From Chloroflexota bacterium (GTDB lineage Bacteria > Chloroflexota > Anaerolineae > Aggregatilineales > Ch27), in the NCBI GenBank assembly GCA_019873685.1, contig JAIOAT010000016.1:1-64000 (forward strand): DNA of 64,000 bases, given 5' to 3'. The notes under the pieces are model-generated. The model did no database searches and was not told where the DNA came from. It saw only the letters and a program-made list of their open reading frames with translations. Shown here piece by piece: positions 1-64,000 of this stretch. A program made the translations under genes and the position numbers. How positions within the stretch are numbered: the first letter of the stretch is position 1; every line of letters starts with the position of its first letter.

Positions 1-625
1 CTCATTCCTGAAGGAGGAAGCGCAGGGCGCGGTCAGCGCCCACGCGGAGGCCGTCTTCCGCGGCGCGCTACAATTGCGGGCCGTCATCGAGCAACTGACT
101 AACCTGGGCTACCTCAAACAGCACGGCGGGGTGGAACTGGTGCGGGCCTGGACTCCGCTGGCTGACCTGCTCCGCGCGGCGGAACAGGACATCGCCTCGC
201 TGGCGGAAGCCAAGCGCCACTGCCTGACCGTGATCATTCCGGAGGACGCGCCGGCGCTGTATGTGGATGCCGCGCGGGTGCAGTCGGCGCTGGGTAACCT
301 GCTGAATAACGCTGTCAAATTCACCCCGGAGGGCGGGACGATCATCCTGCGGGCGGAGGTCAAACCGTCTGAGGTGTGGATTATCGTCAGCGACAATGGC
401 ATTGGTTTCCCTCCTGACCAGCGCGAAAAGATCTTCGAGGAGTTCTACCAGGTTGAAGATCACCTCACCCGGCACTATGGCGGGATCGGCCTGGGGCTGG
501 CCATCGCCAGGGCGCTGATCGAAGCGCACGGCGGGCGCATCTGGGCGGAAAGCGCCGGGCCGGGCCAGGGCGCTACTTTCACCTTCAGCCTGCCGCTGGA
601 CGCCGACCTGCCGCCGTTGCTGTAG
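1..625 (+). CDS. Sensor histidine kinase, C-terminal part (5' truncated by window)
   Basis: Frame open from base 2; N-box LGNLLNNAVKFTPEGG, G1 VSDNGIGFPPDQREKIFEEFYQ, G2 GGIGLGLAIARALIEAHGG. Confidence 0.9.
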   Translation, partial: SFLKEEAQGAVSAHAEAVFRGALQLRAVIEQLTNLGYLKQHGGVELVRAWTPLADLLRAAEQDIASLAEAKRHCLTVIIPEDAPALYVDAARVQSALGNLLNNAVKFTPEGGTIILRAEVKPSEVWIIVSDNGIGFPPDQREKIFEEFYQVEDHLTRHYGGIGLGLAIARALIEAHGGRIWAESAGPGQGATFTFSLPLDADLPPLL

Positions 626-633
626 CGCCGCCG

Positions 634-747
634 CAAGAGGCCGGGCGTCCCGGCTTCCTTGCTCCTATTACTTGCCTCCTGGCCACCTGGTCTCTCGGTC
701 TCTTGCCTCCTGCCTCCCGGCTTCCTGGCCTCCCGGCCTCTTGCGGC
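634..747 (+). repeat. C/T-rich 7-8 nt degenerate intergenic array, flanked by inverted repeat
   Basis: cttgcctcctggccacctggtctctcggtctcttgcctcctgcctcccggcttcctggcctcccggcctcttg; 16-bp perfect inverted repeat 630-645/732-747. Confidence 0.8.
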
Positions 748-771
748 GTCCGTGCTCGCCAGTGGTCATGC

Positions 772-800
772 TTGACCTCAGAACATAAGTTCGGTATTAT
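772..800 (+). promoter_or_regulatory. Putative sigma70-type promoter TTGACC-N17-TATTAT
   Basis: TTGACC 772-777, TATTAT 795-800, 17-nt spacer, ATG at 807. Confidence 0.7.
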
Positions 801-806
801 AGATTT

Positions 807-1973
807 ATGAACATTCACGTGGTTCCCGACACCCTGACCCGGCTGGCCCGGCTGGGCGCCATCACCGAGTTCGAACCGGCGGGCGACTCCCCGCTGAGCG
901 AGCGCCTGACGCTGCAAAGCCGCCCCGCGCCCGACCCTGAACTGCTGCCCTGTGTCACCCATGTGACCACCCCCCAGGGTCTCAAGCCGGTCATGAAGAC
1001 GATGATCACCACCGCCTGCGAAAAGAATTGTTTCTACTGCCCGTTCCGTGCCGGGCGGAACCAGATGCGCCGCGAAACCTTCTCTCCGGACGAGCTGGCC
1101 GCCGCCTTCGACACGCTGGTGCGGGCCGGAATGGTAGAGGGCATCTTTCTCTCATCAGGCATCATCAAAGGCGGCGCGGCGGTACAGGATCGGATCATCG
1201 ACACGGGCGAGATCATCCGCCGCAGGTATGGCTACCGGGGCTACATCCACCTCAAGATCATGCCCGGCGCGGAATATGACCAGGTCGTGCGCGCCATGCA
1301 GATCGCCGACCGGGTCTCGATCAACCTGGAAGCGCCCACGCCCGAACGGCTGCACGCTCTGGCTCCCCGCAAGGACTTCGGTGACGATCTGTTGCTGCGC
1401 CTGGAATGGGCGCAGCGCATCCGCCAGACAGCGCCGGAGCGCCGCTGGGCCAGCACGGTGACCCAGTTCGTGGTCGGCGCAGTGGGCGACACCGACCTGG
1501 AGTTGCTGAGCCTCAGCGCCCGCCTGTACCGCCAGCTTGGTCTGAAGCGGGCCTACTACTCAGGCTTCAGCCCGGTGATCGACACCCCGTTTGAGAATCT
1601 GCCCCCCACTGATCCGCAGCGTGAACGGCGGCTGTACCAGGCCAGCTTCCTGCTGCGCGATTACGGCTGGGATGTGGAGGAATTGCCCTTCGAAGGCGAA
1701 GGCAACCTGCGTCTGGACGTGGACCCCAAACGCGCCTGGGCCGACGCCCACCTGCTGACCGCGCCGGTGGAGATCATGCGCGCTGACCGGGAGGCGCTGC
1801 TGCGCGTGCCGGGGATCGGACCGCAGGGTGTGGAGCGGCTGCTACGCGCCCGGCGGCGTGGGACGATCCGTGACCTGGCCACGCTCAACCGGATCGGCGT
1901 GCAGGCCAACCGCGCCGCCCCGTACATCCTCCTCGACGGCCACCGCCCGCCGGTGCAATTGCCGCTGTTCTAG
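807..1973 (+). CDS. Radical SAM protein with C-terminal helix-hairpin-helix (putative DNA modification/repair radical SAM family)
   Basis: CEKNCFYCPF motif; C-terminal LLRVPGIGPQGVERLLRARR HhH. Confidence 0.85.
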   Translation: MNIHVVPDTLTRLARLGAITEFEPAGDSPLSERLTLQSRPAPDPELLPCVTHVTTPQGLKPVMKTMITTACEKNCFYCPFRAGRNQMRRETFSPDELAAAFDTLVRAGMVEGIFLSSGIIKGGAAVQDRIIDTGEIIRRRYGYRGYIHLKIMPGAEYDQVVRAMQIADRVSINLEAPTPERLHALAPRKDFGDDLLLRLEWAQRIRQTAPERRWASTVTQFVVGAVGDTDLELLSLSARLYRQLGLKRAYYSGFSPVIDTPFENLPPTDPQRERRLYQASFLLRDYGWDVEELPFEGEGNLRLDVDPKRAWADAHLLTAPVEIMRADREALLRVPGIGPQGVERLLRARRRGTIRDLATLNRIGVQANRAAPYILLDGHRPPVQLPLF

Positions 1974-2074
1974 AAGAAGCTTCCCAATGATCAGCTAGGG
2001 AGCCGGGCGGACAACGTCAGATAAGAAAGTCACGGGGCTTAAGCCTCAGGCCCTCTGTCCTGCCGGTTCTGCGC

Positions 2075-4150
2075 TCATTCCTGCCAACGATACAGGATAT
2101 ACTGCGCCTCTGCGCCATCGTTGCTGCCACGCCACACTTCGGCCAGGTATCCGGCGGTGAATTCCTCCCACGCCGCCCAGTCGTCGGTGGTGTAGAGGGC
2201 GCTGTTTTCCCGCTCGAATGTCCGCCCGAATTCGTACACCAGCAGGTAATCCGCCGTCGCACGCCACACCGCCGCGATCGCGGCAGGGGAGCCGTCGCCA
2301 ATAGCCCGCCGTGCGTGGTACCAGCTGTCCATCAGCGAGTCAGGCCAGCAGATCAAGCGAGTGTTATCACAGTAGAGGTAGCGTGGCTCCCACAGAAAGC
2401 GTATGGTCGTTCCTTCTGGCAGTGTGTTAATCCAGCGCATGGCTGCATAGTGCCAGCCCAGTGCGTGCTCCAGGTAACGCTCGCGGTAGCCTGCCTCCCC
2501 GGAGAAGTAGATCGGCGCGCTCTTGCGCCCCGGCGCCCGCAGGGCGTCACCCACACTGAAGAGCAGCGTCAGGACCACCAGCGCCCGCACGATGAACCCG
2601 AGATCGATCGGCTTACCCGGCAACCGCCGCAGCGATTCAAGAGTGATGCCAGCCACAACCGCCAATGGGCCGAACAGGTACAGCACCAGCCGCGTCTGCA
2701 GGCTGATGTACGACCCGAAGGCGGCGCTCAGCGCCCAGGCTGCCGTCACCGCCCCGGTCACGATCAAGGTGCAGCGCACAGTCGCCCGCTCCGCCGTGGT
2801 GAGTTGCCGCCAGGTGAGCAGGAGCAGCGGCGTGAGCATCACGAACAGCGGGCCGATGTCGGTGTTGTACGTCCCGGCTCCCTCTACGCCCAGGACGGTG
2901 GACGTCAGCGGCAGCAGTGGAAGTTGCCAGGCCCCGGCGCCGTAGATCAGTCCGGAGCCGGGCTGGCTGTACCACGCCCGGCGGATAGCATCCATTTCCC
3001 CACCGTCGAAGAGCAGTGGGTAGACCGGGTTGCTGTACCATAACGCATTGCGGATCAGCCAGGGAGCCACAATTGCCGTCGCCACCAGGCCGTACAAGAG
3101 ACCGGCGGCCAACGCGATCCGCCAGGAATCGCGCCGGGCCAACCACACCACCAGCAGCCCCAGCGCCGCGCCCAGCCAGACCACGGTGTACTTGGTACTC
3201 ATGGCCAGGCCCGCTGCCGCGCCGACCAGCAGCAGGTAGCCCTGCCCACGCTGAGCATCCACGCGCCGCACTTCGTCCCACCGTTCCGCTGCGCTGACAG
3301 CCACCACCGCCAGCCCCACCGGCAACAGATCGGCGTAGGCGAAGGTCATCTCCAGCCAGATTGTCCGCCCGGCCAGCAGGATGGCTGCCGCTGCCCAGCC
3401 CGCCGCCGGGCCGGATCGGCGGGCGGCGTATCCACCGGCGGCCAGTAGCAGGCCAACGCCGATGATCCAGTGCAGGGGCGCGGCGCCGGTCAGCCGCCCG
3501 GTCAGCGCCAGTTGACCGGTATAGAGCGTATCAACCAGCTGTGAGAAGCCCAGGAAATGGTTGTGTGAGACGGCGGAAAACCGGCCGTTGCTGACGTGTT
3601 GAACCGCTCCGGCGAGGTGATAGGTCAGCACGTCCCACATTGACGGCGGCAGCAGGGCCAGCAGGAAGGCGACCGCCAGCAGGATCAGGCAGGCGATGGC
3701 CAGGAACCGCGCCCAGCGGTCACGGGGCAACCCACTGCGCAGCAACGCGCGCCAGTGGCGCGCCCAGGTGAACACCTCCCGCCGGGTCAGCACCGCCACA
3801 ACCAGCAACAGGGTTGCCATGCTCAGCGGGTTGAGCGCGAGCATTCCCACGCCCAGGATCAGCAGGGCCAGCGCCCCCAGCCCGATCAGCAGGGTTGTCG
3901 CCAGTCGCTCCGCCGGCCTGAAGAAACTCAGGTCCAGGCGGGCCAGCAGGCGCGTCCCCAGGCCGCCTGCCAGCAGGGCGAACAGGGCGGCCACCACAGT
4001 GTCCAGGATCGCCCCGCCGATCGCCTCCGCCAGCGGCGGAGTCAGCGGCTTGTGCACCCAGTAGTACAGCCCCAGGACGAGCGCCATCCAGAGCAGAGCC
4101 GCGCCAGTGGCGATGGCGCGGCGCATGGTTTTGCCTGTGGAATGAGCCAT
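2075..4150 (-). CDS. Multi-TM membrane protein, glycosyltransferase-39-like (ArnT/PMT type)
   Basis: Many hydrophobic segments, N-terminal TM plus long polytopic region. Confidence 0.55.
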   Translation of the reverse strand: MAHSTGKTMRRAIATGAALLWMALVLGLYYWVHKPLTPPLAEAIGGAILDTVVAALFALLAGGLGTRLLARLDLSFFRPAERLATTLLIGLGALALLILGVGMLALNPLSMATLLLVVAVLTRREVFTWARHWRALLRSGLPRDRWARFLAIACLILLAVAFLLALLPPSMWDVLTYHLAGAVQHVSNGRFSAVSHNHFLGFSQLVDTLYTGQLALTGRLTGAAPLHWIIGVGLLLAAGGYAARRSGPAAGWAAAAILLAGRTIWLEMTFAYADLLPVGLAVVAVSAAERWDEVRRVDAQRGQGYLLLVGAAAGLAMSTKYTVVWLGAALGLLVVWLARRDSWRIALAAGLLYGLVATAIVAPWLIRNALWYSNPVYPLLFDGGEMDAIRRAWYSQPGSGLIYGAGAWQLPLLPLTSTVLGVEGAGTYNTDIGPLFVMLTPLLLLTWRQLTTAERATVRCTLIVTGAVTAAWALSAAFGSYISLQTRLVLYLFGPLAVVAGITLESLRRLPGKPIDLGFIVRALVVLTLLFSVGDALRAPGRKSAPIYFSGEAGYRERYLEHALGWHYAAMRWINTLPEGTTIRFLWEPRYLYCDNTRLICWPDSLMDSWYHARRAIGDGSPAAIAAVWRATADYLLVYEFGRTFERENSALYTTDDWAAWEEFTAGYLAEVWRGSNDGAEAQYILYRWQE

Positions 4151-4171
4151 TTCCGGGATGCGTGAACGCTG

Positions 4172-5008
4172 CTAGTACGTCAGCGAAGCCTTGCTGCGCG
4201 TTTTCTGCAGCGCCGACTCCGGCACTTCCCCTGCCAGCAGGGCCAGCGAGATGTCGATCACCTCATGGGCTTCTTCAGGTGTGGTCGTGCCAATGGTTAC
4301 CATGTCGCAGGAGCGCAGGGTGCTCCATACGAAGGCCAGACCCACCACCGGCAGCAGCCTGCCCGCCGCCAGCGGCTTGATGGTCATGACCGGCTTGCGG
4401 GCATTCTTGATAATGCCCATCACCCAATCCGCTTCGACCTGCATCAGGAAGCCCGCTGCGTTGTAGAGCTGGATGTACGTCTCCACATCTGCGTCCTGCA
4501 TATCGGCGTAGACGATCGCTTCCGGCATGTGGGTGGAAAGGCCGGGGATCATGCCGCGCTCGCGGATCAGCCGGGTGTAGCGATCGATGTCGCGGATGAC
4601 GCGCGTCCGGCGGTCGATCAGGGCGTCGGTCACGCACTGGTGCGGCATGCAGATCGTTGCGCCCAGCGCCTTGGCCCGGTCCAGCACCGGCTCTGGCTCC
4701 TCCGCCGGGTTGCCGCCGGGGGTGATGTTGAAGCTCGGCGTCAGGATGCGGATCATCTCTACGCCCGTAGCATCTTCCGCGTCGCGGATGGCCTGCTCCA
4801 GCGGCTCGGAGAGCGGGGCCATGACCGCATTCACGCCGCGGGTCATAAACACTTTAAAGATAGCGGTCATGCGTTCGCGGGTCTGCAAATCTTTAATGAA
4901 TTTATCTTTGGCCGGGCTGCAGTGGGAATAGCCCAGCAGCCAGTTAGTGCCGATGATCAGGCGCGGCAGGCTGACTCCGCCGACGGTGGTACGTGGAAAA
5001 TCGCTCAT
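4172..5008 (-). CDS. Conserved protein, TIM-barrel-like (possible aldo/keto reductase-related), function unknown
   Basis: MSDFPRTTVGGVSLPRLIIGTNWLLGYSH...; AGGGAG SD upstream of ATG 5008. Confidence 0.5.
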   Translation of the reverse strand: MSDFPRTTVGGVSLPRLIIGTNWLLGYSHCSPAKDKFIKDLQTRERMTAIFKVFMTRGVNAVMAPLSEPLEQAIRDAEDATGVEMIRILTPSFNITPGGNPAEEPEPVLDRAKALGATICMPHQCVTDALIDRRTRVIRDIDRYTRLIRERGMIPGLSTHMPEAIVYADMQDADVETYIQLYNAAGFLMQVEADWVMGIIKNARKPVMTIKPLAAGRLLPVVGLAFVWSTLRSCDMVTIGTTTPEEAHEVIDISLALLAGEVPESALQKTRSKASLTY

Positions 5009-5217
5009 GGAGAACTCCCTGGGACACAATGAAACCGGGCAAGCCTGACTTTGATTATAGGCCAGATCGGCGGGTACGCACATCACGATTGAAGCGGCAA
5101 CATAGCCGCCAGAGCATGGACGACTTCCGGCTGCACATCCGCCCCGGCTTTCCCTGCCCGACCTCCGCCCATTAACAGCAGAACACGGTATACTCTTGGC
5201 GGTGTGTCTGTTCGCCT

Positions 5218-7110
5218 GTGCACAACAGGGGGTTGCCCATGGTGCAAAGCCTGGTGCTGCTGCCCGCGCCGCAGCGGCTGAATGACCTGGAAGGCGCGCT
5301 GGAGCTGGAGCCGGGACGCTTTATCTGGTTGGCGGACGGGGTACCGCTGCCGATTGGGCGGGCAGTTCGGGCTGCCCTGGCGGCAGCCGGGCCACACTGG
5401 ACTCTGACCGCCGCCCGTCTGGACGGCAGGCAAATCGGCGCTTCGATCCGGCTGGACCCGGAGGCCATCCCCAGGGCGCAGGGCTACACCCTTAGTATCA
5501 CCCCGCAGGGCATTGAGATTGTCGCCCATGACCGGCCGGGCGCATTCTACGCGGCCATGACCCTCACCCAGATCGCCCGCCAGATGGAAGACAACCGCCT
5601 GCCCTGCCTGCAGATCGAGGACTGGCCGGACTTCCCCAATCGTGGCGTCATGCTGGATATCAGCCGCGACAAAGTCCCGACCATGGACACCCTGTACGAC
5701 CTGATCGACCGCCTGGCCAGCTGGAAGATCAACCAGCTTCAGCTTTACACGGAACACACCTTCGCCTACCGCAACCATCCCGTCGTCTGGGCGGAGGCTT
5801 CCCCCATGACCGGCGAGGAAATCCTGGAGCTGGATGCCTTCTGCCGGGAGCGGTACATCGAACTGGTGCCCAACCAGAACTCGTTCGGCCATATGCTGCG
5901 CTGGCTCAAGCATCCCGCCTACGCTCACCTGGCCGAAGCGCCGAATGGCTTTACCTTCCCCTGGGGCCGGGTTTCCAGGGAGCCGTTCAGCCTGTGCCCG
6001 ACCGATCCGGGTTCGCTGGCGCTGCTGGCAGAATTGTACGAGGAACTGCTGCCGCACTTCAGCAGCCGCCAGTTCAACGTCGGTTGCGACGAAACCTGGG
6101 ATGTCGGCCAGCCCGGCACGCGCAGCGAAGCGGTCGCCCGCCAGAAGGGCGCCGGCCGGGTGTACCTGGACTTCCTGCGCCAGATCCACGATCTGGTCAC
6201 CCGGCACGGGCGCACCATGCAGTTCTGGGGCGACATCATCATCAAGCACCCTGACCTGATCCCGGAACTGCCCGCCGACACGATTGCCCTCGAATGGGGC
6301 TATGAGGCGGATCATCCCTTTGACGAGCACGGCGCAGTTTTTGCTGCATCGGGCATCCCGTTCTATGTCTGCCCCGGCACGTCAAGCTGGCTGAGCATCG
6401 CCGGGCGGACGGCAAACGCGCTGGCTAACCTGTGGAGCGCTGCGGAAAACGGCCTCAAACATGGCGCGATCGGCTACCTGAATACCGACTGGGGAGATTA
6501 CGGGCACTGGCAGCCATTGCCCGTCTCCTACCTGGGCTTTGCCTATGGCGCGGCGGTGAGCTGGGCTGCCGCAGCCAACCATACCCTGGATGTGCCCGCC
6601 GCCCTGGATCACTTCGCCTTCCAGGATGAGGCTGGGGTGATGGGGCAACTGGCCTATGATCTGGGCAATGTCTACCAGCTGGCCGGCGTGCTGGGCGATA
6701 ACCGTTCGGCCCTGCACGGCCTGCTGATGCACGCCGATGTGCCGCTGGGTGAAACCTGGATGGCCGGGCTAAAGGCCCAGGACCTGGCCCGCGCCCAGGC
6801 AGCTATTGAGGAGATCATGCTGCGCCTGGACAGCGCGCAGATCATGGCCCTGGACGCCGACCTGATCATGGATGAGTTTGACCTGGCCGCCAACCTGTTG
6901 CTGCATGCCTGCAAGCTGGGTCAGGCGCAACTGGCCGCGCCGGGCCAGAAGGTGACCAGTATCCCGGATCGGCAGCGTAAGCGGCTGGCCGAAGAACTCG
7001 AGCCGCTGCTGGATGAGTACCGGCGCATCTGGCTGGCCCGCAACCGGCCCGGCGGCCTGGCGGATAGCATCGCCCGGCTGGAAAAACTGCTGGAACTGTA
7101 CCGGGCGTAA
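5218..7110 (+). CDS. Glycoside hydrolase family 20-like (beta-N-acetylhexosaminidase)
   Basis: DWPDFPNRGVMLDISRDKVPTMDTLYDLIDRLASWKINQLQLYTEHTF and FNVGCDETWD. Confidence 0.8.
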   Translation: MHNRGLPMVQSLVLLPAPQRLNDLEGALELEPGRFIWLADGVPLPIGRAVRAALAAAGPHWTLTAARLDGRQIGASIRLDPEAIPRAQGYTLSITPQGIEIVAHDRPGAFYAAMTLTQIARQMEDNRLPCLQIEDWPDFPNRGVMLDISRDKVPTMDTLYDLIDRLASWKINQLQLYTEHTFAYRNHPVVWAEASPMTGEEILELDAFCRERYIELVPNQNSFGHMLRWLKHPAYAHLAEAPNGFTFPWGRVSREPFSLCPTDPGSLALLAELYEELLPHFSSRQFNVGCDETWDVGQPGTRSEAVARQKGAGRVYLDFLRQIHDLVTRHGRTMQFWGDIIIKHPDLIPELPADTIALEWGYEADHPFDEHGAVFAASGIPFYVCPGTSSWLSIAGRTANALANLWSAAENGLKHGAIGYLNTDWGDYGHWQPLPVSYLGFAYGAAVSWAAAANHTLDVPAALDHFAFQDEAGVMGQLAYDLGNVYQLAGVLGDNRSALHGLLMHADVPLGETWMAGLKAQDLARAQAAIEEIMLRLDSAQIMALDADLIMDEFDLAANLLLHACKLGQAQLAAPGQKVTSIPDRQRKRLAEELEPLLDEYRRIWLARNRPGGLADSIARLEKLLELYRA

Positions 7111-7320
7111 GCGCCGGTCGGTTGGGCTTCAATATAGGCAATCAGCGGGGGTGGCTCCGGTAAGGGCCGCCCCATTGCTTTCGCGGGAATGGGGCAGGAT
7201 AAGGGTGCTGAGAACGCTGACAAAGCGTATAAGCCCCGGTCAGGATGGCTCAATCCTCCCTGCCGCAGCGGGGGCCGGCGATGACTGACAACGTGGGCTG
7301 CCATTACGCGGCGAAGTCCT

Positions 7321-8103
7321 TCAGTTATCATCAGGTTTTCCCTGTGGATTCCCTCCGGAGAAGGTGAGCGCCCGCCACAGGGCCATTTTCTCCGCCTCAG
7401 TTTTTGCCTCGTGGCGGTAGTTCCATGTGCTCTTGCGCTCAAATTCGCTTAGATCATGGTGCAATGTCCCGAGGCGTTGCCGGGTTGTCTCGACCAGAAA
7501 CCGCGCGCCACTTTCGACTGTCCGATCAGCGGCTGCCAGCCCCTGGCGCAGGTGCCGCAGACACAGACCTTCTGAAGCAGCATACGCCGTGCGGAATTGA
7601 TCTTCCGGCCCTGACAACTCCCGTAGCAGCCACGCCAGGTAGCTTTGCTCCGATTCCTCGCCCATCTGACACACGCGGCAGGGCGCTTCAGGCTGTAGCT
7701 CGCGGGCAGCAAGTGGCTGCCACGACCGGGGCCAGATCGCTTGCAGCAGGCGCCGCCACCAGGGCTGGTGTGTCCAGCCCATCCGGCGGGTATAAAGCGC
7801 CAGCCGTTCCAGAATAACGCTGGAGAGATGCTCGTACAGAATAACGTTGCCCAGCGGAACGCCAAATTCCTCCTGTTCCAGGAGACCGATCTGCCAGGTA
7901 TGTTCGGGGCAATACCCCAGCGACCGGATGAAGTGGCCGCGCGTTGGCGGATCGTTGATGGATTCCCACAGCAACGAACGGATATAGCGCAGTTCGCTTT
8001 CAGCCCGCAGATGGCAGATCGGGCAGCCAGGCCGCTGTAGTGCCAGTTTCAAATAGATCGCGACAAGCGACACTGCTCTAATCCCTGTATGAACGGAGTA
8101 CAA
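7321..8103 (-). CDS. DUF6062-like protein with paired Cys motifs
   Basis: GCPICHLRAESELRYIRSLL, GYCPEHTWQIG, APCRVCQ; start codon uncertain, overlaps MFS stop. Confidence 0.6.
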   Translation of the reverse strand: MYSVHTGIRAVSLVAIYLKLALQRPGCPICHLRAESELRYIRSLLWESINDPPTRGHFIRSLGYCPEHTWQIGLLEQEEFGVPLGNVILYEHLSSVILERLALYTRRMGWTHQPWWRRLLQAIWPRSWQPLAARELQPEAPCRVCQMGEESEQSYLAWLLRELSGPEDQFRTAYAASEGLCLRHLRQGLAAADRTVESGARFLVETTRQRLGTLHHDLSEFERKSTWNYRHEAKTEAEKMALWRALTFSGGNPQGKPDDN

Positions 8104-9325
8104 CCATCATGGTCACCGCCCCCAGCAGGGTTAGCACCAGGGTGTAGGCGAAGCCGACCGATGGCGAAAATGCTGACCACAGCAGACCAACAACCAGACT
8201 GGAGACAAAATCGCCGATGCCATTGACGGTTGCCAGGACACCAAACCCCGTGCTCCGGACCTGTTCCGGCACCAGATCGGCGGCGATTGCGCGTTCCAGC
8301 GACTGTTGCGAAGCATAGACCGTCCCTGCCAGCGCAAAGGCCAGCGCCAGCGTTGCCACGGAAGGTATCTCCACAATCAGCAAGAGGTTGTACAGGGCAG
8401 CCAGCAGATAGGCGCCAATCAACAACCAGCGTTTGCCGATGCGGTCGGCCAGCGCACCGACCGGGTACGCGCCTGCCATGTAGAGAACATTGTGGAGTGT
8501 GTAAAGCGCGATGGCGGTACTGGCAGCCCCCTCCGGGCCGAGCGTGCCGGTCAGGACTTGCGTTGCACGGAGGATCAGGAGCGTGTTGGCGTAATCGCCG
8601 ATTCCGAAAAGAAAAATCCCCACCAGGTAGCGCCGGAAGGATGGCGGCAGTCTCCTCAACGACCCGCGTAGCGTGAGCGTGGCGCTGGTTCCACGGTCTC
8701 TTTCCCTGACCAACACCAGGATGGAGATAGCCGCCAGGATACCCGGAATAGCCGCCAGCCAGAAGATCCAGCGGTAGGCGTCAACAGCTGGCATGGTGCG
8801 CCCGAACACCGCGACCAGGGCGAGCGCCATAAGCGGCCCGCAAACAGCGCCAAGCGTGTCTGCCGCCTCATCGAAACCAAAGGCGCGTCCCCGCGCTTCC
8901 GCCGGAACTACATCAGCCAGCATGGCGTCATGAAGCGGGGAGCGGAATCCCCGCCCGGCCCAGCCCACCGCACGCGCGACCAGCACAGCGGGCCACGCAT
9001 CCGCCAGAGCGTACAAACCCGTGGTCAGGCCGGTCACCAGGTAGCCCAGCGCTGCCCAGCGTCTGCGGCGGCGAACCCGATCCCCCAGCCAGCCGCCGAA
9101 CAACTTGGCAAAGCTCGACAGGCCATCCGAGACAGCCTCAATCGCGCCCAGTGCAGCCGCTGGTGCGCCGATCGCTGCCAGGAATGGCGGCAGGATCGCC
9201 GACCCGGCCTCATGGCCAAAGTCCGAGAAGAAACGGTTGAGGGCTAATCCGATGACATCGCGACTGATCCATGATGAGTGGTTACTGGTCTGGTTGCTCA
9301 TGGTCTGCCTGCGTGGTAACTCCAT
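8078..9325 (-). CDS. MFS transporter (start may be 9301, MSNQTSN)
   Basis: 12-TM-like; GWLGDRVRRRRRWAALGYLVTGL, RAVGWAGRGFRSPLHDAMLADVVP. Confidence 0.85.
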   Translation of the reverse strand: MELPRRQTMSNQTSNHSSWISRDVIGLALNRFFSDFGHEAGSAILPPFLAAIGAPAAALGAIEAVSDGLSSFAKLFGGWLGDRVRRRRRWAALGYLVTGLTTGLYALADAWPAVLVARAVGWAGRGFRSPLHDAMLADVVPAEARGRAFGFDEAADTLGAVCGPLMALALVAVFGRTMPAVDAYRWIFWLAAIPGILAAISILVLVRERDRGTSATLTLRGSLRRLPPSFRRYLVGIFLFGIGDYANTLLILRATQVLTGTLGPEGAASTAIALYTLHNVLYMAGAYPVGALADRIGKRWLLIGAYLLAALYNLLLIVEIPSVATLALAFALAGTVYASQQSLERAIAADLVPEQVRSTGFGVLATVNGIGDFVSSLVVGLLWSAFSPSVGFAYTLVLTLLGAVTMMVVLRSYRD

Positions 9326-9432
9326 GTCCAGTGCAATAAAAAGCCTCTACCATCATGCTTCGCGCACGGGTAGAGGCTATCAGTCCACAGAGGGCAATTT
9401 CGCCAGTCAGCGCCGGCGCCAGCGAGCCTCAT
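9298..9432 (-). CDS. Candidate upstream ORF in MFS leader (44 aa; alternative ATG at 9456 gives 52 aa)
   Basis: MRLAGAGADWRNCPLWTDSLYPCAKHDGRGFLLHWTWSYHAGRP; TGA overlaps ATG at 9301 (ATGA). Confidence 0.35.
   Translation of the reverse strand: MRLAGAGADWRNCPLWTDSLYPCAKHDGRGFLLHWTWSYHAGRP
9337..9378 (-). terminator. Intrinsic terminator in the MFS 5' leader (attenuator candidate)
   Basis: Perfect 10-bp stem agcctctacc (9342-9351)/ggtagaggct (9369-9378), minus strand followed by TTTTATTG. Confidence 0.75.
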
Positions 9433-9459
9433 CGCTGCCTGATTATCAGGTTGCATCCT

Positions 9460-9488
9460 ATTGTTACGCTTTTGCCCCGGCGTGTCAA
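9460..9488 (-). promoter_or_regulatory. Putative promoter TTGACA-N17-AACAAT for MFS leader
   Basis: Minus-strand TTGACA (9483-9488), 17 nt, AACAAT (9460-9465). Confidence 0.65.
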
Positions 9489-9719
9489 AAAAGCGCGGGA
9501 GGAGGGCGTACAAACTACTTGCATCTGGCAGGGCGGCTGAAGGGCCGTGATAGGATGCGCTTCGTACGGGTCTTATTGACGCCTCCATGATTGCCGCCTG
9601 CCGATCCGCGATCTGCGATCATCCCGGAATCTGGTACAATCGCCAGCGCTCATCTGTTACAACCAGCGTTGTACCAGCGCTGCCTGCCCTGAATTTGCCC
9701 GCTGCCGGAGGGGCAACCC

Positions 9720-11216
9720 ATGACCGAAGAGAACCCGAGAGTTGAACAACCCGAACAGAAGAAAGACGATACGCCGGAGAAGAAGCCCACCCCACCGGAA
9801 CCCGCGCCGGTTGAGACGCGCCATACCGTGGCTGTAGACGGGCGCACGCTCTCCTATACCGTCACCACCGGGCGGCTGCCGCTGACCAACGAGGAAAAGG
9901 GCGAAGTCGAAGCGCATGTGTTCTTTGTAGCCTATACGCTGGACCGCCCGGAAGGTGCGCCGGCCGGCGCCCGCCCGCTGACGTTTGTGTTCAATGGCGG
10001 CCCCGGATCGTCGTCGGTGTGGCTGCACCTGGGCGCAGTCGGGCCGCGCCGTGTCCTGATGCAGGATGAAGGCTGGATGCCCGCGCCGCCTTACCGGCTG
10101 GTGGATAACCCGCATACCTGGCTGGACCTGACTGACCTGGTGTTCATCGATCCGGTCGGGACGGGTTTCAGCCGCGCCGTCAAACCGGAATTGAACAAGC
10201 AGTACTGGAGTTTGCACGGTGACCTGCAGGCGGTCGGCGAATTCATCCGCCTGTACCTGACCCGCTACGGTCGCTGGGCGTCGCCCCTCTTCCTGGCCGG
10301 GGAAAGCTACGGCACCACCCGCGCGGCGGGGCTGGCCGGTCATCTGGTCGACCGGGGCATCGCCTTCAACGGTATTGTGCTGATCTCCACCACGCTCAAC
10401 TTCCAGACGCTGGAGTTCGAGCAGGGCAATGACCTGCCCTATGCGCTCTTCCTGCCCACCTATACGGCGACCGCCTGGTACCACCGCAAGCTGCCCGCTG
10501 ACCTGCAGGAAAAACCGCTGCGCGCCGTGCTGGATGAGGTGGAAGCCTGGGCCGGCTCGGAGTACCTGATCGTCCTGGCGAAAGGCGACCGGCTGGCTGA
10601 AAGCGAGCGCCAGGCCGTGATCAGGAAGCTGGCCCGTTACACCGGCCTGGAGCCGCGTTACATCGAGGGCACGCGGTTGCGCATTGAGATCATGCGCTTC
10701 TGCAAGGAGCTGTTGCGGGATGAAGGGCGCACGGTTGGCCGCCTGGATTCGCGCTTCAGGGGTCTGGACGCCCTGGCTGTGACCGAACGCCCGGAGTTTG
10801 ACCCCTCATACACCGCCATTGTGCCGCCCTACACGGCCATGCTCAACGACTACGTGCGCCGCGAACTGGGCTACGAAACCGACCTGGAATACCAGACGCT
10901 CAGCTTCAAAGTGAACGCTGAATGGCAGTGGGATCAGGGCAAGTATGCCGATACCAGTGAGGCGCTGCGCGGCGCGCTGGCCCGCAACCCGTATATGAAG
11001 GTCTTTGTGGCTGCCGGGTACTATGACTTGGCGACGCCCTACACGGCGACCTACTACACCCTCAGCCACATGAATCTGGCCCCGGAACAGCGGGCCAACA
11101 TCCAGACGGCGGAATACGAGGCTGGGCATATGCTCTACCTGGACCTCAAGTCGCTGGCCCGGCTCAAGACGGACGTGGCCGGGTTCATTGCCGGGGCGCT
11201 GATCGGCCAGGGATAA
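9720..11216 (+). CDS. Peptidase S10-like serine carboxypeptidase
   Basis: FNGGPGSSSVWLHLGAVGPRR, LFLAGESYGTTRAAGLA, AGYYDLATPY, EAGHMLY. Confidence 0.9.
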   Translation: MTEENPRVEQPEQKKDDTPEKKPTPPEPAPVETRHTVAVDGRTLSYTVTTGRLPLTNEEKGEVEAHVFFVAYTLDRPEGAPAGARPLTFVFNGGPGSSSVWLHLGAVGPRRVLMQDEGWMPAPPYRLVDNPHTWLDLTDLVFIDPVGTGFSRAVKPELNKQYWSLHGDLQAVGEFIRLYLTRYGRWASPLFLAGESYGTTRAAGLAGHLVDRGIAFNGIVLISTTLNFQTLEFEQGNDLPYALFLPTYTATAWYHRKLPADLQEKPLRAVLDEVEAWAGSEYLIVLAKGDRLAESERQAVIRKLARYTGLEPRYIEGTRLRIEIMRFCKELLRDEGRTVGRLDSRFRGLDALAVTERPEFDPSYTAIVPPYTAMLNDYVRRELGYETDLEYQTLSFKVNAEWQWDQGKYADTSEALRGALARNPYMKVFVAAGYYDLATPYTATYYTLSHMNLAPEQRANIQTAEYEAGHMLYLDLKSLARLKTDVAGFIAGALIGQG

Positions 11217-11223
11217 GCGGATG

Positions 11224-11249
11224 AGGGGCGCGGCGCATGCTGCGCCCCT
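11224..11249 (+). terminator. GC-rich hairpin after carboxypeptidase gene
   Basis: aggggcgcggc gcat gctgcgcccct, one mismatch; no strong U tract. Confidence 0.4.
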
Positions 11250-11310
11250 GTGCTACTGCAGATCGCTGGCAGGCCCGGCCTGCGCCCGATCCGGACGTCA
11301 TTTCATTCGC

Positions 11311-11330
11311 TAGCACAAACGTGCTATACT
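11311..11330 (+). promoter_or_regulatory. Palindrome TAGCAC-AAAC-GTGCTA overlapping -10 TATACT of radA
   Basis: 6-bp perfect arms 11311-11316/11321-11326; TATACT 11325-11330. Confidence 0.6.
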
Positions 11331-11367
11331 ACCTCCTGAATGGCTTCCAGCAGGGAGGGAGGGGCCT

Positions 11368-12741
11368 GTGGCCAAGACGCGCACCAAGTACGTTTGCCAG
11401 GAATGCGGGCGCGAGTCCCCGCGCTATATGGGCCGCTGCCCGGCCTGCGGCGAGTTCAACACCATGGTCGAGGTGGTGGAAGCGCCGCCTGCCAAAGGCG
11501 TCAGCCCGCGCCCGGCAGGCGCGCCGCAATCCCGCCCGCAGAAGCTGCGCGAGATCAGCGGCGACGCCGGCGTGCGCCTGCCGCTGCCTATCGCTGAGTT
11601 CTCCCGTGTGCTGGGCGGCGGGATCGTCCCCGGCAGCATTGTCCTGATCGGCGGCGACCCCGGCATCGGCAAGAGCACGTTGCTGCTGGAGGCGGCGGCG
11701 AAGCTGGCCGATACCAGCGGGCCGGTGCTTTACGTTTCCGGCGAAGAATCGGCCCACCAGATCAAGATGCGCGCCGAACGGCTGAACCTGCATCCGGAGG
11801 AGTTGTACGTCGTCACGGAAACCAGCCTGGGGATGATCTTTGAGCATGTGGCCCGCTACCAGCCGCAAATCCTGATTGTCGACTCGATCCAGACCACCTT
11901 CACCGAGGAGGTGGCTTCCACCGCCGGGAGCGTCACCCAGGTGCGGGAGTGCGCCAACCGCCTGCGCGAGCTGGCCAAGAGCAGCGGCATGGCCGTTTTC
12001 ATTGTCGGGCACGTGACCAAAGAGGGCACGATCGCCGGGCCGCGTGTCCTGGAGCACATCGTCGACACGGTGCTTTACCTGGAGGGCGACCCCTTCCAGA
12101 CCTACCGCCTGCTGCGCAGCGTCAAGAACCGCTTTGGCGCGACGAGCGAGGTGGGCGTCTTTGAGATGCGCGGCAGCGGGCTGGTAGAAGTGCCCAACCC
12201 GTCGGAGGCATTCCTGGCGGAGCGGGTGGTCAACGCGCCGGGCAGCGCCATCGCGGTCACGCTGGAAGGGACGCGCCCGCTGCTGGTGGAGGTGCAGGCG
12301 CTGTGCAGCCCGACCTCCTTCGGCTACGCCCGGCGTACCGCCAACGGCATCGACTACAACCGCCTGCTGCTGATCACCGCTGTGCTGACGCGGCGAATGG
12401 GCTTCAAGCTGGCCGAACAGGATGTCTTCGTCAACGTGATTGGCGGCCTGAAGATCGACGAGCCGGCGGCAGATCTGGCCGTAGCGGTCGCCCTGGCCTC
12501 CAGTTACCTGGACCGCCCGGTGCCCGCTGACCTGGCCATCGTCGGCGAGATCGGCCTCAGCGGGGAGTTGCGGGCGGTGAGCCAGCTCCCGATCCGCCTG
12601 AACGAAGCGGCCAAGCTGGGCTTCCGGCGCATCCTGGTGCCCCGCGCCCGGCGCAAGGACGATCTGGCGGTCAAGGGGCTGGAAGTGATCCCGGTGCGCA
12701 GCATCGCGGAAGCCTTCCGCGTGGCTGTGCCGGAGCAGTGA
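11368..12741 (+). CDS. radA: DNA repair protein RadA
   Basis: N-terminal CxxC zinc finger YVCQECGRESPRYMGRCPACGEFNT, Walker A GGDPGIGKSTLLLE, KNRFG motif, Lon-like C-terminus. Confidence 0.97.
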   Translation: MAKTRTKYVCQECGRESPRYMGRCPACGEFNTMVEVVEAPPAKGVSPRPAGAPQSRPQKLREISGDAGVRLPLPIAEFSRVLGGGIVPGSIVLIGGDPGIGKSTLLLEAAAKLADTSGPVLYVSGEESAHQIKMRAERLNLHPEELYVVTETSLGMIFEHVARYQPQILIVDSIQTTFTEEVASTAGSVTQVRECANRLRELAKSSGMAVFIVGHVTKEGTIAGPRVLEHIVDTVLYLEGDPFQTYRLLRSVKNRFGATSEVGVFEMRGSGLVEVPNPSEAFLAERVVNAPGSAIAVTLEGTRPLLVEVQALCSPTSFGYARRTANGIDYNRLLLITAVLTRRMGFKLAEQDVFVNVIGGLKIDEPAADLAVAVALASSYLDRPVPADLAIVGEIGLSGELRAVSQLPIRLNEAAKLGFRRILVPRARRKDDLAVKGLEVIPVRSIAEAFRVAVPEQ

Positions 12742-12827
12742 CGGGCGACGGGCGCCCCCACTTGACGAATCCTGCCGGATGGCCTACAGTCGCGGGCAGG
12801 CAGGATTCCCCCCAGGAGGCATCAGGC

Positions 12828-14243
12828 ATGGCGATCAACTACGCCAAGTTCGGGCTGGACGCCAACCAGCCGCTGGATTCCTCTGGCAACATTGCGCGTC
12901 GCCTGCAGAACCCCGACCTGCTGGCCGCTTCCGGCGCGCACTGGCTGCGCCTCAACTTCGTGCTGCCCAACCTCAGTTACCTGGACCGCTACGACCGCAT
13001 CGTTGATGGTTTCCGCAGCCGGGGAATGAAGATCTACGCCACTGTCGGCCATGACGCCTGCCGCGACTTCTGGCTTGGCGATACCCTGCGCGACCCCAAC
13101 CATCCCAACGCCGCCGCCTGGATTCAGGCCTACGCCGCCCGCTTCCGGGCCATCGTCGACCGCTACCGGGGCAAGATCTTCGTCTACGAGGCGCTCAACG
13201 AGCCGAACGGCTGGCATGGCGGCGACCGCGCTCTGGTTCATCCGCGCTGGTTCGTGGCCATGATGAACACGCTCTACCAGACTCTCAAGCCCCGCGAACG
13301 CGGCATCCGCCTGATCAGCGCCCCGCTGGAAGCGACATGGATCAACGGCAATGAGGCCGCCCGCTACCTGAACACCGTCTACCAGGTCGGCAACTGGGCG
13401 CCCGGTGAAGTCCCCTGGGACGGCGTCGGCTACCACCTCTACATCGGGGAAGACCCCGCCTCGCCGACCGGCACCGACGGCTCGATCAACCCGGAGGACA
13501 TCCGCGCCACCTACCGTTCCTACATGGACCGTATGTGGGCGGTGATGCACGCCCACGACCCCGGCACCAAGCACCTGATCTTCGTCTCGGAATTCGGCTG
13601 GTCATCCGACCTGGGGGAGGATTACCAGGCCCGCCAGAACACGCTGGGCATGTCCCTGCTGGCCGCCGATGACCGGGTGGCGCTGGCTTCGCTGTTCTGC
13701 GCGGAGGACTTCGGCAAGAAGTACGGCCTGTTTGTGGAAGGGCTGGGCCGTCCCAAGCAGGCCTTCCACAAGTTCCAGGAACTGATGCGCGCCCACGCCC
13801 CGCAGCGCAGCGCCCAGGTTGACCTCAAGGCGCTGGAAGGGCCGGTTAACGTCCCGGTGGAAGGCGCGCCCAAAGGCCCCAGCTGGCCGTGGTCGGTCGG
13901 GCCGGGGCTGATGAAGCACCCGGTGCAGCGGCGGGTGGTGATCCTGCTGCCGCCTTTTGACGATGGTCGCTGGGGGCGGGCGGTGCTGGACGCCGGCTAC
14001 TACGGCCAGGGCGGGGTGACGATCACCTGGAGTCCGGGCGAGGCCGGGCTGACCATCGCCGGGGAGACGCGGCTGGTGCTGGTGGTCAACCCGCTGGAAT
14101 GGGGCACGCCGGATGGCTCGATGGTGCCCTGGTTCCGGGCCAACACGCCGGGCGTGAAAGTGCGAGAGGAGACCTTCGCCTCCCCCAAAGCCCTGACCGA
14201 TTGGCTGAAGGCCAACCCCGATCCCTTCGCCGGGATGCAATAG
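12828..14243 (+). CDS. Glycoside hydrolase-like TIM-barrel protein (cellulase/GH39-like)
   Basis: FVYEALNEPNGWHGG acid-base motif and VSEFGWSSD nucleophile motif; TTGACG-N17-TACAGT promoter upstream. Confidence 0.65.
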   Translation: MAINYAKFGLDANQPLDSSGNIARRLQNPDLLAASGAHWLRLNFVLPNLSYLDRYDRIVDGFRSRGMKIYATVGHDACRDFWLGDTLRDPNHPNAAAWIQAYAARFRAIVDRYRGKIFVYEALNEPNGWHGGDRALVHPRWFVAMMNTLYQTLKPRERGIRLISAPLEATWINGNEAARYLNTVYQVGNWAPGEVPWDGVGYHLYIGEDPASPTGTDGSINPEDIRATYRSYMDRMWAVMHAHDPGTKHLIFVSEFGWSSDLGEDYQARQNTLGMSLLAADDRVALASLFCAEDFGKKYGLFVEGLGRPKQAFHKFQELMRAHAPQRSAQVDLKALEGPVNVPVEGAPKGPSWPWSVGPGLMKHPVQRRVVILLPPFDDGRWGRAVLDAGYYGQGGVTITWSPGEAGLTIAGETRLVLVVNPLEWGTPDGSMVPWFRANTPGVKVREETFASPKALTDWLKANPDPFAGMQ

Positions 14244-14308
14244 GGGTTAGCGCGTGGCAGCTTCTATTGGACGGTCAACTTGGAATCTCCTCCAATGGAT
14301 ACTGTTGT

Positions 14309-14791
14309 CTACTTCAAGTACTCTAGATAGAAGGAAACTATTCCTAAAATAGATGCTAATAGGCCTATACCCTGAATAACGAGCCAAACAATTGTTCCAC
14401 ATCCCCCTAGATTAATATCACCTAGGCCATTACTTGCCATACGTAGAACAAGTACGAGAAAGAGGCCGGGTAAAGAAGCGAGTCCAAGGGCAACAAGACC
14501 AGCTAGAAACATAGCATTTGTAACAGAGACACCCGAAAGTACCGTAGAAGGCACACCTTCCGCTATACTTAGACTCCCGATCACGGAGATGAGCCAAAAC
14601 GGCTCGGCTGAAGCGGAGTAGATATCGTAAAGTAGGGCTGCAGTTAGAATAGAAGCAAGGAATAACCAACCTATGATAATTGAAGTCAGCAAGCCGGGTC
14701 CTACAACGGACATCATTCTTCTTAACATCGCAATGAGAAAAAACAGTACACCCACAGCAATAAACCATATCACGACAGTAAAAGTTGCCAT
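14309..14791 (-). CDS. Hypothetical membrane protein (4-5 TM), AT-rich ORFan
   Basis: GGAGG SD before ATG 14791; strongly hydrophobic; composition unlike neighbours. Confidence 0.6.
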   Translation of the reverse strand: MATFTVVIWFIAVGVLFFLIAMLRRMMSVVGPGLLTSIIIGWLFLASILTAALLYDIYSASAEPFWLISVIGSLSIAEGVPSTVLSGVSVTNAMFLAGLVALGLASLPGLFLVLVLRMASNGLGDINLGGCGTIVWLVIQGIGLLASILGIVSFYLEYLK

Positions 14792-14875
14792 ATTATCCTC
14801 CGTATCATCGTATTATTGTCTCGCTAGAATTGCTCCCTGTTCACGTTATCATGGTAGAGATTATAGAAGAAACAG

Positions 14876-14905
14876 AACGGGCGCGGCCAGCCAGCCGCGC
14901 CCGTT
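14876..14905 (-). terminator. Perfect 12-bp hairpin downstream of yceI-like gene
   Basis: aacgggcgcggc-cagcca-gccgcgcccgtt. Confidence 0.7.
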
Positions 14906-14941
14906 TGGGTGAACAGGGGGGAAGAATCCCGGAGGCAGACT

Positions 14942-15514
14942 CTAGGCCACCGCCTGCTTCTCCGGCACCTCGACGAGTTCCAGATCAACATCGACTGTGA
15001 TTTCCTCGCCGACCAGCACGCCGCCAGTCTCCAGAGCCTGGTTCCAGGTCAGGCCCCAGTCTTTGCGGTTGATCGTCGTCTGCCCGCTGAAGCCCAGGCT
15101 GACCGTCCCCCAGGGGCTTCTCGCCTTGCCCACAAACGCCACATCCAACGCCACCGGGCGGGTCACGTCGCGGATGGTCAGGTCGCCGTAGAGGCGGGCG
15201 GTATGCTCGCCGGTGCGCTCCACGCGGGTGCTCTGGAAGGTCAGGTACGGGTACTGCGCCGCGTTGAGGAAGTCAGGCGACTTGAGGTGATTGTCGCGGT
15301 CCGCGTTGCGGGTGTTGATGCTGGCCGCCTCGATCTGCACGGAGATAGTCGTGCGCTCCGGATGTTCCTCATCCAGGTTCACCGTACCGGAGAAACGCTC
15401 AAATTCGCCGCGTACCCTGCTGATCATCATGTGCCGCGCGGAGAACTGAATGTGCGTGTGAACGGGGTCAATCTGCCAGGCCATGGGGTAATCCTCCCTC
15501 TGTGAGCAATACAT
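14942..15514 (-). CDS. YceI family protein
   Basis: WQIDPVHTHIQFSARHMMISRVRGEFERFSGTV; periodic beta pattern typical of YceI. Confidence 0.93.
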   Translation of the reverse strand: MYCSQREDYPMAWQIDPVHTHIQFSARHMMISRVRGEFERFSGTVNLDEEHPERTTISVQIEAASINTRNADRDNHLKSPDFLNAAQYPYLTFQSTRVERTGEHTARLYGDLTIRDVTRPVALDVAFVGKARSPWGTVSLGFSGQTTINRKDWGLTWNQALETGGVLVGEEITVDVDLELVEVPEKQAVA

Positions 15515-15527
15515 CTAACTTTCAAGA

Positions 15528-15581
15528 AGTGACTTCCGATGTGGAAGTAACTATACTAGAGTAACTTACAATTGTCAAGTT
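15528..15581 (-). promoter_or_regulatory. YceI promoter TTGACA-N17-TATAGT with overlapping palindromes (candidate HxlR operator)
   Basis: Minus TTGACA 15573-15578, TATAGT 15550-15555; IR agtgacttcc/ggaagtaact; aactt-a-caattg-tc-aagtt. Confidence 0.7.
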
Positions 15582-15702
15582 GCTTTTTTTCTGATAGCAT
15601 TAGAATTCGAGAAGAAGATTCCGTTTGAACGCGCCCGGCTCGGGAGGCCTCTCCCCGATCAGACGCTAGCCGGCCTGGCCGGAGCAAGGCTGCATACTAC
15701 CC

Positions 15703-16041
15703 ATGCGTTACAGCACTCACATTTGCGAGCGTTTCCAGCACGGCGCGGAGATTCTGGGCAAGCGCTGGACGGGCCTGATCGTCATGCTGTTGCTGCCGGG
15801 GCCGCGGCGCTTTGGCGAACTGGCCGCCGAACTGGAAGTCGTCAGCGACCGCGTGATCTCCGAGCGGCTCAAGGAACTGGAACGGGAGGGCATCGTCGAG
15901 CGCCGCGTCTACCCGGAAACGCCGGTGCGCATCGAGTACGCCCTGACGGAGAAAGGGGCGGCGCTGGCCCCGGTCATCAATGCTTTGCAGGCCTGGAGTG
16001 AACGGTGGGTCGATGCTGTCCCACTGACCGAAGGGAAGTAA
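15703..16041 (+). CDS. HxlR family transcriptional regulator
   Basis: ILGKRWTGLIVMLLLPGPRRFGELAAELEVVSDRVISERLKELEREGIVERRVYPETPVRIEYALTEKG. Confidence 0.95.
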   Translation: MRYSTHICERFQHGAEILGKRWTGLIVMLLLPGPRRFGELAAELEVVSDRVISERLKELEREGIVERRVYPETPVRIEYALTEKGAALAPVINALQAWSERWVDAVPLTEGK

Positions 16042-16066
16042 GCCGCTGATCACGGCAACTGATGCA

Positions 16067-16095
16067 CGGAGGGCGCTACAGACGAGCGCCCTCCG
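16067..16095 (+). terminator. Perfect 11-bp hairpin after hxlR-like gene
   Basis: cggagggcgct-acagacg-agcgccctccg. Confidence 0.6.
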
Positions 16096-16153
16096 CCGAT
16101 TTCTCTGGCCGAAACCCGCGTTTGCGCGTAATGTTAGAGGCGAATGGTCCCGC

Positions 16154-17638
16154 ATGGCGCCCCTGAAGCGCCGGGAGGATGGTATGCGACGCACACTCCT
16201 GATAGCCCTGGCAGCGCTCCTGCTGGCGGCTGGCCCGACCCTGGCCCAGAGTCCCGGCGGCGCTGGCCTCGGCGATAGCTACTACCCCACCCTGGGCAAC
16301 GGCGGCTATGACGTCCAGCACTACGACCTGAACGTGCTCTATGACTTTGACGTCCGGCTGCTGATGGGCACGGCCACCATCGAGGCTGTCGCCACGCAGG
16401 ACCTGAGCGCCTTCAACCTGGACTTCCGGCGGCTGACGATCAACCAGATTCGCGTCAACGGAGCCATTGCCGCTTACGAGCACCGCGGGACGGAGTTGAC
16501 CGTCATCCCGGCCCAGCCCATCCCCGCCGGAGCGACCTTCACGACCGTTGTCCTGTACGAGGGCATCCCCGGCATGGGCAGCACGCAGATGACCGAGCTG
16601 GGCTGGACGCACCACGAGAATGGCGTCTTTGTGGCCGGCGAGCCAGCCGGGGCGTCATCCTGGTATCCGGTCAACGAGCACCCGCTGGATAAGGCCACCT
16701 ATACCATCCGCGTCACTGCCCCGGCGCAGTATGTCGTTGCCGCCAACGGTCTGCTGAAGGAGACGATCGATCGGGGCGCGATGCGGACGTTTGTCTGGGA
16801 GACCGATTACCCGACGGCCAGCTACCTGGTGACCGTGGGCATCGGGGACTTCGTGATCGAGGAGCAGGAGGGGCCGAACGGCCTACCCATCCGCAACTAC
16901 TTCCCGCCAGACCTGGCTGAAGCCGCTGCTTACGACTTCGGGCGCACGCCGCAAATGATTGCGCTGTTCAGCAGCCTGTTCGGGCCGTACCCGTTCGAGG
17001 CGTATGGCGTAGTTGTCGCTGACGCGCCCATCCCCTTCGCCCTGGAGACGCAGACCCTGTCGCTGTTCGGGCGGCGGCATGTGGATGGCGAGCGGGGGGA
17101 GGAGATCACCGTGGCCCATGAACTGGCCCACCAGTGGTTCGGCGATAGCGTCAGCCTGGCCGACTGGTCGGACATCTGGCTCAACGAGGGCTTCGCCGAA
17201 TATGCTTCCTACCTGTGGTACGAGTACCTGGAAAGCCGCGAGGCGCTCGATGAGGTGCTGCACCATTTCTACAACCGCCTGGCGGAAAGCATCCTGCCTC
17301 CGCCCGGATCGCCGCCGCCGGATGACCTGTTCAACATCAGCGTGTATGTCCGGGGGGCGATGACGCTGCACGCCCTGCGCGCCCGGCTGGGCGACGAGGT
17401 CTTCTTCCGCGTTCTGCAGACCTACTATGATCGTTTCAAGTACAGCAATGCGACCACCGGGGACTTCATCGCTGTCGCCGAGGAGATCAGCGGGCAGCAA
17501 CTGGACGCCTTCTTTGACGCCTGGCTGTACCGCCTGCCGCTCCCACCGATCCCGGAACTGGGCTGGGAGCCGCTTCCACCGCCCACGCCAGCGCCCACCA
17601 GGACGCCGCCGCCCACCGCCGCGCCAAGCGGCGGCTGA
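16154..17638 (+). CDS. M1 family metallopeptidase, secreted
   Basis: Signal peptide; HELAHQWFGDSV...NEGFAEYASYL (HExxH-18-E). Confidence 0.93.
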   Translation: MAPLKRREDGMRRTLLIALAALLLAAGPTLAQSPGGAGLGDSYYPTLGNGGYDVQHYDLNVLYDFDVRLLMGTATIEAVATQDLSAFNLDFRRLTINQIRVNGAIAAYEHRGTELTVIPAQPIPAGATFTTVVLYEGIPGMGSTQMTELGWTHHENGVFVAGEPAGASSWYPVNEHPLDKATYTIRVTAPAQYVVAANGLLKETIDRGAMRTFVWETDYPTASYLVTVGIGDFVIEEQEGPNGLPIRNYFPPDLAEAAAYDFGRTPQMIALFSSLFGPYPFEAYGVVVADAPIPFALETQTLSLFGRRHVDGERGEEITVAHELAHQWFGDSVSLADWSDIWLNEGFAEYASYLWYEYLESREALDEVLHHFYNRLAESILPPPGSPPPDDLFNISVYVRGAMTLHALRARLGDEVFFRVLQTYYDRFKYSNATTGDFIAVAEEISGQQLDAFFDAWLYRLPLPPIPELGWEPLPPPTPAPTRTPPPTAAPSGG

Positions 17639-17658
17639 AGGCGGGCCAGCGACACCGG

Positions 17659-18978
17659 TTACTGGTTGTAGTTTTCGCCGAAGATTTCGACCATCAGCGG
17701 GCCGAGCGCGTAGCGGTTGGGAATCACCACCGCCTGGCCGTCCGGTGTGGTGTAGAAGGTGATGTAGTTCTCATCGATCACGCCGGTGCGGATGTTCTCC
17801 GGCGGGATATCTTTGGCGTACCAGGCCAGCCGGAGCAACTGGTCGAAGGTCAGGCCGGTGCGCACCCCATCGCGGATGCTGGCCCAGATCGTCGGGGCGG
17901 CGACAACCAGTTGCGGCAGGTTGCCCACGTTAAGCACCTGATCCCGGATCGCGAACAGCACCTGCTGCTGGCGCTCCGCCCGGCGGAAGTCGTTGGAACC
18001 GTGCCGGGTGCGGGCGTACTTGAGCGCGGTCGCGCCGTCCAGGTGGTGCTGGCCAGCCGGCAGGTAGAACGGGTCGTAGCCGTAGTACATATCGGGATAC
18101 AGGGGATCGTTGATCGTCGTTTCCACCGTGACGTCGATGCCGCCGATGGCGTCGATCACAGTGATGAAGGCGTTGAAGTCCACGATCAGGTAATCGTGGA
18201 CGCGCATCCCCAGGTTGTATTGCACCGTTTCCATGGCCAGGCGGGGGCCGTAACCCGGCTGGCGAAGCTCGCCCAGCACATAGGCGGAATTGACGCGCTG
18301 CAGCTGGTTATAGCCGGGGATGTTGACGTACAGGTCGCGGGGGATGCTCAGCACGCCGATGCGCCCCGTAGTCGGGTCCAGGCTGGCCAGCATCATGGTG
18401 TCAGTGCGGTAGGCGGCGTCAGGCGGATCGCCAGGCCGCCGATCCCAGCCCATCAACAGGATGGTGAAGCGCTCCGTGCCGTTCCAGGGTTCGATTCCCA
18501 GGTTGGCGGGGTCGAGCGTCGGCTGCTCGCTGCCGGCGCTTTCCACGGCGAAGTTGGGCACGGCGGTGGGCAGGATGACGACCGACGTGGCCGACGCCGC
18601 GACCATGCCCTCATCCTCGACGAAAGCGTCCGCCCGGCTGCTGCGCAGGATCATGAAGATGCTCAGGCTGGTGACCAGCGTCACGCCGATCATGGCCATG
18701 GCTACCACCAGCCAGGCCCATTCGTTGCCACGGCGCCGGCGGGACCGCGCCCGCCGCTGGTAGGGTACTTCCGGCGGACCGGCGGGCCGGGCTTCCGGCA
18801 GGGGGGCGCGTAGCGGCGCCGCCCCGGCAGCCGGTTGCTGGCGCGGGTAGGGAATAACCGGCGGCAGTCCGGCGGGCCGCGTCAGGGCGGCGTCTTCGTC
18901 ATCCGCCGGGACGCGCGGCAGGTGCGGCACGGTGGACTGGGGGTCCTGCTCTGATCTGGCTGGAAAACGTTCGTCCAT
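17659..18978 (-). CDS. LytR-CpsA-Psr (LCP) family protein
   Basis: ILLMGWDRRPGD, DTMMLASLDPTTGRIGVLSIPRDLYVNIPG, YARTRHGSNDFRRAERQQQVL. Confidence 0.95.
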   Translation of the reverse strand: MDERFPARSEQDPQSTVPHLPRVPADDEDAALTRPAGLPPVIPYPRQQPAAGAAPLRAPLPEARPAGPPEVPYQRRARSRRRRGNEWAWLVVAMAMIGVTLVTSLSIFMILRSSRADAFVEDEGMVAASATSVVILPTAVPNFAVESAGSEQPTLDPANLGIEPWNGTERFTILLMGWDRRPGDPPDAAYRTDTMMLASLDPTTGRIGVLSIPRDLYVNIPGYNQLQRVNSAYVLGELRQPGYGPRLAMETVQYNLGMRVHDYLIVDFNAFITVIDAIGGIDVTVETTINDPLYPDMYYGYDPFYLPAGQHHLDGATALKYARTRHGSNDFRRAERQQQVLFAIRDQVLNVGNLPQLVVAAPTIWASIRDGVRTGLTFDQLLRLAWYAKDIPPENIRTGVIDENYITFYTTPDGQAVVIPNRYALGPLMVEIFGENYNQ

Positions 18979-19150
18979 GCGATGTCACCTGTAAGCGATC
19001 AGACGCCCTCATTTTACTCCCGGGCAGCCCGCAGCCCAAGCCTGTGCTCAGGCGGGGCGGACTGTAGTTCTACCGCGGACGCGCTACAATTGCCAGCGCG
19101 TTTGCACCCGCGCACAGAATACGTAGCGCGTCAGGAGTGAAGCAGGAACG

Positions 19151-19981
19151 ATGACTGTTGCCCATGAACACTGGCGTTTGCTGGTCACGCCGCCATGCAC
19201 CGGCGCGTACAACATGGCGCTTGACCAGGCCATTCTGGAACAGGTCGGCGCGGGGAATGCGCCGCCTACGCTGCGCTTCTTTGCGTGGACTCCGCCGTGT
19301 CTTTCCCTGGGGCAGGCTCAGCCCAGCGCTGATGTGGACCTGGCGCGCCTGCAGGAGCGCGGCTGGGGGCTGGTTCGCCGGCCAACGGGCGGACGGGCCA
19401 TCCTGCACACGGATGAGATCACCTACAGCGTGACCCTGCCGAAAAGCCATCCGCTGGTGCAGGGGGATGTGGTCGCCAGTTACCACCGCCTGAGCGCCGC
19501 CCTGCTGGATGGGCTGGCCCGGCTGGGCCTGCAGGCGCAGGCCGACCGGCGGCTGGAGCGGTCGGTGGGGCGCCCCGGTGGGCCGGTGTGCTTTGAGGTG
19601 CCTTCTGATTACGAGATCACGGCCAACGGCAGCAAGCTGATCGGCAGCGCCCAGGTGCGGCGCTTTGAAGGCGTGCTGCAGCATGGCGCCCTGCCGCTGT
19701 GGGGCGACATCACCCGCATCTGTGACGCGCTGGCCTTCCCCGACGAAGCCGAGCGCGAGCGCGTGCGGGCGCGGGTGGCGGTGCGGGCTACCACGCTGGA
19801 ACGGGCGCTGGGTCGCCGTGTGAGCTGGGAGGAAGCCGCGGACGCCCTGCGCGACGCTTTTGCCGAACGCTTCGGGGTGCACTTTGGCCCGCCGGAAGGG
19901 CCAACGGCGGCGGAAGAGGCGCGGGCGGCGGCGCTGGTGGAAGAGGTCTACGGCGCGGATACGTGGACCTTCCGCCTGTAG
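19151..19981 (+). CDS. Lipoate-protein ligase A family
   Basis: FFAWTPPCLSLGQAQ, RRPTGGRAILHTDEITYSVTL, GSAQVRRFEGVLQHGALPL. Confidence 0.9.
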   Translation: MTVAHEHWRLLVTPPCTGAYNMALDQAILEQVGAGNAPPTLRFFAWTPPCLSLGQAQPSADVDLARLQERGWGLVRRPTGGRAILHTDEITYSVTLPKSHPLVQGDVVASYHRLSAALLDGLARLGLQAQADRRLERSVGRPGGPVCFEVPSDYEITANGSKLIGSAQVRRFEGVLQHGALPLWGDITRICDALAFPDEAERERVRARVAVRATTLERALGRRVSWEEAADALRDAFAERFGVHFGPPEGPTAAEEARAAALVEEVYGADTWTFRL

Positions 19982-20047
19982 GAAGCATTGCGCACCTGGC
20001 GACCGGTGATCCCGCCGCTGCAGGATCGCCGGGTGCACCCCGCTGGC

Positions 20048-20083
20048 GATCCTCGGTCTCCCGGCCTCGTGGTCTCCTTTTGT
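20048..20083 (+). repeat. C/T-rich intergenic array (family member)
   Basis: atcctcggtctcccggcctcgtggtctcctttt. Confidence 0.6.
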
Positions 20084-20171
20084 ATTCCATGTGCTGGTCA
20101 GTCTCCCGCGCCGGCGCTACAATCCGGCTAGACCTACTGCACCGTGTTGACCGATCGTTGAGAGCCGCGCC

Positions 20172-21215
20172 ATGCCCGATCCAGCGCCAGCGCCGAACCC
20201 GGTAGATTCTGCCGCCGCCAACTGGGGCATCATCGGCCACCAGTGGGCGGTTGAACATCTGGCCAGGGGCCTGCGCCATGGTCGTGTCCGCCACGCCTAC
20301 CTGTTCGTCGGGCCAGCCGGGATCGGCAAGACGACGCTGGCCCGCGCCTTTGCCGCCCGCCTGAACTGCCTCCACGACGACGAAAACGCCCGTCCCTGTG
20401 GCCGGTGCACGGCCTGCCGCAAGATCGCCGCTGGCAACCACCCGGATGTCAGCCTGGTCGAGGCGGAAGAAGTCGGCGGGACGCTCAAGATCGAACAGGT
20501 GCGCGAGTTGATGCATATGCTGGCGCTGCGGCCGTATGAGGGTCGCTACCGGGTGGGCATCCTGCGGCGCTTTCATGAGGCGCGCCCGCAGGCCGCTGAC
20601 GCCCTGCTCAAGACACTGGAGGAACCGCCGCCGTACGTGGTGCTGGTGTTGACGGCGGAAAACGTCAACCTGCTGCCGCGCACGATCCTCAGCCGTTGCC
20701 AGGTGTTGCGGCTGCGGCCTGTGCCGGTGCGCCAGGTGGAAGCGGCGCTGACCGCCCGCTGGGGAGCCAACCCGGAACAGGCGGCGCTGCTGGCCCAGCT
20801 TTCCGGCGGGCGACCGGGCTGGGCCGTGCGCGCCCTGACCGATCCTGAGGCGCTGGCCTCCCGCGACCTGGCCCTGGACGACCTGGCTCGTATCCTGACG
20901 GAAAACCGCATCGATCGCTTTGCGCGGGCGGAGGCGATGGCCCAGCCGCGCAACCGCACCGCGCTGCGCGAAACGCTGATCCTGTGGCAACTGTTCTGGC
21001 GGGATGTGATTCTGGTGCTGACGCACAGCCGGGTGGCTCCGGTCAACCGCGACCGGCGGGCCTTGCTCAACCAGTACGCCCGCGACTTTTCGCTGGAACA
21101 GGTGCAGACCGCCCTGCGCGCCACCCGGCTGGCGCTGGAGGACCTCAGCCGCAACGTCAATGCACGCCTGGCGCTGGAGGTCATGCTGCTGGATTACCCC
21201 GGTCTTAAGCGGTAG
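20172..21215 (+). CDS. holB: DNA polymerase III subunit delta'
   Basis: GHQWAVEHLARGLRHGRVRHAYLFVGPAGIGKTTLARAFA, CGRCTACRKI, LLKTLEEPPPYVVLVL. Confidence 0.9.
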   Translation: MPDPAPAPNPVDSAAANWGIIGHQWAVEHLARGLRHGRVRHAYLFVGPAGIGKTTLARAFAARLNCLHDDENARPCGRCTACRKIAAGNHPDVSLVEAEEVGGTLKIEQVRELMHMLALRPYEGRYRVGILRRFHEARPQAADALLKTLEEPPPYVVLVLTAENVNLLPRTILSRCQVLRLRPVPVRQVEAALTARWGANPEQAALLAQLSGGRPGWAVRALTDPEALASRDLALDDLARILTENRIDRFARAEAMAQPRNRTALRETLILWQLFWRDVILVLTHSRVAPVNRDRRALLNQYARDFSLEQVQTALRATRLALEDLSRNVNARLALEVMLLDYPGLKR

Positions 21216-21221
21216 GGCGTA

Positions 21222-21262
21222 TTGCCCCTATCCCCCGGTTCTTTTCCCCACAGGCAAGGCAA
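21222..21262 (+). repeat. Intergenic repeat, copy 1 (related copy at 62922)
   Basis: Shares gcccctatcccccg, ttttccc and ggcaagg with 62922-62968. Confidence 0.5.
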
Positions 21263-21314
21263 GGTTAGACTGGCGCCCCATGAGAGGGGGCGGAACGGGC
21301 GACGCCAAAAAGGT

Positions 21315-21345
21315 GAGCGCCACGTCTGGGGAGGGCGTGGCGCTC
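21315..21345 (+). terminator. Hairpin downstream of holB
   Basis: gagcgccacg/cgtggcgctc perfect 10-bp stem followed by ttt. Confidence 0.55.
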
Positions 21346-21420
21346 TTTGGGGGGTGAGCAGGGATGGCAAAACTGCTCATATTTCAGGAGAAGGCCCGCG
21401 TAATTAAATAGAAGCAGGCC

Positions 21421-21474
21421 TTACAGAGAAGCCAGGTAGCGGCGAAGATCGCGCAGGAAGTTAAGGAAGAACAT
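21421..21474 (-). CDS. Candidate 17-aa microprotein in a 647-bp intergenic region
   Basis: MFFLNFLRDLRRYLASL with AAGGA SD 8 nt upstream of ATG, amphipathic. Confidence 0.35.
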   Translation of the reverse strand: MFFLNFLRDLRRYLASL

Positions 21475-21861
21475 GAGCCGGTTCCTTGGTCTGAGGACTG
21501 AATCCGGAAGGGTAATGACGTTTGCCTGCCATGATAGCACATTTATTGTGGAAAAGTTGTCATGTGGTAGAAATTAACGAAAATTTCACGTTTTACTCGC
21601 TGGAATTTCGATCTGTCAGCAAGATTCGCTTGGTTCTTTCTTCATATTGATTGACGGGCTGCTTGCCTGTTTTTCAAAACCTATTCTATATTTAGGATGT
21701 TGGCGTTCTGACGGACTGCCTCGATTGACCCCTGCCCTCAGGACTCCACCTGTTTTTGTTGCCCGACAGGCAGCGTCGCCCTGGCTATGGCAGCCGGGGG
21801 GGCTGCAAGCGTGGCCCGGTGCTCTGTTCCCGCGCCGACCAGGTTTGTCAGGGAGGCCTTG

Positions 21862-22242
21862 ATGTCCAAGCGCATCCTGATTGTCGAAGATGAACAGACC
21901 AACCTGCTGGTGGTCACTCAGATTCTGGAATTGATTCTGGATCAGCATGACCTGCTCTTCGCCCGCGATGGGCACGAAGCCATCACCATGACTTACCAGC
22001 ACCAGCCTGACATCATCCTGATGGATCTCTCCCTGCCCAAACTGAGCGGCTGGGAGGTTGTCCGCTCGCTCAAGAAGGATAGCCGCTTCCGGAATACGCC
22101 CATCCTGGCCCTGACCGCCCATGCCATGGTCGGGGATCGGGAGCGCGCCCTGGAGGCCGGCTGCGACGACTATTTCACCAAGCCGATTGACATCGACCGG
22201 TTTGTCTCGTTCCTGAAACCCTATCTCCAGGACGATCATTGA
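21862..22242 (+). CDS. Stand-alone response regulator receiver protein (CheY-like)
   Basis: KRILIVEDEQTNLLVV, DIILMDLSLPKLSGWEV, PILALTAHAM, GCDDYFTKPID. Confidence 0.95.
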   Translation: MSKRILIVEDEQTNLLVVTQILELILDQHDLLFARDGHEAITMTYQHQPDIILMDLSLPKLSGWEVVRSLKKDSRFRNTPILALTAHAMVGDRERALEAGCDDYFTKPIDIDRFVSFLKPYLQDDH

Positions 22243-22269
22243 GCCAGCAGGCAGAAAGGCAGGCGAACC

Positions 22270-23340
22270 ATGTTGTTCATCAGAACGGCGCGGGTGTACT
22301 GGCGCATCCTGAGGAATGTCGGGTCAGTGATGCGGCTCGGACGGCAGGCCGACAAGATATTCCGTTATTACGCCCTGAAAGTTTTTGATGATGCAGGCCT
22401 GTTTGAGTACCTCAAAGAGCCGCGCACTTATGGTCAGATTCTGGCGGAATTTGGCTTTGCCGACATCGACTATACCCGCGAATGGCTGGAAATCCTCTCC
22501 ACCGATAAAGAGAACATGCTGATTCATGAGGATGGCCTCTACCGCCGCAACCCGGCAGTGGAAATGCCGGACATTAACGCCATCATGGCCCGCACCTCAG
22601 GCACGGTCAAAGGCTTTTCCCATATGGCCGAGGGCATGACGGTGAACATCCTGCCCCGTATGCGCCAGGAGCCGGTCATCCTGCTGGAAAGCTTTGAAAA
22701 AGATGGCCGTCAGTTCTTGACCAAGCTGGACAAGACCCTGGGCCAGCGGCTGTATCAGTCCATGCGCAAAGCCGTCTTTGACTTCCTGACGGAGGACGAC
22801 CTGCGCTGGCTGCATAGCGGCGGCCGGCTGCTGGAGGTAGGCTGCGGCAGCGGGCGGGAGACCGCCGAGATCTGGCTGCGGCTGGACGGCAAGGTGCGCA
22901 TTGTCGGCGTCGATCCTGTCCCCGGCATTATCGAGCTGGCCCAGCAGAGCTTCCCCGTGTATCTGAAAGAGATCGATCCGCATCACCCACCGGTCACCGA
23001 CGAAAACCGCCCGGAATTCCTGGAGGCCAGCGCGACACGCCTGCCCTTTGAGGACAACAGCTTTGAGTCGGCCATGACCTTCTGGATGCTGCACTGGACC
23101 CCCGATCCGCGCCAGGCCATCAGCGAACTGGTGCGGGTGGTCAAGCCGGGCGGCCTGATCTTCGGGGCGCAGGCGTTCAAGCCGGAAGCCAACCCGTACT
23201 TTGACCTGGTCTTCCGCACGAACGAAAACTGTCACGGGATGTTCTGGCGGGAGGACTTTCGGCGGTGGTTTGCGGAACACGGGCTGGCGGTGGAATTGGC
23301 CTCGCCGGTGGGAACCTACCGCGTCCGCAAACCCAAGTGA
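22270..23340 (+). CDS. Class I SAM-dependent methyltransferase with N-terminal winged-helix-like region
   Basis: LLEVGCGSGRETAEIW, SFESAMTFWMLHWTPDPRQAISELVRVVKPGGLIFGAQ. Confidence 0.85.
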   Translation: MLFIRTARVYWRILRNVGSVMRLGRQADKIFRYYALKVFDDAGLFEYLKEPRTYGQILAEFGFADIDYTREWLEILSTDKENMLIHEDGLYRRNPAVEMPDINAIMARTSGTVKGFSHMAEGMTVNILPRMRQEPVILLESFEKDGRQFLTKLDKTLGQRLYQSMRKAVFDFLTEDDLRWLHSGGRLLEVGCGSGRETAEIWLRLDGKVRIVGVDPVPGIIELAQQSFPVYLKEIDPHHPPVTDENRPEFLEASATRLPFEDNSFESAMTFWMLHWTPDPRQAISELVRVVKPGGLIFGAQAFKPEANPYFDLVFRTNENCHGMFWREDFRRWFAEHGLAVELASPVGTYRVRKPK

Positions 23341-23390
23341 GAGTAGCCCGGCAACGGGCCTGAGGGGGTCCTCTGTGACCCGAGGGTGGT

Positions 23391-24788
23391 ATGGCAAGGG
23401 ATTTGTTCAACACACTGTCGCCGTACAAGCGGGTAGAGCATACCCGGCGGCAGCGCCTGGTGATGGACATCAGCTGGGGCATGGCCCTGTTTATCATCCC
23501 GGTGCTGGCGCTGTATGTCCTCATGCTGCTGGACCGCTATGACACGCGGGTCTTGCTCACGCTGGTGCTGTGCATGTTCATCATCCCCACCAGCCTGGGC
23601 GCTCGTGAACTGGCCCGCCGGGGCAATCCTACTCTTGGCGGCTACCTGCTCTTGCCCCTGATCATGGTCATCCTGGCTATCAATTCCCTGCTCATCGAAG
23701 GGCTGAGCACGGTGGTCGGGCCGGTTTATATCGCTATCGTGGTGATTGCCGGGATGATGCTGGGGCCGCGGGAAAGCTACGTGAGCGCCGCCGTTGCTTC
23801 TATCCTGTGGGTCGGCACGCAGCTTGCCCTGACCCAGGGATGGGTCACCCCGGCCCCGTTGCCGGAGCCTGTTGGCTCGATCAGCATGATGGTCATCATG
23901 ATTCTGACCATCTTCTTTGTGGGGATACTCAGTCAGCTGGGCACCAGCGATCTGCGCCACGCGCTGGATGAAGCTACCTACGACCTGGTACAGGCCAACC
24001 GTAAGCTGGAGGAGGCCAGCAAGCTCAAGTCGCAATTCACCGCCCGCACCAGCCACGAGTTGCGCACGCCGTTAAGCGCAATCATCGTTTTCACCGACCT
24101 GGCCCTGCGCGGCGCTTATGGTCCCCTGAGCGAGAAAATGCACGCCAGCATGGAGCATGTGCTGCTCAGCGCCAAGCGGCTCAAATCCCTGATCGATGAC
24201 ATTCTGGACATCTCCAAGATCGAAGCGGGGGAGATGGTGATCGTGGAAGAGCCGTTCCCCCTGCACCGGCTGGTGGACATCCTGCATACCACGCTGGCTT
24301 CCAGTGCCCAGGAGAAAGGCCTGCGCTTCACGGTCACTCTGGCCCCGGATATGCCGGCGGAAATCGTGGGGGACGAAAAGCGGCTCAGCCAGATCGCCAT
24401 CAACCTGGCTCACAACGGCATCAAGTTCACCGATAAAGGTTCGGTGGAGGTAACCATCGACCGGCTGAGCAAGACGCTCTGGCGCATCCGCGTGGCGGAT
24501 ACCGGGCGCGGCATCCGCGAGGAAAACTTCAAGACCATCTTCGAGGAGTTCCGCCAGGAAGTGCGCAACTCCCAGGAAAGCGGCACCGGCCTGGGGTTGG
24601 CCATCACCCGCCACCTGGTGCAGATGATGGGCGGGGAGATTCGCCTGCAGAGCGAGATCGGCAAGGGCAGCACCTTCGACGTCCTGTTGCCGCTCAAGCC
24701 CGCTCCGTCGGAAGAACCGCCAGCGCAAGCCGAGCAGTCTGAGCCAGCGCCTCAGGCGTCAGCGCCACAGACCGGCCCGGCGGCGTAG
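23391..24788 (+). CDS. Membrane sensor histidine kinase
   Basis: Multiple N-terminal TMs; RTSHELRTPLSAIIVFTDLAL H-box; VADTGRGIREENFKTIFEEF; GTGLGLAITRHLV. Confidence 0.93.
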   Translation: MARDLFNTLSPYKRVEHTRRQRLVMDISWGMALFIIPVLALYVLMLLDRYDTRVLLTLVLCMFIIPTSLGARELARRGNPTLGGYLLLPLIMVILAINSLLIEGLSTVVGPVYIAIVVIAGMMLGPRESYVSAAVASILWVGTQLALTQGWVTPAPLPEPVGSISMMVIMILTIFFVGILSQLGTSDLRHALDEATYDLVQANRKLEEASKLKSQFTARTSHELRTPLSAIIVFTDLALRGAYGPLSEKMHASMEHVLLSAKRLKSLIDDILDISKIEAGEMVIVEEPFPLHRLVDILHTTLASSAQEKGLRFTVTLAPDMPAEIVGDEKRLSQIAINLAHNGIKFTDKGSVEVTIDRLSKTLWRIRVADTGRGIREENFKTIFEEFRQEVRNSQESGTGLGLAITRHLVQMMGGEIRLQSEIGKGSTFDVLLPLKPAPSEEPPAQAEQSEPAPQASAPQTGPAA

Positions 24789-24830
24789 CGGCGGCAGAAT
24801 CGCCTGACGCGCGGAACGCGGACTATAGGC

Positions 24831-24909
24831 CGGGAGGCCGGGGAATCGTCCGGTTTCCCGGCCTGTTGTTCTCCGGGCCTCCTGGCCGCCCGGCCTCTTC
24901 CCGGCGCGC
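24831..24909 (+). repeat. C-rich/G-rich intergenic hairpin-array (family member)
   Basis: ggccgggaggccggggaatcgtccggtttcccggcctgttgttctccgggcctcctggccgcccggcctcttcccgg. Confidence 0.7.
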
Positions 24910-24978
24910 TGCCCCGGCGCCCCGGTCGTGGTACAATCGGCGCCTTGAATGTGAGCGTCCAACCTGCGCCTGAGCGAG

Positions 24979-26448
24979 ATGCCCGCCATGACCCGCTACG
25001 AACCCGTCATCGGCCTGGAAGTTCACGCCGAACTGCTAACCCGCAGCAAGATGTTCTGCGGCTGCGCCGTCGTCGATAGCACCCAGGCCCCGCCCAATAC
25101 CGTCACCTGCCCGGTCTGCCTGGGGATGCCCGGCGTCCTGCCGGTCATCAACGCACGGGCGGTGGAGATGGCCCTGCTGGTCGGCCTGGCTCTGGGGTGC
25201 GATATTCCGCCCTTCAGCCGGTTTGCCCGCAAAAACTACTTCTACCCCGACCTGCCCAAAGGCTATCAGATCAGCCAGTACGAGCACCCGCTGGCCGTGA
25301 ACGGCCACCTGGATATTGACCTGCCGGGCGGCGGGATGAAGCGGATCGGGATCATTCGCGCTCACCTGGAGGAGGACACCGGCAAGCTGACCCATACCGG
25401 CAACGGCCATAGCCTGGTCGACCTCAACCGGGCCGGCGTGCCGCTGCTGGAGATCGTTTCTGCACCGGACATTCACAGTGCGGCGGAGGCGGAAGCTTAC
25501 GCCCGCAAGCTGCGGGCTATCCTGCAGTACCTGGGCGTTAACCACGGCGATATGTCCAAAGGCGTGCTGCGCTTTGAGGCCAATGTCAGCGTGCGCCCGG
25601 TCGGGTCAGACGAACTACGCACCCGTACCGAGATCAAAAACCTCAACAGCATTCGCAGCATGGTTCGCGCCATCGAAAAAGAGGTCGAGCGCCAGATCAG
25701 GCTATGGGAAAGCGGCGAAGGGGTCAAACAGGCCACGCTGGGCTGGGATGAGGCGGCGGGCCGGATCATCATCCAGCGCGTCAAGGAGAGCGCCAGCGAC
25801 TACCGCTACTTCCCGGAGCCGGACCTGCCGATCGTGGTGATGAGCCGGGAGCAGGTAGAGGCCGCCCGCGCCCGTCTGCCGGAACTGCCGGACGCGCGGC
25901 GTGACCGCTTCATGGCCGATCTGGGCCTGAGCCGCGAGGACGCCGCCGCGCTGGTGGCCGACCGCGCCGTGGCCGACTATTACGAGGCGGCGCTGGCTGC
26001 CGGGGCCGATCCCAAGCAGGCGGCCAACTTTGTCCTGGGCGAGATCTTCCGCTTGATGAACGCCGAGTCGCTGCCCCGCGAGGCCATCGACCAGATTCGG
26101 GTGACGCCGGGGGCGCTGGCCGGGCTGCTGGCGCTGGTCAACGCCGGGACGATCAACCTCAACACCGCCAAGCGGGTGCTGGACATCCTCTACGCGGAGG
26201 GCGGCGACCCGGCGCAGATCGTCGCGGCGCACGGGCTGGCCCAGATCACGGACGAAGCGCCGATCCGGGCAACTATCGAACAGGTGCTGGACGCCCACCC
26301 GGCTGAGGTAGCGGCTTACCTGGCCGGGCAGGAGAAACTGGCTAAATTCCTGATGGGCCAGGTGATGCGTGCCCTGCGCGGCAAGGGCCAGCCGCAGGTC
26401 GTGCAGGCCCTGCTCGACGAGGCGCTGGCTGCCCGGCGGGGTGGATAG
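24979..26448 (+). CDS. gatB: Aspartyl/glutamyl-tRNA amidotransferase subunit B
   Basis: [52 protein letters not shown]. Confidence 0.98.
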
Positions 26449-26476
26449 GATCTATCCGCTACTGGGATCAGTTACA

Positions 26477-26707
26477 ATGAAGACTACGCGATACTTTGAG
26501 GAGCAGGTATTACGCAAGCGCCCATATATCCGACGTGAATGGTGTGAACAGGCTTTGCATGAACCTGTTAGAGCAGAAACTCAACTGGATGGTCGAAGAC
26601 GGTACTGGATCTTCGTAGAAGAACTCGGCAAGTATCTGCGTGTTGTAACGCTGGACGATGGTGAAACTGTTCACAACGCATTTCCAGACAGGAATTTCCG
26701 GGAGTAA
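26477..26707 (+). CDS. DUF4258-like small protein (candidate toxin)
   Basis: MKTTRYFEEQVLRKRPYIRREWCEQALHEPVRAETQLDGRRRYWIFVEELGKYLRVVTLDDGETVHNAFPDRNFRE. Confidence 0.65.
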   Translation: MKTTRYFEEQVLRKRPYIRREWCEQALHEPVRAETQLDGRRRYWIFVEELGKYLRVVTLDDGETVHNAFPDRNFRE

Positions 26708-26712
26708 AGCCA

Positions 26713-26958
26713 GTGAAACTACATTACTATCCTGAGACGGATTCACTTTACATTGATCTTGCTGATAAACCCGCCAGCGATTCCCAGGAAATCGCTCCTG
26801 GTGTCGTGCTTGATTTTGACGAAAATGGCAACCTGGTGGGTATTGACATCGACCGTGCCAGTACGGTTGTCAACCTCACGCGCCTGGAAGCGGAGGCGCT
26901 GCCGCTAGCGTCCTTCCTGGTGAAACAGGGCCATAGTGACACCCTGGCGGCTCGCTAG
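26713..26958 (+). CDS. DUF2283 family small protein (candidate antitoxin), GTG start
   Basis: LHYYPETDSLYIDLADKPASDSQEIAPGVVLDFDENGNLVGIDI; 5 nt after upstream gene. Confidence 0.85.
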   Translation: MKLHYYPETDSLYIDLADKPASDSQEIAPGVVLDFDENGNLVGIDIDRASTVVNLTRLEAEALPLASFLVKQGHSDTLAAR

Positions 26959-27044
26959 CCTGCCTCTTGATGCTGGATCGCTTTCTATAGCTACGGTGTT
27001 CCTGAGCTGCTGATACGCTTTTTTTCTTCACAGGAGGGCCTGGT

Positions 27045-27650
27045 ATGCCCCCGGCCATGAAGCCGATTCTGCTTGATCTCCCCGACCAGATCGAAACCGA
27101 GCGCCTGATCATCCGCGCCCCGCGCCCCGGCGATGGCCCGCCCCTGGCCGAAGCCGTCCGCGACTCGCAGGCTCACCTGCAGCCGTGGATGCCCTGGGCG
27201 CAGCGCGTGGCTTCCCCCGAGGAATACGAAGCCCTGGTACGGGAAGGCATCGCCCGCTGGACGCGCCGCGAGGACTTCTGGATGATGCTGATCCGCAAGG
27301 CTGATGGGCGCTGGATTGGCGGCAGCGGCCTGCATGACCCGGAGTGGGATGTGCCGCGCTTTGAGATCGGCTACTGGGTGCGCGCCGACGAGGAAGGCAA
27401 GGGCTACATCAGCGAGGCCGTGCGGGCCATCACCGATTTCGCTTTTGTCACGCTCCGTGCTGAACGCCTGGAGATTCGTTGCGACGCCCTCAACAGGCGC
27501 AGCCGGGCGGTCGCCGAGCGCTGCGGCTTTACGCTGGAGGGCCGCCTGCGCCGCGATACCCGTGCCCCCGGCGGCGAGCTGCGCGATACACTGGTCTTCG
27601 GGCTGATCCGCCCGGACTGGGAAGCTCGCCGGGCGCAGACGACGCCCTGA
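27045..27650 (+). CDS. GNAT family N-acetyltransferase (RimJ/RimL-like)
   Basis: IETERLIIRAPRPGDGPPLAEAV, FEIGYWVRADEEGKGYISEAVRAI, NRRSRAVAERCGFTLEG. Confidence 0.93.
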   Translation: MPPAMKPILLDLPDQIETERLIIRAPRPGDGPPLAEAVRDSQAHLQPWMPWAQRVASPEEYEALVREGIARWTRREDFWMMLIRKADGRWIGGSGLHDPEWDVPRFEIGYWVRADEEGKGYISEAVRAITDFAFVTLRAERLEIRCDALNRRSRAVAERCGFTLEGRLRRDTRAPGGELRDTLVFGLIRPDWEARRAQTTP

Positions 27651-27678
27651 GCAGACCCGTTTCCCGCTAACAAAAACA

Positions 27679-27717
27679 GACCCGGATCCGCCTTACTCAC
27701 CCGCGGCGATCCGGGTC
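27679..27717. terminator. Bidirectional intrinsic terminator between convergent genes
   Basis: gacccggatc/gatccgggtc 10-bp stem plus cgcc/ggcg, A-rich 5' and T-rich 3' flanks. Confidence 0.85.
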
Positions 27718-27749
27718 CGTCTTCTTTTACCTGAGGAATCGCTCCGGCG

Positions 27750-28979
27750 TCAGCCTTTCAGCGGCAGCACCAGCTCCTTGTGCATCGACGTCAGGCTATG
27801 AACTACGCCCTGCTCGTCGATGTAAACCGTATCCTCCACGCGGATGCCAAAGCCGCGATCCGGATAGTATACGCCCGGCTCCACCGTGAAGACGTTGCCC
27901 ACCTGCACCACATCCCGGTCGCGGAGGTGGGTAAAACCCGGCCGTTCGTGGATCTGCAGCCCCAGGCCATGCCCCAGGCTGTGGACGTAACCGACCGTCG
28001 ATCCCGGATCGCTGCGACCGGTGGGATGGCCAAACTCCTCCAGCACATCCAGCACGATCTCCTGGTAGCGCTTGGTGCGCTCCCCGACCCTGATCTGGCT
28101 CATGACAGCGTTGAAGGCGGTCATCACCTCGTCGTAAGCCTTCTGCACTTCCGGCGTGGCAAAGCCGATGCTCCAGGTGCGTGTCATGTCGTGGTAGTAG
28201 CCGCTCTGCATGTCGCGCGGGAACAGGTCAAAGACAATCGCCCGGCCCAGGTACAGCGGTTCTTCGTCGTTGCCCTGGCTGTGGGGGAAGCCGCCGTCGC
28301 GCCCCTGGGCGAAGATCATCCCCTCCGGGTCTTCCAGGCCGTGCTCCAGCAGCTTCAGCCGGACGAACCGCTTGACATCGCCGATGGTCAGCGGCGTGCC
28401 GTCCGCCCGGACGACGACACCATCCTGAGCGCGATGCCCGGCGATGAAGTCCCAGGCCGCCTGCATGACCAGGTTGGTGCGGCGGGCGACATCCTTGAGG
28501 AGTTCGATCTCGGCGGCGTCCTTGGTGGTCACGGCTTCGTCAAAAAGCGTGTCTTCCCGTTCGCCGACGAAGGTCATGGCCGGGAAGTGTTTGCTGAGCA
28601 GCTTGAGCATCTCCCAGCTGGCGCCGATATCGCCGAAGCCATAGACGCCGATCCGCCCGCCGGTGATGCCCAGCCGCTCAAAGTAGCGCTCAAAGCTCCT
28701 GACCGTGCGCATGTCGGCGTCGTCGGGGTATTGCGCCCATAGCTCATGGATGTTGAAGTCGTTGTAGTTGTAGACCGGCAGGCCGCTCTGGCGGGCGTTT
28801 TCGATCTCCAGCGTATTGGTGATCATCACCGCTGGCTCGCCGCGCTTCTTGAAGACCAGCGCGCCGGCTTCGTGACCGTTGGTGATGTACGCCCGGTGCG
28901 GGTTGGGCATCTCCCCGCCGAGGATGATCAGGGCGTCCAGGCCCCGCTTCGCCATCAACTGATCGAGATCAGACTTCAT
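27750..28979 (-). CDS. M24 family metallopeptidase (Xaa-Pro peptidase-like)
   Basis: GRAIVFDLFPRDMQSGYYHDMTRTW, HSLGHGLGLQIHERPGF, VFTVEPGVYYP. Confidence 0.92.
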   Translation of the reverse strand: MKSDLDQLMAKRGLDALIILGGEMPNPHRAYITNGHEAGALVFKKRGEPAVMITNTLEIENARQSGLPVYNYNDFNIHELWAQYPDDADMRTVRSFERYFERLGITGGRIGVYGFGDIGASWEMLKLLSKHFPAMTFVGEREDTLFDEAVTTKDAAEIELLKDVARRTNLVMQAAWDFIAGHRAQDGVVVRADGTPLTIGDVKRFVRLKLLEHGLEDPEGMIFAQGRDGGFPHSQGNDEEPLYLGRAIVFDLFPRDMQSGYYHDMTRTWSIGFATPEVQKAYDEVMTAFNAVMSQIRVGERTKRYQEIVLDVLEEFGHPTGRSDPGSTVGYVHSLGHGLGLQIHERPGFTHLRDRDVVQVGNVFTVEPGVYYPDRGFGIRVEDTVYIDEQGVVHSLTSMHKELVLPLKG

Positions 28980-29015
28980 GTACGTTTCCCCTTCGCAGTG
29001 TGGGTCCAGGCTCGC

Positions 29016-29822
29016 TTATTGTAACCCGCCGGTATCAGGCGCGGACAGGGCCAGCCGCCGCACCACCTCCACGGCTTCCGCCGGGTAGTCCGGCAGGCGG
29101 TCGCGCAGCAGCCGCCCGGCCAGCGCCAGCAGTGCGGCGGCGGCCTGCGGTGTTTCCTGCAGCAGGGCAGCGTTGATCTCCGCTCCCAGCGCCGGGTAAG
29201 CCTGCTCGAAGCGACGGGCTGGATCGATGCTATCCAGCGCGGCGGGCCGGTCGGCGGGGACCAGCGCCGCGATCAGCGTCAGCAGGTGGGCGAGGGCCTC
29301 GCCGCGCACGAATCGATGCCCGCTCAGGCGTTCCCCTCGCCAGTGCCGCCCGATTCCCACCCACAGATTGGTCAGGAACTGGCCGAAGTGATAGGCCGGG
29401 TCAGCCTGCCGCCTGGCGTGCTCAGCTGCTGTACGGGCCACGATCTCCCCGGCGCAGGCTGCCATCCCGGCGCGGTCGATCAGGACACGGTAGCTGTTCA
29501 GGCGGGTGACCGCCAGCTCCTCCGGCGCAAAGACGGCGTATTCCACCAGGTGGCCAAAGCGGTAAAGCACTTTGAGGCCGTGCGCCGTCTCCCGGAAGGC
29601 CAGGGCGATCTGCTCGTGATCGGGCAACCAGTCAAAGGTGGTGCGGAAGTGCTCCTGCTCGCCCGGCGTGGTCACGATCCAGAAGTCATGGTCGGAATAT
29701 TCATCCGGGGCGTGGTCGGTGGCGGCCATCGATCCGGCGGCGATCAGACCCAGCACACGGGGATCGGCGCTCAGGGTGCGCACCAGCGCCGCCGTGAACG
29801 CCGCATAATCAACCTGGTTCAT
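29016..29822 (-). CDS. Nucleotidyltransferase-domain protein
   Basis: LGLIAAGSMAATDHAPDEYSDHDFWIVT. Confidence 0.75.
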   Translation of the reverse strand: MNQVDYAAFTAALVRTLSADPRVLGLIAAGSMAATDHAPDEYSDHDFWIVTTPGEQEHFRTTFDWLPDHEQIALAFRETAHGLKVLYRFGHLVEYAVFAPEELAVTRLNSYRVLIDRAGMAACAGEIVARTAAEHARRQADPAYHFGQFLTNLWVGIGRHWRGERLSGHRFVRGEALAHLLTLIAALVPADRPAALDSIDPARRFEQAYPALGAEINAALLQETPQAAAALLALAGRLLRDRLPDYPAEAVEVVRRLALSAPDTGGLQ

Positions 29823-29886
29823 ATGAAGGTCTCCCCCCTTTCCCGGTGGAAGCGCCCCGGTCACTGCGCCGCTGGCAATGCCGCCC

Positions 29887-31893
29887 TCAATCCTCCACCA
29901 TCAGCGTCTCCCATTCAGCCAGGGCGGCTTCCAGCTCCTGCTCAGCGCGAGCGTAATCCTGCCCCAGGTCGTGGACGCGGGCCGCATCCCCGGCGGCGCT
30001 GGCCTCCTCGATGGCGCCGCTGAGATCGACCAGCCGCACTTCCAGCGCCTCGATGCGGCGCTCCAGTTCGGCGGTGAGCCGGGCGCGTTGATACGGGGAG
30101 AGCCTTGGCGAGCGCCCGGTGCGTTCGTCATCCACCGGGGGCTTTGGCGCCCTGGATCGTTTGGGGGCGGCGACCGCTGTACGTTCTGCCGGGGCGGCAG
30201 GTTGCGGCGGTTCGCTTTCGGCGCTGCGACCATCCCGCACGGCCAGATACTCGGCATAGGGGCCTTTGAAGACGATCAACTCACCGGGGCGGGCGTCCCA
30301 GATTTGCGTCGCCAGGCGATCGATCAGATAGCGGTCGTGGCTGACCATCAGGATTGTGCCGTTGAAGCGCTCCAGCACCTCCTCCAGAATCTCCTGGCTG
30401 GCGATATCCAGGTGGTTGGTTGGCTCGTCCAGCAGCAGGAAGTTGGCCCCGCTGAGGGCCAGCTTGGCCAGGGCCAGCCGTCCGCGCTCCCCGCCGGAGA
30501 GCGTGCTGACCGGGCGGAAGACATCCTCGCCGGTGAACAGGTAAGTAGCCAGGTAATTGCGGGCCTGGCTCTGCGGCATATGGCGGACGCTCAGCAGTTC
30601 GTCGATGACTGTGTTGGCGGGGTTGAGTTCCTCATGGGCCTGGGCGAAGTAACCGATCTGCACGCCTGCTCCCAGCCGGGCGCTGCCCTGCTTGGGGGCC
30701 AGCTTGCCCAGCAGCGTCTTGAGCAGCGTGGTCTTCCCCACGCCGTTGGGGCCGATGAGCGCGGCGATCTCGCCCCGGTAGAGGGTGATGTCCGGCACGG
30801 TGAAGAGCAGGTCGCCATCCGGGTAGCCGACGCCCAGGTTATAGGTCATCAGCACCTTGTCCCCGCTGCGGATGGCTGCCTCCAGGCGCATATGCATGTG
30901 CTTCTCGTGTTGCGCCGCGCTCAGTAACCGCCCGCCACGGGTGGGTAGCTCGCCGCGCAGGGCGGCCTCCAGGCGGTTGAGGTCGCCTTTGGACTTGCCC
31001 AGGACCATCGTTTCCAGCTTGCGGATTTTGCCACGGGCCTGGGTGGTGTTCTGCTTGCCCAGGTTACGGCGGATGTAATCCAGTTCCTTTTCGATGAAAG
31101 CCTGCTGGGCTTCGTATTCCCGGCGCAGCCGCTCGTGGCGCTCCTCGCGCTGGGTGACGTAGTGGCTGTAATTGCCGCGGTAGACCTCCATCCGGCCAAA
31201 GGCCATCTCCCAGATGGTCGTGACCACGCGGTCCATGAAGTAGCGGTCATGGCTGACGGCCAGCACGGCCCCGCTGAAGGACTTGAGGAAGCCCTCCAGC
31301 CATTCCACCGCGTCAATGTCCAGGTGGTTGGTCGGCTCATCCAGGACGAGCAGGTCGGGTGATTCCAGCAGCAGGCGGCCCAGCAGGGCGCGGGTGCGCT
31401 CCCCGCCGGAAAGCTTGCTCAGCGGACGCGTGTATTCCTCCGGGGCAAAGCCCAGGCCGGTCAGCACCATCCGGATGCGGTGTTCGTACTCAAAACCGCC
31501 GGCCTGCTCATAGCGTTGCTGCAGCGCGCCATAGGCTTCGATGAGTTCGTCATCATCTGGCCGGCCAACCATCTCGTGTTCCAGCTCGGCCAAGCGGGCT
31601 TCCATGTCGCGCAGCGGGCCAAAGACGCGCAGCATTTCCTCGTAGAGCGCATGATCGCCGGCCAGTTCCGGGCGCTGGGGCAGGAAGCCGATGCGCAGGC
31701 CACTGGCCCGCGTGATTGTGCCCGTGGTCGGCGTGTCCAGGCCGACGATCAGGTTGAGCAGGGTGGTCTTGCCAACGCCGTTAGCGCCAACCAGGGCGAT
31801 ACGCGCACCGTGGGGGATGCTGGCGCTGACATTGCTGAAGATGTCACTGGCGCCAAAACTCTTGGCGACATTAGTCAGGGTTACCAGGGCCAT
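29887..31893 (-). CDS. ABC-F family ATP-binding protein (Uup/YdiF-like with C-terminal coiled coil)
   Basis: Two Walker A (GANGVGKTTLLN, GPNGVGKTTLLK), two LSGGE signatures, inter-domain linker, no TM. Confidence 0.95.
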   Translation of the reverse strand: MALVTLTNVAKSFGASDIFSNVSASIPHGARIALVGANGVGKTTLLNLIVGLDTPTTGTITRASGLRIGFLPQRPELAGDHALYEEMLRVFGPLRDMEARLAELEHEMVGRPDDDELIEAYGALQQRYEQAGGFEYEHRIRMVLTGLGFAPEEYTRPLSKLSGGERTRALLGRLLLESPDLLVLDEPTNHLDIDAVEWLEGFLKSFSGAVLAVSHDRYFMDRVVTTIWEMAFGRMEVYRGNYSHYVTQREERHERLRREYEAQQAFIEKELDYIRRNLGKQNTTQARGKIRKLETMVLGKSKGDLNRLEAALRGELPTRGGRLLSAAQHEKHMHMRLEAAIRSGDKVLMTYNLGVGYPDGDLLFTVPDITLYRGEIAALIGPNGVGKTTLLKTLLGKLAPKQGSARLGAGVQIGYFAQAHEELNPANTVIDELLSVRHMPQSQARNYLATYLFTGEDVFRPVSTLSGGERGRLALAKLALSGANFLLLDEPTNHLDIASQEILEEVLERFNGTILMVSHDRYLIDRLATQIWDARPGELIVFKGPYAEYLAVRDGRSAESEPPQPAAPAERTAVAAPKRSRAPKPPVDDERTGRSPRLSPYQRARLTAELERRIEALEVRLVDLSGAIEEASAAGDAARVHDLGQDYARAEQELEAALAEWETLMVED

Positions 31894-32000
31894 AAGTGTT
31901 TTACCTTCAGCTTCCAGCGACCTGCGGGGTCGCTGAACAGGTTGTCATCAGTATGCCGGGAAAGGCGTTCCTGGCGCGTAGCGCCACCGGGCGAAAAAGC

Positions 32001-32032
32001 AAAAAAGCTGCGGGACATGCGCCCACAGCCTT
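32001..32032 (-). terminator. Intrinsic terminator in the ABC-F 5' leader (attenuator candidate)
   Basis: Minus strand gctgtggg-cgcatgt-cccgcagc then TTTTTTGCTTTTTC, about 110 nt upstream of ATG 31893. Confidence 0.85.
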
Positions 32033-32075
32033 AAGAGTTTGCTCGTAGCATTGCTAAGGGCATGCAGGCGCGACA

Positions 32076-32126
32076 TCAGGCTGGAAAAGCGCCGCCAGCC
32101 ATTCTGATCATCCGCCTGCTGTCCAT
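32076..32126 (-). CDS. Candidate 16-aa leader peptide upstream of ABC-F
   Basis: MDSRRMIRMAGGAFPA; GGAG SD 6 nt upstream of ATG. Confidence 0.5.
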   Translation of the reverse strand: MDSRRMIRMAGGAFPA

Positions 32127-32198
32127 GGGTGACTCCGTTGTGTTCTACCAGCGCCCTGGAGTGTACATGGCCGGGGAGAGCGTGTCAAGCGCAGATGG

Positions 32199-32235
32199 AG
32201 AGGCCGGGCGATTCCCCGGCCTGCCGCCTCCTGGC
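32199..32235 (+). repeat. GGCCGGG hairpin plus C-rich repeat (family member)
   Basis: aggccgggcgattccccggcctgccgcctcctggc; shares cgattccccggcct with reverse complement of 24836-24850. Confidence 0.6.
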
Positions 32236-32334
32236 TAGCGTTAATGCCTCTGTACGGGCTGCTGCCTATCGGGTACAATGACGCGGCGAGCCTGCCGTTA
32301 TCCCCGGCTCCCCATTGCATCGTCAGGAAACAGG

Positions 32335-33114
32335 ATGATCAAAGCCGTACTCTTTGACCTGGATGATACCCTCATCGACTGGTCGCAGCGCGAAGAAATC
32401 GACTGGGACGCTTTCCACCGTCAGCGTCTGCGCACCGTCTATGATCTCGTCGTTGCTGAGGGCTACCCCCTGCCCGATTTTGAGGTGGTGGCCGATCAGT
32501 ACGTGCAGATGACTATGGTCGCCTGGGCGGAAGCCAACCAGACGCTGGAAGCGCCGCATCTGGGCCGCGTGCTGGCTGCTCTCTTCCGGCAGCACGGCGT
32601 CCCTATCAACGGGCGCGATCTGACCCCCTGGCTGCGCGCCTATGGTTCACCGGTCATCCCCGGCGTGCGCGTCTTTCCAGAGGTGCCTGATGTTCTGGCG
32701 ATGCTGCGCCAGCATCATCTGCGCCTGGGCATCGTGACCAACGCCTACCAGCCAATGTGGATGCGCGACGGCGAGTTGGTGGCGCTGGGCCTGCCGCCTG
32801 ATCTGTTCGCGTTGCGCGCCTCCGCCGCCGATGTCGGCGTCCTCAAGCCACACCCGGCCATCTTCCAGCACGCGCTGGAAGGGCTGGGGGTAAGGCCGGA
32901 CGAGGCCGTCTTTGTGGGGGATAACCTCGCTGCGGATGTCGCCGGGGCGCAACGGGCCGGGATGCGCGCCATCCAGCGTGTGACGCCCGCTGCAGCACCC
33001 GTCCCGGATGTCCGCCCGGACGCCGCGGTGCATTCGCTGGCGGAACTGCTCCCTCTGCTCGATGACTGGTACCCCGGCTGGCGCAACGGCGCGACGCCAC
33101 GCCGCCAGCCCTGA
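32335..33114 (+). CDS. HAD family hydrolase
   Basis: MIKAVLFDLDDTLIDW, LGIVTNAYQ, KPHPAIFQHALEGLGV, AVFVGDNLAADVAGAQRAGM. Confidence 0.95.
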   Translation: MIKAVLFDLDDTLIDWSQREEIDWDAFHRQRLRTVYDLVVAEGYPLPDFEVVADQYVQMTMVAWAEANQTLEAPHLGRVLAALFRQHGVPINGRDLTPWLRAYGSPVIPGVRVFPEVPDVLAMLRQHHLRLGIVTNAYQPMWMRDGELVALGLPPDLFALRASAADVGVLKPHPAIFQHALEGLGVRPDEAVFVGDNLAADVAGAQRAGMRAIQRVTPAAAPVPDVRPDAAVHSLAELLPLLDDWYPGWRNGATPRRQP

Positions 33115-33140
33115 GCGGCTGCGTTGCTCCCGGTAAGCCA

Positions 33141-33719
33141 ATGACTGCGCCTCAGCCGATTTCCTCCCCGCTGACTTCACGGCGTTATGTCCCGCCGACG
33201 CCCTACCGCAACCTGATCCTGGCTGGCGAGATGGGCATCGGCAAGACAGAAGTCGCCCGCCGGGTGGCTGAGTATTTCGGCGCGACTCTGCGCGATCTGG
33301 AAGCGGAACTGGAGGCCGCCGCCGGGATGCCGCTTCAGGACGTGCGGGAGCTGTATGGCGAGGCTCGCGTCACCGGGATGGAAACCGAGCTGGTTCGCAG
33401 CCTGGCCCTGCAGCGCAGCGCGGTCATTGTTGTGCATGCCACCACCCTGCTTAACGAGGCGAATCGCCGCCGCTTGGAAGAGATTGGCGTGGTATTCGTG
33501 CTCGTGACCGCCCTCAACGAAATTCTGCGTCGCCTCTACGCCGCCAAAGGCGACCGCTTCCATAGCCCGGCGGAACGCGCCCGGACGATGAAACGGCTGC
33601 GCCAGGAGTGGAAGGTGCGCGATCTGGCCGGCTATCCCCGGCTTGACACCACTGCCCTGACCATCGAGGAAGTGGTCAGCCGGGTAGCCGCCTTCTGGGA
33701 GGCGCATGGCGAAGCGTGA
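33141..33719 (+). CDS. Shikimate kinase-like P-loop protein
   Basis: NLILAGEMGIGKTEVARRVAEYFGATLRDLEAELEAAAGMPLQDVRELYGE. Confidence 0.75.
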   Translation: MTAPQPISSPLTSRRYVPPTPYRNLILAGEMGIGKTEVARRVAEYFGATLRDLEAELEAAAGMPLQDVRELYGEARVTGMETELVRSLALQRSAVIVVHATTLLNEANRRRLEEIGVVFVLVTALNEILRRLYAAKGDRFHSPAERARTMKRLRQEWKVRDLAGYPRLDTTALTIEEVVSRVAAFWEAHGEA

Positions 33720-33870
33720 CGGGCGCGGGCAGCGAAAGCGGCCGGGGGCAAGAACGCAGGCAGGTCGGGAAACCAGATAGCGATATCCCTGAAAAGCAGG
33801 CAAATGGCGTCAGCAAGCCAGCAGGCGCCGAGTCACGGTTGCCTTTCGGCAGCACATCTCATGCCGCTCC

Positions 33871-33957
33871 AACCTGCCACCTGTTGTTTGCCTCCCGTCC
33901 TCTCGGTGTCCCGGCCTCCTCTCTTGCCTCTGGTCTCCTGCCTCCTGCCTCTTTTTT
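33871..33957 (+). repeat. C/T-rich intergenic array (family member)
   Basis: cctgccacctgttgtttgcctcccgtcctctcggtgtcccggcctcctctcttgcctctggtctcctgcctcctgcctc. Confidence 0.8.
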
Positions 33958-34022
33958 CGCCGTCCGCGCCATGTATAATCGGCCTCTGGATTTTCGCCGT
34001 CCTATCCTGTCCGGGAAGGCCC

Positions 34023-36161
34023 ATGACTCAACCGCCCTACGACCGCCAGATCGCCGCCCGGCTGGGCGTCCAGCCGGAGCAGGTCGCCGCGACCATCGCC
34101 CTGCTCGACGAAGGCAATACCGTGCCCTTCATCGCCCGCTACCGCAAGGAAGTCACCGGCGGGTTGCAGGACGAGACGATCCAGAAGCTCACCGACCTGC
34201 TGGAACGGTTGCGCGCCCTGGATGAGCGCCGCGCCGCCATCATCAAGTCCATCGAGGAGCAGGGCAAGATGACCCCGGCCCTGCAGGAACAGATCGCAGC
34301 AGCCGATACGCTGGCGGCCCTGGAAGACCTCTACGCGCCCTACCGGCCCAAACGCCGCACACGGGCCACCATCGCCCGCGAGAAAGGGTTGCAGGGGCTG
34401 GCCGACCTGATTCTGGCGCAGCCGCGTAGCCCGCAGTCCCCCGGGGAACTGGCCGCCCCTTTTCTCAATGATGAGGTGCCGACCGTTGAGGAGGCGTTGG
34501 CCGGCGCGCGAGACATTGTGGCGGAGGCGATCAGCGAGAGTGCGCAGGTACGCGGCGAGCTACGCGCCCGCGCTCAGGCCTATGGCCGGGCGCAGGCTGC
34601 CCGCATCGAGGGTGCGGAAGACCCCAAACGCACCTACGAAACCTACTACGAATTCGAGTACCGCATCGGGCGTCTGCGCCCTTACCAGGTGCTGGCCATC
34701 AACCGCGGCGAGGCGGAAAAAGTGCTGCGCGTACACGTCGCCATCGATGAACGCGACTGGCAGGAGGCGGTTGCTCTGCTCGTCAGACCTGACCGGCGTT
34801 CGCCCCTGGCGGAGCAGCTGCTGGCCGCCGCGGATGACGCCGCCCGTCGCCTGCTGATCCCGGCCATCGAGCGCGATGTGCGCCGTCTGCTGACCGAACA
34901 GGCGGAAGAGCACGCCATTCAGGTGTTTGCCACCAACCTGGGCAACCTGCTCAACCAGCCGCCGCTGGCCGGACATGTGGTACTGGGCATCGATCCGGCC
35001 TACCGCACCGGCTGCAAGATCGCCGTCGTTGATCCCACCGGCAAGGTGATCGACACAGCGACGATCTACCCGCATGAGCCGCAACGTCGCTGGCGGGAAG
35101 CCGCCGCCGAACTCCTCCGCCTGATCCAGCGCCACGGCGTGACCCTGATCGCCATCGGCAATGGCACTGCCTCCCGCGAGACCGAACAACTCGTGGCAGA
35201 GATCACCCGCCAGCTGGAAGGAGTGCACTACCTGATGGTCAGCGAGGCGGGGGCGAGCGTTTACAGCGCCAGCGCCCTGGCCCGCGAGGAACTGCCCGAT
35301 TTGGATGTGACCCTGCGCGGCGCGGTTTCCATCGCCCGGCGCGCCCAGGACCCGCTGGCCGAGCTGGTCAAGATCGATCCGAAAGCCATCGGCGTGGGCA
35401 TGTACCAGCACGACGTGGATCAAAAGCGGCTGGCCGCTGCGCTGGACGCTGAAGTGGAGAAGATCGTCAACCGGGTCGGCGTGGACGTCAACACGGCGTC
35501 AGCAGCGTTGCTGCGCTACGTGGCCGGCATCGGGCCAAAGCTGGCGGCGAGCATCGTCGCCTACCGCGACGAACACGGCCCTTTTGCCAGCCGGGCTGAG
35601 CTGCGCAAGGTGCCCGGCCTGGGGCCGAAGGCCTACCAGCAGGCGGCGGGCTTCCTGCGCATCCGCGGTGGGCGCAACCCTCTGGACGCCAGCGCCATCC
35701 ACCCGGAGAGCTACGCGGCAGCGGAAGCGGTGCTGAGGGCGGCGGGCGTGACCATTGATACGCCGCCCGCCGCCAGGGAAGCCGCGCTCAAGGCGCTGTT
35801 GCAGCAGCGCCCACTCAGCACCCTGGCGGAGGCGCTGGGAGTCGGCGTGCCGACCCTGACCGACATCTTTGAGCAACTGATCCGCCCTGGCCGCGACCCG
35901 CGAGAAGACCTGCCCGCGCCCATCCTGCGCAGCGACGTGCTGCGCATGGAGGATCTGAAGGCCGGGATGGTCATGCAGGGGACCGTGCGCAACGTGGTCG
36001 ACTTCGGCGCATTCGTGGATATCGGCGTCAAGCAGGACGGCCTGCTGCACACCAGCCGCATCCCGAAGGATGTGCTGCTTGCCGTGGGCGATGTGATCGC
36101 CGTCGAAATCCTGGCCGTCGACCTGGAGCGCGGGCGGATCAGCCTGGGCTGGGCGGGATAA
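34023..36161 (+). CDS. tex: Tex family RNA-binding transcriptional accessory protein
   Basis: VPFIARYRKEVTGGLQDETI, LGIDPAYRTGCKIAVVD, GIGPKLAASIV HhH, C-terminal S1 domain. Confidence 0.96.
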   Translation: MTQPPYDRQIAARLGVQPEQVAATIALLDEGNTVPFIARYRKEVTGGLQDETIQKLTDLLERLRALDERRAAIIKSIEEQGKMTPALQEQIAAADTLAALEDLYAPYRPKRRTRATIAREKGLQGLADLILAQPRSPQSPGELAAPFLNDEVPTVEEALAGARDIVAEAISESAQVRGELRARAQAYGRAQAARIEGAEDPKRTYETYYEFEYRIGRLRPYQVLAINRGEAEKVLRVHVAIDERDWQEAVALLVRPDRRSPLAEQLLAAADDAARRLLIPAIERDVRRLLTEQAEEHAIQVFATNLGNLLNQPPLAGHVVLGIDPAYRTGCKIAVVDPTGKVIDTATIYPHEPQRRWREAAAELLRLIQRHGVTLIAIGNGTASRETEQLVAEITRQLEGVHYLMVSEAGASVYSASALAREELPDLDVTLRGAVSIARRAQDPLAELVKIDPKAIGVGMYQHDVDQKRLAAALDAEVEKIVNRVGVDVNTASAALLRYVAGIGPKLAASIVAYRDEHGPFASRAELRKVPGLGPKAYQQAAGFLRIRGGRNPLDASAIHPESYAAAEAVLRAAGVTIDTPPAAREAALKALLQQRPLSTLAEALGVGVPTLTDIFEQLIRPGRDPREDLPAPILRSDVLRMEDLKAGMVMQGTVRNVVDFGAFVDIGVKQDGLLHTSRIPKDVLLAVGDVIAVEILAVDLERGRISLGWAG

Positions 36162-36185
36162 GCAGGCCTGAGGTAACCGTGCTAT

Positions 36186-36231
36186 AGGCCGGATAACCTC
36201 CCGGTCTCCTGGTCTCCCGGCCTTTTTCCCC
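36186..36231 (+). repeat. C/T-rich intergenic array with terminal hairpin and T tract
   Basis: aggccggataacctcccggtctcctggtctcccggccttttt. Confidence 0.7.
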
Positions 36232-36329
36232 ACTGGCTGGCCCGCATCTGCCGCAGGCGGGATGCCCCCGGCTGTGCTATGATCCGGGCAAAGGTCGCAG
36301 CAACAACAGGACTGAACAGGCGGTGCCCG

Positions 36330-37601
36330 ATGACCCTCCGCAAGTACTCTCCTCTGCTGCCGGGGATGCTGGTGTTGATCGCGGCGCTGATTGCCGGCGG
36401 CCTGCTGTTCGAGCCGACGGGTGTACCGCTGATTGCCGCCCAGGGCCGCCAGCCCATCCCGACGCTCTCCCCGACGCCGGTGCCTTCGCCGACGCTTTCC
36501 CCCACGCCCAACCCGACTGCCACCGCTGCCGCCGCACATTTCGTCATCCAGCAGGCGGAGATGATCTCACGCTATCCGGCGGGCGTGGAATACATCTTCC
36601 GCGCCAAGAGCAATGCCGGGACTATCGAGCGCGTCCAGGTGATCACCTGGGCAGGGGATGGGGCCACCAACAGCGCCCCACTGACCTGGGATGCGCAGCG
36701 CGGGGCGTTTGTCTACTTCGATCGTCTGTTCAGCCCGCCCTGGCTGCCGCTGAACTTCCGCTTCCGCGCTGTGGATAGCGCCGGCAACATGATCCAGACC
36801 GCCGACATGACGGCGGAATATGCTGACCTGACCCGCAAGTGGATTCGCCGGGAAAACGACGAGATCGTGGTGTTGATGTTTGGGGCGCGCCAATCGCTGG
36901 CCGATGATCTGTTCGCCAGCGCCACAGAAGCCATGCGACGGCTGGAGGACGCCTTCGGCTTCGGGCTGGACTTCCGGCCCTACGTGGTGGTGATGCCCGA
37001 CCGGGCCAGCTTTGAAGAATGGCAGGAATACCCTGAGCCGTTCCTGGCGGGCCTGACCCTCAGCGAACTGGGCTATACCATCCAGACCCTGCAATGGGGC
37101 GAAGATGATCTGATCTACACCACCGTGCCCCACGAATTGACCCACATCTTCCAGGGCTTCATCAGCAAGGCGCGGGACATCCCGGCCTGGTTCACCGAAG
37201 GCCACGCCTCATACTTTGAGACGGTGAAGGATTACGACTATGAGCAGCGGGTGCGCGATGTGGCCACTTACCCGTCGTTCCCCACGCTGCAGGCTGACAT
37301 TTCCACGGAATTCCCCGGCCCGGATGGGCGCGGTCGCTGGGTCTATGACCTGGGCTATTCGTTTATCAACTACTGGATCAGCACCTACGGGATGGAATCG
37401 CACCGTATCTTCTGGCAGGCGCAGCGCACCATGCGCTTCAAAGAGGCGCTGGCCGCCGCAACCGGGGTCAGTTTTCAGCAGCTGGAAGATGGCTGGCGGG
37501 CTTACATCGGCGCGCCCGGCCCGGCCCCGACCCTGATCCCGACGCCAACGCTGCCGCCATTCCCCACTGCACCGGGCATGTCCGGCGCAGGCGGCAGCTG
37601 A
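36330..37601 (+). CDS. Secreted peptidase MA-like metallopeptidase
   Basis: Signal peptide; TTVPHELTHIFQGF...PAWFTEGHASYFE; Pro/Thr-rich linkers. Confidence 0.85.
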   Translation: MTLRKYSPLLPGMLVLIAALIAGGLLFEPTGVPLIAAQGRQPIPTLSPTPVPSPTLSPTPNPTATAAAAHFVIQQAEMISRYPAGVEYIFRAKSNAGTIERVQVITWAGDGATNSAPLTWDAQRGAFVYFDRLFSPPWLPLNFRFRAVDSAGNMIQTADMTAEYADLTRKWIRRENDEIVVLMFGARQSLADDLFASATEAMRRLEDAFGFGLDFRPYVVVMPDRASFEEWQEYPEPFLAGLTLSELGYTIQTLQWGEDDLIYTTVPHELTHIFQGFISKARDIPAWFTEGHASYFETVKDYDYEQRVRDVATYPSFPTLQADISTEFPGPDGRGRWVYDLGYSFINYWISTYGMESHRIFWQAQRTMRFKEALAAATGVSFQQLEDGWRAYIGAPGPAPTLIPTPTLPPFPTAPGMSGAGGS

Positions 37602-37616
37602 GCATGATCGCGCGGG

Positions 37617-38000
37617 TCAGACCCGGCGCTGAACGATCTTCTGGCGGGCTTCCTCCAGCGTTTCGGCCACGAGCAGCCGCCCGGATAGGCGGGTGAATAT
37701 CCGGCGCGCCACGCGGACGACAGCGCTGATGCGCGGGTCGCGGGTGACCAGCACAATCGGGCCTTGATTGCCTTCCGGGCACATGGCCAGCAGGCGGTGA
37801 ACGTGCCCCATGTCGTCCAGCCGGAAGCGCGGCGCGCCCTGGCGCAGGTCGATGATCACATCCGCCAGGCGACCGGTGTTCGTCTCCATGGCGATCACGT
37901 CCAGCGCGGCCTGGCGCAGGGCCACCCAGTCCCACTCGCGGTCACAGCTCATCACCACACACCCCGCGACCTCATCATCCCAGCAAACGGTAATTCCCAT
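37617..38000 (-). CDS. Hypothetical protein, STAS/SpoIIAA-like
   Basis: MGITVCWDDEVAGCVVMSCDREWDWVALRQAALDVIAMETNTGRLADVIIDLRQG. Confidence 0.5.
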   Translation of the reverse strand: MGITVCWDDEVAGCVVMSCDREWDWVALRQAALDVIAMETNTGRLADVIIDLRQGAPRFRLDDMGHVHRLLAMCPEGNQGPIVLVTRDPRISAVVRVARRIFTRLSGRLLVAETLEEARQKIVQRRV

Positions 38001-38175
38001 GTCTTGTCCGGCGCATCGCCTCGTAGAGTTCCCGCCCCGCTGATCACAGCGGCAAAATGACGGTCGGTAATTGTACCACAAAGCATAAAGAAAAGGCTAG
38101 TTATTTGATCCCGAATCTCTTTTCCGTTTATTGATGCTATCATGGCTGACGGCCAGCGGTCAGGCGAGGTCACAC

Positions 38176-38212
38176 CTTCCCGGCCACCTGGCCTCTTGAC
38201 CGCTCTTCCCGC
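38176..38212 (+). repeat. C/T-rich intergenic array (short family member)
   Basis: cttcccggccacctggcctcttgaccgctcttcccgcc. Confidence 0.6.
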
Positions 38213-38319
38213 CGACTGCTGCCAGGGCCGCTTCCCCGGTTGATTCTGCTATAATCACCCTTGCGCCGGGGAGGGCCACCGCGCTTTCCGGCCACTGACC
38301 GACGGATGGAGGCAAGGGC

Positions 38320-38883
38320 ATGATTCTGTTTGAGCGCGAGATTGTCGATGGCGACGATCGGCTGCGCGTCACTGTGCGCTACGATGACCGGCTGCGCCGC
38401 AACGTGCGCTGGAGCGCCCGCAATGGCGCAATTGAGATTCGCGCCCCGCGCCATGCCCGCCCCGCCGAACTGGTGCGTATCACGGATAGCATCATCGCCC
38501 GCGTGCTCAAGCAGCGCGCCCGCGCCCGTCGCCGCCAGGACACTGATCTGCAGGCGCGCGCCGAGGCGATCAACCGCCGCTACTTCGGCGGCGAACTGAC
38601 CTGGCATACCATCCGCTGGGTCGACAACATGGAACGGCGGCTGGGCAGCTGCACCACCGGCGGCAGCACCGATGGCGACATCCGCATCAGCGCTCGTATC
38701 CGCGCGTGGCCGCAATACGTGGTCGACTATGTCATCGCCCACGAACTGACTCACCGCCTTCACCCCGATCACAGCGCGGATTTCTGGGCGGCTTTGGCCC
38801 GCTTCCCATACGTCGAACGGGCGCGTGGCTTCATTGAGGGCGTCGCCTTTGCTGAAAACGCTGACGCTGACGCGCTGCTCTAG
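38320..38883 (+). CDS. YgjP/SprT-like metallopeptidase
   Basis: RRLGSCTTGGSTDGDIRISARIRAWPQYVVDYVIAHELTHRLHPDHSADFW. Confidence 0.9.
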   Translation: MILFEREIVDGDDRLRVTVRYDDRLRRNVRWSARNGAIEIRAPRHARPAELVRITDSIIARVLKQRARARRRQDTDLQARAEAINRRYFGGELTWHTIRWVDNMERRLGSCTTGGSTDGDIRISARIRAWPQYVVDYVIAHELTHRLHPDHSADFWAALARFPYVERARGFIEGVAFAENADADALL

Positions 38884-38931
38884 GCAGGCGCGTCCATCCC
38901 GGGACACTGAAGAACCAGGAGGGGCAAACAT

Positions 38932-39906
38932 GTGACGACTCTGGAAGGGCTGGTCATCAAACAACAGAGTGGTTTCTTTACGGTAGAAACGGCGCAGGGC
39001 CTGTTCGTCTGCCAGTTGCGGGGCCGGCTCAAGGAAGAAGCTGCCCGCCGTATCCGCAAGGAAGAAGACGAACCGGGCGACCTGTGCACGATTGGCGACC
39101 GGGTGACGATCACGCCCGACCCGGACGGCACCGGGGTGATCGAACGGGTTCATCCGCGCAGCCGGGTGCTCGCCCGCGCTGACCACGCCGGGGGCCGGTC
39201 AGCCGAGCTTCAGGGCCGCCAGCAGGTGCTGATCGCCAACGCGGATCAGGCAGTCTTCATCCTGGCCGCCGCCGAGCCAGCGCCCAACCCCCGCGCCCTT
39301 GACCGCCTGATCGTGGCGGCGGAAAAGGGCCGCATCCCGCATATTCACATCGTCTGCAACAAGATCGACCTGTTGCCGTCGCTGGAACAGGCGCGGGCGA
39401 TCTTCGACCTGTACGAACGGCTGGGCTATCCCGTCCTGTACACCAGCGCCGTCACCGGCCAGGGCGTGGACGCCCTGCGCGATCTGCTGACCGGTCAGGT
39501 CTCCGTGCTGGCCGGGCCGTCCGGCGTGGGCAAGACCAGCCTGCTCAACGCCATCCAGCCGGGGCTGGGGCTGCGCGTCAGTGAGGTCAGCCAGGCTACC
39601 GCCAAGGGCCGCCATACCACCGTCCACCGGGAGCTGTTCAAGCTGGACGGCGGCGGCTATGTGGCCGATACGCCCGGCATCCGCGCCATCGGCATCTGGG
39701 ATGTCGAGCCGGGCGAACTGGAAGCCTACTTTGTGGATATTGCACCTTATGTGGCTGACTGCAAGTTCCCGGACTGCACCCACACCCACGAGCCGGGCTG
39801 CGCCGTCCGCGCGGCGGTTCGCCGTGGCGAGATTGCCCTGCAGCGTTACCGCAGCTTTTTGCGCCTGCGCCAGGAAATCGAAGAAACCTATGAGGACTGG
39901 GTTTAG
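38932..39906 (+). CDS. rsgA: Ribosome small subunit-dependent GTPase A
   Basis: Circularly permuted GTPase: NKIDLL, LAGPSGVGKTSLLN, DTPGIRAIG, zinc-binding CKFPDCTHTHEPGCAV; GTG start. Confidence 0.97.
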   Translation: MTTLEGLVIKQQSGFFTVETAQGLFVCQLRGRLKEEAARRIRKEEDEPGDLCTIGDRVTITPDPDGTGVIERVHPRSRVLARADHAGGRSAELQGRQQVLIANADQAVFILAAAEPAPNPRALDRLIVAAEKGRIPHIHIVCNKIDLLPSLEQARAIFDLYERLGYPVLYTSAVTGQGVDALRDLLTGQVSVLAGPSGVGKTSLLNAIQPGLGLRVSEVSQATAKGRHTTVHRELFKLDGGGYVADTPGIRAIGIWDVEPGELEAYFVDIAPYVADCKFPDCTHTHEPGCAVRAAVRRGEIALQRYRSFLRLRQEIEETYEDWV

Positions 39907-39909
39907 CCT

Positions 39910-40593
39910 ATGCAGCACATTCTGGCGGTGATCCCCGCCTATAACGAACAGGACCGCATCGCGCCGGTCATTGCCGGGGCGCGGCAGTACGTCCCTGTGC
40001 TGGTCGTCGATGATGGCTCCAGCGATGGCACGGCGGCGCTGGCGGAGGCTGCCGGGGCAACCGTGCTGCGGCAGATCCCCAACCAGGGCAAAGGGGCCGC
40101 CCTGCGGGCCGGGTTCCGCCGCGCCCTGGATGAGGGCTGCGAGGCCGTGATCACGCTCGACGCCGACGGGCAGCATGCTCCGGACGAAATCCCGCGCTTT
40201 CTGGAAGCCTACGCGCAAAGCCGGGCTGACCTGATCATCGGCAGACGGGACTTCGCCGGGATGCCGCCAGTGCGCCGTGTCTCCAACACGCTGGGCACGC
40301 TGCTGTTCTCCTGGGCGCTCGGCCAGCACATCCCGGATAACCAGTCCGGCTACCGCCTGATCTCCCGCCGCCTGATGGAAGCCGTGCTCAACAGCGCCGA
40401 ACAGGGCTTTGAGTTCGAGGTGGAGATGATCACCGTCTGCGTGACGGAAGGCTACCGGCTGGCCTGGGTGCCCATTCGCACCATCTACGCCGGGGAAAAG
40501 AGCCACATCCGCCCGCTGCACCACCTGCGCCACTTCTTGCGCGTGGTCCGGGCAGCCCGGCAGCGAGTCAGGGCGCGCCAATCCCGGTCGTGA
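39910..40593 (+). CDS. Glycosyltransferase family 2
   Basis: ILAVIPAYNEQDRIAPVI, VLVVDDGSSDGTAALAEAAGATVLRQIPNQGKGAALRAGF, TLDADGQH. Confidence 0.95.
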   Translation: MQHILAVIPAYNEQDRIAPVIAGARQYVPVLVVDDGSSDGTAALAEAAGATVLRQIPNQGKGAALRAGFRRALDEGCEAVITLDADGQHAPDEIPRFLEAYAQSRADLIIGRRDFAGMPPVRRVSNTLGTLLFSWALGQHIPDNQSGYRLISRRLMEAVLNSAEQGFEFEVEMITVCVTEGYRLAWVPIRTIYAGEKSHIRPLHHLRHFLRVVRAARQRVRARQSRS

Positions 40594-40606
40594 TCCGCCC
40601 CCGGCT

Positions 40607-41518
40607 CTAGGAAACGCCCATCAGGGCCAGCAGCAGGCTGAGCGTGACAATACTGGCGACCGTGCTGAGGAGGATGGACGCCGCCACAAAATCGCCATCG
40701 GCGTCGAACTGGATCGCCAGTGCGCTGGTCATCACGGCGGTGGGCATGGCTGATTCCACGATCACGACGTCCCGCGTCAGGCCGCCGATCCCGAGGACGA
40801 GCGCCAGCCCGGCGGCTACCAGCGGGGAGATGACCAGCCGCATCCCGGCAGAGAATAGCACTGGCCGGATCTGGCCGCGCAACGAGGCCCGCGCCAGTTG
40901 TATCCCCAGCAGCACCAGCATACCCGGTACTGCCGCACCGCCCAGCAGATCGGTCACCCGCTGTAATGGCAGCGGCAGCCTCGTCCCGGTGAAGTTCAGC
41001 GCCAGGCCGATGACCAGGCAGTAGACCATCGGCAGCTTGAACACGTTGAGCAATGCCTGGCGGGCGGAGGCTGTCCCCCGCGAGGCCAGGAAGACGCCGT
41101 AAGTGTTGGCGACCACCGCCGAGGCCACGTAGTAGACGGTCGCCCGTTCCATCCCGGGACGGCCAAAAGCGAATTCGTTGAGCGGGATGCCGTAGTTGCC
41201 GGCGTTGATCAGGACGATGGTCATCACAAAGGCGCTCTCCAGCCGTCGGTCATAGCCCAGCAACCGCGCCAGCCCGAAGCCCAGCGCCGACATCACCACT
41301 GTCAGCCCCAGCATCACCCCGAAAATCTGCACCAGTTCCTCCGGCAGCAGGGTGGTGTTGGCCATCGATCCCAGCACCAGCAGCGGCGAGAACAGGTAGA
41401 CAATCAGCGTGGAGATGGTGCGTGGCTCCAGCGGGAAATAGCGTGAGGTCAGCGCCGAGAGCAGGATGATAAGGAAGATCGGGCTGATCACATTGTAGGC
41501 GACACTGAGGACGGTCAT
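40607..41518 (-). CDS. AEC family transporter
   Basis: Polytopic; NAGNYGIPLNEFAFG, ESAMPTAVMTSALAIQFDAD. Confidence 0.9.
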   Translation of the reverse strand: MTVLSVAYNVISPIFLIILLSALTSRYFPLEPRTISTLIVYLFSPLLVLGSMANTTLLPEELVQIFGVMLGLTVVMSALGFGLARLLGYDRRLESAFVMTIVLINAGNYGIPLNEFAFGRPGMERATVYYVASAVVANTYGVFLASRGTASARQALLNVFKLPMVYCLVIGLALNFTGTRLPLPLQRVTDLLGGAAVPGMLVLLGIQLARASLRGQIRPVLFSAGMRLVISPLVAAGLALVLGIGGLTRDVVIVESAMPTAVMTSALAIQFDADGDFVAASILLSTVASIVTLSLLLALMGVS

Positions 41519-41655
41519 CGAAGGTGGAACTCCCCGGCTACGGGCAGGCGCAACAGCCGACGATGATACCACGCCCGCCCGGATTGCGGAGAGGTTGCCG
41601 CTGGTCGCTCCTCGCCGGGGGGCGGTGGACACGAAGCAAGCTGGCGGCGCGCATG

Positions 41656-41685
41656 AGGGCCAGCCCTCTGGGTGCGGCTGGCCCT
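41656..41685. terminator. Perfect 10-bp hairpin
   Basis: agggccagcc/ggctggccct, 10-nt loop. Confidence 0.5.
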
Positions 41686-41712
41686 TCTACTTCACTTACA
41701 CAGAGGGAAACC

Positions 41713-43512
41713 TCACGGCGCTTTGGCCAGCGCATCCAGCTCCATGACGGTCACTTTTGCGAAGACGCCACCGGCGGTCCCGGTTACCCGGATTCCAGTC
41801 GCCATAACAGGCTCAGGCAGGACGAAGTCGATCATCTGGAGCGGGATGTTTGGGTCGGGGTCCGCCGACTGGAACGTACCCTCCGGGACAGGTTGCCACG
41901 CGCCGTCAATCTGAATCTCAGCGGCAATGGTGGTGAAACCGCTGTCGCCACCCTCGATAAAGCGAATTGTGCTTACCTCAACCGGCCGATCGTAAGTCAC
42001 CGCAAGAGTGACTACGCCGTTCTCAGGGCTTGCCGAGTAGACGCGCGGTGGCCGCATGATCTCGCGCCCGGAAAAGTCAAGCTCGACGCCGTCAGCAAAG
42101 GCGCGTGTCTGGGCGGTCGAGCGCTCCCCGATGGCGCTGGCCTCAACATTCCCCCCTGCCAGACGTACCTGGTTATTGGCGCTGCGCTGATAGAGTTGCA
42201 CCAGTGGATTCAGGCTGAGCGGATCGGCCTCCGGCATCGGCGGCAGCGTCCAGGCATCACCGTCGGCGTTGCCCCCGGCTTCAACAATGGCCCGTTCGAC
42301 GTAGGGCAACATACGTTCGGCCAGCAGGGCGAAAGTGTCTTCGGCAGCAGGATCGTCGGGGAGATAGTCGGGCAGAGTCGGGCGGGTGCGGTGGATGCTG
42401 TAACGGTCGGAAAGGACTACCTCAGGGAACTCAGCGGCCAGGGCGTCGTAGCCGAGCAACAAGCCCAGCAGGCCGCCCATCGTTGCCGTGCCGTTATCGG
42501 AATCCCAGCCGGAAAGCGTGCCGATTTGCACCGTTCGGCTGTAATCGCCTTCACCATAGAGCAAGGCCATCAGGCCGGTGGCGAAGTTCACGGATGACTC
42601 CAGCCATCCGCGATAGACGAACCCGTTATCCCGTGCCTTGTCGTGATACCGTTCGTAAATGAGATCACGGGTTCGTTCCCAGTCGTCCACGTTGGGATTG
42701 GCCAGGTAATCCGCCAGCACCACATCCACCACATCGGCGGCTTTGGACGTGTCCGGCAGGTACTGGCGGGCCTGCTCAACCAGCCAGAGGATCTGTTCGC
42801 GGCGGGTCTGCTGCGGATCGACCTGCGTCGCCAGCGCGTAGAGCAGGATGTGGAACTGGGCGGCGTGGGCGCTATAGCCGCCGGCGATGGTGCGAATGGG
42901 CAGATCGGCCAGTTGCAGGGCCTGCACCGGCATGCCCGGGGCCAGAGCGCCGAAGACTTCGGTCACCAGCTGGGCGGTGTTCATCAGGTAGGTATCGTTG
43001 ACCGGCCCCATGCCGGTCACTGGCGGCAGCGCGCCCCATTGCATCCATTGACGCTCCGGCGTCTCCCCCCAGATCGCGTCGTTGACGTGCTGCACCCAGC
43101 CCGTCGCGATCTGCTCCGGCGACAGCAGCAGGGTGTCATGCTCCTGGATCAGGTGCATGTACAGATACTCGATGTCGGTGTCATCGTCGGCCAGCCAGGG
43201 GTCCTGGAAGACAAAATCAATAGAACCCTGTCCCAGATCACGTCCCCAGTCGTCGTCGGTATAGAACGGCGGACCCTGTCTGTCGCCTTCCGTCATCAGG
43301 CCGGTCCAGTTGGCGATGGTCTGGCCCAGCCACATGGCCCGCAGACGGTCAGCGTAGTCGGCCCGGCTGAGCTGCCGTGACGTTGCCGATGCGCGGGCTG
43401 AAGCGCTCCTTACCGGTCGGGGGCCAACCGTGACACCCACCATACACACCAGGAGTACGAGGAGAACGGCAAAGCGCAGTCCACGCAATGCTGACACACG
43501 GTTAGCGGTCAT
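41713..43512 (-). CDS. Secreted ADP-ribosylglycohydrolase-like protein with C-terminal F5/8-type-C-like region
   Basis: N-terminal signal peptide; DRLRAMWLGQTIANWTGLMTEGDRQG; GTLSGWDSDNGTATMGGLLGLLLG. Confidence 0.8.
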   Translation of the reverse strand: MTANRVSALRGLRFAVLLVLLVCMVGVTVGPRPVRSASARASATSRQLSRADYADRLRAMWLGQTIANWTGLMTEGDRQGPPFYTDDDWGRDLGQGSIDFVFQDPWLADDDTDIEYLYMHLIQEHDTLLLSPEQIATGWVQHVNDAIWGETPERQWMQWGALPPVTGMGPVNDTYLMNTAQLVTEVFGALAPGMPVQALQLADLPIRTIAGGYSAHAAQFHILLYALATQVDPQQTRREQILWLVEQARQYLPDTSKAADVVDVVLADYLANPNVDDWERTRDLIYERYHDKARDNGFVYRGWLESSVNFATGLMALLYGEGDYSRTVQIGTLSGWDSDNGTATMGGLLGLLLGYDALAAEFPEVVLSDRYSIHRTRPTLPDYLPDDPAAEDTFALLAERMLPYVERAIVEAGGNADGDAWTLPPMPEADPLSLNPLVQLYQRSANNQVRLAGGNVEASAIGERSTAQTRAFADGVELDFSGREIMRPPRVYSASPENGVVTLAVTYDRPVEVSTIRFIEGGDSGFTTIAAEIQIDGAWQPVPEGTFQSADPDPNIPLQMIDFVLPEPVMATGIRVTGTAGGVFAKVTVMELDALAKAP

Positions 43513-43720
43513 TGTTCACATCCCTGTAGCCCATGAAGTAACGGCAGGCAGCTGGCGGTATAGCTCAGTCGCTGCCATAGTTCTGCCTGATGACAAGACT
43601 CTGGCACGGGCAGTGCCCCGGGCGCAAGTGATTGGCGCAGAGAAGGAACTTCCGGTGCCGGGAGGGCGAATTGGCTGACCCGGTAACATTATCAAATGAA
43701 TGAACCACTCCTGTTCGGTG

Positions 43721-43782
43721 ACCTGGTCTTGCCTCCCGACCCCTCTCTTACCTCTGGACTCTTACCACCCGCCTCTCTTCTG
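43721..43782 (+). repeat. C/T-rich intergenic array (family member)
   Basis: acctggtcttgcctcccgacccctctcttacctctggactcttaccacccgcctctctt. Confidence 0.75.
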
Positions 43783-43836
43783 CGGGCGATCGAGCGCCGG
43801 GCAGACCGTGCTATACTCAAAGCATCCCACTGAAAA

Positions 43837-45186
43837 ATGAGGCTGCGGAGGCAAGGTATGAGGTCTGCGGCGCGCTGGATCGGGCCGGCGGTCACGATAG
43901 CCGTGCTGGCGACGACGCTGCTGCCAGCGCTGGCCCAGAGCGGTCCTCTGCAATCCTATATCGCTGAGGACGGCTCCTTCTGGTTTAGCTACCCCCGTAG
44001 CTGGCAACTGGAGACCCACGACAGCCTGATCTATGTCTACAACAACCGCGTGACGGTGTCCGTTGTCGGCCCCGGTATGCTGGAGAAGCTCGGCCTGGGC
44101 GGTTACACCGATCCCGCTGAACTGGTTCAGGCGGTGGCTCAGCGGCTGGGCGTTCGCAGCAGCGAGCTGGTGCGCAGCACCGAGAACGGCCGCCCGGCAG
44201 CGCGGCTCAACTTCGACGATCCGGCGGGCTACCCCGCGTTTTTGCTGGCTCTGCTGCTGCGCGACAACCGGCTGGGGCTGGTGGATGTGCGTTTCACCGG
44301 CGGCTACCGCCCGCTGAACGAGCAACATGCCCTGCGCATCGCCCGTTCGCTGGAAGTCCCATCTGGTCCCCCGGCCCGTCTTGTCCACTACGCCGGTCCC
44401 TGGCAGCAAACGGTGGCCGAACTGGAAGCCGCCGGCGCGATCCCGGCTGGTGGACGTCTGCTCTTCCTGTCCAGTGCGCCTTATACCGTTGGGCAGGCGG
44501 CGGACGCCTCCTACGTACCGCTGGGTAATCCCCGCCCTGCGCAGGATGTCATTGTGGCTGGCGAGTTGCGTTTTGTCCCGGTGGAAGAGGGCGGCTATCA
44601 GGCGTGCTTTCTGGGGGCGCGCCTCACCTACCACGCTGGCGAGGCCGTCGTCCGGGCGTACCTGGAAGCAGGCCTCAACAGCGTCAGCCAGGTTTATTAC
44701 ATCGATAGCACCGGCGATCCTGCCACTTCACAGTCCGCCGTGCAGCCCCTGCTCCTGGGGGAAAGTCCGCATCACCTGCTGCTGCTGGCGCTGGGCGACC
44801 GCCTGGCGGTTTACCTGGATGGGCAACGGATCTTCGCGGGGGTGTCCGTGGAAGTGCGGACGGGCATTGCCGGGCTGGGGGTGATCACGTCCGCCCCGGC
44901 GACGCGCTGCGAGGGGCAGAACCTGTGGGTGTACGAGGTCACCGGCGTGACGAGCAGCAGTTGCACGGTAACAGCGGCCAGCGCCAGGGTTAACCGTCGC
45001 CAGACTCCTGCCACAGGCGGGTCGGTTGCTGGCTGGCTGACGCGGGGCGAAACCCGGTCCGTCACCGGCCAGATGACCGATGCGCTGGACTACGTATGGT
45101 GGCAACTGGATGATGGCACATGGGTGCGCAGCGATGTAGTGATCGAGCAGGGCGACTGTACCGCTGTGCCGGTGGTCGTCCCCTGA
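43837..45186 (+). CDS. Secreted protein with C-terminal SH3-like region
   Basis: N-terminal signal peptide; YIAEDGSFWFSYPRSWQLET; C-terminal SVAGWLTRGETRSVTGQMTDALDYVWWQLDDGTWVRSDVV. Confidence 0.6.
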   Translation: MRLRRQGMRSAARWIGPAVTIAVLATTLLPALAQSGPLQSYIAEDGSFWFSYPRSWQLETHDSLIYVYNNRVTVSVVGPGMLEKLGLGGYTDPAELVQAVAQRLGVRSSELVRSTENGRPAARLNFDDPAGYPAFLLALLLRDNRLGLVDVRFTGGYRPLNEQHALRIARSLEVPSGPPARLVHYAGPWQQTVAELEAAGAIPAGGRLLFLSSAPYTVGQAADASYVPLGNPRPAQDVIVAGELRFVPVEEGGYQACFLGARLTYHAGEAVVRAYLEAGLNSVSQVYYIDSTGDPATSQSAVQPLLLGESPHHLLLLALGDRLAVYLDGQRIFAGVSVEVRTGIAGLGVITSAPATRCEGQNLWVYEVTGVTSSSCTVTAASARVNRRQTPATGGSVAGWLTRGETRSVTGQMTDALDYVWWQLDDGTWVRSDVVIEQGDCTAVPVVVP

Positions 45187-45208
45187 GCCGCCGCGTGATC
45201 CGCGCTGC

Positions 45209-46252
45209 TCAGTCCGCGTCCGGTCCTTCCGCGGCCAGCAGGGTGAAGCAGAACCTGGCCCCGCCCAGGTCGTCGCTGCCTTCAACCCAGATACGGCCCT
45301 GGTGAGCCTCAACAATGTGGCGGGCGATGGACAGGCCCAGGCCGCTACCCCGCCGCTCGCTGCGCGCTTCGTCCAGCTGGTAGAAGCGCTCAAATACGCG
45401 GTCGCGTTCCTCCGGCGGGATGCCGGGGCCGCTATCTTCGATGGTGACGGTCACCGTGTCGTGATCGGCGTCCGGCGTCGCGACGATGCGGATCGTGCCC
45501 TTCTTGGGCGTGACCTTCAATGCATTGTGGATCAGGTTAGTGAGCACGCGCCCGATCTGGCCGGGGTCGACCAGGACGTAGAGGTCTTTCGGCACGTGCT
45601 TGCTCATCTTGATGCTGCGTTGTTCGATCTGCTCATCCAGATGCTCAACGGCTTCGTCCACCAGGATGTGCAGCGGCATCTCGATCAGCTTCATGATCGC
45701 CTGGCCGGATTCGATCATCGACAGGTCGTGCATCCCGTCCACGATGCGCTGCAGGGTATCCAGTTCCCGTCCGATCTTGCGCAGCATTTTCTCCTGCTGC
45801 TTGTGGGAAACCTGCTGCCGGCTGAGTGTGTCGCGCAGCAGGCGGATGGCGGAGATGGGCGTGCGCAACTCGTGGGAGATGTTGGCCACCATATCGCGGC
45901 GGGCGCGGTTGAGCCGCAGCAGCTGGGTGATGTCCTCCAGCGCCAGCGCATAGTAGACCCGCTGCCCGACCGTGAAACGGTTGCAGCGAGCGCGGTAGGT
46001 ACGCTGGCCGATGGCAAACTGGCTCTCCGGGCACGAAGGCATCTGATCGGCGCATTCCAGCAGTTCCTGCAACTCCGGGCCGTCGATCAGAGCCTCAATG
46101 GTCATCCCCATCCCGTCTTCCAGTGCGGGGAACGCCTCGCGGGCGGCTTCGTTGGCAGCCAGTACACGCCGATCCTCGCTCAGCAGGATCAGCGGTTCAA
46201 AGGCGGCATCGACCAGAAAGGCAAGCTGCGGGTTGGGGTCCATAGGCTGCAT
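45209..46252 (-). CDS. PAS-containing sensor histidine kinase (PhoR-like)
   Basis: DMVANISHELRTPISAIRLL, LTNLIHNALKVTPKKGTIRI, SGLGLSIARHIVEAHQG. Confidence 0.95.
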   Translation of the reverse strand: MQPMDPNPQLAFLVDAAFEPLILLSEDRRVLAANEAAREAFPALEDGMGMTIEALIDGPELQELLECADQMPSCPESQFAIGQRTYRARCNRFTVGQRVYYALALEDITQLLRLNRARRDMVANISHELRTPISAIRLLRDTLSRQQVSHKQQEKMLRKIGRELDTLQRIVDGMHDLSMIESGQAIMKLIEMPLHILVDEAVEHLDEQIEQRSIKMSKHVPKDLYVLVDPGQIGRVLTNLIHNALKVTPKKGTIRIVATPDADHDTVTVTIEDSGPGIPPEERDRVFERFYQLDEARSERRGSGLGLSIARHIVEAHQGRIWVEGSDDLGGARFCFTLLAAEGPDAD

Positions 46253-46938
46253 TAGCCCTCAAAGCGGTAGCCAATGCCGCGCACCGTGACAATGCGCGTC
46301 GGGTTGGAGGGGTCCTGCTCGATCTTCTTGCGCAGCCAGCGGATGTGCACGTCAACCGTCCGCCGGTCGCCAAAGTAGTCATACCCCCAGACTTTGGAGA
46401 GCAGCAGGTCGCGGGAAAGCACGGCGTTGCGGTTGCGCATCAGCTCGGCCAGCAGGTCGTATTCCTTCTGGCTGAGCTTCAGCTCGACGTCATTCAGGTA
46501 GGCGTGGCGACCGGTCAGGTCCAGGCGCAGATCGCCAGCGACCAGTTCGTCCTGGGTCGCCGGGCGGGTAGGAGCGCGGCGCATGATCGCCCGGATGCGG
46601 GCCAGCAATTCACCCAGCCCGAAGGGCTTGACCACGTAATCGTCCGCCCCGCTTTCCAGGCCGACGATCTTGTCCACCTCACTGCTGCGGGCGGTGAGCA
46701 TGATGATCGGGATGTGCGAGGTGGTCGGTTCCCGGCGGATCATGCGGCACAGGCTCAGCCCGTCCAGGCGCGGCAACATCACGTCCAGGATGATCAGGTC
46801 GGGGGGCTTGGCCACGATCTTCTGGTAAGCCGTTTCGCCATCCGCTACCGTGGTGACCTTGTGCCCCTCCTGGGTCAGGTTTTCGGCCAGCGTCTCCGCC
46901 AGCACCCGGTCGTCCTCAACAACAACGATTTTGGCCAT
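46252..46938 (-). CDS. OmpR/PhoB family response regulator
   Basis: KIVVVEDDRVLAETLAENL, DLIILDVMLPRLDGLSLCR, winged helix LLLSKVWGYDYFGDRRTVDVHIRWLRKKIE. Confidence 0.97.
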   Translation of the reverse strand: MAKIVVVEDDRVLAETLAENLTQEGHKVTTVADGETAYQKIVAKPPDLIILDVMLPRLDGLSLCRMIRREPTTSHIPIIMLTARSSEVDKIVGLESGADDYVVKPFGLGELLARIRAIMRRAPTRPATQDELVAGDLRLDLTGRHAYLNDVELKLSQKEYDLLAELMRNRNAVLSRDLLLSKVWGYDYFGDRRTVDVHIRWLRKKIEQDPSNPTRIVTVRGIGYRFEG

Positions 46939-47130
46939 CGATCGGTGTCACTCCTGCTCCAGCGGCGTGACCCGCCGCCTCAACGCATGGGCCGGCAGCC
47001 TCCCCTCCGTAGACAGGCGGAGACCCGGCAACAGGCCCATCCCTGATCATAGCAGACCCGGTCAAAAGGGGGTCATTAAGGTCTGGTAAAGCCGCACGAT
47101 CACACTTAACAACCCGAAAGGCCGGATTGA

Positions 47131-47649
47131 TCAGCGGTGAGCCGCCCGCTCTTCCCATTGCAGGTAGCGCCGGGCCAGGTACAGGGCGGCGATCACACGG
47201 GCGTCGCTGAGTCGCCCGGCGGCGATCAACCCTTCAAAGCTCGCCAGCGGATGGGCTGCCACGCCGATCGGGTAATCTTCATCGCCCACCAGGCGAGCGG
47301 GCTGCAGGTCGCGAGCCAGGTAGATATGACAGGCCGCCGTCAGGTACTTGCTCCAGGGGTGTATCGTCGCCAGGAAGTCCAGCCGCCCGGCCCGGTAGCC
47401 AATCTCTTCCTGCAACTCGCGGTTGGCCGTCTCCAGGGAAAACTCACCGGCGGCTACTTCCCCGCCCGGCAGGATCAGGACATCGCGGCCCAGGGCGGGG
47501 GACGGCTCAATGGTCAGCAGCACGCGCCGGTCGGTAGCCAGGGGCACGAGCAGCGCCTCATCACCGGCCCTGATCACGGCCACATCTTTGCCGCCGTGTT
47601 TGCGTTCGACCAGCGCCAGCCATTGATCCCCGCAGATGACCCGTTCCAT
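47131..47649 (-). CDS. NUDIX hydrolase (ADP-ribose pyrophosphatase-like)
   Basis: LPGGEVAAGEFSLETANRELQEEIGYRAG. Confidence 0.93.
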   Translation of the reverse strand: MERVICGDQWLALVERKHGGKDVAVIRAGDEALLVPLATDRRVLLTIEPSPALGRDVLILPGGEVAAGEFSLETANRELQEEIGYRAGRLDFLATIHPWSKYLTAACHIYLARDLQPARLVGDEDYPIGVAAHPLASFEGLIAAGRLSDARVIAALYLARRYLQWEERAAHR

Positions 47650-47782
47650 GGCGTCTCTTCGCCGTTCAGCCTACCGCTGCGCTGCCCGCATTATAGCATC
47701 GAACGCTATGGCAGGACGGCGTTGCCCGCCGCGCCGCTGGTATAATACAGGTAACCATCGGTTGAGCCTGCTGGAGCCTGCC

Positions 47783-49225
47783 ATGACCCGTGCCGGGGAA
47801 AAACCACCTGCCAATCGCCGCCGCACCCTGGCGCAAATCCTGTATACGCTGCGCGTCCTGGTGCTGCTGGCGGCGCTGGGCGTGGTGATCTGGGTTTACA
47901 ACGGCGACGCCTATGTGGTGCTAATGCTGGTGATCTGCGCCGTCGGGGCCTTCATCGCCGGGATCGCACCCGGCCTGGTTCCGGGCGCAGTGCGCCTGAT
48001 GATCACGCTGCCCTTCGCCCTCGGCGCGTTGATCCCGCTGTGGGGCGCGCTGGAGGCAGGACTGCACGGCGATCCCGATCTGGCTTTACACTGGCTGGGC
48101 GTGGCGGTTGCCTACGCGGTGGCCGTCCTGCTGCTGACCCGCCTCCCGGCGCGGATGCGTGGCCCGTTCCTGCCCTGGCTGCCGGAAGGCGCGCTCCACC
48201 AACCTGCCCGCGAAGCGCGCAGCAGCACAAGCAGCCGCAGTCCGGATTACGGCAAGACCAGCAGTTACAGCGCCTCCGCTGGCTATAGCCGGGAAAGCAG
48301 CAGCCGTTCAACCGACTACGGGCGCGAACCAGCCTATGGCTCTGCTTATGGCTCTGGTTCTTCCCGGCAGAACAAGCCCGCCGAAAACGAGAAGAAAGGC
48401 GGCCTGTTCGGGCGGCGGGAGAAGGCCACGCCGGAGCCAAAAGCCGCGCCGCGACCGGCCACGCCCTACGGGCGGGAAGCGACTCCCGTCGAGCGCGAGA
48501 AGAAGGGCGGCCTGTTCGGACGGCGGGAGAAGACCGCGCCGGAGCCGAAAGCCGCGCCGCGACCGGCCACGCCCTACGGGCGGGAAGCGACCCCTGTCGA
48601 GGGGGAGAAGAAAGGCGGCCTGTTCGGGCGGCGGGAGAAGACCGCGCCGGAGCCGAAAGCCGCGCCACGACCGGCCACGCCCTACGGGCGGGAAGCGACC
48701 CCTGCCGAGGGGGAGAAGAAGGGCGGCCTGTTCGGGCGGCGGGAGAAGGCCACGCCGGAACCGAAAGCCGCGCCACGACCGGCCACGCCCTACGGGCGGG
48801 AAGCGATCCCTGCCGAGGGGGAGAAGAAGGGCGGGCTGTTCGGACGGCGGGAGAAGACCGCTCCAGAACCGAAGGCCCCGCCGCAATCCATACCGCCGCA
48901 TAAACGCGATGTGACCGGCCCGTTCACGCCCCCGCCGGAGCGAGCCACCGGGCCGTTCTACAGCTACGCGACGCCGGACGAGGACGCCGAGGAAGCCGGG
49001 ATCGGCGCTTTCAGCTTCGACGCGGAGAACGAAGACGACGCTTTGCTGAGGATGTACGGTTACGGCAAGAAGGTCAGCCGCAGCGAGCTATTCTCCGAAG
49101 ACGAAGAAGCGCTGTTGCGGCGCTCCATGGACGACGAAGACGCCCTCAGCGAAAAAGACCGGGCCACCCGCGAACTGGTAGAGCGCATCCGCGCCCGCTG
49201 GAAGGATCAGTCCTCGCCACGTTGA
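47783..49225 (+). CDS. Membrane protein with cytoplasmic disordered tandem-repeat region
   Basis: 4 N-terminal TMs; five copies of 36-aa EKKGGLFGRREKxxPEPKAAPRPATPYGREAxPxE. Confidence 0.75.
   Translation: MTRAGEKPPANRRRTLAQILYTLRVLVLLAALGVVIWVYNGDAYVVLMLVICAVGAFIAGIAPGLVPGAVRLMITLPFALGALIPLWGALEAGLHGDPDLALHWLGVAVAYAVAVLLLTRLPARMRGPFLPWLPEGALHQPAREARSSTSSRSPDYGKTSSYSASAGYSRESSSRSTDYGREPAYGSAYGSGSSRQNKPAENEKKGGLFGRREKATPEPKAAPRPATPYGREATPVEREKKGGLFGRREKTAPEPKAAPRPATPYGREATPVEGEKKGGLFGRREKTAPEPKAAPRPATPYGREATPAEGEKKGGLFGRREKATPEPKAAPRPATPYGREAIPAEGEKKGGLFGRREKTAPEPKAPPQSIPPHKRDVTGPFTPPPERATGPFYSYATPDEDAEEAGIGAFSFDAENEDDALLRMYGYGKKVSRSELFSEDEEALLRRSMDDEDALSEKDRATRELVERIRARWKDQSSPR
48389..48890 (+). 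repeat. 108-bp tandem repeat, about 4.7 copies
   Basis: gagaagaargghggsctgttcgg recurs with 108-nt period (48389, 48497, ...). Confidence 0.9.
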
Positions 49226-49389
49226 GGTCATAGTCAGCGATATGGCAGGATCGCCTGGCTGAGAACAGCCGGGTAATTCCCTTTTCCTCAGCTTCCGCCA
49301 CAAATCATCCGTGGAACAGAATGGTAGTACGATAGCATCAAGACCCATGGCGCAGTGAAGCGTTCGGGGACGACATTTGAGGGGGGAGC

Positions 49390-50913
49390 ATGAGCATCTA
49401 TCGTTCGCTTTTGCAGGCGGTGATTGGATGCACGATCCAGCCATTCGGTCTGGCTGTACAGATGGTACAAACCTCCAGCGACGCCCCCGACACCACGCTT
49501 CTCGCAGAGATCGACCGCTACCTCCAACAGCAACTGAATCGCCTGAAGGTCCCCGGCGCAGCGCTCGTCATCGTCGAAGGTGAGCGGATCGTCCACCTGC
49601 GTGGCTTCGGCCGGGCCTTCCCGGATGGTGGGGCACCCACGCCGCAGACGCCTTTCAGCATTGGCTCCATCACCAAATCGTTCACAGCACTGGCGGTTAT
49701 GCAGCTCGTTGAAGCCGGGAAGATCGTTCTGGATGATCCGGTTCGGCGCTACCTGCCCTGGTTCCAGGTAGCGGATCCCGGGGCCTCCACCCGGATGACA
49801 GTACGCCAGCTGCTGAACCAGACCAGTGGCCTGCCCCTGTTTCGTAGCTGGCAACTCCTGGCAGATTTCGATGATCGTCCTGATGCCGCCGAAAGGCAGG
49901 CACGTGCGCTGGCAACACTTGCGCTCAAGCGCGCGCCCGGTGAGGCATTCGAGTACAGCAACCTGAACTACATCCTGCTGGGGTTAATTATCGAGGCCGC
50001 CAGCGGTGAACCGTACCCGGACTATATCCAGCGCCACATCTTCACCCCTCTAGAAATGCGCCACAGCTACACGTCAAAGGCGGCGGCAAGCCTGGACGGG
50101 ATGGCGGTGGGCCATCAGCTCTGGTTTGGCTTCCCCGTTCCTGCCCCAGATTTGCCGATGCCGCGTGGTTCAATGGCGGCTGGTATGCTCATTTGCAGCG
50201 CGGAGGATATGGGCCATTACCTGATCGTGCTGCTGAATGAGGGGCGTTACGGCGAAGCGCAAATTCTTTCGCCTGAAGGTGTGGCCGAGTTGCATCGCCC
50301 GATGGTGGAAGCCAGCACCTGGGGTGATTCAGCAGAGCAGTACGGGATGGGCTGGTACATCGAGGAGCAGGACCAGACCAGGGTCATTTCACACAGTGGC
50401 ATGATGCCTGACTTTTACACCTTTGTGGCACTGCTACCGGAACAAAAGAAAGGCATAGCACTGCTCATCAATGCCAACCATTTTATGGGGCAGATGATGT
50501 TCGGAGAGCTTGGCGCAGGCATGGTCGCGCGGCTTGCTGGCAAGCCGCCCCCTGCGTTGTGGTTTGGCGTCATCCCCTGGTTGTTACGTAGTCTTCTGCT
50601 GATCCCGGCACTCCAGATCGCTGGCGTTGCCACGACACTGTGGCGGTTGCGGCAGTGGCGCCAGTCTCCTGTACGCCGCCCCAACGGTCGGCAACTATGG
50701 GGACGGCACATTTTGCTCCCGCTGATCTTCAATGGGGCGACAGCACTCACCCTGACCCCTATCCTAGGCAGGATGCGTGGCTTCCTGATGCTTTTCATGC
50801 CCGATGTTTTCTGGACCACCCTGATCTGCGGCGGCTTTGCTCTGCTCTGGGGCTTTCTGCGCACCGGCCTGATCCTGCGGGTGCTCCACCGATCCCAAGA
50901 GAGCGAGCCATAA
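49390..50913 (+). CDS. Serine hydrolase, beta-lactamase class C-like family with C-terminal TMs
   Basis: FSIGSITKSFTALAVMQLVE (SxxK), YSNLNYILLGLIIE (YxN), SHSGMMPDF. Confidence 0.93.
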   Translation: MSIYRSLLQAVIGCTIQPFGLAVQMVQTSSDAPDTTLLAEIDRYLQQQLNRLKVPGAALVIVEGERIVHLRGFGRAFPDGGAPTPQTPFSIGSITKSFTALAVMQLVEAGKIVLDDPVRRYLPWFQVADPGASTRMTVRQLLNQTSGLPLFRSWQLLADFDDRPDAAERQARALATLALKRAPGEAFEYSNLNYILLGLIIEAASGEPYPDYIQRHIFTPLEMRHSYTSKAAASLDGMAVGHQLWFGFPVPAPDLPMPRGSMAAGMLICSAEDMGHYLIVLLNEGRYGEAQILSPEGVAELHRPMVEASTWGDSAEQYGMGWYIEEQDQTRVISHSGMMPDFYTFVALLPEQKKGIALLINANHFMGQMMFGELGAGMVARLAGKPPPALWFGVIPWLLRSLLLIPALQIAGVATTLWRLRQWRQSPVRRPNGRQLWGRHILLPLIFNGATALTLTPILGRMRGFLMLFMPDVFWTTLICGGFALLWGFLRTGLILRVLHRSQESEP

Positions 50914-50993
50914 ATCCCGGGCAAATTCAGGACAAGAGGCGCTGCCAGTGGCGGACTGAGCTTGGCATCAAGAATCCAACCCTCGCCCCGCGC

Positions 50994-53048
50994 TCAACCT
51001 CGCGCTTTTGGCGTAGGCGGCGGCGTGGCTGTGGGTAGCGCGGTGGGCGTCGGCGTGGGGATCGCCGACGGGCTGGCGGTGACGCTGGGCGACGGTGACG
51101 GCGAGGCTGTATCGGTCGGCACAGGGGTTGGTGGGGCGGGATCAACACGCAGGAGCATCGGGTCCAGATTCAGGCATTGCAGCGCGGCGGCGGCCAGCCA
51201 CACGCGCTGATCGTCATTGGCAAAGACGCGCAACCATTGCCCGCTGCCGTCGCGCATGTCAGGCACGATCATCTGCCCGGCGCTGGCCATGCCCAGCAGG
51301 GTATGCAGGGTGCTCGGCCCGGCCCGGACGGCGGTATTATCCTCCACCACGGCGCAGACCGGGTCTTCCACCGGCAGGGTGAGCGCCTGCTCGGCCACCT
51401 GCCCGGCGCCACCCAGCGCCCGCAGAGTGATCGTCAACGGGGCCAGCCCTTCCAGCCGTACCTGGCGCGAATCCGCCGGGCCATAGACGGCGCTGACATC
51501 ATCACCCGGCAGGCCCAGCAATTGCACCTGTACCCCGCCCGGCACTTCCCAGCTTAACACCACCGGCTGGGTCACATAGCGCACCAGCTTCGCCGGCTGG
51601 GCGCTGAAACTGGCGATCCGCAGCCGTTCGTGCACCTGCACCTGAACACTCTCGCGGGCTACCGCCTGGCCGTTGACGGCGACCAGCGCCACCTCGTGTG
51701 GGCCGGGAACGGTCAGGTCAAAGGTCACGCCGCTGTCCGCTGCGCTGATAGCCTCGCCCCGACGCACACCATCCACTTCCAGGTACAGGGCCGCTGCATC
51801 CCGGACTTCCCAGCTCAGCGTCAGCGGATCGCCAGCGACGATCTCCGGCGCGGAGAGCGCCAGGCGGATGATCTGGGGCGGCGGAGGCGGCGCCAGCAGC
51901 AGCGCCAGAAGCGTGATCACCGCCAGCAGGGCGGTCAGCGCCCCGCCGACCGCTACACCCAGCCGCCAGCCGGTCAGCGCCGGGGTAGCCACTACACGGG
52001 CGGGCAACGGGGCAACGAACCCTGAAGCGTCATGGGCGCGGGCCATCACCACAAAGGGGAGTTCGCGCGGGCTGCCCAGCAATGGCGATCGGCGCACTTC
52101 CACGCGGGCGTGGACGGTCTGGCGCTGGCCCGGCCCCAGGCGGATGGTCGCCGGGGTGAACGTGAAGCGCAGCGCATTGCGTACGTCCTGACCGGCAAAA
52201 CTCAGGTCCAGGGAGGCGTTGCCCTGATTGTGGACGAAGATCGGCAGCAGCTGCCCGGCGGCGATCCGGTTGCGGCCCAGGTCAATACCAAAGCCGCTAT
52301 AGGGCAACACATGCAGGGTGATCCGCGCGTCAACCGTCTGGGTGGGGCGCGATTTGCTGCGCACCTGCACGGTGAAGGTGTAGTCGCCCGGCGCGGTATC
52401 GGGGCGGCGCAGCGGCTTGAAGCTCAGCATCAGGTGGGCTTCCTGCCCCGGTTCCAGCGCCGCTTCCACCCGCTCCAGGCGCACCCAGTCCCGCGGAACG
52501 CCGTCGATTTCGATGAAGTAGCGATCCGGCTCATCGCCCAGGTTGTGGATGACCAGCTTGCCCTGGACAAACACCCCCGGCGTGACCGGCTGATCGAGGC
52601 CGATCAGCTCCACCTCAAACGTGGGCACCTGGTAGGCGATGCGCTGGGTGGTTTCGTCCACCAGCACATCGGCCTGGGTGGGATCAACGGTGTAAAAGAT
52701 CAGGCGCAGTTCGCCGATCTGGATTTCCTCGCCGCTCTGCAGGATGTAGGGTTCATTGGGGGGCAGGCGCTGGCCGTTGATGTATGTGCCGTTGATCGAG
52801 CCGAGGTCCTGCAGGAAGACCTCGCCATTGCGCAGGCTGATGGTGGCATGGTAACGGGAAACCGCCGCGGCTTCCAGCGTGAGGTCATTGCCGGGCGACC
52901 GACCGATGGCCACGGTGGGCTTGCTCAGTTCGTAGCTTTCCATCGGCCCATCGGGCCAGTACACATCCAGCCGACCGTAAATCATGCCGCCTGCTCCTGC
53001 CCAGCGCTCATGGGGGTGTATTGTAGCCAGCCTGCAGGGCGGCGGCAA
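50994..53048 (-). CDS. FHA-domain protein with TM segment and SH3-like C-terminal region
   Basis: VAIGRSPGNDLTLEAAAVSRYHATISLRNGEVFLQDLGSINGTYING; Pro/Thr/Ser-rich tail. Confidence 0.9.
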   Translation of the reverse strand: MPPPCRLATIHPHERWAGAGGMIYGRLDVYWPDGPMESYELSKPTVAIGRSPGNDLTLEAAAVSRYHATISLRNGEVFLQDLGSINGTYINGQRLPPNEPYILQSGEEIQIGELRLIFYTVDPTQADVLVDETTQRIAYQVPTFEVELIGLDQPVTPGVFVQGKLVIHNLGDEPDRYFIEIDGVPRDWVRLERVEAALEPGQEAHLMLSFKPLRRPDTAPGDYTFTVQVRSKSRPTQTVDARITLHVLPYSGFGIDLGRNRIAAGQLLPIFVHNQGNASLDLSFAGQDVRNALRFTFTPATIRLGPGQRQTVHARVEVRRSPLLGSPRELPFVVMARAHDASGFVAPLPARVVATPALTGWRLGVAVGGALTALLAVITLLALLLAPPPPPQIIRLALSAPEIVAGDPLTLSWEVRDAAALYLEVDGVRRGEAISAADSGVTFDLTVPGPHEVALVAVNGQAVARESVQVQVHERLRIASFSAQPAKLVRYVTQPVVLSWEVPGGVQVQLLGLPGDDVSAVYGPADSRQVRLEGLAPLTITLRALGGAGQVAEQALTLPVEDPVCAVVEDNTAVRAGPSTLHTLLGMASAGQMIVPDMRDGSGQWLRVFANDDQRVWLAAAALQCLNLDPMLLRVDPAPPTPVPTDTASPSPSPSVTASPSAIPTPTPTALPTATPPPTPKARG

Positions 53049-53100
53049 TTGCGCCGGGCGGCGCGATCCTGACGATTAATCGGCGCAGGCGCGATCCGGC

Positions 53101-53838
53101 TCAGTACCACCCCCCGCGCCCCTGCCGGGCGTCATAGCGCTGGTAAAGCATTTCGTGCCGCTCATGGTGCGGCGGCTGAGGCACGGCCAGCATGAACAGC
53201 CACATCAGCACCACCCCGGCTACAAAACCGCCAATGTGGGCGAAGAAAGCCACACCGCCGCCCATCAGGCTGCCCAGCGAAGCGAAGCCTTCCAGCACCT
53301 GGAGCACAAACCAGAAGCCCAGCACCCACAGCGCTGAAAGATCGGCCATCCGGGCAAAGTAGCCGAAGAAGATCAAACCGCGCACACGCACCCGGGGGAA
53401 CAGCACCAGGTAGCCGCCCAGCACGCCGGCGATGGCTCCACTGGCTCCCAGCATGGGGATGTCCGACACCGGATCGATGGCGATCTGGGCGAAGGTGGCG
53501 GCAAAGCCACAGGCAAAGTAGAAGAGCAGGTACAGCGGGATGCCCATGCGATCTTCCAGATTATCGCCGAAGATCCACAGGTAGAGCATGTTACCGGCCA
53601 GGTGAGCGATGCTGCCGTGCATGAACATCGCCCGCACGATGTCGAGCAGCGACTCCGGCGTGATCCCCGCCCGCGTGATCGTCAGCGGCACGACTGCCCA
53701 GTCCACCGCCAGCGCATAGGACTCGCGCATGGAAAGGCCGGCCTGAAACAGGAAGTACACCAGGATGTTGATCGCGATCAGCGTGAAGTTAGCGATGGGA
53801 ACACGCTGGGTCGGGTTAAGGTCTCGCAGAGGAAGCAT
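53101..53838 (-). CDS. Rhomboid family intramembrane serine protease
   Basis: GNMLYLWIFGDNLEDRMG, MLGASGAIAGVLGGYLVLFPRVRV, FFAHIGGFVAGVVL. Confidence 0.95.
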   Translation of the reverse strand: MLPLRDLNPTQRVPIANFTLIAINILVYFLFQAGLSMRESYALAVDWAVVPLTITRAGITPESLLDIVRAMFMHGSIAHLAGNMLYLWIFGDNLEDRMGIPLYLLFYFACGFAATFAQIAIDPVSDIPMLGASGAIAGVLGGYLVLFPRVRVRGLIFFGYFARMADLSALWVLGFWFVLQVLEGFASLGSLMGGGVAFFAHIGGFVAGVVLMWLFMLAVPQPPHHERHEMLYQRYDARQGRGGWY

Positions 53839-53923
53839 AGGCTACTCACCTGGCTGGAAGTTTGCGCTGCAGTGGAGTATAGGCCGTTGGGACTGGCCTG
53901 ACAACCGCGCCCGGCGAACAGGG

Positions 53924-53996
53924 GCGAGGCAGGCGACTGGGGGCGAGTGACGGGAGGCCAGGACGCTAAGAGGCCAGGAATCCCGGTGGCCGGGAA
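53924..53996 (-). repeat. Intergenic array, C-rich strand is minus (sense to rhomboid gene)
   Basis: ggcgaggcaggcgactgggggcgagtgacgggaggccaggacgctaagaggccaggaatcccggtggccgggaag. Confidence 0.65.
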
Positions 53997-54153
53997 GCCA
54001 TCCCCCCGCTTATTCCCGATTCCGCCGGTCTTCTTCGCTTACTGACACGCCCAAAATATTGCGTTCCGGCGGGGCTGTCGGATACAATCCTCCGCCAGAC
54101 CTTTTGCTCCCCGTAACCCGGTAATCTGATCACCAAAAGAGGAAGCGCACGGC

Positions 54154-54555
54154 ATGGAACTCTTCGACATGACTGTCACCTTCCCCGGCGAATCGCGCGT
54201 CGACGCCGAGATTCACGATGTGCTTATCCCCACCGGGGGCGAGGGCGAGCCTTCCCCTTTCGATCTTTTCCTGGCCGGGATTGGCACGTGCTCCGGGATC
54301 AAGGTGCTGGCCTTTTGCCAGGAACGGGGCATCCCTACCGCGGGTCTGTACATCACCCAGCGGATGCACTACAACCGGGAAACTAACCGCATCGAGAAGA
54401 TCGAGATGCAAATTCATCTGCCGGAGGGCTTCCCCGCCCAGTATCATGAGGCGGTGGTGCGTGCGGCCAACACCTGCGGGGTCAAGAAGCACATCCTGAA
54501 CCCGCCGGAGTTCGAGACCTATGTGATGGTGCCGCAAACGGCCCAATCGGAATAA
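54154..54555 (+). CDS. OsmC family protein
   Basis: SPFDLFLAGIGTCSGIKVLAFCQERGI. Confidence 0.9.
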   Translation: MELFDMTVTFPGESRVDAEIHDVLIPTGGEGEPSPFDLFLAGIGTCSGIKVLAFCQERGIPTAGLYITQRMHYNRETNRIEKIEMQIHLPEGFPAQYHEAVVRAANTCGVKKHILNPPEFETYVMVPQTAQSE

Positions 54556-54570
54556 GCGAGGCGGTCACCC

Positions 54571-55539
54571 ATGACTCGCTATATCATCCGCCGCCTGATC
54601 CAGGCTGTGCCCCTGCTGATCGCTATCTCGGTCATTGTGTTCGCCATCGTGGAGATCGCGCCGGGCGATCCTGCGCAGATGTATGTCGACCCGGAAAAGG
54701 GCGCCGATCCGGAGTACATCGCCCAGGTGCGCCGCAGCCTGGGGCTGGATCAGCCGGTTTACGTGCGTTATGTCTCCTGGCTGGCCAAGACCCTTCAGGG
54801 GGACTTTGGTTTTTCCTTCCGCACCCGCCGCCCGGTGGCCCTGGAGATCGGCGACCGCCTGCCCAATACCCTGTTGCTGGGCGGCGTGGCCCTGGTGATG
54901 TCCATTCTGATCGCGGTACCCATCGGCATCATCTCGGCGCTCAAACGCTACACCCTGATCGATTACATTCTGAGCACCCTGGCGCTGGTGGGCATCTCAG
55001 TGCCCGTCTTCTGGGTGGCGCTGGTGTTGCTGCAGGTCTTCGCCATTCACCTCAACTGGCTGCCCGGCGTGGGGATGCGCTCAGTGCGCGTGCAGTATGA
55101 AGGCTTTGAAGCCACGTTGGATGTCATCCGCCACATGATCCTCCCGGCGACTGTCCTGAGCCTGGCCCAGACGGCGAGCTGGTCGCGCTACCAGCGTTCG
55201 TCCCTGCTGGAGGTGCTGGGGCAGGATTACATCCGTACGGCGCGAGCCAAAGGCGCACGGGAGCGGCGCGTGATCGGGCTGCACGCCCTGCGCAACGCCC
55301 TGATCCCGATGGTGACGCTGATCGGCCTCTCGGTGCCGTCGATCGTGACCGGCGCCTTCATCACGGAGACGATCTTCGGCTGGCCGGGGATGGGCCGCCT
55401 GGGGGTCGAATCGATCAACGGGCGCGATTACCCGATCATCATGGCTGTAACGATGCTTTCCGCGGTATTGATTGTCGTGGGCAACCTGCTGGCCGATATT
55501 GCTTATGCCTGGGTTGACCCGAGGATTCGCTATGACTGA
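54571..55539 (+). CDS. ABC transporter permease (DppB-like)
   Basis: MTRYIIRRLIQAVPLLIAISVIVFAIVEIAPGDPAQ; binding-protein-dependent EAA region. Confidence 0.95.
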   Translation: MTRYIIRRLIQAVPLLIAISVIVFAIVEIAPGDPAQMYVDPEKGADPEYIAQVRRSLGLDQPVYVRYVSWLAKTLQGDFGFSFRTRRPVALEIGDRLPNTLLLGGVALVMSILIAVPIGIISALKRYTLIDYILSTLALVGISVPVFWVALVLLQVFAIHLNWLPGVGMRSVRVQYEGFEATLDVIRHMILPATVLSLAQTASWSRYQRSSLLEVLGQDYIRTARAKGARERRVIGLHALRNALIPMVTLIGLSVPSIVTGAFITETIFGWPGMGRLGVESINGRDYPIIMAVTMLSAVLIVVGNLLADIAYAWVDPRIRYD

Positions 55540-56425
55540 GACGACTTTGCCCCTTGCTCTGGAAGCGACCCGCCCCACGCCGCAGTGGAAACTGATCTGG
55601 CGGCAGTTCCGCAAGCACCGCCTGGCCCTGATCAGCGCCGTGTTGCTGCTGCTGATGGGGGTGATGGCGATCTTCACCGATCAGCTCACCCCTTACGATC
55701 CCAACGCCAACAACACGGCCTATGCGCGGGGCCGCCCTCAGCCACCCTCGGCAGAGTACGTCTTTGGTACGGACAACTACGGTCGGGACTACCTCTCGCG
55801 GGCGATGGTCGGAGCGCGTGTCTCCCTGTTTGTGGGCATCACGGCGGTAATTTTCCAGATCAGCATCGGCGTGACCATCGGCGCGACGGCGGGCTACTTT
55901 GGCGGCTGGGTGGACAACCTGCTGATGCGCATCACCGATATCTTCCTGTCCATCCCCGGCTTCTTCCTGCTATTGATCATCTCCGGCGTGTTCGGTGGGA
56001 CGCTGCTCACGCTGATCTTCCTGATCGGCGCCCTGAACTGGATGACCGTGGCGCGCCTGGTACGGGCGGAATTCCTTTCCCTCAAGGGGCGCGAATTTAT
56101 CGAGGCGGCGCGCTGTATCGGCGTGCCGGGCTGGCGGCTGGTGACTCGCCATCTGCTGCCCAACGCTCTGGCCCCGATCATCGTGGCCGCGACGCTCTCC
56201 GTGCCGTATGCCATCCTGACCGAGTCGGCGCTGAGCTTCCTGGGGCTGGGCGTACCGCCGCCCCACGCCAGCCTGGGTAAAATGCTGGAAGAAGCCCAGC
56301 AATGGCTGCGGACAGCATGGTGGATGTGGGTCGTGCCGGGTGCGATCATCTCGGTGATTGTGCTGTCGTTCAATTTTGTTGGGGATGGGCTGCGCGACGC
56401 ATTCGACCCGCAGTTGCGGCGTTGA
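55532..56425 (+). CDS. ABC transporter permease (DppC-like)
   Basis: Overlaps upstream gene; YVFGTDNYGRDYLSRAMVGARVSL, FIEAARCIGVPGWRLVTRHLLPN. Confidence 0.95.
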   Translation: MTETTLPLALEATRPTPQWKLIWRQFRKHRLALISAVLLLLMGVMAIFTDQLTPYDPNANNTAYARGRPQPPSAEYVFGTDNYGRDYLSRAMVGARVSLFVGITAVIFQISIGVTIGATAGYFGGWVDNLLMRITDIFLSIPGFFLLLIISGVFGGTLLTLIFLIGALNWMTVARLVRAEFLSLKGREFIEAARCIGVPGWRLVTRHLLPNALAPIIVAATLSVPYAILTESALSFLGLGVPPPHASLGKMLEEAQQWLRTAWWMWVVPGAIISVIVLSFNFVGDGLRDAFDPQLRR

Positions 56426-56520
56426 GCCGGGCGCGCAGATAGGCTGGCTGCGGCGCTTCCGCCGGGCCGGTAACAAAACATCTTGTCCGTGTGCATCGTA
56501 TCAGGAGGATGAAAGAGGCT

Positions 56521-58134
56521 ATGCGCAAGACATTGTTGAGCCTGCTGCTGGTAGTGGGGCTACTGCTGCCGGTGATGGCTGTCAACGCCCAGGGCGGCGA
56601 AGACTTCGTATGCCCGAACAAGGGCGGCACGATGGTCGTCTCCTATGGCGGCGACCCGCGCACCCTGAGCGGTCTGTATGCCAACGACGGCAACAGCCTG
56701 TTCGTGGTCACCTTCATGGCCGAGCCGCTCATCCTGGGTGGCGAGAACTGGGGCGATAAGATCGAACCGGCCCTTGCTGAATCCTGGGAAATCTCGGAAG
56801 ACGGGCTGGAGTACACCTTCCACCTGCGTCAGGGCGTCAAGTGGCACGACGGCGAACCCTTCACGGCGGAAGATGTGCTGTTCACCTACCAGGCCGTGCA
56901 GCTTGAGGAAAACGCCATTGACTGGCGCCCCAACCTGATGCAGGGCGATCAGCCGATGCAGTTCGAGGTGGTGGACGATTACACCTTCAAGGTCATCCTC
57001 AACGAACCTGACGCCGCCGTGTTGACCTCCCTGGCGATCCCGATCGTGCCCAAGCACGCTTTCGAGAGCCTGAACATGGTCGACGCGCCGTACAACACCA
57101 ACCCGATCGCTACCGGCCCCTTCAAGTTCGTGGAATGGAAGACCGGCGAGAGCATCACGCTGGACGCCAACCCCGATTACTGGCGCGGCGCGCCGTGCCT
57201 GGACCGCATCGTGGTGCGCTTCATCGAAGGCGCGACCAACACGGCTAACGCCCTGCTGGCTGGCGAGGTGGACTTCGCCCGTGTGGATGGCGCGGATGTT
57301 ACCCCCTTCCAGGACAACCCCGACTTCGTGCTGCAGACCGCCCCGCGTGACCTGATGCGTTACGTCGGCTTCAACGTCCGCAGCCCCAACTTCAGCGATC
57401 CGGCGGTCCGCCGCGCCCTGGCTGTTGGTCTGGATCGCCAGGCGATCATCGATGTGGCCGCGGGCGGCTATGGTATGCTGGCGGATTCGCTCTTCAACCG
57501 CGCCGTCTTCATGTACGAGGAAGGCCGCAACGAGCAGTATCCGTACGATCCGGAACTGGCCAAGCAGATGCTGGCCGAGGCCGGCTGGACGGATACCGAT
57601 GGCGACGGCATCCTGGACAAGGACGGCCAGCCGATGCATATGCGCCTGGCCTATATGGGCACCTGGTCGCTGATGCAGGCGATTGCCCCGGTCATCTATG
57701 ACAACTGGCGCGCCCTGGGCGTGGATGTCGAGCTGGCTCCGCTGGATGAGGCCAAGGCCTACGAGGAAATCTACGAGAATACCAGCACGGAAAAGCCCTA
57801 CGACGCCACAATCGGCGGCTGGGGTCTCTTTGGCCCGGAGCCGGATCACTACCGCAACTATCTGGCTAACCCGACCGGCTTCTTCGCCTTCAACAACCAG
57901 CAGATCATCGACCTGTTCAACCAGGGCCGCAAGGTGACCGACCCGCAGGCACGCTATGACCTGTACGCCGAGATCGATCGCCTGCTGTGGGAAGACCTGC
58001 CGATGATCCCGCTTTACCAGGCTGTCGGCGCCTGGGCTTACCGCAGCGACCTGAATATCGATGCGGCGGAGCTGAACGGCACCTTCCTGACCGGCCTCAA
58101 GTACCCTGGCCGCGTCTACTTCGAGGCGCAGTAG
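56521..58134 (+). CDS. ABC transporter substrate-binding protein (family 5, peptide-type)
   Basis: Signal peptide; LEYTFHLRQGVKWHDGEPFTAEDVLFTYQ. Confidence 0.95.
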   Translation: MRKTLLSLLLVVGLLLPVMAVNAQGGEDFVCPNKGGTMVVSYGGDPRTLSGLYANDGNSLFVVTFMAEPLILGGENWGDKIEPALAESWEISEDGLEYTFHLRQGVKWHDGEPFTAEDVLFTYQAVQLEENAIDWRPNLMQGDQPMQFEVVDDYTFKVILNEPDAAVLTSLAIPIVPKHAFESLNMVDAPYNTNPIATGPFKFVEWKTGESITLDANPDYWRGAPCLDRIVVRFIEGATNTANALLAGEVDFARVDGADVTPFQDNPDFVLQTAPRDLMRYVGFNVRSPNFSDPAVRRALAVGLDRQAIIDVAAGGYGMLADSLFNRAVFMYEEGRNEQYPYDPELAKQMLAEAGWTDTDGDGILDKDGQPMHMRLAYMGTWSLMQAIAPVIYDNWRALGVDVELAPLDEAKAYEEIYENTSTEKPYDATIGGWGLFGPEPDHYRNYLANPTGFFAFNNQQIIDLFNQGRKVTDPQARYDLYAEIDRLLWEDLPMIPLYQAVGAWAYRSDLNIDAAELNGTFLTGLKYPGRVYFEAQ

Positions 58135-58180
58135 CCCACTGCAACGGCGCTGACGCGCCGGATGAGCTATAGACCCACAG

Positions 58181-58209
58181 GGGGCACATCCTTTCGGATG
58201 TGCCCCTTT
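58181..58209 (+). terminator. Intrinsic terminator after ABC transporter operon
   Basis: ggggcacatcc-tttc-ggatgtgcccc perfect 11-bp stem followed by ttt. Confidence 0.85.
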
Positions 58210-58358
58210 GTGTTGCGGCCTGCTGGCGGCGGGCCGCTTTGCCCTGCAATCCGCCCTTGTACGGCGCCTCCCCCGGCGCACCGGCATCGGGACAGGCAGC
58301 AGCGCCGGGCTGCTTCCCGTATAATGGGTTGGAGCATTTGCATGCAGGGGGAGATGAC

Positions 58359-59015
58359 ATGACCGATGGTTGGGTGATGCTGGCGCTGTTCCTGGCCGGG
58401 GCGCTTACGACGCTGGCCCTGATGGCGCTCATCAGCCGCTGGCAGGCTGGAAAGCGCCCCGCTACGCTACAGGTTGGCGCTGAGCCGCCTGTTGCGGGAG
58501 CCGATATTGCCGCCCTGCGCCAATCCCTGCAGGCCCTCCACGACGCCCTGATCCGGCACAGCGCCCTGGTGGCCCAGCTGCCTACCAGCTTCACGGTGCG
58601 CGCCGGGGATAGCAATACCGCCCTGCTCAACGACATCCGCCGCGAGCAGGATACGCACGCCGCCGCCCTGCAGGCGCTGGGCGCTTCCCTGGCGGCGCTG
58701 GAAAGCCGGTTGGACGAGACCATTGCCCGGCTGGAAGCAGCGCGGGCGATGCCCGGCCCGGCCACCCGGCCCGGCGAGGGCAGCCCGGCCATCACCCGCC
58801 TGCGCGACGTGCGCGGCATCGGCCCGGTCTACGAGCGGCGGCTGTGGCAGGCCGGGATCACCACCCTGGCCCAGCTTGCCGCCCTGACGCCGGAAGAAGT
58901 GCGGGCGATTGTGCAGCCGCCGGGCGGCTTCCGCACCGACGTCGAAAGCTGGATCGAACAGGCCCGCCAGCAAACAGGCGTAGCGCGTCCCCCCGCGCCG
59001 GATAGCCAGGGATGA
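58359..59015 (+). CDS. Single-TM protein with coiled coil and C-terminal helix-hairpin-helix
   Basis: TM near N-terminus; ITRLRDVRGIGPVYERRLWQAGITTLAQLAALTPEEVRAIV. Confidence 0.7.
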   Translation: MTDGWVMLALFLAGALTTLALMALISRWQAGKRPATLQVGAEPPVAGADIAALRQSLQALHDALIRHSALVAQLPTSFTVRAGDSNTALLNDIRREQDTHAAALQALGASLAALESRLDETIARLEAARAMPGPATRPGEGSPAITRLRDVRGIGPVYERRLWQAGITTLAQLAALTPEEVRAIVQPPGGFRTDVESWIEQARQQTGVARPPAPDSQG

Positions 59016-59042
59016 CGACGCTGTAGATCGTGGCGGAAATCG

Positions 59043-59732
59043 CTACAGAAGTTGCTTCCAGGACATCACGGGGCGGAAACTGTGGCGGTGAGCCACGCAG
59101 GGGCCGTGAGCGGTCAGTTCCTCGCGGTGCTGGCGGGTGCCGTAGCCCTTATGCCAGGCGAAGCCATATTCCGGATACTGCTCATCCAGCGCCAGCATGA
59201 AGCGGTCGCGGTAGACCTTGGCCAGGATGCTGGCAGCGGCGATGCTCAGCGAACGCTGGTCGCCCTTGATGATCCGCCGCTGCCGGTCTGCGGGGATCAC
59301 CGTTTCCGCCAGGCTCATGGCGTCGATGAGGACGTAATCGGGGGCGATCTCCAGCTTGCGCAGGGCGCGTTCCATGGCCAGTTGCGTCGCGACGATGATC
59401 CCCTTCTCGTCAATCTCGACATTGGTGGCGCGGCCTACCGCCCAGGACAGGGCGATCTCCTCAATGCGGGCGGCCAGTTCGTCGCGCCGCTCTGCGCTGA
59501 GGGCTTTGGAGTCCGTGACGCCGGCCAGCACCGTCGAAAGGTCTTCGCGTTCCACGGGCAGGATGACCGCAGCGGCGGCCACCGGCCCGGCCCACGCTCC
59601 GCGCCCGGCTTCGTCCACGCCGGCGATCAGCCGCCACCCCTGGGCATAGGCTTCGCGCTCAAATTCCAGCCCCGCCGTGGTGATCACGCCCCTGGCCATA
59701 CCTGCCTGCTCCCTGCTTCGCAGCCGTTTCAT
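59043..59732 (-). CDS. rnhB: Ribonuclease HII
   Basis: LIAGVDEAGRGAWAGPVAAAAVIL, DYVLIDAM, KGDQRSLSIAAASILAKVYRD. Confidence 0.97.
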   Translation of the reverse strand: MKRLRSREQAGMARGVITTAGLEFEREAYAQGWRLIAGVDEAGRGAWAGPVAAAAVILPVEREDLSTVLAGVTDSKALSAERRDELAARIEEIALSWAVGRATNVEIDEKGIIVATQLAMERALRKLEIAPDYVLIDAMSLAETVIPADRQRRIIKGDQRSLSIAAASILAKVYRDRFMLALDEQYPEYGFAWHKGYGTRQHREELTAHGPCVAHRHSFRPVMSWKQLL

Positions 59733-59761
59733 CCGCTATCACTATAGCACCGAACAGGGGC

Positions 59762-59950
59762 GGCGAACAGCGGGAGGCAGGGAAAGAAGAGGCAGGAGAC
59801 AAGAGCCAGGAGACAAGAGCCAGGAGGCAAGAGTCCGGAGGCCGGGAGATCGGGGAGCCAGGAGGCCGGGAAGCCGGGAGGCAGGGGACAAGAGCCAGGA
59901 GGCTGGAGGCCAGAGGCTGGGAGATCGGAGGGCCAGGAGGCCGGGAGGTC
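59762..59950 (-). repeat. Longest member of intergenic array family (about 190 bp), C-rich strand is minus (sense to rnhB)
   Basis: aggagacaagagccaggagacaagagccaggaggcaagagtccggaggccggg..., 7/14-nt periodicity at left end. Confidence 0.85.
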
Positions 59951-59974
59951 TGCCTACTGCCCATTCCCTGTATT

Positions 59975-60535
59975 TCATTGGCTGGCAGGGGAGTCTGGCG
60001 GCGAGGGCAGCGGCTCAGGCTGCAGCCGGACCGTGTAGCCTTCCGGCGGGCGGGGGATGCTCACCCAGAAGGGCCGCGCCAGCCGGTACGGGCAATCCCC
60101 GGCCACGGCCCATCCCACCCGCAGCGTGATCGTCCGCGCGGTATCATCTCTGAGCAGCGCGATTGGATCGGTGTAGGCGCGGCAGCCGGTGCCGACATTG
60201 ACCGCGCCAACCAGGATGCGCCCCTGCGTGAAGTCAAAGGGCAGACGTTTGACCGGGAAGCGACAGCGGCCTGATTCGTCCACTTCGTTATAGAACGTGA
60301 TGTGGGCCAGGGCGCTGTCGATCACGTACAGCCGGTTGACCTGCTCCACCCAGTAATTGAAGCATACGCTGGCGAAGAGGTCGCGGGCATCCGCGAAGGG
60401 CGGCGCGTAAGCGTCGGAGGCAACGGGGGCCGCCGCGCTCTCCGGCTGCAGTCGGGTGGGCAGCGGCAGGGTGCAGCCCGCCAGCAGCACCATGCCAGCC
60501 ATCAACAGACCCTCGACCCAGCGTTGTGCCTTCAT
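59975..60535 (-). CDS. Putative lipoprotein, hypothetical
   Basis: MKAQRWVEGLLMAGMVLLAGCTLPLP lipobox LAGC. Confidence 0.6.
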   Translation of the reverse strand: MKAQRWVEGLLMAGMVLLAGCTLPLPTRLQPESAAAPVASDAYAPPFADARDLFASVCFNYWVEQVNRLYVIDSALAHITFYNEVDESGRCRFPVKRLPFDFTQGRILVGAVNVGTGCRAYTDPIALLRDDTARTITLRVGWAVAGDCPYRLARPFWVSIPRPPEGYTVRLQPEPLPSPPDSPASQ

Positions 60536-60763
60536 TGGCAGCCTTTCAGCAGCCCGAACCTGCCCGCCGCCGGGGATTGTAGCACAGCCGCTCTCCCCGG
60601 CGAACGCCAGCCGGGTATCTTCAGTCCGCCCTCAAAAGCATGTGCAGCATAAAAAAGTCATGAATTTGCCCGAATCGCTGGTCTGCTAATAGTGTATCTT
60701 ATATACTCAATAACAGAGGAATTGTTTCCTACGGGTTCCAGCGGGTGCGGGAACGGCATCATC

Positions 60764-62902
60764 ATGGTTGACAAGCTGGAAGGCTCACTCATCGGCCGCT
60801 ACAAACTGATCAGGGAAATCGGCCGGGGTGGGACATCTGTCGTTTACCTGGCCGAGCAGCAGGACGATATCCGCCGCACGGTGGCCGTCAAGGTCATGCG
60901 TGTCGATCCGGTCGAAAGCCCGGAGTACGTCCAGCGCTTCAAGCGCGAGGCACGCACGATTGCCCGCCTGGAGCACCTGCACATCCTGAAGCTGTACGAC
61001 TACGGCTCCCTGGACAACGATCACCTGCTGTACCTGGTGACACCGTTGATGACCGGCAACCTCAAGGATCGCCTGCTGACGCACGGCCCGTTCTCATTGG
61101 ACGAAGTCATCACCCTGCTGGACAAGATCGGTTCCGCCCTGCACTTTGCCCACGAGAAGGGCGTCATCCACCGCGACGTCAACCCGCGCAACATCCTGCT
61201 GGACGAGAACGACGAGCCGTACCTTTCCGATTTCGGGCTGGCCCGCTCCGACGAGGGGCAGCAGATCACCAAGTACGGCACAATGGCCGGCACACGGGCC
61301 TATATGCCGCCGGAGCAGTGGGTGGGCGAGGAGCTGGATCGCCGCTGCGATATCTATTCGCTGGGCGTGACAATCTTTGAGTTGCTCAGCGGGGAGTTGC
61401 CCTTCCAGGCCGCTAATGCCCGCGACCTGGCCCTGCAGCACCTGCAACAGCCACCGCCCAGCCTTTCCACGCTGGCCCCGCATGTGCCGCGCGCGGTCGA
61501 AGCCGTGATCTTCAGGGCGCTGGAAAAGCAGCCGGTCAACCGCTACGCGACCGTTGAAGAGATGATCAACGCGTTCAAGCTGGCTGCCCGCAGCAAGCCC
61601 GAGGCGCCGCCCCCCACACCGCCGCCCCAGCCCAGGCCGAAGAAGACACCGGGCGAAGACGGGACCAAGACCTTCGTCCCGCCCGGTCCCGTTAGCGTCA
61701 CCGATCCGGAAGTGGAGCAGCGTGAAGAGATCGCTTTCACGTTTGATCTGCCCCGGTCGTCCTTCAACACAGCCCGCTTCCTGTCGGCGGTGACCGGCGC
61801 TCTGGTCGCTGACTACCCCGATCTGTCGATCGAAATCCTGTCCGTCCGCGAGAGCAGCACGATCCTGACCCTGGCCATGTCCGCCCCGGCTGCCGCCGCC
61901 CTGTTCACCAGGACACGCCAGCAGCCGGAGCTGTTCGCCGAGTTCCGGCTGGTGCAGGTGAGCTTCCGGGGTGAGATCGTCACCCGATCGGTTCCGCCGT
62001 TGCCCCGCCCGCGCATGGAAAGCCGGAAGCTGTTGCAGAGGCCGGTCGCCATCATCCTGCTTGGCGTAGCCGTGATGATCCTGCTGGGTATTCCGGTAGT
62101 GCTGGGACTGGGCGGCAATACATCAGTGACGCCTACCCCGCCGCCTACCGTGACCACGTCCGTGCTGGCCTCGGTAACCGGGACTGTGCCGCCAGCGCCC
62201 ACGGCGAGAGCCACCGCCACGGATACCGCCACACCGACGGAACGACCTACCGCGACCGACACGCTGACCGCATCTGCTACCTCCACGGCCACGCCAACCG
62301 ACCTGCCGACGGCCACAGTGACGCCGACAGCCAGCGCCACGCCTGAACCATCGGCCACGGCTACCCCGGCGCCGGTGTTGATCCCGACCCTGCGGGCTGG
62401 CCTGGCCACGTTGATGGCACAAAGCCAGGCGCTGATCGGTCGTCTGCTGACCCTGATTCCCACGCCGTTGCTTCCGCCCACCTATGAGCCGACCCGCTTT
62501 CTGAACCTGCCGCCGACCAGCACACCGCACCCACGGCAAACTCTGACCAGCACACCAACACCCACCCGGACAAGCACGGCGACGCCGACTCGCGCGGGCG
62601 GCGGGCCAGTGCCGCCTTCATCGACGGCGCGTCCGACGGCAACGCTGTTGCCTACCGCCACGCGACAACCAACGGCAACGCCGCCGCCGACGGACACACC
62701 GGTACCACCACCGACGGACACGCCAGTGCCGCCGCCAACCGATACCCCTGTTCCGCCACCGACGGACACGCCAGTGCCGCCGCCAACCTCCCCGCCAGCG
62801 CCGACACTGACGCCAACAGAAGTCCCCAAGGCGGTTTGTGGCGATGGCGTCTGCGGGCCGGGCGAGAATAAGAACAAGTGCCCGGAGGACTGCCCCGGCT
62901 AG
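60764..62902 (+). CDS. Ser/Thr protein kinase with TM, Pro/Thr-rich stalk and C-terminal Cys-rich motif
   Basis: LIGRYKLIREIGRGGTSVVYLAEQ, VIHRDVNPRNILLDENDEPYLSDFGLAR, TM at VAIILLGVAVMILLGIPVVLGL, CGDGVCGPGENKNKCPEDC. Confidence 0.95.
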   Translation: MVDKLEGSLIGRYKLIREIGRGGTSVVYLAEQQDDIRRTVAVKVMRVDPVESPEYVQRFKREARTIARLEHLHILKLYDYGSLDNDHLLYLVTPLMTGNLKDRLLTHGPFSLDEVITLLDKIGSALHFAHEKGVIHRDVNPRNILLDENDEPYLSDFGLARSDEGQQITKYGTMAGTRAYMPPEQWVGEELDRRCDIYSLGVTIFELLSGELPFQAANARDLALQHLQQPPPSLSTLAPHVPRAVEAVIFRALEKQPVNRYATVEEMINAFKLAARSKPEAPPPTPPPQPRPKKTPGEDGTKTFVPPGPVSVTDPEVEQREEIAFTFDLPRSSFNTARFLSAVTGALVADYPDLSIEILSVRESSTILTLAMSAPAAAALFTRTRQQPELFAEFRLVQVSFRGEIVTRSVPPLPRPRMESRKLLQRPVAIILLGVAVMILLGIPVVLGLGGNTSVTPTPPPTVTTSVLASVTGTVPPAPTARATATDTATPTERPTATDTLTASATSTATPTDLPTATVTPTASATPEPSATATPAPVLIPTLRAGLATLMAQSQALIGRLLTLIPTPLLPPTYEPTRFLNLPPTSTPHPRQTLTSTPTPTRTSTATPTRAGGGPVPPSSTARPTATLLPTATRQPTATPPPTDTPVPPPTDTPVPPPTDTPVPPPTDTPVPPPTSPPAPTLTPTEVPKAVCGDGVCGPGENKNKCPEDCPG
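62681..62790 (+). repeat. 24-bp tandem repeat encoding PPPTDTPV
   Basis: PPPTDTPVPPPTDTPVPPPTDTPVPPPTDTPV. Confidence 0.8.
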
Positions 62903-62921
62903 AGCCTGTCATGCGCTCTTT

Positions 62922-62968
62922 AGCCCCTATCCCCCGCCCCCTTTTCCCACCAGTGGGGCAAGGGGGCC
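62922..62968 (+). repeat. Intergenic repeat, copy 2, with hairpin gcccccttttccca/tggggcaagggggc
   Basis: Related to 21222-21262. Confidence 0.5.
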
Positions 62969-63100
62969 ATCTGGCTTTCTCACCAGCTGGGGGCGTCACA
63001 GAGTGAGGAGCACGTCATTCACGGCATAGGCATATGCCTTGCGCTGGTGGATGGCGTTCATGACACGCTGTGGCTTGGCGATTTGATGGCCGGAATCGAA

Positions 63101-63132
63101 ACCCTCCGCCCCATGATCCGGGTACGGAGGGT
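63101..63132 (-). terminator. 8-bp hairpin downstream of SH3-like gene
   Basis: accctccg/cggagggt. Confidence 0.45.
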
Positions 63133-63165
63133 CTGACATGTCAGGTCAGGAAGCCAACTGCCGTC

Positions 63166-64000
63166 TCAGGGTACAACACGCAGAAATTCGGCTACTGCCC
63201 AGCCCTCTTTGGTGGGATCATCCAGACTGCGGATCTGCCACCAGGTAAAGTCGCCGCTTTCCTCCGGCCCGCCGGTGACCTCAAAGCGGCTGCCTTCCCG
63301 CGCGATCAGCAGCACCCGGAAGCCAGTGCCCGCACCTTCGCGGACATTCAGCCCGGCTGCGCCAACCTCCACGACTTCCACCTGTGCGCCCACGCGCACG
63401 GCAGGGGTCGGCGGGGGCGGCGTGATGGCGGAGGTGGCCGCCAGGGTTGTATCAGCTTCAGCTTCTCCCGTGCTGCGGGTGGCCTGGAGGGCCAGCGGTA
63501 GTGTCGCGGTCACAGGGGGACGGGTGGGCGTGGGCGGGCCGGGTGTGCGGGTAGGCGTGGCGGTTGGTGTGGGGGTGATCACGATCACGACCGGCGTCTC
63601 TCCGCCGGGCGCAAACTGCCCGCCCAGCGAGATCAGCGCCAGGATCACCAGCGTCGCCACCAGCGCTACCCCGGCCAGCAGCACCAGCAGCGACCACCAG
63701 GGCAGGTACAGACCGCTATCGCGGCGCTCGCGGGCGGTGCGGCGGCGCTTACGCGGCGGCGTGGGTTCGGCTGCCGGCGGCCGGTAGTCCAGCCCGCCAT
63801 ACAGCGGCGGGGGCGGCGGCACGGAGACAGGCGGCAATTCGTCGCCGCGTTGCACCGAGGGGTTGACCGCTGTTTCCTGCAGGTTGGCGGAATAGGGCCA
63901 GCGGGAAGGATAGGGCGGCTCCAGTCCAGAACCGGCAGCCAGGGAGGGGTTGACCTCTGTAGCCTCAGCGTCGCTGCTGCCCGGCCAGCCGGGGAAGGAC
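63166..64000 (-). CDS. Single-TM protein with C-terminal SH3-like domain (5' end beyond window)
   Basis: Frame stays open to base 64000; TM LVLLAGVALVATLVILALISLGG; VGAAGLNVREGAGTGFRVLLIAREGSRFEVTGG. Confidence 0.7.
   Translation of the reverse strand, partial: SFPGWPGSSDAEATEVNPSLAAGSGLEPPYPSRWPYSANLQETAVNPSVQRGDELPPVSVPPPPPLYGGLDYRPPAAEPTPPRKRRRTARERRDSGLYLPWWSLLVLLAGVALVATLVILALISLGGQFAPGGETPVVIVITPTPTATPTRTPGPPTPTRPPVTATLPLALQATRSTGEAEADTTLAATSAITPPPPTPAVRVGAQVEVVEVGAAGLNVREGAGTGFRVLLIAREGSRFEVTGGPEESGDFTWWQIRSLDDPTKEGWAVAEFLRVVP

Follow-up and report, generated by a model that had tools for sequence, protein, structure and literature searches.

A predicted ribosome-mediated attenuator family preceding resistance-type genes in the Anaerolineae

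The leader upstream of an ABC-F gene in a Chloroflexota genome is, judged from covariance-model searches, one copy of a large, previously undescribed RNA family of the class Anaerolineae. It was analysed within a window of 64 000 nt (contig JAIOAT010000016.1, positions 1 to 64 000). Very probably, this leader acts as a ribosome-mediated transcription attenuator of the vmlR/bmrCD kind that is induced by early ribosome stalling. The comparison supports a promoter, two alternative helices, a small ORF that extends to the antiterminator arm, and the nature of the downstream genes; we infer what signals the stall, how segment 1 acts in the window copy, and that drugs are inducers. By homology of the downstream genes, the leader is not specific to the ABC-F gene of the window but is shared by a number of unrelated gene families throughout the class.

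The ABC-F gene and its leader

In NCBIfam, the only ABC-F model passed by the window protein was NF000355 (467 bits, cut-off 380), and the score against the Uup model was 384 bits, below the cut-off of 900. The protein bears a Uup-type C-terminal domain (PF16326, Pfam), and its relatives in the PDB are EttA, Uup, VmlR/ExpZ and PoxtA. The earlier note on this DNA had called it Uup/YdiF-like, which fits the C-terminal domain but not the model assignment. A 282-aa ORF lies 22 nt 3′ of the ABC-F gene, and the two are probably in one operon. A nucleotidyltransferase-like motif, GS...DEYSDHDF, was spotted in it by eye, and it had no match in Pfam, NCBIfam or PDB. It also adjoins the ABC-F gene in G001, the only other genome compared from the genus; in G004, from the same family, a GNAT-like ORF occupies its place. 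The opposite neighbour is a HAD hydrolase gene at 32278, divergent from the leader. Because the small ORF sits between divergent genes, the terminator has no same-strand upstream gene to serve. The leader and the genes that follow it comprise these features:

29016–29864, minus strand: 282-aa ORF (motif by eye)
29887–31893, minus strand: ABC-F gene, 668 aa, NF000355 'ribosomal protection-like ABC-F' (NCBIfam, Pfam, PDB)
32001–32014, minus strand: segment 4, terminator 3′ arm CCCGCAGC and first U-run
32019–32032, minus strand: segment 3, AAGGCTGTGGGCGC, common to the antiterminator (3′ arm) and the terminator (5′ arm)
32059–32071, minus strand: segment 2, antiterminator 5′ arm GCGCCTGCA.GCC (folding, covariation)
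32076–32126, minus strand: leader ORF of 16 codons, ATG at 32126, TGA at 32078–32076, peptide MDSRRMIRMAGGAFPA
32113–32119, minus strand: GCAGGCG, alternative segment 1 (anti-antiterminator), from sequence and the minimum-energy fold
32133–32136, minus strand: Shine–Dalgarno (SD) sequence GGAG of the small ORF (sequence; conserved in G001 and G004)
32151–32156, minus strand: GGGCGC at the predicted RNA 5′ end, possible segment 1 (partner of the antiterminator arm), from sequence
32160–32188, minus strand: promoter TTGACA-17 nt-TACACT (10 of 12 matches; conserved in G001 and G004)

The earlier note had described an SD sequence, a small ORF, an antiterminator option and a terminator on the minus strand, and all were found in those places. 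Its estimate of about 110 nt between the terminator and the ABC-F ATG agrees with the measured 107 nt. The antiterminator arm does begin just past the leader stop codon, at a gap of 4 nt rather than 5, and the antiterminator itself is present and longer than first described, spanning 32071–32019 (GCGCCTGCA.GCC / GGC.TGTGGGCGC). Absent from that account was the strong promoter, which was the only promoter-like site detected by scanning 2.2 kb (0.2 such sites expected); the RNA 5′ end is predicted near 32153.

The terminator stem (32032–32004) has 11 bp and a folding energy of −17.2 kcal/mol (z −2.75), and the antiterminator is the more stable of the two at −22.2 kcal/mol (z −2.4). When folded as a whole, the window leader had no extra stability relative to shuffled sequence (z −1.4). 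Two stretches are candidates for segment 1, GGGCGC and GCAGGCG, the latter being a perfect complement of CGCCTGC within the arm. The layout is above chance, since it recurs entire in two relatives and in many other genomes.

Occurrence of the leader across the class

The leader was kept before the ABC-F orthologs of G001 (96% identity) and of G004 (75% identity), the latter being one of three other genomes of the family. A near-unchanged block, CCTTAGCA...TCTTAAGGCTGTGGGCGC..CCCGCAGC, is common to these two leaders and that of the window genome (G000). The earlier note had made its reading depend on conservation of the leader ORF and terminator in orthologs, and both are present in G001 and G004. 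The antiterminator folds in all three leaders (−22 to −24 kcal/mol) and the terminator in both of those tested, G000 and G004 (−17 to −19 kcal/mol); the G001 terminator is identical in sequence to that of G000. The leader was absent before the ABC-F orthologs of two further family members, G002 and G003 (73–74% ABC-F identity), and was not seen, on comparison by eye, before the other ABC-F orthologs of the order with a readable upstream region. A BLAST search of the order with the leader was convincing only in the two relatives, the remainder being short chance matches.

A first covariance model, 71 positions long and derived from the three leaders, detected further copies elsewhere in the order with a similar layout. 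Among these was a second copy in the window genome (L215, G000:C12:64085-64168, with the model match at 64085-64156), which precedes a small ORF and the ATPase and permease of a DrrA/DrrB-type ABC exporter. Three first-round matches (L222, L226 and L228) were dropped for their appearance of coding sequence. At E≤0.01, a second model, built from 19 leaders, gave matches in 185 of 397 Anaerolineae genomes and, within the order, in 74 of 154; of 40 control genomes, to which loci of Bacillota, Bacteroidota and Spirochaetes had led, it matched 2. E-values from these models are approximate, and the 99 leaders studied below are the best-scoring loci. Of the 34 genomes positive at E≤0.001 in the phylum sample, 8 were outside the class Anaerolineae, all with weak scores. 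No convincing copy was found in ten named loci around ABC-F orthologs from Anaerolineae and other Chloroflexota. Rfam gave no match above the gathering threshold and nothing relevant at E≤5. Promoter-like sites were present in 84 of 96 family members, against 6.9 expected.

The lone match outside the phylum (G879:C1:613474-613559, E 3.6e-5) is in a Bacteroidota genome reached via a Pontibacter locus. A second terminator-like hairpin is present within about 100 nt downstream of the L215 leader, and tandem second hairpins of this sort (GCCGTGGG-type) lie between the first hairpin and the exporter genes at L213, L216, L218, L220, L221 and L224.

Alternative pairing, the small ORF and the proposed mechanism

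Covariation across relatives, which the earlier note had proposed as a check, was found for both the terminator and the antiterminator. Among the 19 leaders, the nine terminator pairs were 100% paired, six of them changing on both sides, and the antiterminator was 95.2% paired with three pairs changing on both sides, including GTGCC/GGCAC in G030; in slid controls of this alignment, pairing fell to 28–56%. For the 99 leaders, 99.4% of terminator cells were paired with 119 compensatory cells, and the antiterminator was 90.8% paired with 49 compensatory cells in an alignment that had been adjusted to this helix and so favours it. As the middle strand is common to both helices, both of its partners should follow its changes. 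In the 99 leaders, U at column 142 was matched by A 38 times in the terminator and 19 times in the antiterminator, and A at column 137 by U 23 and 14 times, respectively. Such double covariation is a prediction of mutually exclusive pairing.

For the small ORFs, the best SD-preceded codon was taken as the start, chosen blind to frame, giving 72 ORFs. Of these, 54 were in frame with the arm (GCG-CCT reading), and most stop exactly 18 nt past the first base of the arm (+18). Most family ORFs have 16–36 codons and many end P-C-R-S/I-A-P-x-x-R. Identity at the three codon positions of in-frame ORFs was 0.34, 0.31 and 0.31 in the variable part and 0.71, 0.64 and 0.63 in the conserved end, and these near-equal values suggest that the frame and stop are kept and the peptide seemingly is not. 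The window ORF is one base off the family frame, as is the second copy in its genus (L215/L216); the genus has thus not kept the peptide end, an argument that this end is dispensable. The off-frame ORF could mean that the window copy is drifting, yet G001 retains it. Given the footprint of a ribosome, one terminating at the stop of the window ORF should still cover the arm 4 nt further on.

A candidate segment 1 is also seen in the wider family. Upstream of the arm, 45 of the 99 leaders carry the motif GGCGC (15 expected), often between the SD sequence and the start codon; its reverse complement was not enriched in the same leaders (10 versus 11 expected). The base neighbouring GGCGC covaries with the arm (33 of 51 versus 23 expected; 2 of 2000 shuffles), and the bases flanking this neighbour showed no covariation with the arm. 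The mean predicted probability of upstream pairing of the arm was 0.88, compared with 0.60 when the upstream sequence was shuffled.

A separate pattern was observed among the 27 leaders without an SD-preceded start, 14 of which are before ABC-F genes. Eleven ABC-F leaders, each from a different genome, carry an ATG just a few nt past the −10 box and 75–77 nt 5′ of the arm, placing the ORF at the predicted RNA start and suggesting leaderless translation (L214, L217, L296, L304, L309, L311, L312, L313, L315, L318 and L321). Ten of the 11 belong to the set without an SD sequence, and in L315 a start preceded by an SD sequence is also available as an alternative further upstream. The peptides share approximately M-[IVFL]-[YH]-x(6)-[ILVF or similar]-[SA]-x(4)-[AST]-[SG], as in MVYFSGTSVLSFMRIAS. 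Identity was 0.63 at second and 0.40 at third codon positions; second positions being more alike than third, this fits a conserved peptide, and the predicted product resembles a dedicated stalling peptide. This apparently leaderless subclass stands before another type of ABC-F.

Under the proposed mechanism, the RNA would begin near 32153, and pairing of segment 1 with segment 2 (GCGCC) would leave segments 3 and 4 to form the terminator, stopping transcription before the ABC-F gene. A ribosome that finishes the small ORF, on or just before segment 2, would again favour the terminator. A ribosome stalled early, possibly by a drug blocking the peptidyl transferase centre or the exit tunnel, would instead cover segment 1 and free segment 2, so that segments 2 and 3 could pair as the antiterminator and the ABC-F gene would be read.

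The same promoter, RNA and terminator could also constitute a separate small RNA, with the ABC-F gene served by its own downstream promoter. Many readable ABC-F orthologs of the order without the leader have, by eye, a −10-like box no more than about 60 nt from the gene, and G004 has TACAAT between terminator and gene. In the 2.2 kb scanned, however, the upstream promoter was the only one, the antiterminator pairing is conserved, and at 90 of 99 loci the element is followed by unrelated genes sharing a functional theme, a placement that a cis regulator should show and a free-standing RNA gene should not. We consider the separate RNA improbable. Even less likely is an amino-acid attenuator in which the ORF senses a shortage of one charged tRNA. 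The common P-C-R-S/I-A-P-x-x-R ending could point to Pro or Arg, but the near-equal codon-position identities indicate that RNA rather than peptide is kept in that stretch, the peptide end is lost in the window copy, and neither a single-residue run nor downstream biosynthetic genes were found. A riboswitch or RNA-binding regulator, sensing a ligand or protein directly with the ORF incidental, might explain the conserved RNA block around the arm. Retention of the ORF frame and stop position speaks against it, as do the loop between the arms, variable in length and sequence with no conserved aptamer-like region, and the Rfam result, and we give it equally little credence. Ribosome-mediated attenuation, as the earlier note had proposed, is the best reading of the leader, backed by covariation of two helices, the frame running into the arm and the resistance-type genes.

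Downstream genes and relation to known attenuators

The first classified gene at the 99 loci was a DrrA-type ATPase (30), GNAT (25), ABC-F (24), ABC-2 permease (4), MFS (4), HAD (4), ABC half-exporter (3) or methyltransferase (2), with 3 unassigned; classes were given by best match to representatives, ten of which were checked in Pfam, and the counts are raw. A resistance-type first gene (ABC exporter ATPase/permease, GNAT, ABC-F, MFS or half-exporter) was thus present at 90 of 99 loci, a label assigned by homology. The GNAT count was not built in, as no model-building leader was assigned to a GNAT gene. At L325, L328, L330, L331, L340, L344 and L360, two or three related GNAT genes are in tandem behind a single leader.

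These switches probably turn on unrelated drug-resistance genes upon ribosome stalling. We lean, by a modest degree, towards a broader proposal: one attenuator family would link a whole resistance regulon of exporters, acetyltransferases, ABC-F proteins and pumps to ribosome stalling class-wide, without a transcription factor. In most copies the ORF would sense failed elongation in general, independently of its peptide, while leaders preceding one type of ABC-F would rely on an apparently leaderless ORF with a conserved and probably drug-specific stalling peptide. If true, a single homologous leader that precedes five or more unrelated families of resistance-type genes would represent a cis-encoded regulon. 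The leader would also provide a sequence signature for unrecognized resistance genes, such as many GNAT enzymes, in a large and poorly cultured group, and natural variation within the family could be used to ask which drugs stall ribosomes on which ORF sequences.

To our knowledge, drug-responsive attenuators have so far been gene-specific and mostly from Bacillota and Actinomycetota. No earlier report was found in the literature on Chloroflexota attenuators; the control is of a known kind and, as far as this search shows, new to the Anaerolineae. The T-box riboswitch likewise combines one homologous leader, many genes, and a terminator and antiterminator, but the present family has a translated ORF and no Rfam match.

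The likeness to vmlR and to BmrC/BmrD is one of regulatory logic. The vmlR leader of Bacillus subtilis has a 3-codon ORF (MIN), a translation-attenuation hairpin and a NusG pause, and is described for one gene in Bacilli (PMC9226507). It shares with the present family a small ORF, antiterminator and intrinsic terminator before an ABC-F gene; its anti-antiterminator would correspond to the candidate segment 1, and its readthrough upon early stalling to the behaviour predicted here. The family ORFs, by contrast, are mostly 16–36 codons and one homologous leader precedes many gene families. The bmrB-bmrC/bmrD leader of B. subtilis similarly controls a multidrug ABC transporter by ribosome-mediated transcription attenuation; it is from another phylum and has been described for that operon only (PMC4191407). 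The mef/mel (msrD) and cplR systems also combine a leader ORF with attenuation upstream of resistance genes, ABC-F genes among them, each described for its own gene (PMC4335068, PMC10314930, PMC10201436), and it is to these leaders that the apparently leaderless subclass, with its conserved peptide, may be closest.
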